Below are positions 1-35,542 of a stretch of DNA of 35,542 nt, one piece after another (position 1 is the stretch's first letter; each line of letters opens with the position of its first letter). Position numbers and translations under genes: made by a program. Origin of the DNA: a virus; IMG/VR virus record IMGVR_UViG_3300023176_006325, positions 1-35,542 of that record; one strand, written 5' to 3'. The notes beneath the pieces are model-generated. The model worked only from the letters and a program-made list of their open reading frames with translations. It was not told the origin of the DNA and did not search any database.

Positions 1-900
1 AAAAAATTTAGCACCCGAAGAAATTGCTAAATCTTCCAACACATTCCTTCTTTCCTCTCCGTAGTTTGGAGCCTTTATCAAACAGATCTTAATGTTTCCT
101 TGCGTTTGGTTCAACATACATGCACCCAACGCTTCTCCTTCAAAGTCTTCGGCAATCATAACCAAGGGTCTGTTTGCTCTTGCAGCAATCTCTAAAACAC
201 CCATGATTTCGTCCAAACTTGATATTTTTTTATCTGTAACCAACAAAAAAGGATTGTCTAGTTTAGCAACTCCTCTTTTTTCATCTGTCACAAAAGCCTG
301 ATTGAACAATCCAGAACGGAACGAGAAGCCTTCTACAACATCAAGTTTAGTTACCTTAGAATGTGACTCATCGATGGTGATTGCTCCATCTTGACCTGCG
401 CTTTCAACAGCCTCCCGAATGATTCTAGAGGCGATTCTATCTCCATTGGATGAGATATATGCAATGCTCTCTATATCGTTCGCAGAATCGACGTGAGAAG
501 AGATTTTTTCAACCTCTTCGAGTGCTTTTTTCAGTGCGTCTTCAAATTGTTTTTTAAGAACAAAAGGGTGAACCCCTGTTGCCAAGTATTTTTGTGATTT
601 TTTGAAAATCGCATTTGCAATAATTGTAGAAGTAGTTGTCCCATCTCCGGCCTCGACGTTTGTTTGAACTGAAGATTGTTTGATAACGTCAATTGCAAGT
701 TGTTCAAATGGATTGTCAGACTTTACAAACTGTGCAACTGTGACGCCATCTTTTGTAATAATTGGTCTCTTTCCCTTCTCTCCAATAAGCACTGTGTGTC
801 CTCTTGGTCCAAGAGTTGATCCGACATTTTCAGATAGAAGTTCCGAACCTTGCAGCAATTCTTTGTACAATTCCGATTTGTTTTTATAACGTACTGTCAT
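1..900 (-). CDS. groEL: GroEL-type chaperonin (HSP60), N-terminal 300 residues, runs off the window
   Basis: An open frame starts at ATG 900 and is still open at base 1, so only the N-terminal 300 residues are visible; E. coli GroEL has 548. Family landmarks appear in order: STLGPRG (28-34), ITKDGVTVA (48-56), the nucleotide-binding loop AGDGTTTSTI (84-93) with the ATP-hydrolysis Asp86, the equatorial-intermediate stretch DGAITIDES (171-179), and an apical domain with IAEDFEGEAL (249-258) and KAPNYGERRK (276-285). The start has a good Shine-Dalgarno, GAGAGGAAAAA, just upstream. The gene follows the ClpP-like gene by 19 bases. It should form a folding chamber, probably for virion or replication proteins. 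A GroES-like partner lies at 10651-10920. Assignment is very secure; whether the C-terminal half is intact cannot be seen. Confidence 0.95.
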   Translation of the reverse strand, partial: MTVRYKNKSELYKELLQGSELLSENVGSTLGPRGHTVLIGEKGKRPIITKDGVTVAQFVKSDNPFEQLAIDVIKQSSVQTNVEAGDGTTTSTIIANAIFKKSQKYLATGVHPFVLKKQFEDALKKALEEVEKISSHVDSANDIESIAYISSNGDRIASRIIREAVESAGQDGAITIDESHSKVTKLDVVEGFSFRSGLFNQAFVTDEKRGVAKLDNPFLLVTDKKISSLDEIMGVLEIAARANRPLVMIAEDFEGEALGACMLNQTQGNIKICLIKAPNYGEERRNVLEDLAISSGAKFF

Positions 901-919
901 TTTTTCCTCTCATTTTTTT

Positions 920-1639
920 TTAGAATAAACGATCTGCAATTCCAAACTCAATTGCTTTTTCAGAATCAAAATAATAATTTTTATCTTTTTTAATATATTT
1001 TCTTGCTTGTCTTTTAGTCATATTCGTATTTTCGACCAATATTTTTTCATACAAATCGCTCATCACTTTGGTTTCTTTATGTTCGATAGAAACATCATCG
1101 ACTGTTCCAAAAGACTGAAACATCACTGGATGCAACATCAATCTGCAATGTGGACCTAACAGTCTAAGACCTTTGGTTCCTGCACACAAAAGAGCCACCC
1201 CAGCAGATTGCACTTTGCCCAAACCAACAACCGAAATGTCACAATATTGCTTCAACTTTTGCATACAATCATAAATTGAGAACATGTCGTGGACTGAACC
1301 TCCAAAAGTGGAAAGAATCAAGTGAACTACTGGCTTTTCATACTCTTCTTCTTCTTCTACTTCCTCTTCTTCTTCCCTGTCATTCCACTCTTCCCACATT
1401 TGCCTGCAATACTCTTTAATAGAATACAATTCGTTGATTGTGTTCTCAGCTTTTTCTTCGTCTAAATCGCCATACAATGTAATTAAAAATAATTTTTCAT
1501 CTTGAATGAATTCATAATTTGCAGGCTCTTCATTTTGTTCTTTTTCTAATTCAATATTCTCACCACACAAAATGTGATTTTTTGGTTGATTCCATCGCTT
1601 ACTCTTTATCATTTTTTTTCCTTTTTTTTGCTTAGACAT
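920..1639 (-). CDS. clpP: ClpP-like serine protease
   Basis: 239 residues of the ClpP/crotonase fold. The oxyanion glycines are in STFGGSVHDMF (110-120). The nucleophile Ser145 sits in GKVQSAGVALL and His170 in RLMLHP. The C-terminal KAIEFGIADRL matches the ClpP ending EAxEYGLxD. The third catalytic residue is probably Asp219, but the local alignment is loose. Compared with bacterial ClpP (about 195-205 residues) it has a basic N-terminal extension and a Glu-rich insertion at 88-101. It lies immediately upstream of groEL. Phage ClpP-like enzymes can be head-maturation proteases or replace or modify host ClpP. The replication and folding context, with no capsid genes nearby, leans toward a ClpP-type role, but the sequence cannot settle this. 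Confidence 0.85.
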   Translation of the reverse strand: MSKQKKGKKMIKSKRWNQPKNHILCGENIELEKEQNEEPANYEFIQDEKLFLITLYGDLDEEKAENTINELYSIKEYCRQMWEEWNDREEEEEVEEEEEYEKPVVHLILSTFGGSVHDMFSIYDCMQKLKQYCDISVVGLGKVQSAGVALLCAGTKGLRLLGPHCRLMLHPVMFQSFGTVDDVSIEHKETKVMSDLYEKILVENTNMTKRQARKYIKKDKNYYFDSEKAIEFGIADRLF

Positions 1640-1730
1640 TACATCTTCTAACTGTTTTTTGTTTCTTGGATAAATTAAAGGTTTTTTTCTCTAATTCTTT
1701 TTTTATTAATTCGTTGATTGTTTCGTTCAT
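1632..1730 (-). CDS. Possible 32-residue leader ORF overlapping clpP start
   Basis: ATG 1730 to TAA 1632 encodes a short, Lys/Glu-rich peptide (starts MNETINELIKKELEKK). Its stop codon lies inside the first codons of the ClpP-like gene (ATGTCTAA), a geometry that would allow translational coupling. It begins just after a rho-independent terminator. The upstream Shine-Dalgarno is weak (AGGCAAAAG). No family is recognised. It could simply be the clpP leader, so I hold it loosely. Confidence 0.3.
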   Translation of the reverse strand: MNETINELIKKELEKKTFNLSKKQKTVRRCNV

Positions 1731-1746
1731 AATATCTTTTGCCTAT

Positions 1747-1778
1747 AAAAAAACCCATGTTAAAAGTTTAACATGGGT
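1747..1778 (-). terminator. Rho-independent terminator after the acidic repeat gene
   Basis: A perfect 12-base inverted repeat (ACCCATGTTAAA at 1753-1764 with TTTAACATGGGT at 1767-1778) is followed on the minus strand by a run of seven T. It ends transcription from the gene at 1814-2437 and separates it from clpP-groEL, which therefore need their own promoter or read-through. Confidence 0.85.
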
Positions 1779-1813
1779 CTATGAGTATAGCATTATTTAT
1801 ACTACATCTCTAA

Positions 1814-2437
1814 TTACTTAACATAGTTTTTCAAAACTTTAGTAAGACGCCTCGACAGTCTATCCGGGTTAATAGACCGTTTACGCTCTTCTTTGACCAA
1901 ATTACGAATAAAACTTTCTGCCAATTCTTCTGCAATTTCTTCATCTACGCTAGAGCATGATTTTTCATTGATTCCTTTAGAACCATAACCTTCCATTGCA
2001 GCACTTGTACTCATTTCTTGCAACTCTTGCATGTCATTTGGAGATTCGTCTGCCATATCTTGCAATTGTTGCAGAATATTGATAACATCACCAATGGATT
2101 CTGCTTCTTTGCCAGAAATTTCAACCTCACCACCAGTCGCTTCAGTGTCCATGTCATCCATATCCGGCATATCAGTGTCCATGTCATCCATATCCGGCAT
2201 ATCAGTGTCCATGTCATCCATATCCGGCATATCAGCGTCCATGTCGGGCATATCAGCGTCCATGTCGGGCATATCAACATCCATGTCTTTTTCCAAATCT
2301 TTGTCAACCTCATCTTGTTCAAAAATTTTATTATGAACAAAGTTTTCTACTAACAACGGATTCAACTTAGCAATTTTGCCCCACCTTCGGTAAGTTTTTT
2401 CATTGAGAAGGGCTTTGTTTCGCGAATTCTTTTTCAT
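1814..2437 (-). CDS. Acidic Asp/Met-repeat protein, function unknown
   Basis: 207 residues in three parts. A basic N-terminus (about 1-45) contains KTYRRWGKIAKLNPLLVENFV. The middle (about 50-100) is built of MPDMDxDMPDMDDMDT repeats, extremely Asp-rich. The C-terminal part (about 105-207) is helical, with ISGKEAESIGDVINILQQL and a basic end (KRSINPDRLSRRLTKVLKNYV). No family is recognised with confidence. Acidic low-complexity centres occur in phage scaffold or prohead-core proteins, and also in proteins that mimic DNA or bind metal. The N-terminal 'RxxKLA' style resembles small core or head proteins of T4-like marine phages, which is inference only. The gene has a Shine-Dalgarno AAGGAG and ends before a strong terminator, so it is the last gene of its unit. 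Confidence 0.7.
   Translation of the reverse strand: MKKNSRNKALLNEKTYRRWGKIAKLNPLLVENFVHNKIFEQDEVDKDLEKDMDVDMPDMDADMPDMDADMPDMDDMDTDMPDMDDMDTDMPDMDDMDTEATGGEVEISGKEAESIGDVINILQQLQDMADESPNDMQELQEMSTSAAMEGYGSKGINEKSCSSVDEEIAEELAESFIRNLVKEERKRSINPDRLSRRLTKVLKNYVK
2145..2276. repeat. In-gene tandem repeat: three 30-bp units then two 21-bp units
   Basis: Three identical 30-bp units (2145-2174, 2175-2204, 2205-2234) are followed by two identical 21-bp units (2235-2255, 2256-2276) that are a shortened version of the same motif. They lie in frame in the acidic repeat protein and add 10 or 7 residues each. The lack of differences between copies implies recent expansion by slippage or unequal recombination. 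Confidence 0.95.
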
Positions 2438-2494
2438 TTTTTTATTTTACTCCTTAAAATTTGCAAATTTTTGAGTAAATAGACGATAAATGTT

Positions 2495-2749
2495 TTATAT
2501 TCTCTCTTTTATTTTTATAAAAGCTTTTTTTTCTATTTTTCTTACTGACTCAATGCTGATGCCCAACCTGTCTGAAACTTCCTTTAGTGTCATGCCTTTG
2601 AAATTATTATTTTGAATAGAAATTAACGAGCAATTTAAGTCTTTAGGGAAGTCAATCCAGTGTCTACATTTTTTTTCAACACAAGTGTTATTTTTTTTTA
2701 TACATTTTTTAACGCACTCCATTTCTTTACCACTCTTCTTCTGTGTCAT
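2495..2749 (-). CDS. Sigma-70 region 4-like DNA-binding protein with N-terminal Cys cluster
   Basis: 84 residues. The C-terminal part (about 52-84) reads MTLKEVSDRLGISIESVRK then IEKKA, almost the textbook helix-turn-helix of sigma region 4 (E. coli RpoD: [27 protein letters not shown]), which contacts the -35 element. The N-terminal third has four Cys (CVKKC, then C and KKCRHWI) that could bind zinc. A stand-alone region 4 cannot act as a full sigma factor, but could alter host polymerase promoter choice or act as a transcription activator. Its start overlaps the end of the upstream gene by 23 bases, so the two are probably translationally coupled and may work together. Confidence 0.75.
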   Translation of the reverse strand: MTQKKSGKEMECVKKCIKKNNTCVEKKCRHWIDFPKDLNCSLISIQNNNFKGMTLKEVSDRLGISIESVRKIEKKAFIKIKERI

Positions 2750-3104
2750 TTTCCATTTCTAAAATGGAATAAATTTCGTTTATTTCTTCTTCATGTAATG
2801 TTTCTCCACTGTAAAGACGAAGTAATTCTGAGGTTGTTTCTATCTCTTTTTTAATTTGTTTTGTAACTTTGCCGACTCTATTTTGATTTTGACTTTTATG
2901 TTTATTCAACCACTTCCAAAAATCTTCGTCCTTTTCGTTACATGCGGTTATTACTGACCTAAAGAAATCGCCAAGTTTTATTTGATAGTTATAAAGAAAC
3001 AAAATAAACTGAGCGAACCTTATGTCCGTATCGAAGAATTGAATTTTCTTTAATTGTTTGTCTTTAAACCTGTCTTTCAATTTTTCAGAAAAATTTTCAG
3101 ACAT
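2727..3104 (-). CDS. Conserved-looking phage protein, possible transcription partner of the sigma-4-like protein
   Basis: I start this gene at ATG 3104 (MSENFSEKL, 125 residues). A longer frame back to 3194 would overlap the dUTPase gene by 76 bases and code for an implausible run of four Trp. The body is helical: FFDTDIRFAQFILFLYNYQI near the start, then a basic central part (KSQNQNRVGKVTKQIKKEIE) and an acidic C-terminus (EEEINEIYSILEMEND). I recall similar small proteins next to sigma-4-like genes in other phages, but I cannot name a family. Its overlap with the sigma-4-like gene suggests a joint role in transcription, which is inference. Confidence 0.65.
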   Translation of the reverse strand: MSENFSEKLKDRFKDKQLKKIQFFDTDIRFAQFILFLYNYQIKLGDFFRSVITACNEKDEDFWKWLNKHKSQNQNRVGKVTKQIKKEIETTSELLRLYSGETLHEEEINEIYSILEMENDTEEEW

Positions 3105-3118
3105 TTTTTGTTTATCAT

Positions 3119-3568
3119 TCACTTGCCAGAACTTCCAAAGCCACCACCACCACGCTCTGTGGCAGAGAATTCTTGATAATCGACCTCCAACCAAGTTGGA
3201 ACTTCAACTTTTACATAAACAAGTTGTGCAATTCTATCTCCAACATTCACAGTATACGGCTGAAGCGATGTGTTATACAAGATAACTCCAACTGGACCTG
3301 TGTAGCCTTGGTCAATTGTTCCAGGAGTGTTGAGGACAGTAATTCCATGCTTCAGTGCAAGTCCACTTCTGGGTCTGACTTGCGCTTCGTATAATTTGTC
3401 ACCTGAACTCAGCATTTGAATTCTTACCCCGGTAGAAATAAGTTTGCTTTGATTAGGCATTAACAAAACTTCTTCTGCTGCATACAAGTCGTGACCTGAA
3501 GATAGATTGTCGGCTCTTGTCGGCTTTTTTGCTTCTTCTGTCTCAAGGTGATATTTTACTGTTAACAT
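3119..3568 (-). CDS. dut: dUTP diphosphatase (trimeric dUTPase)
   Basis: 149 residues, the usual size. All five trimeric dUTPase motifs are present: motif 1 SGHDLYAAE, motif 2 VRPRSGLALKHGI, motif 3 GTIDQGYTGPVGVILYNTS with the catalytic Asp and uracil-contacting Tyr, motif 4 GDRIAQLVYV, and motif 5 ERGGGGFGSSGK, the glycine-rich phosphate-binding tail. It hydrolyses dUTP to dUMP and pyrophosphate, keeping uracil out of DNA and supplying dUMP for the ThyX encoded at 9869-10648. It sits in a run of closely spaced small genes. Confidence 0.97.
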   Translation of the reverse strand: MLTVKYHLETEEAKKPTRADNLSSGHDLYAAEEVLLMPNQSKLISTGVRIQMLSSGDKLYEAQVRPRSGLALKHGITVLNTPGTIDQGYTGPVGVILYNTSLQPYTVNVGDRIAQLVYVKVEVPTWLEVDYQEFSATERGGGGFGSSGK

Positions 3569-3570
3569 GT

Positions 3571-3855
3571 TTACCCCTCTTCTACTTCAGAGTTTTCTTC
3601 TAATTGTTTTACGATTTCTTTTTCTAATTCTCTGAATGGGTCTTCAAAATGTTCAGAAAAAATAGTATTAAGAGTGTCCAAATAGCCTTCATATTCGTTT
3701 ATTTTTTTAACTTTTGTTTCAATTTCTTCAAGAATATCAGAGTGTTCTCCCACGCCAACTGGCGTGTTAATGTAAGTGGACAATTCGGCTTGATTTTTCA
3801 AAATCTCACCGTGAAATTTATGCCATAAGGCATGATAGTAAGTTTTTTGTGACAT
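3571..3855 (-). CDS. Hypothetical protein, 94 residues
   Basis: Starts MSQKTYYHALWHKFHGEIL and is rich in Glu, Lys and Ile with long predicted helices (IEEIETKVKKINEYEGYL-like heptads) and an acidic end (LEENSEVEEG). No motif or family is recognised. The ATG is preceded by AAAGGAGTAAAAA, a good ribosome site, and the stop lies 2 bases before the dUTPase start, so the two are likely co-translated. Probably cytoplasmic. Confidence 0.65.
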   Translation of the reverse strand: MSQKTYYHALWHKFHGEILKNQAELSTYINTPVGVGEHSDILEEIETKVKKINEYEGYLDTLNTIFSEHFEDPFRELEKEIVKQLEENSEVEEG

Positions 3856-3868
3856 TTTTTTTACTCCT

Positions 3869-4189
3869 TTATAAAATAATAGTAATCACAAGCAAGAGGA
3901 ACAAGGCAAACACAGACATACAAAAATAAAATCTTACTTCCTGCGCCAACTTGCCGATGGCAGCAAGAGCAATACACATCTCGTAGTCATAATCTTTCAA
4001 TTGTTCTTCTTTTTTTTTTATAATATTTTTTAAGATATTGTTCTCTTCATTTAAGTTTTTTATTTTTTTGTAATATTTTTCTTCACTTTCTCTCATTGTA
4101 TCATCTAAAATTACACCTTTCAGGTGTTGAGATTTAAATTCTGAGTATTGATTTTTGACATCATTTTTTTTATTAATTTGCGAAGACAT
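3869..4189 (-). CDS. Coiled-coil protein with C-terminal membrane anchor
   Basis: 106 residues. A charged Lys/Glu/Asn-rich helical segment (about 25-75) has coiled-coil character, and the last 20 or so residues are a single hydrophobic helix (FYFCMSVFALFLLLVITIIL) ending at the stop. This is the layout of a tail-anchored protein with its N-terminus in the cytoplasm. No signal peptide or enzyme motif is seen. It has a Shine-Dalgarno AAAGG and lies 180 bases downstream of a near-consensus promoter (4376-4404), so it is probably the first substantial gene of that transcript. Small tail-anchored phage proteins can modify host membranes or take part in lysis control; nothing here decides. Confidence 0.65.
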   Translation of the reverse strand: MSSQINKKNDVKNQYSEFKSQHLKGVILDDTMRESEEKYYKKIKNLNEENNILKNIIKKKEEQLKDYDYEMCIALAAIGKLAQEVRFYFCMSVFALFLLLVITIIL

Positions 4190-4204
4190 TTTGCAACCTT
4201 TCTT

Positions 4205-4375
4205 TCAAAAGTCTTTATTTTTAAAGAATTTAGTATAAAACAAGACATTGACAGACAAGAAAAGATAAATAAAATTCTGCAACTCGACTCCTTTTTGAAG
4301 AAAAATAATTAGTAGTAAAAATATTGCAGTAACACATAAAAATCTAATCATTAAAACCATCTCTTACTCTCTTCA
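4205..4375 (-). other. Leader region downstream of promoter; only very short frames
   Basis: About 170 bases between the promoter at 4376-4404 and the membrane-anchored protein gene. It has no convincing gene. The best candidates are frames of 16 codons (ATG 4360) and 35 codons (ATG 4337 to TAA 4230), the second coding for a hydrophobic Leu/Ile/Phe-rich peptide. A single-base change in the short T-run near 4322 would join the frames into a longer hydrophobic peptide, so a decayed or frameshifted small membrane gene is possible. Confidence 0.3.
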
Positions 4376-4404
4376 ATTATAACCATACTTTGTGATTTAG
4401 TCAA
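4376..4404 (-). promoter_or_regulatory. Sigma70-type promoter
   Basis: On the minus strand: TTGACT (4399-4404), 17-base spacer, TATAAT (4376-4381). It overlaps the last codons of dnaE and would start a transcript near 4369 that reads into the small genes, dut and the sigma-4-like gene. Confidence 0.75.
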
Positions 4405-7400
4405 GATAATTTATTGAACGTCTTAGATTTCTCATAGAAAAGCCCCACTTTTCCGAAAAATCAACTTTCGACATTATAGGTCTGTGTATTTCTACTGTAT
4501 CTCTATCGGAGACACCCCAGCATTTTATGACATTCGAAACACCATAGGAGTCAATAACATTCAACAAGAAGTAATCTTTCCCATTTTTTGTCTTTTTTTT
4601 ATTCAAACTTTTTACAATAAACCACACTACCCCATCTGGATTATTCAACCTTGATATTGCTGGGACATCTACTTTTTCCAATGATTCCAAAGTATCAGAA
4701 TTTATTACTAAATGAAAGGGGTAGCGACCCGTAATTTCAAGAATGTTTTCTATTTTTTGTTTCTTTGTAAAAGGCTTCAATCCTCGATGTTCATTAATGT
4801 TTTTTTCTAATTCTTTAGAAGATTTAGGTTTGGGTTCAGTAATAGACAAATAAAAATGCTTGTCGTTTTCAAATCTGTCATCAATCAACTCGTCTAGCGC
4901 ACCAGAAAGTGCCAGTGCTGATATGACTTTTTTATTCAACCTTCTTTTATCTATTGAGTCTCCAAAAATCAACTCATCTATCGAGCCAAAGGGAGCGTTT
5001 AAGACGATTTCTTCGATAGCCCCACCTCCTAGTCCTTTCAGAGAAGAAAGGGGTTGAGAAATCGTCTTATTTGGCATTATTTTCCAATTTTCACATGAAT
5101 TGTTTATAGAAGAAGAGACAAGTTTGTAACCTAAACTCCTTACACTGGAAATAGCTTCTTCCTTATTTTTTTCCGGCTCATTGTCTAAAAACGAACAACA
5201 CCACTCCTCCTCATAATAATGAGACAAGAAGGCATTTTGATAAGAGATAAAGAAGTACCCAATCGCATGTGATTTGCAAAAACCGTACTGAGCAAACGCC
5301 ACCATGTCATTGTAAAACTTCTCTGCATCTTCGTAGAACAAACCTTTCTCTTGCGCCCCAACAAAAAATTTATCTTTGTAGAAAGAAAGTTTGTCCAACT
5401 TGTCCTGAGACAATCCTTTTTTCGTTAACAAAGAGCGAAACTCATTTCCTTCGTCAAGGCTTACGTTGCCGAATTTGCTCATCAATTGAGCAACTTGTTC
5501 TTGATAAATTAAACACCCATACGTTTCCTCTAAAACTTCTTTCTCGATGGCGTGGACATACATTACTTCATCTGGATTGTTCTTGTTGAATTCTAATTTC
5601 TTCAAAACACCACCTTCAATCGGACCTGGACGATATGTTGACGTAACAATTGCTCCGTCACTAATGGATGTTGGTTTGATTGTCATACAGAATTTTTGCG
5701 CTCCTGCGTTTGTAAACTGAAATATTCCAACAAACTTCCCTTTATGAAAAACATTTTCATAAACATTATAATCATTATAATCTATTACGTCTGGACTTAA
5801 ATTTTCATTGTACCAACGTTGAACGTCTTGGAAAGTTGGGTTTGTATAGCCACACCTGTTGACCAAAATTCTCCGAATACACCCTTCCATTGTCGCCAAA
5901 GCATCCAGTCCTAAAATATCAAACTTCAAAAACCCCAAAGGCTCCAAGTGTCTGTTTGCTTGTCCTTCAGAAAAAGGAGTCTGCCAAAAAGACTTTTTGG
6001 TTTTTTTATCAATTTTTCTAATCAAAGGCATGTGCTTGTTTACATTTTCTCTAATCACAAGACCTGCTGCGTGAGTTCCAATAGAACGAACTTCCCCAAG
6101 CAAAGAAGGTACAATTTTTTCAACAAAAGGGTATGTCTGTAAAAAGTTTCTTAGTGTCGGAGAAAACTCAACATACTCATCCCATGTTGGAACGTACATT
6201 CCAGCACCCACATTATTTTTTTCTTTTGCTCTTGGAATTGCTTCTTCATCCATAACTCTGGTTACAGCATTTGTCTCAACAAAAGGTATTTCATGGAATT
6301 TGCAAACATCCTTCAGCAAAGATTTTACTTTCATTTTGTTGTAGTTTGAAATAGCAACTACATTGTTTTCTCCCCACTCTGACATTATTAGTTTCTTAAG
6401 TCTATCGTTGTCACTGAAATCTAAATCAATATCTGGGAAAGATGTTGAATATCTAGGCAGAAACCTAGAAAACAAAAGATTCCACTTTATCGGATCTATT
6501 TTAGTAATATTCAACAGATAGGCAACCAATGCTCCACCTACAGAACCACGCAATGTGCCAACGAACATTTCTTGCTTCGCTCTTTCTACAATTTTCTTTA
6601 CTAGCAAAAAATATTTAGAAAAATTCCTTCCAGATATGACTTTCAATTCCTCATCTAATCTATCCAAATAAATTTGGTCATTATCTTTGTTAATTTTTTC
6701 AAGAGATTTCAAGCACAAATCTCTCAGTTCTTTGTCTTCACTGGATGTTTCTAATGCAAAATCTGGCAAATAAACTTTAGTGTTTGGCTCCACATCTTCA
6801 ATTAAATTGTGCGCTATCCAATGTGTGTTTTCAATACTTTCTTTTATTTTATCGTCGTCATATTGGACACCGCAAATGTTTGCATACTTCTTGTAATCAG
6901 AAAACATTTGGTCTCCATTTTTTGGATATAGTTCGTAGCCAATCTCATTTACTGTCTTTGGGATGTCTTTTGTAATCCACTCCGGTTTTTTGTCTCTAGA
7001 TAACCAAGCCAACCTTTTCAAATACTCTCTCGCTTCCCACTTTTCAGGCGATGGATAGTGAGAATCGACAGTACTAATCAGTTTCATACCTTCTTCTTCG
7101 CAAATATCAATAATGCACTGGTTCAGCACATGTTGTTGCGGAATATTGTTCCACTGCAATTCTCCAAAATATCTCTCTGTACCAAAAATCTCTAAAAATT
7201 TGTGAATCCAAGGTCTCATAAGTTCCTTAAGTTCATATCGATTCAATTCTGGATTTTCCCACACAATTTTGGCGAAAACACCAGATATGCAAGTTGTCGT
7301 AGAGATAATCCCCTCAGAATATTTTCTCAACAAATCAAAATCAATTCTAGGTTTTCTGTAAAAATAATCTTTTTTAGGATTGTTACTCTCAGAAACCATT

Positions 7401-7840
7401 TCAAATAAATTATACAGACCAACTTTGTTTTGAGCCAACAGAAGGAAGTGTGAATTACCTCTAACACGTCCTGTTTTACCTCTGTCTTCTTCCTCGAAGA
7501 CAATTCCTGTTTGTATTTTTTCTAATTCTTTTTTTCTTTTCTTGTCTTCCTTCGCTTTTTCTAAATCTCTTCTCCATTCAGAGATTGAATCAATATAATA
7601 AGCCTCCATCCCAAAGATGGGCTTAAAGAATCTTCCTTCTTTATTCATTTGTTTTGCGTGGAAATACTGAAAGGGGAAAGATGTCATTGTGCCGTGATTT
7701 GTTAGAGCCAAAGCGTCCATTCCGTTTTGCCAAGCATATTCCATATGTTCTTTTGGTTCACCCAGCCCATCAAAAGGCGAACCTATTCCATCGTGTGCAT
7801 GTAAGCCAACAAACTTCAAATGGGATGTTTTTCTTTTCAT
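4397..7840 (-). CDS. dnaE: DNA polymerase III alpha subunit (family C, DnaE-type)
   Basis: 1147 residues, essentially the length of E. coli DnaE (1160). The N-terminal PHP domain is visible (FVGLHAHDGIGSPFDG, residues 10-24; TVDSHYPSPE, 257-266). The polymerase core has RGSVGGALVAYLLNITKIDP (431-450) followed by FPDIDLDFSD with catalytic Asp470 and Asp472, and the third Asp641 in LKFDILGLDAL. The helix-hairpin-helix region follows (SLKGLGGGAIEEIV), then a C-terminal OB-fold stretch. It extends primers 5'-3' as the main replicative polymerase. T4-like phages normally use a family B enzyme, so this is a replacement. No separate clamp or clamp-loader gene is visible in the window. Shine-Dalgarno TTGGAGAAG precedes the ATG. 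Confidence 0.97.
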   Translation of the reverse strand: MKRKTSHLKFVGLHAHDGIGSPFDGLGEPKEHMEYAWQNGMDALALTNHGTMTSFPFQYFHAKQMNKEGRFFKPIFGMEAYYIDSISEWRRDLEKAKEDKKRKKELEKIQTGIVFEEEDRGKTGRVRGNSHFLLLAQNKVGLYNLFEMVSESNNPKKDYFYRKPRIDFDLLRKYSEGIISTTTCISGVFAKIVWENPELNRYELKELMRPWIHKFLEIFGTERYFGELQWNNIPQQHVLNQCIIDICEEEGMKLISTVDSHYPSPEKWEAREYLKRLAWLSRDKKPEWITKDIPKTVNEIGYELYPKNGDQMFSDYKKYANICGVQYDDDKIKESIENTHWIAHNLIEDVEPNTKVYLPDFALETSSEDKELRDLCLKSLEKINKDNDQIYLDRLDEELKVISGRNFSKYFLLVKKIVERAKQEMFVGTLRGSVGGALVAYLLNITKIDPIKWNLLFSRFLPRYSTSFPDIDLDFSDNDRLKKLIMSEWGENNVVAISNYNKMKVKSLLKDVCKFHEIPFVETNAVTRVMDEEAIPRAKEKNNVGAGMYVPTWDEYVEFSPTLRNFLQTYPFVEKIVPSLLGEVRSIGTHAAGLVIRENVNKHMPLIRKIDKKTKKSFWQTPFSEGQANRHLEPLGFLKFDILGLDALATMEGCIRRILVNRCGYTNPTFQDVQRWYNENLSPDVIDYNDYNVYENVFHKGKFVGIFQFTNAGAQKFCMTIKPTSISDGAIVTSTYRPGPIEGGVLKKLEFNKNNPDEVMYVHAIEKEVLEETYGCLIYQEQVAQLMSKFGNVSLDEGNEFRSLLTKKGLSQDKLDKLSFYKDKFFVGAQEKGLFYEDAEKFYNDMVAFAQYGFCKSHAIGYFFISYQNAFLSHYYEEEWCCSFLDNEPEKNKEEAISSVRSLGYKLVSSSINNSCENWKIMPNKTISQPLSSLKGLGGGAIEEIVLNAPFGSIDELIFGDSIDKRRLNKKVISALALSGALDELIDDRFENDKHFYLSITEPKPKSSKELEKNINEHRGLKPFTKKQKIENILEITGRYPFHLVINSDTLESLEKVDVPAISRLNNPDGVVWFIVKSLNKKKTKNGKDYFLLNVIDSYGVSNVIKCWGVSDRDTVEIHRPIMSKVDFSEKWGFSMRNLRRSINYLD

Positions 7841-7868
7841 TATTCTTCTCCAAGTTAATATATTGTAT

Positions 7869-8069
7869 TCATCTGTCGTTTTTTCTGAACAGCATAAGTT
7901 CTTTCTCTGGTTCGTAGGAATTAGTATAACGCCTTATTATAACTTTACCATTTTTCACGAACATGTATCCAAAAGAACCTAACTCTATAGTCGGCATTAT
8001 CATATTACTTCCCGATATAAAACTAATATCCCCCCTTTGAGGCAATGTTTTTATTTTCTTGTATTTCAT
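7869..8069 (-). CDS. Hypothetical protein, 66 residues
   Basis: A small basic protein that looks beta-rich (MKYKKIKTLPQRGDISFISG, then IELGSFGYMFVKNGKVIIRR). No family recognised. Its ATG overlaps the stop of the upstream gene (ATGA at 8066-8069), which implies translational coupling, and it lies 28 bases before dnaE. It may be a small accessory of the nucleotide or replication genes; this is only positional inference. Confidence 0.6.
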   Translation of the reverse strand: MKYKKIKTLPQRGDISFISGSNMIMPTIELGSFGYMFVKNGKVIIRRYTNSYEPEKELMLFRKNDR

Positions 8070-9016
8070 GTTTTCCTCCCAAAAGGTCTCATCTGGAAAT
8101 CCTTTTTTTCTTTTTTAAAGAACGAATTCGAAAGAAGTTCTCCTTTCTTCGCCCATCTTCCATATTCAGAAAATATTTCCGTCATGTCACTTTTCATATA
8201 TTCTTGATATGATTGCCAACAATTCAAAGAACAATAATTTTTAGTTTCTGCCACAACGGAATTATCGAGGGGCAAAAAATCAAAAACATCCTCCAAAGAA
8301 AGATTTTTCCCTGAATATCTGTCTTCCAAAGACAACTTAGTTGTATGTCCAGCGTCAGTGTAATACATATTTGTCGATTTGTCAACTATGTTCTTTTTCA
8401 AATCAAAAAAATCTGAGGTATAAAAACTAAAACCTAAGTATTTTCCATCTCTTACAGTCTCATTTTCATAAGAAACATAGAATCTGAGGTTGTTGTCAGC
8501 ATGTTGATTTATATGTTTCTTGTGTGAAAGCAAAAAAAACGGGTCATACAAGCCCATAGGGAAAGAAACATAAAAGACGTGAGGTACAAGCCATTTGGAC
8601 AGTTTTTTCGACGTGTATCGGGCTAAACGTGCGCCGTGGATGATTGTCCAAGGTATAGAGTCTCTTCTTTCTCTGTCAAGTGGTCTGATAGGCACATAAT
8701 AAATTGGAATTTCTTTCTTTATTGAATTTGAATCTCTATTTTTTGATTGTGATATTGAATAATTCGGATTAAGAATGTGGTCGCCAATTATTTTTCGGAA
8801 CAAATAAACATGTTCTCCTGGACACACTATCCAAATATTGCTACATCCAACAATAGCACATTCTAAAACACTATTGTGCAAAGGAGTAAAGTTTTCTGCA
8901 ATGGGGAGAGTAACACAAGGGTTAAGTAAAGGAGAGATGCTTTTGTTATCAAAGGCAGGAATGATGCCAGCAGTATATATATTATATTTGCTGGGTGGTC
9001 CGTCTAGATAATGCAT
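8066..9016 (-). CDS. Nucleotidyltransferase-like (GT-A fold) protein, tentative
   Basis: 316 residues. Residues about 15-75 resemble the start of sugar-phosphate nucleotidyltransferases: a beta strand YTAGIIPAF, SPLLNP, LPIAENFTPLHNSVLECAI and SNIWIVCPGEH, as in the strand-loop-strand of that fold. The glycine-rich signature GGxGTRM is missing, so normal nucleotide binding is doubtful. The middle has RPLDRERRDSIPWTIIHGAR and KWLVPHVFYVSFPMGLYDP. No transmembrane segment is seen. It sits between an unknown protein and dnaE, downstream of thyX, with the following small gene overlapping its stop. A role in modifying nucleotides or surface sugars is possible; I cannot assign a substrate. Confidence 0.4.
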   Translation of the reverse strand: MHYLDGPPSKYNIYTAGIIPAFDNKSISPLLNPCVTLPIAENFTPLHNSVLECAIVGCSNIWIVCPGEHVYLFRKIIGDHILNPNYSISQSKNRDSNSIKKEIPIYYVPIRPLDRERRDSIPWTIIHGARLARYTSKKLSKWLVPHVFYVSFPMGLYDPFFLLSHKKHINQHADNNLRFYVSYENETVRDGKYLGFSFYTSDFFDLKKNIVDKSTNMYYTDAGHTTKLSLEDRYSGKNLSLEDVFDFLPLDNSVVAETKNYCSLNCWQSYQEYMKSDMTEIFSEYGRWAKKGELLSNSFFKKEKKDFQMRPFGRKT

Positions 9017-9023
9017 TATGTTT

Positions 9024-9872
9024 TCAATCCATATAAAAATTTATTTTATTTTTTTGTTTGTTCTGGCTTTGTTTCAACAAACTTTGGATGCACATATCAA
9101 CCTTGTGCATGTTTTCGTAATCATAGTGTACTTTTCTATTTTTGATTAAATGTCTTCTTGTTGGATAATATTCAATATTATACTTTTCTTGATACTTTAA
9201 AGTCTTAAATTCTTTTACTATTTTATTTTTTACATAAACTTCGTGATAATCATCTGAGTTGTTGTCATATTTTGGAAATTCAGAAACCGCAATTGCGTGT
9301 TTCCTTCTTCCTTTGTTTTTTTTATAATATACGTCAAAATTGCCAAACCAAACGTTTTTCACAAAATTATCATCAAATTGAAACAAGTCGTAGTTGTGTC
9401 CACCCCCTCTAGTTTTTAGTTCTAAAAAGTCATAAATTTTTACACCTTCTATGATTTCACTCTCTGTGCTGCATTGATTTATAAAAATATCATCGAACAC
9501 AAACATATTGTCGTAAACAAAGTGTACTTTGTTTTTGTTTTTTACTCTCAAAATTAAATTATTTTTTTCATTCTGACTCAAAAAATCTTGACTTTTGATT
9601 TTCAAAACTAAACCAGACAAAGACATAGCAAACAAAAGTTTGTGCATAAAAATTTGTTTGCTATGTCCTGCATGATATTTTTTTTTGTTAGTTATCATTT
9701 CTTTCGAAATATTGTTTATACCAAACCACGACAAGTCATCGCTTGAATCAAACCTTTCGTAGAAAAATGGTCGTCTAGAATTCACATAAATTACAAAATA
9801 ATTGTTTATTGCAGCGTATATAAGGGATTCTAAGGAATTTCCCAAAACTAAGTTTTCATATTTTAAATTCAT
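9024..9872 (-). CDS. Unknown protein with Rossmann-like N-terminus
   Basis: 282 residues. The N-terminus (YENLVLGNSLESLIYAAINN) looks like a beta-alpha dinucleotide-binding start with a degenerate GxGxxG, and YFVIYVNSRRPFFYERF follows as the second strand. The rest is rich in Asn, Lys, Tyr and Phe with no motif I recognise. Its start overlaps the thyX stop (ATGA at 9869-9872), and it precedes the nucleotidyltransferase-like gene by 7 bases, so the three are probably co-translated. A flavin- or nucleotide-binding partner of these enzymes is a guess from the fold and position. Confidence 0.55.
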   Translation of the reverse strand: MNLKYENLVLGNSLESLIYAAINNYFVIYVNSRRPFFYERFDSSDDLSWFGINNISKEMITNKKKYHAGHSKQIFMHKLLFAMSLSGLVLKIKSQDFLSQNEKNNLILRVKNKNKVHFVYDNMFVFDDIFINQCSTESEIIEGVKIYDFLELKTRGGGHNYDLFQFDDNFVKNVWFGNFDVYYKKNKGRRKHAIAVSEFPKYDNNSDDYHEVYVKNKIVKEFKTLKYQEKYNIEYYPTRRHLIKNRKVHYDYENMHKVDMCIQSLLKQSQNKQKNKINFYMD

Positions 9873-10648
9873 TGTGCTTTTATAAGATATTCAGCGAATG
9901 GACTTCTCAATTCACCACTCTCTGTTAGCAAATCAAAAGCTTTCATTGTGTGTTTGAATTCATCATATTTATGAAAATACAATTGCTTTAAACATTCTTC
10001 AGCAATACGCTGTATCTCTGTTTGTGAATGCTTAGAATATCTCAAGCCAAGAAAATGATAAAACGAACGCCAATTGAAAGAAACATCACAAACAATTTGA
10101 TTGGAATATGGAAGACAAAAACGAGCAGTCTCCTTTGCTCTTTTAATCGCCTTGCTGCGCTCCATATTGTATGGTGCTTCTTGGTAGTGCTTCACTAACA
10201 CTGGTATTCTTCTGTGATACTCGCGAATTGCTGTTTGGCAATATCCGATATGTTTCTCGATTTCTTCATTGGGCCAATCGAACGGAACATACATTTTTGG
10301 TTCACTCAGTCGTTTGTACCTCGCGCTCTCAGCATTCACGGAGACTCCGACTCTGTGTTTCAAAAGATGAATGTGAGAAGCAATATCTGTCTCGATCTGA
10401 AAATGAATAAAAGACTTTTCAAAAGGTGTGCCGTGGTTAGATGATGCAAGCATTTCCAGCAATTCTGCTGGGGTTTTCTTTTTTGTATGCATCATATAGT
10501 CAAAAATTATATCAATTCTATCATCTATTTCGTCTGGTATCTCTATTCCAAATTCCTTAAATGTCGAACACCAAGCAGACATCGAATGAGTTTTGTCTCC
10601 ACCATAAGTACCCAACAGAACAACATTATTCTTAAATTTTACTTCCAT
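9869..10648 (-). CDS. thyX: Flavin-dependent thymidylate synthase
   Basis: 259 residues. The ThyX signature RHR(x)7S appears in a variant form, KHRVGVSVNAESARYKR (97-113), with Lys for the first Arg and one extra residue before the SxN(x)2S part. The C-terminal helix bundle has ARFCLPYSNQIVCDVSFNWR and FYHFLGLRYSKHSQTEIQRI, matching the region that binds dUMP and FAD. It methylates dUMP to dTMP using methylene-tetrahydrofolate, NADPH and FAD. It complements the phage dUTPase and ribonucleotide reductase. The GroES-like gene is 2 bases upstream. Confidence 0.95.
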   Translation of the reverse strand: MEVKFKNNVVLLGTYGGDKTHSMSAWCSTFKEFGIEIPDEIDDRIDIIFDYMMHTKKKTPAELLEMLASSNHGTPFEKSFIHFQIETDIASHIHLLKHRVGVSVNAESARYKRLSEPKMYVPFDWPNEEIEKHIGYCQTAIREYHRRIPVLVKHYQEAPYNMERSKAIKRAKETARFCLPYSNQIVCDVSFNWRSFYHFLGLRYSKHSQTEIQRIAEECLKQLYFHKYDEFKHTMKAFDLLTESGELRSPFAEYLIKAQ

Positions 10649-10650
10649 CT

Positions 10651-10920
10651 TTAGACCTCGTAGTGAGCAATTACGTTGTGACTACTAACAAAATTTACAT
10701 CTTTGTATGTTTCTATTGAAAACCCATGCACCAAAATGTAATCTCCTGGTTTATAATTGGTGTCCTTTGCAACATTTTGACTCAAATCGAAAATCTTACA
10801 CTCTTGATAATCTTTGATTTTTTTATTATTTGTTGTAAGAACAATACTTTCTTTTTCTTCATCTTCTACCAATTCCACAAAAATATAATTTTGAACTGGC
10901 TTGTACTTTTTTGTTTTCAT
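10651..10920 (-). CDS. groES: GroES-like co-chaperonin
   Basis: 89 residues; GroES has 97 and T4 gp31 111. The order of elements follows GroES: YKPVQNYIFVELVEDEE (like the strand LHDRVIVKR), then SIVLTTNNKK, which corresponds to the mobile loop with its GroEL-binding IVL tripeptide, ECKIFDLSQNV, YKPGDYILVHGFSIETYK (like VKVGDIVIFNDGYG), and the closing NVIAHYEV (like DILAIVEA). It should cap the chaperonin ring, either the host GroEL or the phage GroEL at 1-900. The homology is weak residue by residue, so I rely on the pattern and on the co-occurrence of groEL. It overlaps the upstream zinc-ribbon gene by 4 bases. Confidence 0.75.
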   Translation of the reverse strand: MKTKKYKPVQNYIFVELVEDEEKESIVLTTNNKKIKDYQECKIFDLSQNVAKDTNYKPGDYILVHGFSIETYKDVNFVSSHNVIAHYEV

Positions 10921-11207
10921 TTTGACCTCTTCTTTTTTTGTATAAATTTCCCGTTTATATTAAAAGGGTTGTAACGTAAATCAATTTGATTTTTTTCAAT
11001 ACAATCAATTTTATATTTTCTATTGTTGCAGCAAATTTCGCACGTCCAAGACTTATAAATTTCATTAACCCAAGAAGCATCGGAGTCCAATGGCGTCCTA
11101 AAATAAAATATTTCGTGACTTGTAAAACAATTACAAGTTTCGCACCAACAAAAATTGTTTTCTACGTTCACCACTGGAACTCCTGCTTGTTTATCTTGAT
11201 TATCCAC
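10917..11207 (-). CDS. Small zinc-ribbon-like protein
   Basis: 96 residues. Two Cys pairs, CWCETC near residue 20 and CEICC near residue 56, are spaced as in a zinc ribbon, and the C-terminus is strongly basic (KFIQKKKRSK). It overlaps both neighbours: its ATG lies inside the end of the ribonucleotide reductase gene, and its stop overlaps the GroES-like start. No enzyme motif is seen. A small nucleic-acid- or protein-binding zinc protein is the cautious reading. Confidence 0.6.
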   Translation of the reverse strand: MDNQDKQAGVPVVNVENNFCWCETCNCFTSHEIFYFRTPLDSDASWVNEIYKSWTCEICCNNRKYKIDCIEKNQIDLRYNPFNINGKFIQKKKRSK

Positions 11208-13644
11208 AGAGAGAATTTCCGCAACTCATACAAACAGAACAGCCACCCTCATAAACCATTGTTTTTTCGTTGCATTCTTGGCACATAATTCCAGAACGTT
11301 CGCCATTCTCAACATATTTTCTCAATATTCTAGAAATACATTTTTGGAAAGAAAACATTTCGCTTTCTCTGTTTTTCAACAAACTATCTGCAATGAATCC
11401 TGGCTTCGCTCCATGTCGCAAAGATAAAGAAACTAAACGTGTATAATCTACATAAGAATGGTTGTTAAACGCCTGATTAATATTTTTTATTTTTACTTCT
11501 TTTTTGCCTCTCATAAAAAACAAATCATAAGAAGAAGTTTGACGATAAGAAACATTTGGACGCTTCATTATTCTTCCTTTACTCGTATGAAAACTTACCG
11601 GAACGTCTTCTCTTGGACCTCCAAAAATTTCATAAGGCTTTCCGTCAATCAAACCAACAAAGAAAATCCATCCCGAACGAGAGTGATGTATATCACAATC
11701 TAAAATTTTTGGTCTTTTGTGAGCATCGCAATAATCAAAACTATCTTCACTGGTTGTAGATTGGTTTACAAGAATTCCACTTCTTGAACCATCGACATAA
11801 ACTGTGACACCTTTCAGTCCTTTCTTCCAAGCCCTCATGTAAAGGTTTGCAACGACACTATTTTTTGTGCCTTCTGGAAGGTTGATTGTTGAACTAATAC
11901 TGTGGTCCATGTGTCTTTGAATTGCTGCTTGTACATCGATTCTTTTTTCCCAATCGATAATATCACTGGTTACAAAAAAATCTGGTATTTCTTTTGTTCC
12001 AAAAGTCTTCATGTACTCTTCCACATTGTGATGGAAAACAACAAATTCTTTGTAAGAAACACCGTTATCGTCTGTATAGTCCGGCGTTACACTATTAGCA
12101 TAATCGTGAGGATTGAATTTGACACGACGAACATATGAATTTCTAAAGACTGGCTCTATTCCAGAGGAAACTTGTGACAACAAAGAGACTGTACCTGTTG
12201 GTGCATTAGTTAAAATTGAAATATTTCTGCGACCATAAGTGGCAATATCTTTTTTAATGTCTTCTGGTAAAGACTGAATGAAGTCATTGTCTTTTTCTAT
12301 CTCCCAATCAAAAATAGGGAAAGAACCTCTTTCCTTTGCAAGATTTATACTCTCACGGTACGCTTCCACTTTCATTGTACAATAAATTTGTTCAATTAAA
12401 TTTATTGATTCTTCGGAATCATATCTCAAACACATTCTGGCTAGTGCATCTGCCAAACCATGAGTACCCAAGCCTGTTCGTCTACCTTGAATGGCAGTCT
12501 CGCAATACTCCCTCCACATTTGCCTTTCATCTTCAGTATCTGCACTGTCAATAAGTTTATTTAATTTTTCAATTTCCAAATCAACCATGTCGTCAGACAG
12601 TCGCATTGCTTTACGAACATCTTGTCTAAACTGGTCAAAATCAAAAAACGCATTGTTTGTAAAAGGATGAATAACATAGTGCTTCAAGTTTTGAGAGTAC
12701 AAGCGACAAGAGTCTGTTCCCATAGCGATTTCGCCACATGGATTGACACACTGCGTCAGGAAATTTTTATATTTTTTTCCGTAGGAATGCGATGGCATGT
12801 AATCGCAAATTTTGTCCCAAAATAGCAATCCAGGTTCTGCATACTTGGTTGCTTTATCTACAATATGCTTCCACAGTTTTCTTGCTTTAATCGTTTCTTT
12901 ATATTGTGCTTGTTCGGGAGGAACATCAACTGGCCACTGCAACAGGTATTGTCCATCTTTTTCTACCATTTCCATAAAATGATTCATTATTTTTACAGAA
13001 ACATTGGCGTTTGTTACTTTACCCAAATCACTTTTCATCTCGACAAACTTAAAAATGTCTGGGTGGTTGACAAACATAGTCAGCATTTCTGCTCCACGTC
13101 GATTGTTTTGTCCAACCAATCCAGTTATGTAGGAAAAGAAGTCACAAAAACTCCAAGCACCACTTGATTTTAAAGCAGCATTGTCAACCTTGGCCCCATC
13201 TGGCCTCAAATTCGAAACACAAAGCCCGACTCCTGCTCTACGCTTGTAAAGGTTTGCTGTTCTTTTACCTGTCTCAACAATATCCGACATGTTATCTTTT
13301 GGAGCATCCACAACAAAACAATTTCCCAACGACAACATCTGGTGATTGTTTCCAATTCCCATCATAGGAGAGCCTTGTGGACAGTGTTTTTTGAACCCAT
13401 CAAACAATTCAAATATCTCTTCCTCTGTGAGTTTGCTCTCCGATGGATATTTGTTTTCGATTCTTGCGAACTCCCAGGCCATTCTTCGATGCATGTCTTC
13501 CGGCGTCAATTCATAAAAAATATCTTCACCTTTGTCATTCACTTTTCGCAATGCATATTTTAAAAATGCATTCGCAGCAAGTTTATCTCCATTAAAATAT
13601 TCAATAGATGCCTCTAAGACTTGCTCCTTGTTGTACCTCTTCAT
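11200..13644 (-). CDS. nrdJ: Adenosylcobalamin-dependent (class II) ribonucleotide reductase
   Basis: 814 residues from ATG 13644, chosen because AAAGAGGAAAAAGTA lies directly before it; the frame extends 57 codons further into the helicase gene without a good start. Hallmarks are the substrate-site Cys in LGNCFVVDAP, GVGLCVSNLRPDGA, and the active-site loop NPCGEIAM holding the thiyl-radical Cys and the Asn/Glu pair. There is also PTGTVSLL, and a zinc-like C-terminal tail CQEC, GGCSVCMSCGNSLCG that serves re-reduction in class II enzymes. It makes dNDPs or dNTPs from ribonucleotides using B12 and needs no NrdB, matching the absence of one nearby. The phage therefore depends on host cobalamin. 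Confidence 0.93.
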   Translation of the reverse strand: MKRYNKEQVLEASIEYFNGDKLAANAFLKYALRKVNDKGEDIFYELTPEDMHRRMAWEFARIENKYPSESKLTEEEIFELFDGFKKHCPQGSPMMGIGNNHQMLSLGNCFVVDAPKDNMSDIVETGKRTANLYKRRAGVGLCVSNLRPDGAKVDNAALKSSGAWSFCDFFSYITGLVGQNNRRGAEMLTMFVNHPDIFKFVEMKSDLGKVTNANVSVKIMNHFMEMVEKDGQYLLQWPVDVPPEQAQYKETIKARKLWKHIVDKATKYAEPGLLFWDKICDYMPSHSYGKKYKNFLTQCVNPCGEIAMGTDSCRLYSQNLKHYVIHPFTNNAFFDFDQFRQDVRKAMRLSDDMVDLEIEKLNKLIDSADTEDERQMWREYCETAIQGRRTGLGTHGLADALARMCLRYDSEESINLIEQIYCTMKVEAYRESINLAKERGSFPIFDWEIEKDNDFIQSLPEDIKKDIATYGRRNISILTNAPTGTVSLLSQVSSGIEPVFRNSYVRRVKFNPHDYANSVTPDYTDDNGVSYKEFVVFHHNVEEYMKTFGTKEIPDFFVTSDIIDWEKRIDVQAAIQRHMDHSISSTINLPEGTKNSVVANLYMRAWKKGLKGVTVYVDGSRSGILVNQSTTSEDSFDYCDAHKRPKILDCDIHHSRSGWIFFVGLIDGKPYEIFGGPREDVPVSFHTSKGRIMKRPNVSYRQTSSYDLFFMRGKKEVKIKNINQAFNNHSYVDYTRLVSLSLRHGAKPGFIADSLLKNRESEMFSFQKCISRILRKYVENGERSGIMCQECNEKTMVYEGGCSVCMSCGNSLCG

Positions 13645-13657
13645 TACTTTTTCCTCT

Positions 13658-15040
13658 TTATATATTTTCTTTGAATTTTTCAAATTTTGATTGCAAACTA
13701 GATAGATTTTTTTTACTTTCGTTCTTGAGAAAGTCTTCAATTGTTTCTTGAGTTGCAGGTAGTATTTCAAAATAGATATTGTCGAGCCTGACTCTTGCTG
13801 GGAAAAGTATTCCATCTCTACCGTTTCTATTTTTGCCTAAGAAGAACCTTCCTCCCCCCTGACTTTTGTCGTCAGCAGTCCTTGAAAAAGAAAAAATCAA
13901 ATCTGCCGTGAAACACTTATTAAAAGCCTCGCTGATGTCTTCCATCGTAACAACTGGACTGTTGTAGCCCTTTCTGTTGGTTTGTGTTGGAGACCAAATT
14001 GCGACATTAAATTGTTTAGCGAGACCCCTCAATTCTTCATAAATTTGCCCAAGACTTATACGAAGTTCATTGTTGTATCCAACAGGCTTAAGTAAATCAC
14101 CATAGTCTACTATTACAACGTCAGGTTCAAAGCCTGTTGTTATGAGTTTTTCAAGATGCCTCTCCAAAGTTGTAACTGATGCTCTTTTTGCTGGGTATTC
14201 TTTGATTATTAATTTCCCAGGCATATTCTTTACTGTGTCAAAAACTTGTTGCTTGTTGTCGAATAGGTCATTCAAGTCAATTCCTGTTATACAAGAATCA
14301 AAACGTTGTCCAATAACTGTGTCTTGTAGTTCCAAAGTGTAGTAAACGACATTATAGCCAGACTTTACAGCATGTGCGCCCAACGCACAACAAATCATCG
14401 ACTTACCACATCCAGTAGGAGCGATAATTACACCAAGTTCCCCCTTTCCGTGACCACCACCTACGACATCATTCATTTCCTTCCAAGGAGTAGGAACAGT
14501 TGCTCTATGGTTCTTTACATAACGTGCGTTAAAATCAAGTTGATAGTCGTATCCAAAATTGTTTTCAGAACCTAACTTCAGTGCTTCATTAACAAGTCTT
14601 TGAACGTCATCGAAGCTGCCTCTATTTAATAGTTTTTCAGACTGGACGATGGCTTTTTTAAAGTTTTGTTTTTTACAAAAATCCAAAGACTTTTCTTTTA
14701 CAAACTTTACCTCTTCCTTTTTGATTTCTTTATTTTTTACAATATTTTCGTAAAAATTGTGAATTTGGACATTAACACTCGATGGTTTTGCATCTGCTAT
14801 CGAATATTTTGTTTTCAGAATTATATCAATCATGTCTTCAGTTGGATAAAAATCATTATCTTTACGGTAATCGTACAGTTCTTTTACAAACTTTCTCAGA
14901 TACTTCAAGTCAAAATAATCATAATCCAACACTTCTTGTATTTGGTCGGCAAAACTTCTATCTTTTGCTATGATGTGAACTAATTTTTCTTGAAAGGATG
15001 TTCCCAGCGTTGAAAAATCTTTTTTGGATTTAAAAAACAT
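13658..15040 (-). CDS. Replicative DNA helicase (DnaB/T4 gp41 type)
   Basis: 460 residues. An N-terminal helical domain (to about 170) precedes a RecA-like motor. Walker A is APTGCGKS (207-214), the catalytic Glu is in YYTLE (233-237), and Walker B is DVVIVDYGDLL (307-317). The H3/H4 region follows with WSPTQTNRKG and FSRTADDKSQGGGRFFLGKN, typical of the DNA-binding loop and arginine-finger end of DnaB. It unwinds DNA 5'-3' as a hexamer ahead of the polymerase. It lies between the FEN-type nuclease and ribonucleotide reductase genes. A short acidic/Ser-rich tail closes the protein. No primase domain is fused. Confidence 0.93.
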   Translation of the reverse strand: MFFKSKKDFSTLGTSFQEKLVHIIAKDRSFADQIQEVLDYDYFDLKYLRKFVKELYDYRKDNDFYPTEDMIDIILKTKYSIADAKPSSVNVQIHNFYENIVKNKEIKKEEVKFVKEKSLDFCKKQNFKKAIVQSEKLLNRGSFDDVQRLVNEALKLGSENNFGYDYQLDFNARYVKNHRATVPTPWKEMNDVVGGGHGKGELGVIIAPTGCGKSMICCALGAHAVKSGYNVVYYTLELQDTVIGQRFDSCITGIDLNDLFDNKQQVFDTVKNMPGKLIIKEYPAKRASVTTLERHLEKLITTGFEPDVVIVDYGDLLKPVGYNNELRISLGQIYEELRGLAKQFNVAIWSPTQTNRKGYNSPVVTMEDISEAFNKCFTADLIFSFSRTADDKSQGGGRFFLGKNRNGRDGILFPARVRLDNIYFEILPATQETIEDFLKNESKKNLSSLQSKFEKFKENI

Positions 15041-15066
15041 ATTTTAGTTGCCTCTCGCTTTTAAAT

Positions 15067-16038
15067 TTATACTTCCCAATTTTTGTTAGAAAGTATTCTA
15101 CAATTCTTCTTCAGTTCTTCGTATTCATTGTTTTTGCCCAACCCACAATTGATAAGTTCAGACAAAAAGAATATTTGATTAAAGTCGGAATCGTTGTGTT
15201 CTACAATCGAGTGTATAACATTTTGATTTTGAACTGATATTCTTGTCACTTGCAACTGCATGAGGACATAGTTCTCTTCTATCAATTCTTTGTTTTCCAA
15301 AATTTTGTGAATGGATTTACCACAATTCTTTTCATTTTTTACTTTCTCCTCGCAAATCTTAAAAACATCCTTTAGTTCAAAAAAATCTTCATTCTTAAGC
15401 CTTGTAAACAACTTCGAAACAGTTTTGATACCTAACCCTTTTACCCCCTTTAAATTGTCGCTAGAATCGCCCTCAATGGCTCTAGCAATAGGAAAATTGT
15501 TTGGATGAATGTTGTATTTTTCAGTCACATCATATTTTGTAAGTATTTCTTTCTGAGTGGGTCTCATAACCACGGTCGAATCATCTAAGAGTTGATAATA
15601 ATCTTTATCAGAAGACACAATAATCTTATCGTGGTTTTTATAATTATTACATACAAAAGCAATAATATCATCTGCTTCAATATTTGTCAAACATACCTGT
15701 GAGACTGGAAGATAATTCAGAATTCCTATTAAACTCAAAAGTTGCCAATTCCTATTTTCTTCATTCTTTTTTGCTGATTTTTCTTCAACAAATCTGTTTA
15801 ATCTAGCAGATTTTCTATTTAATTTGTAATTTTTGTTTATTCTTCTTCTTTTTTTTGCATTGTCAGGAGAATCCCAACATATTAAAACTTTATCAGGTTT
15901 TGTCTCTCTCAAAAGTTTATTGAGAGACTTTAAAAATCCATCTATCCCACCAACTGGCTTTCCATCAGGAGAAATAGATGGATTTTTAATATAACAACTG
16001 ATAAATCTATTGTTCCCATCAATTATTAAGAGTCTCAT
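15067..16038 (-). CDS. 5'-3' exonuclease / flap endonuclease (FEN family, T4 RNase H-like)
   Basis: 323 residues. The PIN-type nuclease core is clear: LLIIDGNNRF (first metal Asp), LICWDSPDNAKKRRRINKNY, TNIEADDIIAFV (paired acidic residues), VSSDKDYYQLL, and a helix-hairpin-helix region beginning EGDSSDNLKGVKGLGIKT. The family removes RNA primers and 5' flaps from Okazaki fragments, which fits its place next to the helicase. Length and layout match T4 RNase H and the 5' nuclease domain of Pol I. The phage family A polymerase at 24457-25608 lacks this domain, so the activity is supplied separately. Confidence 0.93.
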   Translation of the reverse strand: MRLLIIDGNNRFISCYIKNPSISPDGKPVGGIDGFLKSLNKLLRETKPDKVLICWDSPDNAKKRRRINKNYKLNRKSARLNRFVEEKSAKKNEENRNWQLLSLIGILNYLPVSQVCLTNIEADDIIAFVCNNYKNHDKIIVSSDKDYYQLLDDSTVVMRPTQKEILTKYDVTEKYNIHPNNFPIARAIEGDSSDNLKGVKGLGIKTVSKLFTRLKNEDFFELKDVFKICEEKVKNEKNCGKSIHKILENKELIEENYVLMQLQVTRISVQNQNVIHSIVEHNDSDFNQIFFLSELINCGLGKNNEYEELKKNCRILSNKNWEV

Positions 16039-16052
16039 TTTTTTTCTCTACG

Positions 16053-17099
16053 TCAATAAATCAAGTGAGGTTTGCCTTCTTTAATCGATGAGTGAGTATT
16101 CCTAATGAATTTGGCATTCTCTCGAAATTGATTCAAAGTTTTAGCATCAACATATGACATAGAAGAGCGCAACCCATCACAAATATCATTGACAATTCTT
16201 TTTACTTTGCCCTTGTACATGATTTCTTTGTACTCACCTTCGATTCTGGGTCTATCTTTGTTTTCTTGAGCCTTTGCTGATGCCTCTCCATAGTATTCTT
16301 TCACCAACCACTGATTCGGCCACTGACCTCTTCGATGTATCGGACCTGGAGATTCTTTTGTTCCGGCTAGAAGAGAACCAAGAACAACACAAGTTACCCC
16401 GTTTGTTCTATCTCCGATAGATAAAGCTTTCGCAACATCACCCGGACTTCTAATTCCTCCATCTGCATGTACAGGAACCCACGCTTCTTCAACACACTCC
16501 ATCAAAGCAGTAACATTTGGGATACCTACACCAGTTTTTACGCGAGTAGAACAGAGACTTCCACCTCCAATACCCACTCTTATTGCATCAACACCGGCAT
16601 CCTGAAGTATTTTAATTGCAATAGGATGACCCACTGTTCCTACGATAATATCAGACTTAAAGGTGCTATCTGATTTTAAAATTTTAAGAATCTTCAGTGT
16701 CCTGTCAGAAGATGCATGTGCTGTATCAATCATCAAAACGTCAGGACGTAATTCCAACGCTTTGTCAATATCAGAATCTTGAACTCCAATCGAGGTACAA
16801 GCCAACAAGCCAGGATACATTCTTCTAATTTTCACAAACGTTTCTTTTTGAATTTCAATCGGAACATTGCGATGAAGAATTCCAACCGCACCCAACTTAG
16901 CCAATTCAATAGCCATCTCAGGACCACAAACAGTTCTCATTGGAGAAGCAATAATTGGAACGTTTATTCTGTGGTTTGTTGTGAATTGTGTTGCAATGTT
17001 GCACTCATCTCTAGTTTTTATCGTAGACCAAGTATCTTGAATTGTCACATCATCATATGACAAACCAATTTTTAAAGAATCAGTCATTGTTTTTTTCAT
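16053..17099 (-). CDS. IMP dehydrogenase / GMP reductase family enzyme, GMP-reductase-like
   Basis: 348 residues, TIM barrel. The catalytic loop GIGGGSLCSTRVKTGVGIP holds Cys183, and HADGGIRSPGDVAKAL (211-226) and GSLLAGTKESPG bind phosphate. There is no CBS pair, since ILHRNVPIEIQ runs straight on into the barrel. Lys188 after STRV, and the C-terminal KEYYGEASAKAQ ... EGEYKE ... YKGKVKR ... GLRSSMSYVDAKTL resemble Bacillus-type GMP reductase (GMP + NADPH to IMP + ammonia) more than IMP dehydrogenase. A CBS-less IMPDH remains possible, and the direction of purine flow differs between the two. Shine-Dalgarno AAAGGC. Confidence 0.85.
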   Translation of the reverse strand: MKKTMTDSLKIGLSYDDVTIQDTWSTIKTRDECNIATQFTTNHRINVPIIASPMRTVCGPEMAIELAKLGAVGILHRNVPIEIQKETFVKIRRMYPGLLACTSIGVQDSDIDKALELRPDVLMIDTAHASSDRTLKILKILKSDSTFKSDIIVGTVGHPIAIKILQDAGVDAIRVGIGGGSLCSTRVKTGVGIPNVTALMECVEEAWVPVHADGGIRSPGDVAKALSIGDRTNGVTCVVLGSLLAGTKESPGPIHRRGQWPNQWLVKEYYGEASAKAQENKDRPRIEGEYKEIMYKGKVKRIVNDICDGLRSSMSYVDAKTLNQFRENAKFIRNTHSSIKEGKPHLIY

Positions 17100-17141
17100 T
17101 TTTTTTGCCTTTTATGTCTTATGCTGGGTTTTGTGGCTGGA

Positions 17142-17534
17142 TTATTTGATTTTTGCACCTAATGTTCCTTTTGGAAGCAAAAGATAAATTCGTTTCTTGT
17201 CTGTCCTAATATACTTTAATCTTTTGTTTTTCCAAACAACAAACGCATAAATCTTTGTTCTAATATTTTTTCCTTTCAAAAGTTTATCTCTCGCAATTCT
17301 GATATACCTATAAAACTTAACTCTACTTATAGACACCACTTTCGCACTGACAAGTCTTTTTTTTAACAAAAATTGACCAAAAATTTTCCTTGGTTTTTTT
17401 TCTAAAGTTCTAATCAAAACAAACACACGAACATTGCCATTGTTATTTTCACCACCAGCCACAATCTTAGGCAGCGACAAAGAAAATATAAAAATAAAGA
17501 TAGTCATAAAGAAGAAGAGACTTATTTTTTTCAT
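17142..17534 (-). CDS. Secreted or periplasmic basic protein, unknown
   Basis: 130 residues from ATG 17534, chosen over a longer frame because GGAGGGAGAATAAA sits directly before it. The N-terminus is a classical signal peptide: MKKIS, then a long hydrophobic run (LFFFMTIFIFIFSLSL), then a likely cleavage site near IVAG. The mature part is very basic (KKRLVSAKVVSISRVKFYRY, many Lys/Arg) and beta-rich, and ends LLLPKGTLGAKIK. No catalytic motif is seen. It could act in the periplasm on infection, for example at the cell surface, but no function can be assigned. Its start lies 1 base from the upstream gene's stop. Confidence 0.65.
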   Translation of the reverse strand: MKKISLFFFMTIFIFIFSLSLPKIVAGGENNNGNVRVFVLIRTLEKKPRKIFGQFLLKKRLVSAKVVSISRVKFYRYIRIARDKLLKGKNIRTKIYAFVVWKNKRLKYIRTDKKRIYLLLPKGTLGAKIK

Positions 17535-17535
17535 T

Positions 17536-17784
17536 TTATTCTCCCTCCATTTTAGCACAAACATCTTCCAACAAATTTTGAGTGTCATCGTAAGACAAAA
17601 CAGCCATATCTAAAATCAACTTTTCTATAATGTTTGAATACAATTCCGTAGAATTCTGAGATTTCAAAGCGTCAGAAATGAAGAAAACAAAATCATCGTA
17701 AAAAGACTCAATTTCTTCTTCTCCTTCTAATTCGTCAATTGTTGCTGCCACATCTTCAGCGGATAGATAGAGTTTAACTTCCAT
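17536..17784 (-). CDS. Hypothetical acidic protein, 82 residues
   Basis: A small acidic protein (MEVKLYLSAEDVAATIDELE, then EEEIESFYDDFVFFISDAL) that is probably all-helical. No family recognised. It is 2 bases from the gene upstream and its stop is embedded in the ribosome-binding site of the secreted protein downstream, so the three small genes 18023-17142 form one coupled unit. Confidence 0.6.
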   Translation of the reverse strand: MEVKLYLSAEDVAATIDELEGEEEIESFYDDFVFFISDALKSQNSTELYSNIIEKLILDMAVLSYDDTQNLLEDVCAKMEGE

Positions 17785-17786
17785 TT

Positions 17787-18023
17787 TTATTGCTCCTTCT
17801 TAACTGATACGTTATTGTTTTTTGGTGTAGTTCTAATTGCTAACCAATGATTTCTCACTTCATGTTTTACTCCCTCATCATCGTAAACAAGTTCGTTCCC
17901 ATTCTCACTTTGTTTTTGTTTGGAAGGAGAGTGAATTAAATATGAAACCTCCGTTCCGTCTTCGTTTTGAGAAAAAATATAACAACGAGTTTCTTCCTTA
18001 GATACATCATTCCACTTAGACAT
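17787..18023 (-). CDS. Hypothetical protein, 78 residues
   Basis: A small polar protein with a beta-like stretch (CYIFSQNEDGTEVSYLIHS) and a later segment VKHEVRNHWLAIRTTPK. No motif recognised. It has a near-perfect Shine-Dalgarno, AGGAGG, seven bases before the ATG, which also overlaps the stop of the 39-residue membrane peptide gene. Confidence 0.6.
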   Translation of the reverse strand: MSKWNDVSKEETRCYIFSQNEDGTEVSYLIHSPSKQKQSENGNELVYDDEGVKHEVRNHWLAIRTTPKNNNVSVKKEQ

Positions 18024-18032
18024 AAAAGCCTC

Positions 18033-18152
18033 CTATTTTGTTGTTCTAGTGTAAATAATTTTTATAATAAAATAACCAATAAACCAAGTCATTGCTAAAA
18101 ATATCCATGCCCAACCTATATTGCTTACAAATTTCCACAAAAAGCCTAACAT
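18033..18152 (-). CDS. Small single-pass membrane protein, 39 residues
   Basis: ATG 18152 to TAG 18033. The peptide starts MLGFLWKFVSNIGWAWIFLA and continues as one long hydrophobic helix ending with the basic tail KIIYTRTTK, so it is probably a membrane protein with a cytoplasmic positive C-terminus. Its first codons overlap the stop of the UVDE gene (CAATGTTAG), and ACAGGGACAAAATAC supplies a ribosome site. It is too short for usual gene-calling cut-offs. Tiny phage membrane proteins often modulate host membrane functions; the role here is unknown. Confidence 0.6.
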   Translation of the reverse strand: MLGFLWKFVSNIGWAWIFLAMTWFIGYFIIKIIYTRTTK

Positions 18153-19048
18153 TGTATTTTGTCCCTGTATAACAGTAACGCTTTTTCTTTCATTTTTGAC
18201 TCTAACATGATGTCGAAATCTAAGTTGTAAGTATCGATTTTTGTAAAAATATAATCAGAATGTGCTTGTGGTTTTATTTTTGTATCGTTTTGTTCTACTT
18301 GTCTTGAGTCACTGTAATGTGTTGCTGGCTTTACATCTTGCCATGTCGAAAGAGACATTTCTAATGCCTCTACTTCGTTTAGGTCAGACGAGCAGAATCT
18401 GTGATGGTGATAGTCAAAAACAATTGGTATGTCAATAAACTTATGAATCATTGTATATAAGTCATATGCAGAAAATAAAGATGCTCTATCGTCATTTTCT
18501 ACAGTTAGTCTAGATTGCAAGTTGGAAGATAACTTACAAAAGTTTAAACAAAAACGCTTTGCAGTTTCTTCTTTGTCACCGTATGTCGCTCCCACATGAA
18601 TGTTGATTTTGTTGTATGTAGTGTTAGATAAGCCCATACAATCCATTAAAAAAGAATGAAACTCTAATTCTTTGATTGTATTGATTAACACTTCTTCTTT
18701 GGGCGATGCAAGTTTACAAAAATGGTCTGGGTGAAATGTTAGGCGATGTTGCTTTTCTTTTGCAAACTTGCCGATTTGTTGTAGAATATCAAAAATCTCA
18801 TCTACATCTGGCAAGTCATAAAAAGAATACTCTGAACACCAAGGAAACAAATTTGAAGAAATACGAAAAAAACGTATGTTGTTTGCTTCATTCCACTGAA
18901 GGATGCTTAGGAGGTCTCTACAGTTTTGTAGAGACAGTTGAGATACATAAGGCAAACCTTTCTCTAGGAAAGTTTTTTTACGCATAGTTCTGTTTGTAAA
19001 AACATTGTTTGCTCGAAGTTCTGTGTTGATACAAGCATAGCCTAACAT
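18146..19048 (-). CDS. uvsE: UV damage endonuclease (UVDE/UvsE family)
   Basis: 300 residues, the usual size of bacterial UvsE. It begins LGYACINTEL, the typical N-terminus, and carries the TIM-barrel metal ligands in order: RLTFHPDHF, INIHVGATYGDKE, LTVENDDR, FDYHHHRF, THYSDSRQ and PQAHSDYI. The enzyme nicks DNA immediately 5' of UV photoproducts and some other lesions, starting excision repair. It would protect phage DNA in sunlit environments and replaces T4 DenV in this role. It is followed by an overlapping small membrane peptide gene. Confidence 0.92.
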   Translation of the reverse strand: MLGYACINTELRANNVFTNRTMRKKTFLEKGLPYVSQLSLQNCRDLLSILQWNEANNIRFFRISSNLFPWCSEYSFYDLPDVDEIFDILQQIGKFAKEKQHRLTFHPDHFCKLASPKEEVLINTIKELEFHSFLMDCMGLSNTTYNKINIHVGATYGDKEETAKRFCLNFCKLSSNLQSRLTVENDDRASLFSAYDLYTMIHKFIDIPIVFDYHHHRFCSSDLNEVEALEMSLSTWQDVKPATHYSDSRQVEQNDTKIKPQAHSDYIFTKIDTYNLDFDIMLESKMKEKALLLYRDKIQC

Positions 19049-19064
19049 TTTCTAGCCTTTCTGT

Positions 19065-19160
19065 TTATTCGCAAATAAACGGCATAACGGTAAGTGTCAT
19101 GAAAATTACGAACATAAAAAAAGAAGTCACGGAAATTTTATCTATCTTACAATGTTTCAT
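19065..19160 (-). CDS. Possible small membrane peptide, 31 residues
   Basis: ATG 19160 to TAA 19065. It is a basic start (MKHCKIDKIS) followed by one hydrophobic helix (FFMFVIFMTLTVMPFIC). The frame fits neatly between the stop of the gene upstream (19169) and the UVDE start (19048), and GAG overlapping that stop could serve as ribosome site. The short length makes a chance frame possible. Confidence 0.4.
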   Translation of the reverse strand: MKHCKIDKISVTSFFMFVIFMTLTVMPFICE

Positions 19161-19168
19161 TTTTTTTC

Positions 19169-19405
19169 TCAATAATATTTTTGTCTAATTGTTAAAATAA
19201 TTCTATGTTTTCGAAGATTGTCTGGTCTTTCTGTCACATCAACTCTCTTTACGTCAACAATTTCCCATTTTTTTGTATTCAAAACTTCTTTGATTTTTTT
19301 GTCTAAATCTAAAAAACTATGTTCATTTAGTACAAAATAATATTGTTTTACTTTAGGTTTGCCAACAAAAAGCCACTTAAGAACGAACAAAACAAGATGC
19401 CACAT
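19169..19405 (-). CDS. Hypothetical protein with hydrophobic N-terminus, 78 residues
   Basis: A hydrophobic N-terminal helix (MWHLVLFVLKWLFVG) is followed by a soluble mixed alpha/beta part (KQYYFVLNEHSFLDLDKKIK, then RPDNLRKHRIILTIRQKYY). It may be anchored to the membrane by its N-terminus. No family recognised. AAGGAGGAAAAA gives a strong ribosome site and a near-consensus promoter lies about 45 bases upstream, so this is the first gene of the unit that leads into the UVDE gene. Confidence 0.6.
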   Translation of the reverse strand: MWHLVLFVLKWLFVGKPKVKQYYFVLNEHSFLDLDKKIKEVLNTKKWEIVDVKRVDVTERPDNLRKHRIILTIRQKYY

Positions 19406-19450
19406 TTTTTCCTCCTTTTGGATAATAACGGCGTTTCAAACTATAAAAAC

Positions 19451-19479
19451 ATTATATATACAAAAAAACAACAAGTCAA
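19451..19479 (-). promoter_or_regulatory. Sigma70-type promoter
   Basis: On the minus strand: TTGACT (19474-19479), 17-base spacer, TATAAT (19451-19456). It lies in the short gap between uvsX and the 78-residue protein gene and would drive the UVDE unit. Confidence 0.75.
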
Positions 19480-19485
19480 TAGTTT

Positions 19486-20610
19486 TTATTTGTCATCTTC
19501 AAGTTTTTTGAAAAAATCAGCACTTTTTGTTTGTTTCGCGTAACTTTCAATGAGTTCTTCGTCCATAATCTGCAAAACTCTTTTTTTAAACTTCTTGTCC
19601 TCTTTCAATTTCTTCTCAAACTCTGAACTTCTGAAGGTAAAGTCTGGGTCTCCTTCCGGCTTTTTCTTGTTTAAAATCTTCCACCAAACTCCAGCCGTAA
19701 CATACTCAGACGATTTGATGACTTCAAGCCACGATTTTTCATCAAGAATGCCAATGTTTTCTGAATCGCCCCAAACAATCTGAAAAGCACAAACTCTCTC
19801 TTTAGTTCCAAAGCGAGACTTAACTAATTTTACTTTCAACTCATTTCCGATTTTAAAACCTTTTTCATTTTCAATGTCCATTTTTTTTGCCATTCTCTCA
19901 GTAAGCCAAATACGCAAAGAATATGAATATACAAGTGCTAGACCTCCGGGAGTTTTATATGGAAATTTCATTTTTTCCGCAAAGGCTCCAGGACCAGTCG
20001 GAATGTTTTCTTTCAGTTGGTTCAGACAAAGTAACGCACTGTCGTTTTGAGCCAAAGGAACCATAAGTTTCGGCAGACCTTTTGCCAAAATCCTAGCTTT
20101 CACTGCCATAGAAGAATTAGGATTGTAATCACCTTCCAAGTCTGCTTCTGCTGGAGTAAAAGCAATCGAATCCCAAATAAAAAAGTTATTAGTGGATTGC
20201 TTCAAAATTTCTTCAATTGTCTCTAATACTTCTTCTACTGAACTAGGGGCATAATACAAAAAATTGCTCAAATCTGCTCCCATACGCTGAATAAATTCAG
20301 AGTCGAGTGCTACTTCGGAATCGAAATAAATGACGTTATATCCCTTCTTTTGTGCGTTAATGGCGATTTGCATTGCCATGTATGACTTTCCTGAAGAAGA
20401 TAGTCCAGCAATCTCCGTTATTTTTCCAACTGGAATTCCTGCAATTTTTCCTTTACAAATAATCGAATCTAACCAACGACTGCCAGTTGGAATCCAATCT
20501 TTAACATCTGTGATGTTGTCGTCGTTCAAAAAATAGCCCTTCAAAGACTTGTTAGTCTTTTCCAATCTAGATTTAATATCTGAAATATTTATTTTTCCTG
20601 TTTTTTTCAT
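19486..20610 (-). CDS. uvsX: RecA/UvsX-like recombinase
   Basis: 374 residues, like T4 UvsX (391). The RecA core shows GSRWLDSIICKGKIAGIPVG, Walker A GLSSSGKS (69-76), the strand YNVIYFDSEVA with the catalytic acidic residue, NNFFIWDSIAFTP as Walker B, and ALLCLNQLKENIPTGPGAFA covering the DNA-binding loop region, then PGGLALVYSYSLRI. It forms filaments on ssDNA, catalyses strand exchange, and in T4-like phages starts recombination-dependent replication. The SSB gene lies just upstream across a strong terminator, so uvsX needs read-through or its own start signal. GGAGTAAAAAAA precedes the ATG. Confidence 0.92.
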   Translation of the reverse strand: MKKTGKINISDIKSRLEKTNKSLKGYFLNDDNITDVKDWIPTGSRWLDSIICKGKIAGIPVGKITEIAGLSSSGKSYMAMQIAINAQKKGYNVIYFDSEVALDSEFIQRMGADLSNFLYYAPSSVEEVLETIEEILKQSTNNFFIWDSIAFTPAEADLEGDYNPNSSMAVKARILAKGLPKLMVPLAQNDSALLCLNQLKENIPTGPGAFAEKMKFPYKTPGGLALVYSYSLRIWLTERMAKKMDIENEKGFKIGNELKVKLVKSRFGTKERVCAFQIVWGDSENIGILDEKSWLEVIKSSEYVTAGVWWKILNKKKPEGDPDFTFRSSEFEKKLKEDKKFKKRVLQIMDEELIESYAKQTKSADFFKKLEDDK

Positions 20611-20640
20611 TTTTTTTACTCCGTAAAATAAACTATAGAT

Positions 20641-20680
20641 AAAAAAACACCCCCTTTGAATCGGCCATCAAAGGGGGTGT
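20641..20680 (-). terminator. Strong rho-independent terminator after the SSB gene
   Basis: A perfect 13-base inverted repeat (ACACCCCCTTTGA at 20647-20659 and TCAAAGGGGGTGT at 20668-20680) with an 8-base loop is followed on the minus strand by seven T. It is GC-rich in an AT-rich genome. It ends the SSB transcript and may set the SSB:UvsX ratio. Confidence 0.93.
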
Positions 20681-20702
20681 CTTAACCAAGCCAAGAAGGA
20701 AT

Positions 20703-21575
20703 TTATTTGCTAACTTTTTCCTTCAGGGACTTCATTTTTTTGTCAAGGTCGGACTCTTCTTCTGAATCTGAAGAGGAATACTTCACAAAGTTTTCTCTTT
20801 CCAAACCCTTTTCTTCAAAATAACCTTTAAGAAAATTATTTAAGATTTCTTTACTTTCATCGTAAGAAATTCTCTTAAACAGTTCTTCTGGACTTGTCTT
20901 TTGCGTTTTCATTTCTTCGAAAGAAGATGCAAAATCTTTTGAAAGAAGAACAGTTGGCTTGATGGATACATCAAAATCATTCATCTTGTAGCCACCGGCA
21001 TTCTTCTTGCCAGTCATTTTGAAGTCGTGAGCGGTATGCTCTGGCTCTTGAGAGATGAACCCTCCGGTTTCAAAAAAGTCTGGGTCCATGATTTTTCCTA
21101 CGATATACTCGTAGTCTTCTCGATTTTTAGTCTTGAAGTATTTTGGACCTTCGCTCTCTTTTCCGCGAACAATAACACGAAAAACCCAATATCTGCGAGG
21201 CATCAAGCGACGAAACAACTCTTTACTTTCTGGGTCGATTTCGTCCTTTCCAATCCTATTGCCATTTTCATCAATATAAAGAGAGGAAGCAAATTCTTGA
21301 ATTGCACTTCTCTCTCCATAGTTACCTTGAGGACAAAGAGGCAAGTTGTCTTTCGGCCACTTCCAACCCTCTACTTCTTCAACATCAATTCTTTCTAGAA
21401 TTTCAAATTCTTTTGCAACATCCCCATCTGGGTAAAGCAAAATCCTCACATTATCCACAACACCCTCTTTTGTTTTGTACTCAGGCCAAACCCTATCAGA
21501 ACTTCCAACGTTTTTGGTTGTTCCGTGTTGTTGAAAATTTTCGTACTTTTGCTTAAGTTTTTGCATGAAATCCAT
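20703..21575 (-). CDS. Single-stranded DNA-binding protein, T4 gp32-like
   Basis: 290 residues (T4 gp32 has 301). A basic N-terminus (MDFMQKLKQKYENF) would mediate cooperativity. An OB-type core follows with RRYWVFRVIVRGKE, KTKNREDYEYIVGKIMD and FISQEPEHTAHDFKMTGKKN, then VSIKPTVLLSKDF. The C-terminus is acidic and Ser-rich (SSSDSEEESDLDKK), as in SSBs whose tail recruits replication partners. The zinc-binding Cys/His cluster of T4 gp32 is not seen; there is only one Cys in the core. It coats ssDNA at the fork and works with UvsX and the helicase. A terminator follows directly. Confidence 0.85.
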   Translation of the reverse strand: MDFMQKLKQKYENFQQHGTTKNVGSSDRVWPEYKTKEGVVDNVRILLYPDGDVAKEFEILERIDVEEVEGWKWPKDNLPLCPQGNYGERSAIQEFASSLYIDENGNRIGKDEIDPESKELFRRLMPRRYWVFRVIVRGKESEGPKYFKTKNREDYEYIVGKIMDPDFFETGGFISQEPEHTAHDFKMTGKKNAGGYKMNDFDVSIKPTVLLSKDFASSFEEMKTQKTSPEELFKRISYDESKEILNNFLKGYFEEKGLERENFVKYSSSDSEEESDLDKKMKSLKEKVSK

Positions 21576-21605
21576 AACATTACCTCTTTGAATCTAAGTT
21601 TGTTT

Positions 21606-21629
21606 AAAAAATGGTGTAAATTTTACACC
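21606..21629 (-). terminator. Probable weak terminator or attenuator upstream of the SSB gene
   Basis: GGTGTAAA/TTTACACC inverted repeat (21613-21629) is followed on the minus strand by ATTTTTT. It lies between the 89-residue protein gene and the SSB gene. As no promoter is visible between it and the SSB gene, it probably acts as a leaky terminator or RNA end. Confidence 0.55.
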
Positions 21630-21631
21630 GA

Positions 21632-21901
21632 CTAGAGATATTTTTTTCGAAAACCTGTCAAATCATAATTTACTTCCACAAGATTGTCAATCTGTGGAGT
21701 ATTGAGAGTTCGAACTCCATTTTTGTCGAAGTCCCAAACTTTGATTTGTCCTTCTTTTAAATTAGATGGAGCAGTGCTAGAAATTGTTTTGGGTAGAATC
21801 CCCATTTGTCCCATCTGATTTAGTGTAAGAAACCTCACAACTCTACTTGTACCATCCTTTTTTGTGTAATTGCCTTGTTTGATTGTAATACTCTTTGTCA
21901 T
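21632..21901 (-). CDS. Small SH3-like beta-barrel protein (DUF2693-like), tentative
   Basis: 89 residues from ATG 21901, preferred over a start 16 codons upstream because GAAGGAGTCAATT precedes it. The N-terminal TIKQGNYTKKDGTSRVVRF resembles small phage proteins with a 'TKKDGTxR' turn that adopt an SH3-like fold. The rest reads KVWDFDKNGVRTLNTPQID and ends VNYDLTGFRKKYL. Function is unknown. It is the first gene after a near-consensus promoter and shares a unit with the gp32-like SSB, suggesting high early expression. Confidence 0.5.
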   Translation of the reverse strand: MTKSITIKQGNYTKKDGTSRVVRFLTLNQMGQMGILPKTISSTAPSNLKEGQIKVWDFDKNGVRTLNTPQIDNLVEVNYDLTGFRKKYL

Positions 21902-21976
21902 AATTGACTCCTTCATTTTGTAAAAAAATTTGTTTAAAAAATTGAACATTGTTATGTTCCCTCACTTACTTTACAC

Positions 21977-22004
21977 ATTATAATCAATTTTGTTATTTTG
22001 TCAA
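21977..22004 (-). promoter_or_regulatory. Consensus sigma70 promoter
   Basis: On the minus strand: TTGACA (21999-22004), 16-base spacer, TATAAT (21977-21982), both hexamers matching consensus. It lies directly downstream of the tmRNA gene and drives the SH3-like and SSB genes. Confidence 0.85.
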
Positions 22005-22052
22005 GAACTATTTTTGTTTTTTTTTCAAAATATTTTTCTTTGTTTGAAAATA

Positions 22053-22464
22053 TGGAGTTGGTGGGAATCGAACCCACGTCTTATCTATATATCATCAAAA
22101 ACTCTACACGCTTATTCTGTACATTTGAATACAATTTCTAATTCCCTTACAGACAAGGTTTGATTAGAAATCGCTCTTTTGTAACTTCATTGACAATTCA
22201 AAAGAGAATAATTGTCAACTATCCTTTTAGATTACCTCAAAACATCAAAGGATATTATTTTGAGGTGCGTCTTATGCTTGTAAGACGACTTCTTGGCTCA
22301 TACTTGGGAAAACACAATCGTTTACAAAAATGTTACTAAAATCCCAAACTTGATTTGCATCATAAGTTTTGCCATTTATTGTTTTCTAGGTTTTTAATGA
22401 GGCCACCTAGAACCTCAACGTGCATTTTAGAATCCACATAAACAATCGAAACCTTTGCAACCCC
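22053..22464 (-). ncRNA. ssrA: tmRNA (one-piece) with 33-codon tag
   Basis: 412 nt. The 5' GGGGTTG pairs with 3' CAACTCC in a 7-bp acceptor stem. The T arm GTGGGTTCGATTCCCAC is intact, and the 3' CCA is not encoded. PK1 is a GAGG/CCTC stem whose loop TTCTAGGT pairs with ACCTAGAA. After it AATAAATGGCAAAACT marks the resume codon, GGC at 22373-22371, as in Bacillus GKT-type tags. The reading frame starts GKTYDANQ, ends EVVLQA and stops at TAA 22274-22272, giving 33 codons. Two further H-type pseudoknots follow (CCTCAAAA/TTTTGAGG with ATCCTTT/AAAGGAT; TTGACAATT/AATTGTCAA with CTCTTTTG/CAAAAGAG), then a long hairpin GATTTCTAAT/ATTAGAAATT. It should rescue stalled ribosomes and tag nascent proteins. 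The gene has its own promoter. Confidence 0.95.
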
Positions 22465-22475
22465 GATTACGCTCT

Positions 22476-22503
22476 ATAATAACAATAATTATTTTTTTGT
22501 CAA
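22476..22503 (-). promoter_or_regulatory. Sigma70-type promoter of the tmRNA gene
   Basis: On the minus strand: TTGACA (22498-22503), 16-base spacer, TATTAT (22476-22481), about 11 bases before the first G of the tmRNA. A few extra 5' bases would be trimmed by RNase P. Confidence 0.8.
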
Positions 22504-22506
22504 GAA

Positions 22507-23391
22507 CTATTTTTGAATATTCGAAGTTTTATGTATAAAGCATGAATAATCTTGAGTATTTTTTTCTGAAGAGTGGACTGAGAATGTGATTCTTTCTTTA
22601 TTTTTGACTTTTTTGTCGAACAAATCAAACAATTTTTGACTAAGTTCTGTGTTTTCTTCAGCTTCTTTTTGCGGAACAATGTAATAATAATGTTTTTCAT
22701 CAGGCATTACAAAAACATTGTCAGAGTCCAAATCGTTCACTAAAGACAAATCAAAGAAAGGAAATTCTTCTCCGGTTTCAGGGTTCATCACGCCCAAAGT
22801 GCCAATTCGATAATGCTCAGTAAACTGAGGGTGGTTCCCCATCAACAGTTGTTCTTGGTTTTGATAATACAAAACTTGTCCGACTGTCTGACACAAAAAA
22901 TCATCAATTTTATCATATTTGTTTACCAAAGTGATGCCTGGAATTATACTCGATATTTTTTTTTCCGAAACAATCAGAAATTCATCAAAAACGCCAGAAC
23001 GAGTATATTCTTGCAAAACACCAAAAACAACATTGTGTTGCATCTTCTTTACTTTAGGTAAAAATGACATCTCAGGATAAAAATACAAGATGCTTATTTT
23101 ATTATTGTTTTTCTTTAGTTGTTCAAGGATACTAAGTGTCAATCCAGAAACTGTACTGACGCCACACACACAGAACAAAACATGTTTGTCTTGCATCGCA
23201 TGTTTGTTCGGGATAACAACCCCAAGTTTTTCATATCCTTCGTGAGTTGCACACTTTTCCACACGAATGAAACTCTTTTCTTTGCATTTATCATCTGCAT
23301 CAATGATAAGAATCTCAGTGTTGAATAAAAATTTAAATTTAGAGGCGATTTGAGAGCCAAATCTACCAAGTCCGACTATTGTATCATACAT
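22507..23391 (-). CDS. Divergent FtsZ/tubulin-like fold protein, tentative
   Basis: 294 residues. The N-terminus YDTIVGLGRFGSQIASKF and ILIIDADD match the first beta-alpha unit of FtsZ. HVLFCVCGVSTVSGLTLSIL (70-89) sits where FtsZ has its GGGTGTG loop, followed by ISILYFYPEM (like LTVAVVTKPF) and by FDEFLIVSEKKISSIIPGIT (like the VDSLITIPNDKL segment) leading into a long helix (KIDDFLCQTVGQVLYY). The glycine loop is degenerate and I see no NxDxxD T7 loop, so GTPase activity is doubtful. The first 60 residues alone could also be a TrkA-type Rossmann domain. Phage tubulins organise DNA or spindles in some large phages; here the role is unknown. The gene precedes the tmRNA. Confidence 0.45.
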   Translation of the reverse strand: MYDTIVGLGRFGSQIASKFKFLFNTEILIIDADDKCKEKSFIRVEKCATHEGYEKLGVVIPNKHAMQDKHVLFCVCGVSTVSGLTLSILEQLKKNNNKISILYFYPEMSFLPKVKKMQHNVVFGVLQEYTRSGVFDEFLIVSEKKISSIIPGITLVNKYDKIDDFLCQTVGQVLYYQNQEQLLMGNHPQFTEHYRIGTLGVMNPETGEEFPFFDLSLVNDLDSDNVFVMPDEKHYYYIVPQKEAEENTELSQKLFDLFDKKVKNKERITFSVHSSEKNTQDYSCFIHKTSNIQK

Positions 23392-23411
23392 TGTTTTTTT
23401 CTTTGTTAGGT

Positions 23412-24251
23412 CTATTGTTTGGTTGTCTTAGAGGGCGGTGTGTAGTTTGGGTCATGCCATAATTTATTATTTATAATTCTACTTATATTGCTAGTATTCA
23501 TATTATATTTTGTTGCCAATTCTTTTTGTGACATGTATTTGAATTCCCTTCTTATATTATTTATAATTTCTTCTTGTTTTTTTTTCTTTCTTTCTAGAAA
23601 GATTTGATAATCTGGGTCATACCAATTTTTGTTGTTTATAATAAAGCAAATTTGTATGTAATGTAAACTAAATTGCTCTGATAATTCTTTTCGACTCAAA
23701 CCTTCCAAATATAATCGTCTGACATTATTTACAATATTCCAATTTGTCTTCGAATTTTGTCTAAGACTTTCACTTATCTTTCTTTTCGTTTCTTTTGAAT
23801 GTTTCTTCCCCTTATTAAGTTCACTTAACTTTCTTTTCGTTTCTTTTGAGAGTGTTTTGCCTTTACGACTTTCACTTATCTTTCTTTTCGTTTCTTTTGA
23901 GAGTGTTTTACCTTTACGACTTTCACTTATCTTTCTTTTAGTTTCTTCTGAAAGTTTTCCCCCGCCCTCACCTCCAAGTCTCAAGTTATATCCATATTTT
24001 CTATCGTAAGTCTTAAACTTTTTGATATAAAATTTTTCAGCATGTTCTAAATCCTCAATGCATTCAGATTCATATAGAACAGTCCACTTAAAATTATTCC
24101 ATCCATATTTTCTCAAAGCATTGTAAAATGGATGATTTGTACCTGACATCATCTTTTTTTTATGTTCACGCATCCTTTTTTCCATAGTATATATGGACAT
24201 TCCCTTATAAAATTTTCCTACTGGCGATTCTGAACTATAAACACATCCCAT
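23412..24251 (-). CDS. GIY-YIG homing endonuclease with NUMOD3 repeats
   Basis: 279 residues. The N-terminal nuclease module shows [16 protein letters not shown], a degenerate GIY/YIG pair (CVY and FYKG), [10 protein letters not shown] with the catalytic-type Arg, [10 protein letters not shown] and [12 protein letters not shown]. It is followed by four tandem 17-residue NUMOD3 units ([15 protein letters not shown] type, residues 100-166) and two helix-turn-helix-like units each ending near NNKxWxDPxY (about 175-215 and 230-270). Such proteins cut a DNA target and promote copying of their own gene. It is free-standing, between a membrane protein gene and the FtsZ-like gene, with no intron visible. 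Shine-Dalgarno GCGGAGAAAT. Confidence 0.88.
23754..23954. repeat. 51-bp tandem repeats encoding NUMOD3 modules
   Basis: Four in-frame units of about 51 bp inside the homing endonuclease gene. The two central copies are nearly identical at DNA level, while the outer ones are diverged. They encode the 17-residue DNA-binding modules. Confidence 0.9.
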
Positions 24252-24271
24252 TTTATTTCTCCGCTGATAAT

Positions 24272-24460
24272 CTACATTTTATATTCTTTCTTCATCTGTA
24301 CGATGCTAACGAATGTTGCGACTATAAAGATAATAAATTGAGAAAACATTATTTCATCAGCAGAGAATCCAAAAAAAGTATAAAACAGTGCTATCAAAAG
24401 CATTACAATGACGCCCAACCAAATAGTAATATCGCTTGCCTTCATCTCGTTCTTACTCAT
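24272..24460 (-). CDS. Small two-helix membrane protein, 62 residues
   Basis: Two hydrophobic segments (about 12-30, [20 protein letters not shown]; about 39-54, [17 protein letters not shown]) with a short acidic loop between and a basic end (KKEYKM), so a probable inner-membrane hairpin. No family recognised. Its ATG overlaps the stop of the polymerase gene upstream (24457-24460). A holin would have similar size and topology, but there is no endolysin next to it, so I leave it unassigned. Confidence 0.65.
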
Positions 24461-25608
24461 TTCATTTCCCCGTAATTTAATCCTGTTTTTTGATTTACAA
24501 TATATTCACCATAACGATTGTTGGCAAATATTTTTGGAATATTTTCTTTTATTATTTCTGATTCTTCTTTTTTGACGTCCAAAACAAAACAATCGTGCAA
24601 TAAAAAAGAAATCTCTGTTTTTAAATTTGAATCCAAAATAAATTTCCATATTTTATAGACTTGCTCAAAGAATAAATCTGAGGCAGTTGATTGTGCAAGA
24701 TAATTTAACCAATTTTTTTCTTCACACTTTATGACTCGACCAAAATCCGTATGTATATTTCCGTTTACATAATGTTTGCTTTTCAAATTTAAAATGCTTT
24801 TTTTCTTATACAAGGACTCATAAAAGTCACAATGTTTTTTTTCATCATAAAGCCAAGAATAAAAATCCCTCTTTACTTCGTCGCGAGTTGCATTGTTGTT
24901 AAATTTTATTTTGTTGTGATAATCATGAATGTCTCTATTGCTTTCAACTTCAACACCCATCAAAGACAATATCACTCTTATTTCTGCTGAGTTGTAATCT
25001 AATTCATAAAAATATGAATTCTTACAAAGAACATGTTTTCTTAGTTTTTTTGACAAGTTTGTAATTGGAAAATGTTTTGGGTACAATCCCATTCTCCCTG
25101 TAACCACATTCCAAGGATTATAATAAATATGATTGTCGTATTTTGACACTGGGGAGTTGTCCTCCAGGTTAATATCTTGGAACTTTATTGTTTCTATTAT
25201 TTTAATAATCTTGGACATGATAGCATAATGCTTTGGTTCTTCTACTTTTGACAAAACATTGTTGCAGATTTGCTCTCTTATTTTACAATAATCCAACAAA
25301 ATAGACGGATTGATTAAATCAATAATTTTTGCATTTGGAGCATTTTTTCTTTTTTCATAAATATTTTGATAGGTTTCTATTTTTGTGCAGTAAAAATCAT
25401 AGTGATGTGCCAAACTTTCAGGACAATAATCCTTAGAATCAGCACCTTGAACATATATATTTGCAAATTTTAGATTGCAATCTTTCAAAAAAGTATTATA
25501 ATTCCAAGTACAAGTAGCGTCTGATGGAAGATTTGTATCAATATTTATCTTATTGTCGTAATAAAATATATATTGATTGTCATGATAATCTAATACTTGT
25601 ATATACAT
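24457..25608 (-). CDS. Short family A DNA polymerase-like protein
   Basis: 383 residues, far shorter than Pol I or T7 polymerase, with no exonuclease domain. The palm and fingers motifs are recognisable: VVTGRMG (TGRLSS equivalent), motif A FYELDYNSAEIRV with Asp204, the O-helix RDEVKRDFYSWLYD with Arg242, Lys246 and Tyr250 (T7-like Tyr instead of Phe), HTDFGRVIK, AQSTASDLF, and motif C SFLLHDCFVLDV with Asp339. The normal HDE is HDC, and the Gly after the O-helix Tyr is Asp. Both metal-binding Asp remain, so activity is possible. The phage also has DnaE, so this may serve repair, gap filling or a non-catalytic role. A strong promoter precedes it. Confidence 0.8.
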   Translation of the reverse strand: MYIQVLDYHDNQYIFYYDNKINIDTNLPSDATCTWNYNTFLKDCNLKFANIYVQGADSKDYCPESLAHHYDFYCTKIETYQNIYEKRKNAPNAKIIDLINPSILLDYCKIREQICNNVLSKVEEPKHYAIMSKIIKIIETIKFQDINLEDNSPVSKYDNHIYYNPWNVVTGRMGLYPKHFPITNLSKKLRKHVLCKNSYFYELDYNSAEIRVILSLMGVEVESNRDIHDYHNKIKFNNNATRDEVKRDFYSWLYDEKKHCDFYESLYKKKSILNLKSKHYVNGNIHTDFGRVIKCEEKNWLNYLAQSTASDLFFEQVYKIWKFILDSNLKTEISFLLHDCFVLDVKKEESEIIKENIPKIFANNRYGEYIVNQKTGLNYGEMK

Positions 25609-25640
25609 TTATACTCCTTTTATTGTTCTAATATAGAAAG

Positions 25641-25669
25641 AGTATACACATTGTATATTCTTTTGTCAA
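25641..25669 (-). promoter_or_regulatory. Sigma70-type promoter
   Basis: On the minus strand: TTGACA (25664-25669), 17-base spacer, TATACT (25641-25646). It overlaps the end of the unknown gene at 25666 and marks the switch from the structural module to the replication/accessory module. Confidence 0.8.
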
Positions 25670-26622
25670 GTATTATTTTCTTTATTGTATAGTCTATGAT
25701 TAAACTTTTGTATTTCTTTATTAGAATATATATTAATATTACAATTATTAGCTAATTTATATAAATCATTTAGTAAATTATTATTTATATCTATTATAAT
25801 AGTATTATACAGAGAACAAAAGATTTTGTCAATAGGCTGTCGGTATTTTTTTTGAAATGTTTCTGAAACAATTGAAGATTTCAAGTCAACATACAGTCTC
25901 CAAGGGATATTTTTGTCGATTCGAAAGCCAAATTTGTTGGCAGAATTTATAAAATATTGAAAATCACTATTGTCATAATACATTTCGAACTTATATTGTT
26001 CATCATCATACTCAGCATCATCAATCTCAAACACAATTCCAGAAAAAAGATTTGAATTTATATTGCTTTTGTGATAAGAATAATCAGTTAATGGCATATC
26101 ATTTAAAACATTGCCAACAAAAAATTCCTCTTCAACAAATTTTAAAAAAGAATATTTATTTTTTACGTCTTGCTTAGTTTTGTTAAACCCTTTGTATACA
26201 ACGTGTTGATGTCGAGAGCGTTTTTTAAATGCTTGCAGTATTGATGATATGTGATTATCATATTCTTGCTCGACATCGACAAATTCTTTTTTGACTTCAA
26301 TTAAAAATAGAGATGGATTCATGTCAGACACAACACCTCTCATTCTAGCAAAACTCATGTCGTTTCTAAATTTTTCTATAAGTTCTGATACGAAAGAAAA
26401 AACCATCATGTCGCTTTGAGGAACAAGAAGTTCTTTTTTAGGCAAAATTGGATTGTTTTGCAAATTCACTTTTCCAAATAGAATGGGGTTTTCTATTGTT
26501 ACAAGTTGGCTATCCAATTTTGTTTGCTCGAATAAATGATTTTTTTCTTTGTTTAGTTTAAAAAGAAAAGACAGGCTGTTGTCGTCTTCTAATTCTAACA
26601 AAGATTCTTCATATCTTTTCAT
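25666..26622 (-). CDS. Unknown protein at the end of the tail module
   Basis: 318 residues, no enzyme motif. Notable stretches are LEKFRNDMSFARMRGVVSD-like helix (about 85-105), KFEMYYDNSDFQYFINSA, and FGFRIDKNIPWRLYVDLKSS (about 245-265). The last resembles a 'naPWRLvaDl' pattern I recall in proteins of marine T4-like phages, so it may be conserved among them. In those genomes such genes lie with baseplate and tail genes, as here. Its start probably once overlapped the stop of the upstream gene, but a short duplication now intervenes (26632-26755). A virion or assembly role is inferred from position only. Confidence 0.55.
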   Translation of the reverse strand: MKRYEESLLELEDDNSLSFLFKLNKEKNHLFEQTKLDSQLVTIENPILFGKVNLQNNPILPKKELLVPQSDMMVFSFVSELIEKFRNDMSFARMRGVVSDMNPSLFLIEVKKEFVDVEQEYDNHISSILQAFKKRSRHQHVVYKGFNKTKQDVKNKYSFLKFVEEEFFVGNVLNDMPLTDYSYHKSNINSNLFSGIVFEIDDAEYDDEQYKFEMYYDNSDFQYFINSANKFGFRIDKNIPWRLYVDLKSSIVSETFQKKYRQPIDKIFCSLYNTIIIDINNNLLNDLYKLANNCNINIYSNKEIQKFNHRLYNKENNT

Positions 26623-26631
26623 CGCTTGAAA

Positions 26632-26755
26632 CCTTTTCTTCTAATTGATTTTATCCATTCAGTCGATTTTTCGGGGGACAAAAAAACTAAGGTAGCCTTT
26701 TGGGGACAAAACTAAGGTAGCCTTTTCTTCTAATTGATTTTATCCATTCAGTCGA
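26632..26755. repeat. 35-bp direct repeat flanking a 54-bp insert with its own internal repeat
   Basis: An identical 35-bp sequence occurs at 26632-26666 and 26721-26755. Between them lies a second repeat, GGGGACAAA..CTAAGGTAGCCTTTT, at 26674-26701 and 26702-26726, the copies differing by three A. The array sits at the 3' end of the 836-residue tail gene and changes its last residues. Confidence 0.95.
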
Positions 26756-29197
26756 ACTGTCGGTGTAAAAATATCTTCCTTTGTTTTTCCCACCGACAGA
26801 TTTTTTGTAAGATTGAAAACATTTATCAATATTGTCAAACTTTGATTTTATTCCAGTGCCATCACCTTTGGATTCCCACACGCATTCGATAGTAGTGTTG
26901 AATTTTCCTGATTCGATTTCTCCTGTCACTTTTACAACAATATAATAACCTCCTAATCCCATATCCCCAGCAATTGAAGTTTGTTGCTTTGGGTCTCCAA
27001 GTCCAACTGATGTCGGATTAATATATATTTTCTGCCCTGGAATAAAGGTGGCGTTACCAAACATTTCAATATTTGCATTGTATAATCTTTTTAACCACTT
27101 TAGATCTGTGCCTTTCATTATAGCTTCTTTGTAATAAGGTTGATTTTGTTGAGTAAATGAAACATTTTTTAACAACCCTTTGTCTGTGCCAATAAAAAAG
27201 TGATATATTCCGTCTTCAATATCTTTTCGATAATTTGACTTTCGGTACGGTAATTCTTCTGTAACATGTATATAATAATAAGAAAATAAAGGGTTTTTTC
27301 CTGAGTTCTTGTATTTTTTTCTTAGAGTGACTACATCTTTTGATTTTATATAATTTACACACGATGGAGATAAAAAATCATGTAATGAAATTCCAGTACC
27401 TCTTTGTCTCTCTTTGTAAGTTTTTGGTGCGCTATTTCCTCCATCAATAAGAAGGTCACTTTTTCCACTTATACCACCCCCAGGTAAGTTAAACAAACTA
27501 ATTCTAGGCTTTATTCGAGAATTTATTTGCTTAGATTTTGGATTTTCAAGAACATTTTCTAGACAATCTTCGTTCATTATAGGAGAAATTAAACCACCTA
27601 TAATATCTCTAATAAAATCATTAAAAGGGTATATGCCTTTTGATTTTCTAATTACAGCATTTGCGAACCAGACGCTAAATCTTTGTACTGAAATGGGTAT
27701 GTCTGCTAATGGTATTTTTTTAGAGTTATCATTAGGATTTGTCACAGAACCCAACAAAAAACGAGTAAAATATTCGCCTTCATTTTTGTAAAAATAGTCA
27801 AGTATTACATCCATTAAATCTCCAAAGAAAAAATAATGTATTATTACGCACTTGCTGTCGTAAACTGGAAGTCGAGAATCTAATAGATTTTTTGCTGATA
27901 GTTTATTTTTGTTGTTAGAAACCAAAGAAGATATGTTAATATAATTTGTTATTGTTTCTTGTGCTTTTCTTTCAAGACCTTTTGTGTTTTTGCATCCAAT
28001 TTTTATAGAATCAATGTTTTCTAAACTTGTTTTTACTTTTCCATCGTAAATTCCAATCGATTGTTGGTCAACTCCGATATAATGTATTTTTTTATTTTTT
28101 AATAAACATAACATTATGTTTTCATATCTTTTTTTTCTTTCGGATATAATGTTTTTTTCTTCTTCAATATTTTCTCTTCTTCTTTTCTTTATTTCTCTTT
28201 TTTCTAGTTCCATACCGCTCTTAAAAAAAACATCTCTTTTGCCTTTTTTATTTATACAGTTCAAAAGTTTAATTCTAGCTTTTAACTCTTTTTTTGATAC
28301 ATTTAGCGCGTTACTTCTATTTTTAAGTTCTTGTTTAAGTTTGTCTTTTTTATCACAGGTGACATCTAGAATGTCAAATTTAGAATCTCCAACACCACCC
28401 ATTCTACTTTCTAATCTTCCCCAATACTGAACATCTAAGGTTACGCGACCATCCTGTTCGAAGTTCAAATCATGCTTTACAATAGACAAAAACATAGAAT
28501 ATCGAGACCTAGATATTGCATCAACTAATTCTTCTTGCCCTTTAAAAAGAGGATGATTTTTTTCTGGAGTTGCCCATCCGACCTCCATTTTCACTTGATG
28601 GTCTACAGGGCTTAAATCATTTATTGGTGAACTTTTGGAACGTGGCTTTATTAGGTCTAAAAAAGTAATTCCACTTTGGCTTTCTTTCAACATGTCTTGC
28701 ATACTAGCAAAAAATATTTTCATGTTTACTTTTATTAGCCTTTTTGATTCGGCAGGATTTGAACCTATAAATTCCCAATTTACGTTTTTAATCCCAACTC
28801 CTGTGCTTCTGTTTTTGTTGGATTGAGTAATCGCTTCAACATCATACTTGTTCATGGCGTTATCAAAATTGAATTCATATTGTGTATAACTTTTTGAATT
28901 TATACTGTCATATACAACTTTAAAAATTCTTATCTCTGGGACCAGAGCAGACAATTGTGCTGGCGTTATGCTTTCTAAGAGCAATTCATGCTTGCTATCT
29001 CTTCTAACTCTTCCTAAAAACGCACTGGAATCATCTAGCACAGTAAGAAAATTTTTATAACAACCTTCTTTTCCTTCTTGTCTTTTTGATTCTATTAATT
29101 TATCAACTTTCTTGATAAGAAAGCATTGAGCAAGAAGTCTTTCTTGTTTAGACATCTCTGCTTTTTCTGTAAAAAACTTTTGCGGTTTCTTAGCCAT
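26687..29197 (-). CDS. Large virion protein, probably tail/baseplate
   Basis: 836 residues. No enzyme signature. A Lys/Glu-rich coiled-coil segment occurs around residues 285-370. The C-terminal 130 residues (FGNATFIPGQKIYINPTSVG, then GGYYIVVKVTGEI and ESGKFNTTIECVWESKGDG) look like the beta domain of tail hub or late-control type proteins, which end in 'G.Y.V..V.h.i..G.F.T.l'. It lies directly downstream of a LysM/gp53-like baseplate gene and the tape measure region, supporting a baseplate role. The last 11 residues are encoded by a short insertion, and the ancestral ending was probably GFKR with its stop overlapping the next start (see repeat at 26632-26755). Confidence 0.65.
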   Translation of the reverse strand: MAKKPQKFFTEKAEMSKQERLLAQCFLIKKVDKLIESKRQEGKEGCYKNFLTVLDDSSAFLGRVRRDSKHELLLESITPAQLSALVPEIRIFKVVYDSINSKSYTQYEFNFDNAMNKYDVEAITQSNKNRSTGVGIKNVNWEFIGSNPAESKRLIKVNMKIFFASMQDMLKESQSGITFLDLIKPRSKSSPINDLSPVDHQVKMEVGWATPEKNHPLFKGQEELVDAISRSRYSMFLSIVKHDLNFEQDGRVTLDVQYWGRLESRMGGVGDSKFDILDVTCDKKDKLKQELKNRSNALNVSKKELKARIKLLNCINKKGKRDVFFKSGMELEKREIKKRRRENIEEEKNIISERKKRYENIMLCLLKNKKIHYIGVDQQSIGIYDGKVKTSLENIDSIKIGCKNTKGLERKAQETITNYINISSLVSNNKNKLSAKNLLDSRLPVYDSKCVIIHYFFFGDLMDVILDYFYKNEGEYFTRFLLGSVTNPNDNSKKIPLADIPISVQRFSVWFANAVIRKSKGIYPFNDFIRDIIGGLISPIMNEDCLENVLENPKSKQINSRIKPRISLFNLPGGGISGKSDLLIDGGNSAPKTYKERQRGTGISLHDFLSPSCVNYIKSKDVVTLRKKYKNSGKNPLFSYYYIHVTEELPYRKSNYRKDIEDGIYHFFIGTDKGLLKNVSFTQQNQPYYKEAIMKGTDLKWLKRLYNANIEMFGNATFIPGQKIYINPTSVGLGDPKQQTSIAGDMGLGGYYIVVKVTGEIESGKFNTTIECVWESKGDGTGIKSKFDNIDKCFQSYKKSVGGKNKGRYFYTDSSTEWIKSIRRKGYLSFVPKRLP

Positions 29198-29199
29198 TG

Positions 29200-29532
29200 T
29201 TAAACTCCATATAATTCTTTAACAAGGTGCAAAGGATAAGGTATGTAAATTTCATCTCCTGCCTTTATATGATGTTCTGTAGGAGTATTGTTAAACAATG
29301 CAATTACCCACCAATCATCCATATTGCCATAATATTCTAAAGCAACCTTGTGCATTTTATCACCAAATTGCCAAATCATTACATCCGAAGATATTAGAGA
29401 CTTTTCATCATCTGTTAAAAATTTAAACTTTGCAGACTCATATATCTCCGCAAAATCTAAATTTCTCTTTTTTAACAAATGCTTGTGTCTTTTTCTGTCT
29501 ATAATTTTTTTTGTTCTGTTTGCATATCTCAT
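29200..29532 (-). CDS. LysM-like baseplate protein (T4 gp53 / tail protein X type)
   Basis: 110 residues. The C-terminal half reads MIWQFGDKMHKVALEYYGNM, DDWWVIALFNN, then IKAGDEIYIPYPL, the pattern 'GDt...iA..yYGd..ywwvIa.aNn...i..Gd.l.iP' shared by LysM-type tail proteins and the T4 baseplate wedge gp53 family. The N-terminus is basic (RTKKIIDRKRHKHLLKKRN). It probably binds within the baseplate or contacts peptidoglycan. It is spaced 2-5 bases from genes on both sides in the tail module. Confidence 0.75.
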   Translation of the reverse strand: MRYANRTKKIIDRKRHKHLLKKRNLDFAEIYESAKFKFLTDDEKSLISSDVMIWQFGDKMHKVALEYYGNMDDWWVIALFNNTPTEHHIKAGDEIYIPYPLHLVKELYGV

Positions 29533-29537
29533 AGCCT

Positions 29538-30443
29538 TTAGCCTTCTTCTCCAGGGTCTTTAACAGACAATACAGGATAAGGGAAGTTATTATTCACCGT
29601 TTTTTTACTTCCAAATGTCACATTGTTGTGAAAACCAAGTGGATGTGTGTGAAAAACTGTAAAACTACAATTCAACTTCCATATTTTTGGATACAACATG
29701 CCTGGGTCTGTTCCAAATAATCCATTTTCCAAATCCGCTTCGACACCCAAGTTTCCGTTAACTTTGACAACCAAACCACCTTTATGTACCCCAGATTTTT
29801 GTCCAGTTTCAGAATTGTGAATCAAGTTCGCAAATCTAACGCGAAGCAAAGGGGGCGAAACAATATAGTTAGACTTGCCTGCGTTTCTGGTTATCGCTTG
29901 TTTGCGCTTATTTGTAATTTGTTTTACTTTTCTTTTGGGGGCTTTTCTTGTCTTCCCATTTTTACCTACATGCATAGATACATTCCCTACATCTATGGGT
30001 TGATATTTCGGATACAACATTTGAACAAAATGGTTGACTCTCCTTGTGTTCAATACTGCTTCTTCTTCCGAGTATGCTGGAATGGACCAAGCCAAAGTCA
30101 TCGTTCTTTTTGTGCTTTTAAAAATTGAAATAGGGTCCATTCTTCCGAAAACATCTTCATCATTCCAGTCAGACTGAAAAGAATCACCCCATTGAGTAAC
30201 AAAGCCATGAAAATTAACACGCTTTCTAGTTGCAAGATGTTCAAACTCAATCATCCATCTTTTTTTATTTGATATGTCTTCAACTAAACTATCTGTTGAG
30301 GCTAGTGATTCTCGATGGCTCAACAAAAGTTGGTCTCTTTCTGATTGTATTGTTAGGGTTTCTTCGATTAAATTTGCAATCTCTGGTCTGTCTAAGATAG
30401 AATTGACCTCTTTGTTTAAATCTAACTTTTTATATTTAGCCAT
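29538..30443 (-). CDS. Tail/baseplate structural protein
   Basis: 301 residues. A helical N-terminal 60 residues precede a beta-rich part with RVNFHGFVTQWGDSFQSDW and the motif DVFGRMDPISIFKSTKRTMT, then LAWSIPAYSEEEAVLNTRRV and FVQMLYPKY. The 'vyGRmDPi.tyk.T.R.i.l.w.ivA.s..eA..N......l...YP' pattern recurs in baseplate or tail-tube-end proteins of many myoviruses. A basic central insert (KNGKTRKAPKRKVKQITNKR) follows. It starts at the stop of the tape measure gene (shared base 30443), the usual place for tail-tube or baseplate junction proteins. Confidence 0.7.
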   Translation of the reverse strand: MAKYKKLDLNKEVNSILDRPEIANLIEETLTIQSERDQLLLSHRESLASTDSLVEDISNKKRWMIEFEHLATRKRVNFHGFVTQWGDSFQSDWNDEDVFGRMDPISIFKSTKRTMTLAWSIPAYSEEEAVLNTRRVNHFVQMLYPKYQPIDVGNVSMHVGKNGKTRKAPKRKVKQITNKRKQAITRNAGKSNYIVSPPLLRVRFANLIHNSETGQKSGVHKGGLVVKVNGNLGVEADLENGLFGTDPGMLYPKIWKLNCSFTVFHTHPLGFHNNVTFGSKKTVNNNFPYPVLSVKDPGEEG

Positions 30444-32752
30444 TATCCGTACTTTTCCTCTATTGCTCGTTCAACTGCATTCTGAAAGTTTCTTTTTGTT
30501 GCTTCTATATCCATAAAATTAACATCGATTTTAATCGGACTTGTTTGTCTTTTTGTGTTGACTTTTTTCTCTAAGGCACTGATTTTATTCATCAAATTGT
30601 TTGTTGTTTCATTTTTCGTTGAAACTTTATTTTGATACAGGCTGTTGTTTGTTTCAGACATTTTTTGAATATTTGAACTTATATTGGTTTTTCTAATTTC
30701 TGGTTCTGTTTTTATTAATTCTTGTCGATAGGATTTTAACCCATCAGACATGACAGTTGGCATTTCCCACAATGCTGGACTGCCTTTTTTTGTTTGAACT
30801 TTGTGAAGGACTTCAGATTGTGTTGCGAGGCGATTGACGTGGGGCACAGTTGTTTTGATTGAATCGCCATAATCTTCCATGTTCATTGCCATGTGTTTTG
30901 GCATTTCCCAAAATTGTGGTGAACCAGATTTGTGAAACCAACCCCAAAGAGATGCTATGGCAGCAATTAATCCACTAATGGCACCGACAATTAAAACTAC
31001 TTTTCCCAACATTAATCCTAGTGGCACCAAAAATAAAGCAAGAACAGGAGTTAATCTCAATAGTCCACCTAAAAACCCACCAACTGCATCCGATGTTTTA
31101 TTGATATATGCCCATGCTTGCGAAAAAAATCCAACTATTTCTCCCAACACATATGTAACCGGAGTTACAGCAATTGCAAAATTTTGCATCATACCTTTCA
31201 ACTTATTCATGAATGTTACTGTTGGCTCAATTGCCTTTCGAAAAGCCTTTTGACTTGCTTCCGCTTGTTTTGCTTTTTCTTTCGCTTCGTCATAAGCACT
31301 CAAAGACATGTTGAATATCTTATTGGCTTCTGCCATATCTGTTATCCCTGCTGCATTTGCTATAGCCATTTGCTCAAATTTGTTCATATTTTTGAACTGT
31401 CTTCCGCTAACATCTAAAGATTCTTTTATCATCCTTAATCTTTCATCTTCTGACGCATACAACAAATCTACAGAATTCAACAAGTCTCGACCAAGAATTG
31501 AATTTAATTTCCCAGCAACACCAGCAGAAGTTTCGAATGTGTTCATCGATTCACCAAATAAGCTATTTAATCTAGAAATAGAAATCCCTGTTATTTTTGC
31601 AGCAGCAGCAAGACCCTTGAAAACTTCCATCCCCTTTTTTCCATAAACGGACAACTGTGAAAAAGTGGATTTGAATTCTTCTGCTAATTTTGAAGTTGGT
31701 ATTCCAATTTTCCCTGAGAGGTTTGCTATCTCCAACAGAGTGTCGCTAGACGCACTGGCAGACATCCTAAGACCTTTTGTGAGGTCGTTTAGTATCTGAC
31801 TACTCGTTGAAGAAGAAACGCCCAATAAAGACATCTGAGATGAGATTTTTGTCAATTCTTGTCTTGCTTTTGGCGTAAGTTCGGTGAAACCAAGCATATT
31901 GGAGTATAAATCGCCAAATGCCTTGTTTGTGTCTGTAAGTGATATGGCGAATTCTCGATTTGCAATGGAAGCATTGTACACTTCATTTGTGTAAATTCTT
32001 CCTCTTGCGGTCAAAGCAGCGGTGATTGCTGCTTGATTCTCAAGTTCTATGACAAGTTTTTTGGTTTGGTCGTAAATCAAAGCCATGATTTGTCCTGGCT
32101 TTACCATGTCGGCCATACCTCTTGCTATGTTCGTTAAACTAAAAGTAATAGTGCCAAATACTTCTGAAATATCTTTAGCATGATTTAGAAAGTCGAAGGC
32201 AGATTGGCGCAAACCAAACCACTGTTCCATGTTTTTTCGACCATATTCAATGTTTTTCTTTTCGAGTTCGTTAATTTTTGATTTCAAATCGGTTGTGTAT
32301 TCTAACTCTTCTCTTAATCTTGTGACATCGTTAATGTGTTTTTTAAATTCATCTATTCTGGCTTTGTCTTTTTTTATTAGTTTCTCTGTTAAATCTATTT
32401 GCAAGTTTAATTCGACAACTCTTGGGTCTCCTGGCCATGAAATACTCAAATAAGATGCTCTTTTATCTCTAAGTTCTGTTAATTTTTCGCTTAATTTGTC
32501 ATAATTTCTGATTTCTTTCTGCATATTGTTTTCTATTTCAACGTATTGTTCTAATCGTTTTTTTTCGATTGCTTGTCGATTGTTGACTTTTTCAATTATG
32601 TCGCTAATGTGTCTGCTTTGTATTTCTAGAGACCGTATGCTTTTTTCTATACTTTCAGTCCATTCTGGAGGAAAAGTGATTTTGCTAATTTCGTCTTTAA
32701 TTTCTTGTATTTTTTTCTTGTAATCTTCTAAAATTTGATTTGGTGACGGCAT
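30443..32752 (-). CDS. Tail tape measure protein
   Basis: 769 residues. The N-terminal 170 residues are a long coiled coil. A helical middle with Ala/Ser/Met-rich stretches follows, then a strongly hydrophobic region near residues 557-602 (LTPVLALFLVPLGLMLGKVV and following), as in tape measure proteins that insert into the host membrane. A short motif recurs, GSPQFWEMPKHM (about 606-618) and GSPALWEMPTVM (about 654-666). The length would predict a tail of roughly 115 nm at 1.5 Å per residue if fully used (family rule, not measured). It lies before baseplate genes and after a terminator. Confidence 0.8.
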   Translation of the reverse strand: MPSPNQILEDYKKKIQEIKDEISKITFPPEWTESIEKSIRSLEIQSRHISDIIEKVNNRQAIEKKRLEQYVEIENNMQKEIRNYDKLSEKLTELRDKRASYLSISWPGDPRVVELNLQIDLTEKLIKKDKARIDEFKKHINDVTRLREELEYTTDLKSKINELEKKNIEYGRKNMEQWFGLRQSAFDFLNHAKDISEVFGTITFSLTNIARGMADMVKPGQIMALIYDQTKKLVIELENQAAITAALTARGRIYTNEVYNASIANREFAISLTDTNKAFGDLYSNMLGFTELTPKARQELTKISSQMSLLGVSSSTSSQILNDLTKGLRMSASASSDTLLEIANLSGKIGIPTSKLAEEFKSTFSQLSVYGKKGMEVFKGLAAAAKITGISISRLNSLFGESMNTFETSAGVAGKLNSILGRDLLNSVDLLYASEDERLRMIKESLDVSGRQFKNMNKFEQMAIANAAGITDMAEANKIFNMSLSAYDEAKEKAKQAEASQKAFRKAIEPTVTFMNKLKGMMQNFAIAVTPVTYVLGEIVGFFSQAWAYINKTSDAVGGFLGGLLRLTPVLALFLVPLGLMLGKVVLIVGAISGLIAAIASLWGWFHKSGSPQFWEMPKHMAMNMEDYGDSIKTTVPHVNRLATQSEVLHKVQTKKGSPALWEMPTVMSDGLKSYRQELIKTEPEIRKTNISSNIQKMSETNNSLYQNKVSTKNETTNNLMNKISALEKKVNTKRQTSPIKIDVNFMDIEATKRNFQNAVERAIEEKYG

Positions 32753-32771
32753 TTGTTATAATTTCTCTTAT

Positions 32772-32797
32772 AAAAAAAGGCTGAACAATGTCAGCCT
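32772..32797 (-). terminator. Rho-independent terminator upstream of the tape measure gene
   Basis: AGGCTGA (32778-32784) and TCAGCCT (32791-32797) form a 7-bp stem with a 6-base loop, followed on the minus strand by seven T. It ends the transcript of the 32877-35523 genes. No clear promoter is visible between it and the tape measure ATG, so partial read-through or a phage-specific promoter is likely. Confidence 0.8.
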
Positions 32798-32876
32798 CGT
32801 ATAAATAATTATTCACTTGTAAACGTACAATACGCAGATTTTCAATATTCTTCTAAGATGATGTTGTTATAAATTA

Positions 32877-33221
32877 TCAAACCAACCATACATTTAGCAA
32901 TTCTCGTACATCATTGACCGTGATGAATTGTATGACTGAGCCTTTGCTGTATTGTGACCAAAAACCTTGTTGGTATAAATTTTGAAACCAACCATACATG
33001 AAGGCAGGCAATATCCTCTCAGTATTTAAAACTTTAACGCCAATTCTATTTTTTCCATATTCTTTCAATGGCTTTCCTAAATTTTTCTCGCTCCCTGTGG
33101 CATAAATCCAAAAGTCAGCATCCTCTAAACCTTTGCCCACTTTAAAATTTTCATTTCTACCACTTATTTCTTTTAATATTGCTTTCTTGACGGATTCAAA
33201 TAAATCGTTTGATTTTTTCAT
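32877..33221 (-). CDS. Hypothetical protein, 114 residues
   Basis: Begins MKKSNDLFESVKKAILKEIS, a short amphipathic helix almost shared with the C-terminus of the next protein upstream (LFKSVKKAIIKSL). The rest is beta-like, with FWIYATGSEKNLGKPLKEYG and FMYGWFQNLYQQGFWSQYSK. No family recognised. The shared helix could be a targeting or scaffold-binding peptide of the prohead or tail module. It is the last gene before the terminator at 32772-32797. Confidence 0.6.
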   Translation of the reverse strand: MKKSNDLFESVKKAILKEISGRNENFKVGKGLEDADFWIYATGSEKNLGKPLKEYGKNRIGVKVLNTERILPAFMYGWFQNLYQQGFWSQYSKGSVIQFITVNDVRELLNVWLV

Positions 33222-33301
33222 TGTTTTATTTTCATATTAATAAATCTACTTGTGTTAATTCAAACTTTTGATTATTGCTTTCTTGACGGATTTAAATAAA
33301 T
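33178..33301. repeat. 28-bp direct repeat shared by two adjacent genes
   Basis: ATTGCTTTCTTGACGGATT followed by (C/T)AAATAAAT occurs at 33178-33205 and 33274-33301 with one mismatch. The first copy encodes the N-terminal helix of the 114-residue protein and the second the C-terminal helix of its upstream neighbour, so a duplicated segment spans the junction. Confidence 0.9.
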
Positions 33302-34034
33302 TTTCGTTTAAGAATTCATCTTCGTATGCTTCTAATTCATCTTCGTATGCTTCTGGACGTATAGAATTTCCTTGATTAAGGTCAAGTTCTGCATCCTCTA
33401 CAGTTTCATCCCAATAGTCCATTACTGCTTCATTCATACCTTCAAGGTCGCCAATTATGAAAAAATCTTCAACTTCATGCCAAGTTTTTTCATACAATTC
33501 GTTGTATTTTGAGTCTGCAAATGTTTGAGCGATAATATCCATACATTCCATTGCCTGAGAATCTTCATTTGCGAAAAGATAATCTCGAAAACTTTCTAAA
33601 TGTTTTAAAACTTCTTTTCTATCGTATTCTGTAAAATTAACCTTTTTCATTGTTTTACTCTCCTTTAAAGAATAACTTACTTGCCCTGCAATAATGTTCA
33701 AAATATCACTCAAGACTTTTTCTTCTTCTCTTTCTAATCCTCCATCAACTGCATTCTTGTAATGTTCTTTAGCAATACGAATAAAATTGTTCATGGAGTT
33801 GTCTGCAATCTTGTTGGGATCTTTGTCGCCGGACATTGTTCTAAATGTCTTTATGCCTTGATTTTTGATTGCACTGGATGTTTGTTCGGTTGCATGTGAA
33901 ATTGCGGAGGAAAGAGCCGACTTGTCAAGCATGAAAGTGTTAGATGTGACTTTTCTAATCGCTCTGTCTATCGGACTTTCATTGTTTGATTCTCTTAGAG
34001 TTTTAGTTTCGAGTTTCATCTTTTTTTTTTTCAT
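33255..34034 (-). CDS. Hypothetical helical protein with possible internal second start
   Basis: 259 residues if begun at ATG 34034. The frame is open to ATG 34085, but that overlaps the upstream gene by 83 bases; ATG 34019 is also possible, and none of the three has a good ribosome site. The protein is helical and polar, with DRAIRKVTSNTFMLDKSALS early and an acidic end EAYEDELEAYEDEFL plus the helix NLFKSVKKAIIKSL. An internal ATG at 33650 (MKKVNFTEYDRKEV) has an excellent Shine-Dalgarno, AAAGGAGAG, so a 131-residue product or a former gene fusion is plausible. No family recognised. Confidence 0.6.
   Translation of the reverse strand: MKKKKMKLETKTLRESNNESPIDRAIRKVTSNTFMLDKSALSSAISHATEQTSSAIKNQGIKTFRTMSGDKDPNKIADNSMNNFIRIAKEHYKNAVDGGLEREEEKVLSDILNIIAGQVSYSLKESKTMKKVNFTEYDRKEVLKHLESFRDYLFANEDSQAMECMDIIAQTFADSKYNELYEKTWHEVEDFFIIGDLEGMNEAVMDYWDETVEDAELDLNQGNSIRPEAYEDELEAYEDEFLNENLFKSVKKAIIKSLN
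33313..33354. repeat. Perfect 21-bp tandem duplication
   Basis: AATTCATCTTCGTATGCTTC plus T is repeated exactly at 33313-33333 and 33334-33354, in frame, adding seven residues (AYEDELE type) near the C-terminus of the gene at 33255-34034. Confidence 0.95.
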
Positions 34035-34494
34035 ATGTTTTGCTAAAGACTTCTTTTTCAACAATTCCATAATCTTTGTGTCCATATTGAACTAAAAAAT
34101 CACCACCACCCCCAGATAATAAACTATCAGACCAAGAAACTTTCACTTGAAACGGTCTTGTCATTTCTTTTGCATAAACTTTTATTGGTTTTTTAGTTGC
34201 AACATTGGGTTCGATAATATCATACGTTTGTTTGAATTTTTGTGCATCAATCGGCCAATTTTCACCTTTAACTCCTGTCATAATATAATCACCTTTTTTG
34301 GCGGATACTGGACCCTCTAAAGTTTGTATCATCATATCTTGATTGGCAACTTTAAACTGCACAGGGATTGCTTTTTTCATGGTCGGAAAAGCTTCCGTAT
34401 CATTAGATAATTCTGGATTAAAGTCTCGACCTATAACGCCATCCATATGCCTATTGAAAGATTCTTTGAGATATTTGAAATCATAATTTTTCAT
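34003..34494 (-). CDS. Hypothetical protein with PGDYI-like motif
   Basis: 163 residues. The N-terminus (MKNYDFKYLKESFNRHMDGV) is a short helix with LKES, as seen at the start of several phage head or tail assembly proteins. The middle has TLEGPVSAKKGDYIMTGVKG followed by ENWPI and FKQTYDII, resembling the 'PGDYivtGv.GE.wpi....F..tY' module found in many phage proteins of unknown function. The C-terminal part is beta-like with RPFQVKVSWSDSLLSGGGGD. It overlaps both neighbours slightly (ATGA upstream at 34491-34494), so it is in one coupled unit with the baseplate genes. Confidence 0.6.
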   Translation of the reverse strand: MKNYDFKYLKESFNRHMDGVIGRDFNPELSNDTEAFPTMKKAIPVQFKVANQDMMIQTLEGPVSAKKGDYIMTGVKGENWPIDAQKFKQTYDIIEPNVATKKPIKVYAKEMTRPFQVKVSWSDSLLSGGGGDFLVQYGHKDYGIVEKEVFSKTYEKKKDETRN

Positions 34495-34730
34495 CTTTTT
34501 TGTTCCATTTGTTCGTTCTGTTTTTTTATTTCGTTAGAAAGACGTTCAACAAACCACTGTCTTAGGGGTATCGGAAGATTGTATGCTTCTATAAAACTCC
34601 AACCACCATAATACTGCAACAAAAAAAGTTGTTCGTACACTTGCTTACTATATTCATAGGTCAGGCCAAAAAAAGTTTTTAGTGACAGGAACCTCCAACA
34701 ATCCTGCCCAACCACAACTTTCACACTCAA
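34491..34730 (-). CDS. Small phage protein, possible baseplate assembly factor
   Basis: 79 residues if begun at ATG 34730, which overlaps the upstream gene by 77 bases; a GTG at 34640 would give about 49 residues and avoid most overlap. The conserved-looking part is LFLLQYYGGWSFIEAYNLPI then PLRQWFVERLSNEI, a pattern seen in short proteins that follow the gp26/hub-chaperone gene in T4-like phages. Function in hub assembly is inferred from this position. The C-terminus is Gln/Lys-rich. Confidence 0.55.
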   Translation of the reverse strand: MSVKVVVGQDCWRFLSLKTFFGLTYEYSKQVYEQLFLLQYYGGWSFIEAYNLPIPLRQWFVERLSNEIKKQNEQMEQKR

Positions 34731-35523
34731 ATTCAGTTTTTATTTGAATTGTCGGAACAATCGCACTATATTGCTCCAACAAATCCTTAGCAAAGATATA
34801 AGGCATGTTCTCACAGAACCTTTGGATATATAACTTGTCTTCACGACCATTCACAGAAACAATTATTTGCTTTAAGCGATTTGTGAAATTTTTCTCATGA
34901 CTTTTTGTTTTCTTTATCTTTTTTGTCTTTTTGAAAATTTCTCCCTCATCAACGCCATCTAAAAGTTTAAAGCCAATATCAACTTCTATGTCTTCCCATT
35001 TCATTTTATAGTTGAATAAGGAATCTCCGTTTCTTGTAATATCTAAGTCTTTCAAGTCTTTTTGATTGTCATTAATATAAACGTCAGAGTTTAAATTCGC
35101 CGTTACTTCTTGCTTGTTATTGCATTCTGGACAAGGCATGTTTGTGACTGTGTAGTCTGGACCCATACCAGTCTTTCTTACCGAAATCAAAATGGCAGAC
35201 CTGTCAGCATCTAGCAAATCTTTTGATTTTATTTTCTTATCTTTCAATACACTTGAAATTAATTTGTCAAACATTAAACCATTTTCAAGCAAAGTTTCAG
35301 AAGTCAAAACATCCTCTTCCTTGGAGGTCATATAGAAAACTTCAACACTCTCTTTGTTGTGTAGGGGATGTTCTGGACCATAGAATTTTCCCTCGGAAGG
35401 TAGTTCAACTATGTCAGTAAATGAAGGGAATTCAAAACTTTTTTTTTGCTCTGTTTGTGAGATTATAGCACTTGCTTTCGCACTCTCAGTTGGTTTTTGT
35501 AATCTTTCTTCGTTGTTTCTCAT
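34654..35523 (-). CDS. Baseplate hub assembly protein, T4 gp26-like
   Basis: 289 residues. Key stretches are FTDIVELPSEGKFYGPEHPL, VEVFYMTSKEEDVLTSETLL, LLDADRSAILISVRKTGMG, and two Cys pairs, CPEC and CESCGW, that could hold zinc. The 'lPskG.fY....pl....v.v..mt.keEd.ltn..li..g..ld.li...l' order is typical of the T4 baseplate hub chaperone family. It has a ribosome site AAAAAGGTGATTT. It is the first complete gene of the structural block in the window; the last 19 bases of the window hold only this leader. Confidence 0.75.
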   Translation of the reverse strand: MRNNEERLQKPTESAKASAIISQTEQKKSFEFPSFTDIVELPSEGKFYGPEHPLHNKESVEVFYMTSKEEDVLTSETLLENGLMFDKLISSVLKDKKIKSKDLLDADRSAILISVRKTGMGPDYTVTNMPCPECNNKQEVTANLNSDVYINDNQKDLKDLDITRNGDSLFNYKMKWEDIEVDIGFKLLDGVDEGEIFKKTKKIKKTKSHEKNFTNRLKQIIVSVNGREDKLYIQRFCENMPYIFAKDLLEQYSAIVPTIQIKTEFECESCGWAGLLEVPVTKNFFWPDL

Positions 35524-35542
35524 AAATCACCTTTTTTTTTTT

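Follow-up and report, generated by a model that had tools for sequence, protein, structure and literature searches.

A complete one-piece phage tmRNA with a 33-codon tag ending VLQA, and a similar tag in a distant virus

The virus stretch analysed here in its whole length of 35,542 nucleotides (hereafter the window) carries on its minus strand a real one-piece phage tmRNA, with a tag frame of 33 codons that ends in VLQA. Selection probably acts on the tag peptide, to judge from the similar tag of a nearly unrelated phage, and with moderate confidence we read the locus as a working phage tmRNA with a selected tag that most likely still marks proteins for a host AAA+ protease.

A complete one-piece tmRNA and its 33-codon tag

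The 412-nt gene was called by ARAGORN at exactly 22053-22464 and matches RF00023 over 22050-22464 with 144.8 bits (gathering threshold 47, E 4.8e-57) across model positions 1-374, that is at full length; in the Rfam search of the window this tmRNA match was the only RNA-family match above cut-off. The two methods thus agree on the complete one-piece tmRNA that an earlier note on this DNA had proposed, and they add the strand, which that note had left out. Its parts, and a promoter-like site ahead of it, are as follows:

22053-22464, minus strand: tmRNA gene ssrA, no encoded CCA (ARAGORN, Rfam RF00023)
22458-22464, minus strand: 5' acceptor strand GGGGUUG (anatomy reading)
22385-22416, minus strand: pseudoknot 1 (Rfam alignment, anatomy reading)
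22374-22384, minus strand: 11-nt frame-setting spacer AAACAAUAAAU, with U at -5 and A at -4 (anatomy reading; role after PMC2481249)
22272-22373, minus strand: tag frame, resumes at GGC and runs for 33 codons to a UAA stop (ARAGORN, Rfam, anatomy reading)
22268-22287, minus strand: hairpin with the tag end and stop codon (anatomy reading)
22220-22266, minus strand: pseudoknot 2 (anatomy reading)
22174-22218, minus strand: pseudoknot 3, second stem read by eye (anatomy reading, sequence)
22134-22172, minus strand: long hairpin (Rfam alignment, anatomy reading)
22053-22077, minus strand: T arm and 3' acceptor strand (Rfam alignment, anatomy reading)
22476-22503, minus strand: sigma-70-like promoter TTGACA-16-TATTAT, 11 of 12 matches (consensus scan)

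The acceptor strands GGGGUUG and CAACUCCA pair with each other, the third pair being G-U; a G3-U pair in the acceptor stem is an alanine identity feature. Pseudoknot 1 combines the stems GAGG/CCTC and TCTAGGT/ACCTAGA and is followed by the 11 nucleotides AAACAAUAAAU, with GGC beginning at the 12th, the same spacing as in Escherichia coli, and the U at -5 and A at -4 before GGC occupy the positions of E. coli U85 and A86, which set the tmRNA frame, A86 being critical for frame choice (PMC2481249). The stop codon of the tag lies inside a 7-bp hairpin, CGUCUUA/UAAGACG. Pseudoknot 2 joins ACCTCAAAA/TTTTGAGGT with TATCCTTT/AAAGGATA; the third has TTGACAATT/AATTGTCAA as its first stem and, by eye only, CTCTTTTG/CAAAAGAG as its second. 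With that reservation about one stem, the anatomy agrees with the pseudoknot 1, two further pseudoknots and long hairpin past the tag described earlier.

The alignment to RF00023 and ARAGORN place the resume codon at the same GGC, and the tag is accordingly read as GKTYDANQVWDFSNIFVNDCVFPSMSQEVVLQA, 33 codons ending in VLQA, before the stop codon UAA. The frame and the non-AA end given in the earlier note were therefore recovered identically by covariance model and by ARAGORN, and neither alternative frame yields a short tag ending in LAA: the +1 frame, from GCA, encodes a 16-codon peptide ending in TFL and would put A, not U, at -5, and the +2 frame stops after three codons. An open frame of 33 codons arose in 1,247 of 20,000 shuffles of the region (about 6%), and taken alone it is weak evidence for a tag. 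The tag end retains Leu at -3 and Ala at -1, with Gln in place of Ala at -2; E. coli ClpX binds the Ala-Ala-COO- of the ssrA tag (PMC10638403). The molecule thus shares with bacterial one-piece tmRNAs its domains, the pseudoknot 1 spacing, the resume context, the stop codon in a hairpin and the G3-U acceptor pair, but differs in being phage-borne and in its 33-codon tag with the end VLQA, where bacterial tags usually end in LAA, 10 residues being the most frequent tmRNA tag length (PMC11915505).

The promoter-like site stops 11 bases short of the tmRNA 5' end, and the region holds eight sigma-70-like sites against a mean of 4.8 in shuffles, hence no proof of a promoter. A 15-base block, AAATAGTTCTTGACA, forms the -35 region of the tmRNA (22498-22512, minus strand) and has one other exact copy, at 21999-22013 (minus strand) before the next gene; it may perhaps represent a shared phage promoter type. 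Since the scan reported no terminator-like site on the tmRNA strand between the tmRNA and 21629, the tmRNA may also be co-transcribed with the following gene.

The window comes from an IMG/VR virus record and includes a T4-type baseplate protein (PF12322, 34654-35523) as well as genes for ribonucleotide reductase, DNA polymerase III alpha, RecA, ThyX and dUTPase; the nearest matches of the reductase, at about 40%, come from crAss-like phages, very large uncultured phages and a fecal phage fragment (best 20 of 1,675 records). A 56,841-bp contig, G001, differs from the window by 3 mismatches over 34,060 bp and carries an identical tag, but it belongs to the same virus population and therefore lends no independent support to tag conservation. 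Searches for relatives through the flanking 290-aa protein (20703-21575, which has no PHROG or Pfam family match), RecA or the exact tmRNA 3' end returned G001 only. SmpB was not found in G001 or G002 and was found in one of 36 tmRNA records, the contigs being partial; a phage smpB could lie outside the known contigs. The smpB gene near the tmRNA of L010 (IMGVR_UViG_3300042438_000031) is probably host DNA or a prophage edge. Three further features of the window may be recorded: a NUMOD3-bearing, homing-endonuclease-like gene near the tmRNA (23412-24251), a UvdE-type UV endonuclease (18146-19048), and, within a 207-aa gene (1814-2437), short repeats at 2142-2254 that give repeated MPDMD units.

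Tag length and tag ends among viral tmRNAs

How unusual is such a tag? Loci were gathered by tRNA-like-domain patterns (73 + 89 stretches), with a smaller third set and the window itself, and 148 were given to ARAGORN, which called a tmRNA in 93 and thereby yielded 63 distinct one-piece tags from viral contigs, some of which may hold host DNA or prophages. More than half of these tags (34/63) have at least 17 residues and eight at least 27, the top length of 33 being reached by the window and by L157; 18 of the 63 do not end in -AA, LVA, LSA and LTA being among the ends of viral tags. All 63 end in Ala, a figure that is biased in so far as ARAGORN may favour Ala ends, and four other loci (L147, L152, L162, L179) have tags that, as read here, end in VTI. 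The count of 63 leaves out permuted tmRNAs and the tags of Rfam-only matches, which were read by rule and include longer ones (L054, 34 residues; L043, 38 residues).

Among the 55 loci without an ARAGORN call, 26 are full-length RF00023 matches, and most others run off the end of a contig or are split by an intron. RF00023 matches missed by ARAGORN include L012, L031, L043, L054, L109, L124, L131, L144, L152, L158 and L166, and many of the 26 have long tags or non-AA ends; phage tmRNAs are probably under-counted. In six loci (L122, L135, L154, L164, L176, L184) a group I intron match (RF00028) overlaps or adjoins the T-loop match, and intron-bearing tmRNA genes are known (PMC11915505).

The earlier note had called phage tmRNAs uncommon, which holds, with tmRNA genes in 402 of 18,146 phage genomes (PMC9004378). 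Its further claim, that the tag is unusual, stands only in part: the tag is indeed long and its end non-AA, but each of these traits is common in viral tmRNAs, and the annotated tags of cultured phages already include one that ends in VGA. The length of the window's tag is rare, not unique, and marks an extreme within a broad spread of long viral tags.

Phage-borne tmRNAs are known from mycobacteriophages Bxz1 and Wildcat, Bacillus phage G, Streptomyces phages, the uncultured phage cr50_1 and the Methylophilales phage Melnitz, the last of which has a two-piece tmRNA (PMC9004378), whereas that of the window is one-piece; what sets the window apart from these known cases is its long tag of the form YxAxxVWxF...QEVxLxA. 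The RNA of mycobacteriophage DS6A is a phage-borne relative with little beyond the tRNA-like domain (PMC4131195), in contrast to the complete tmRNA described here. In the part of the literature covered, no discussion of long phage tags was found, which is not to claim that none is in print.

A similar tag in a distant virus

The tag of the window has its best counterpart in L054 (IMGVR_UViG_3300002518_000001), a contig of 104,653 bp with 54% GC whose tmRNA had been retrieved by its tRNA-like-domain pattern and not by its tag. That tmRNA measures 418 nt, matches RF00023 at full length with 132.7 bits and was missed by ARAGORN; read by rule, its tag is ANSNYYADKVWSFGVACDVAAPCHVSNQEVALFA, 34 residues long, with GCC as resume codon, A at -4 and the end ALFA. 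It therefore belongs to the same size class as the tmRNA of the window and provides the best in-register tag, but differs in base composition, tag length and tag end. The RNAs share 234 identical bases over 405 aligned, the highest count among 116 viral one-piece tmRNAs (next 213), and their identity of 57.8% is second-best of the 116, the rivals being L111 (61.5%, over a much shorter 283 bases) and L137 and L190 (57.2%). L054 had appeared as clearly the nearest RNA (55% against 50% for the next) in a first alignment with 21 other tmRNAs, most of them picked because of a long tag or because Rfam alone had detected them; over all 116 the lead is small.

Aligned in C-terminal register, the two tags have identical residues at 10 of 33 positions (Y, A, V, W, F and Q, E, V, L, A), which form the common motifs YxAxxVWxF (YDANQVWDF in the window) and QEVxLxA, the latter at the very end. 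Against the tag of the window, that of L054 scores 28, higher than any other of the 69 tags compared (runner-up 20); a score this high came up in 14 of 3,000 whole-set shuffles that kept the last four residues. For the pair alone, 6 of 100,000 shuffles reached it, and 26 of 100,000 did so when the first four and last four residues were left unshuffled; the register was picked after inspection. Local alignment, which sees YxAxxVWxF only, is less striking (313 of 20,000 shuffles, or 660 of 20,000 with the ends fixed). Between window and L054, pN/pS is 0.58 in the tag frame and 1.01 and 0.83 in the other frames; the codon is also identical at five of the ten shared residues, so some of the conservation may be at the RNA level.

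At E 1e-4 the only protein matches between window and L054 are RecA and a DnaB-like helicase, which argues that the likeness of the tmRNAs does not stem from recently shared DNA. Because the tag resembles that of a nearly unrelated phage, it would seem to be selected and not merely open by chance, and the likeness hints that phages shape such labels for their own use. A second long-tag family, of the GETFAKL type, also keeps its peptide, as judged from a pN/pS of 0.50 in the tag frame over 13 chosen distinct sequences, the other two frames giving 0.75 and 1.39.

A strict tag pattern found no third tag of the window/L054 type in viral contigs and, in a species-genome collection, one match, in Colwellia, without an ARAGORN tmRNA. 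A variable-gap version matched 20 stretches, of which the 18 besides G001 and L054 have no tmRNA by ARAGORN or 3'-end signature, and a tblastn search of cultured phages gave a single match, at E 8, with one of the two tags and no match with the other. The pseudoknot-1 pattern returned nine stretches, and the new tmRNAs among them (L109-L113) carry tags of 8 to 10 residues. L054 also has a predicted tRNA at 8124-8196 with the anticodon TTA, which would read UAA; its own tag ends in UAA, as do 20 of its 69 long ORFs, so this codon is not avoided.

ClpP and the fate of tagged proteins

What would become of a protein that carries such a tag? One candidate destination is encoded in the window itself:

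920-1639, minus strand: ClpP-like peptidase, 239 aa (PF00574 5.6e-27; PDB ClpP 2e-17)
1-900, minus strand: GroEL, first part, directly after the ClpP-like gene (G001 33161-34723, PF00118 5e-57, PHROG 5725)

The best PHROG match of the ClpP-like gene is a head maturation protease, though its neighbour is GroEL, a gene that is complete in G001 (33161-34723); the two genes (window 1-1639, G001 32422-34723) are a possible proteostasis pair. Ser145 and His170 of the protein align clearly with ClpP and Asp219 only with a two-residue insertion, and the profile match begins at position 44 of 182; the gene has diverged, and the N-terminal part of the profile has no counterpart in it. Some 20 kb separate it from the tmRNA.

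Of 92 records, 56 have tags of at least 17 residues and 36 have shorter ones; ClpP was found in 9 and 5 of them, respectively. These records are fragments, several of them from one lineage (for example L012, L031, L032, L038, L044 and L059), the tag of L017 is uncertain but was entered as long, and the second set contributed 35 of 70 new loci, about one per tag. A link between long tags and ClpP, suggested at first by 7 of 21 long-tag records, disappeared as records were added. Permuted tmRNA records have no ClpP (0/3), nor do control contigs without an ARAGORN tmRNA in the fetched stretch (0/18, many of them short). Four other records do have a full ClpP (184-208 bits) at 50 bp to 3.2 kb from the tmRNA. 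In L076 (4443-7090), DnaJ, a 156-aa gene and ClpP are followed 50 bp on by the tmRNA, all in one direction; L046 (1462-4456) and L017 (796-6797) have a like DnaJ-ClpP order in one direction, with other genes between ClpP and tmRNA in L017. The small gene between DnaJ (assigned by Pfam) and ClpP measures 140-156 aa across the three.

The route suggested in the earlier note, delivery of tagged proteins to the phage ClpP-like enzyme, consequently finds little support; host ClpX, ClpA or ClpC would be the unfoldase in such a route. Its attraction is that a gene with the catalytic Ser and His and an alignable Asp sits beside GroEL in the same genome and that other viruses place a full ClpP near the tmRNA, as in L076 at 50 bp or in the DnaJ-ClpP arrangements of L046 and L017. 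Against it stand the distance between the two genes here and the divergence of this ClpP, and we rate the route low because ClpP is about as frequent with short tags as with long ones and absent from the L054 contig; it is, in our judgement, improbable. A similarly poor prospect attaches to a decoy or a passenger, that is a tmRNA-like RNA that titrates SmpB, or a host-derived gene that is drifting. The tRNA-like-domain-only form of DS6A, together with the strong inhibition of tmRNA by a similar molecule (PMC4131195), would speak for a decoy, and some phages integrate at tmRNA genes (PMC3203893, PMC3029335). The molecule described here, however, possesses all functional parts beyond the tRNA-like domain, keeps the frame-setting bases and has a tag like that of a distant phage; moreover, the gene is whole, and no integrase occurs among the window proteins scanned, a subset of the ORFs.

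It is conceivable that only ribosome release matters and that the tag is arbitrary, open by chance and long since its stop codon falls in a hairpin. In E. coli, rescue is hardly affected by changes to the tag template (PMC2481249), and shuffled regions stay open for 33 codons often enough, but the likeness to the L054 tag and the frame-specific conservation, both here and in the GETFAKL-type family, make this rather unlikely. There is somewhat more room, though still on the doubtful side, for a tag that changes the fate of its proteins, by engaging another host protease or adaptor or by sparing them from host ClpXP, so that the phage gains control. VLQA does take the place of Ala-Ala-COO-, which is what ClpX of E. 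coli binds (PMC10638403), the upstream YxAxxVWxF common to L054 may contain an adaptor site, and the ssrA tag of Mesoplasma florum, likewise natural and of unusual length and sequence, is reportedly degraded by Lon and not by ClpXP (PMC8138137), in a bacterium that lacks ClpXP. On the other hand, the tag retains Leu at -3 and Ala at -1, and other viral tags end in LVA, LSA or LTA. A more specific proposal, that a class of long tags are phage-kept degrons, whose YxAxxVWxF and QEVxLxA in this virus and L054 are read by a dedicated adaptor or protease so that proteins rescued during infection bypass ssrA-ClpXP, appears unlikely.

The reading we favour is a working tmRNA with a selected tag, and the retained Leu-x-Ala-COO- end makes it most likely that this tag is still a degradation mark. 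During infection the phage tmRNA would depend for charging and transport on the alanyl-tRNA synthetase, the CCA-adding enzyme and the SmpB of the host; host SmpB and synthetase would be used since SmpB was not found in G001, itself an incomplete contig. The tmRNA would then reach ribosomes that have stalled on broken mRNAs of phage or host, where rescue is expected from what is known of the family, translation would resume at GGC, and the released protein would bear the 33-residue tag and most likely be destroyed by a host AAA+ protease, the long YxAxxVWxF part perhaps helping or altering recognition by that protease. The authors who described Melnitz considered that a phage tmRNA might sustain the machinery that the phage has taken over, or mark host proteins so that they are recycled (PMC9004378).

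Phage tmRNAs have been listed and counted, and in the portions of the literature covered the function of their tags is at most postulated. A peptide common to two nearly unrelated viruses, along with a second conserved family, suggests that the peptide matters beyond ribosome release. Should long tags prove to redirect rescued proteins, phages would be rewiring the quality control of the cell, and their tags would be ready-made orthogonal degrons.
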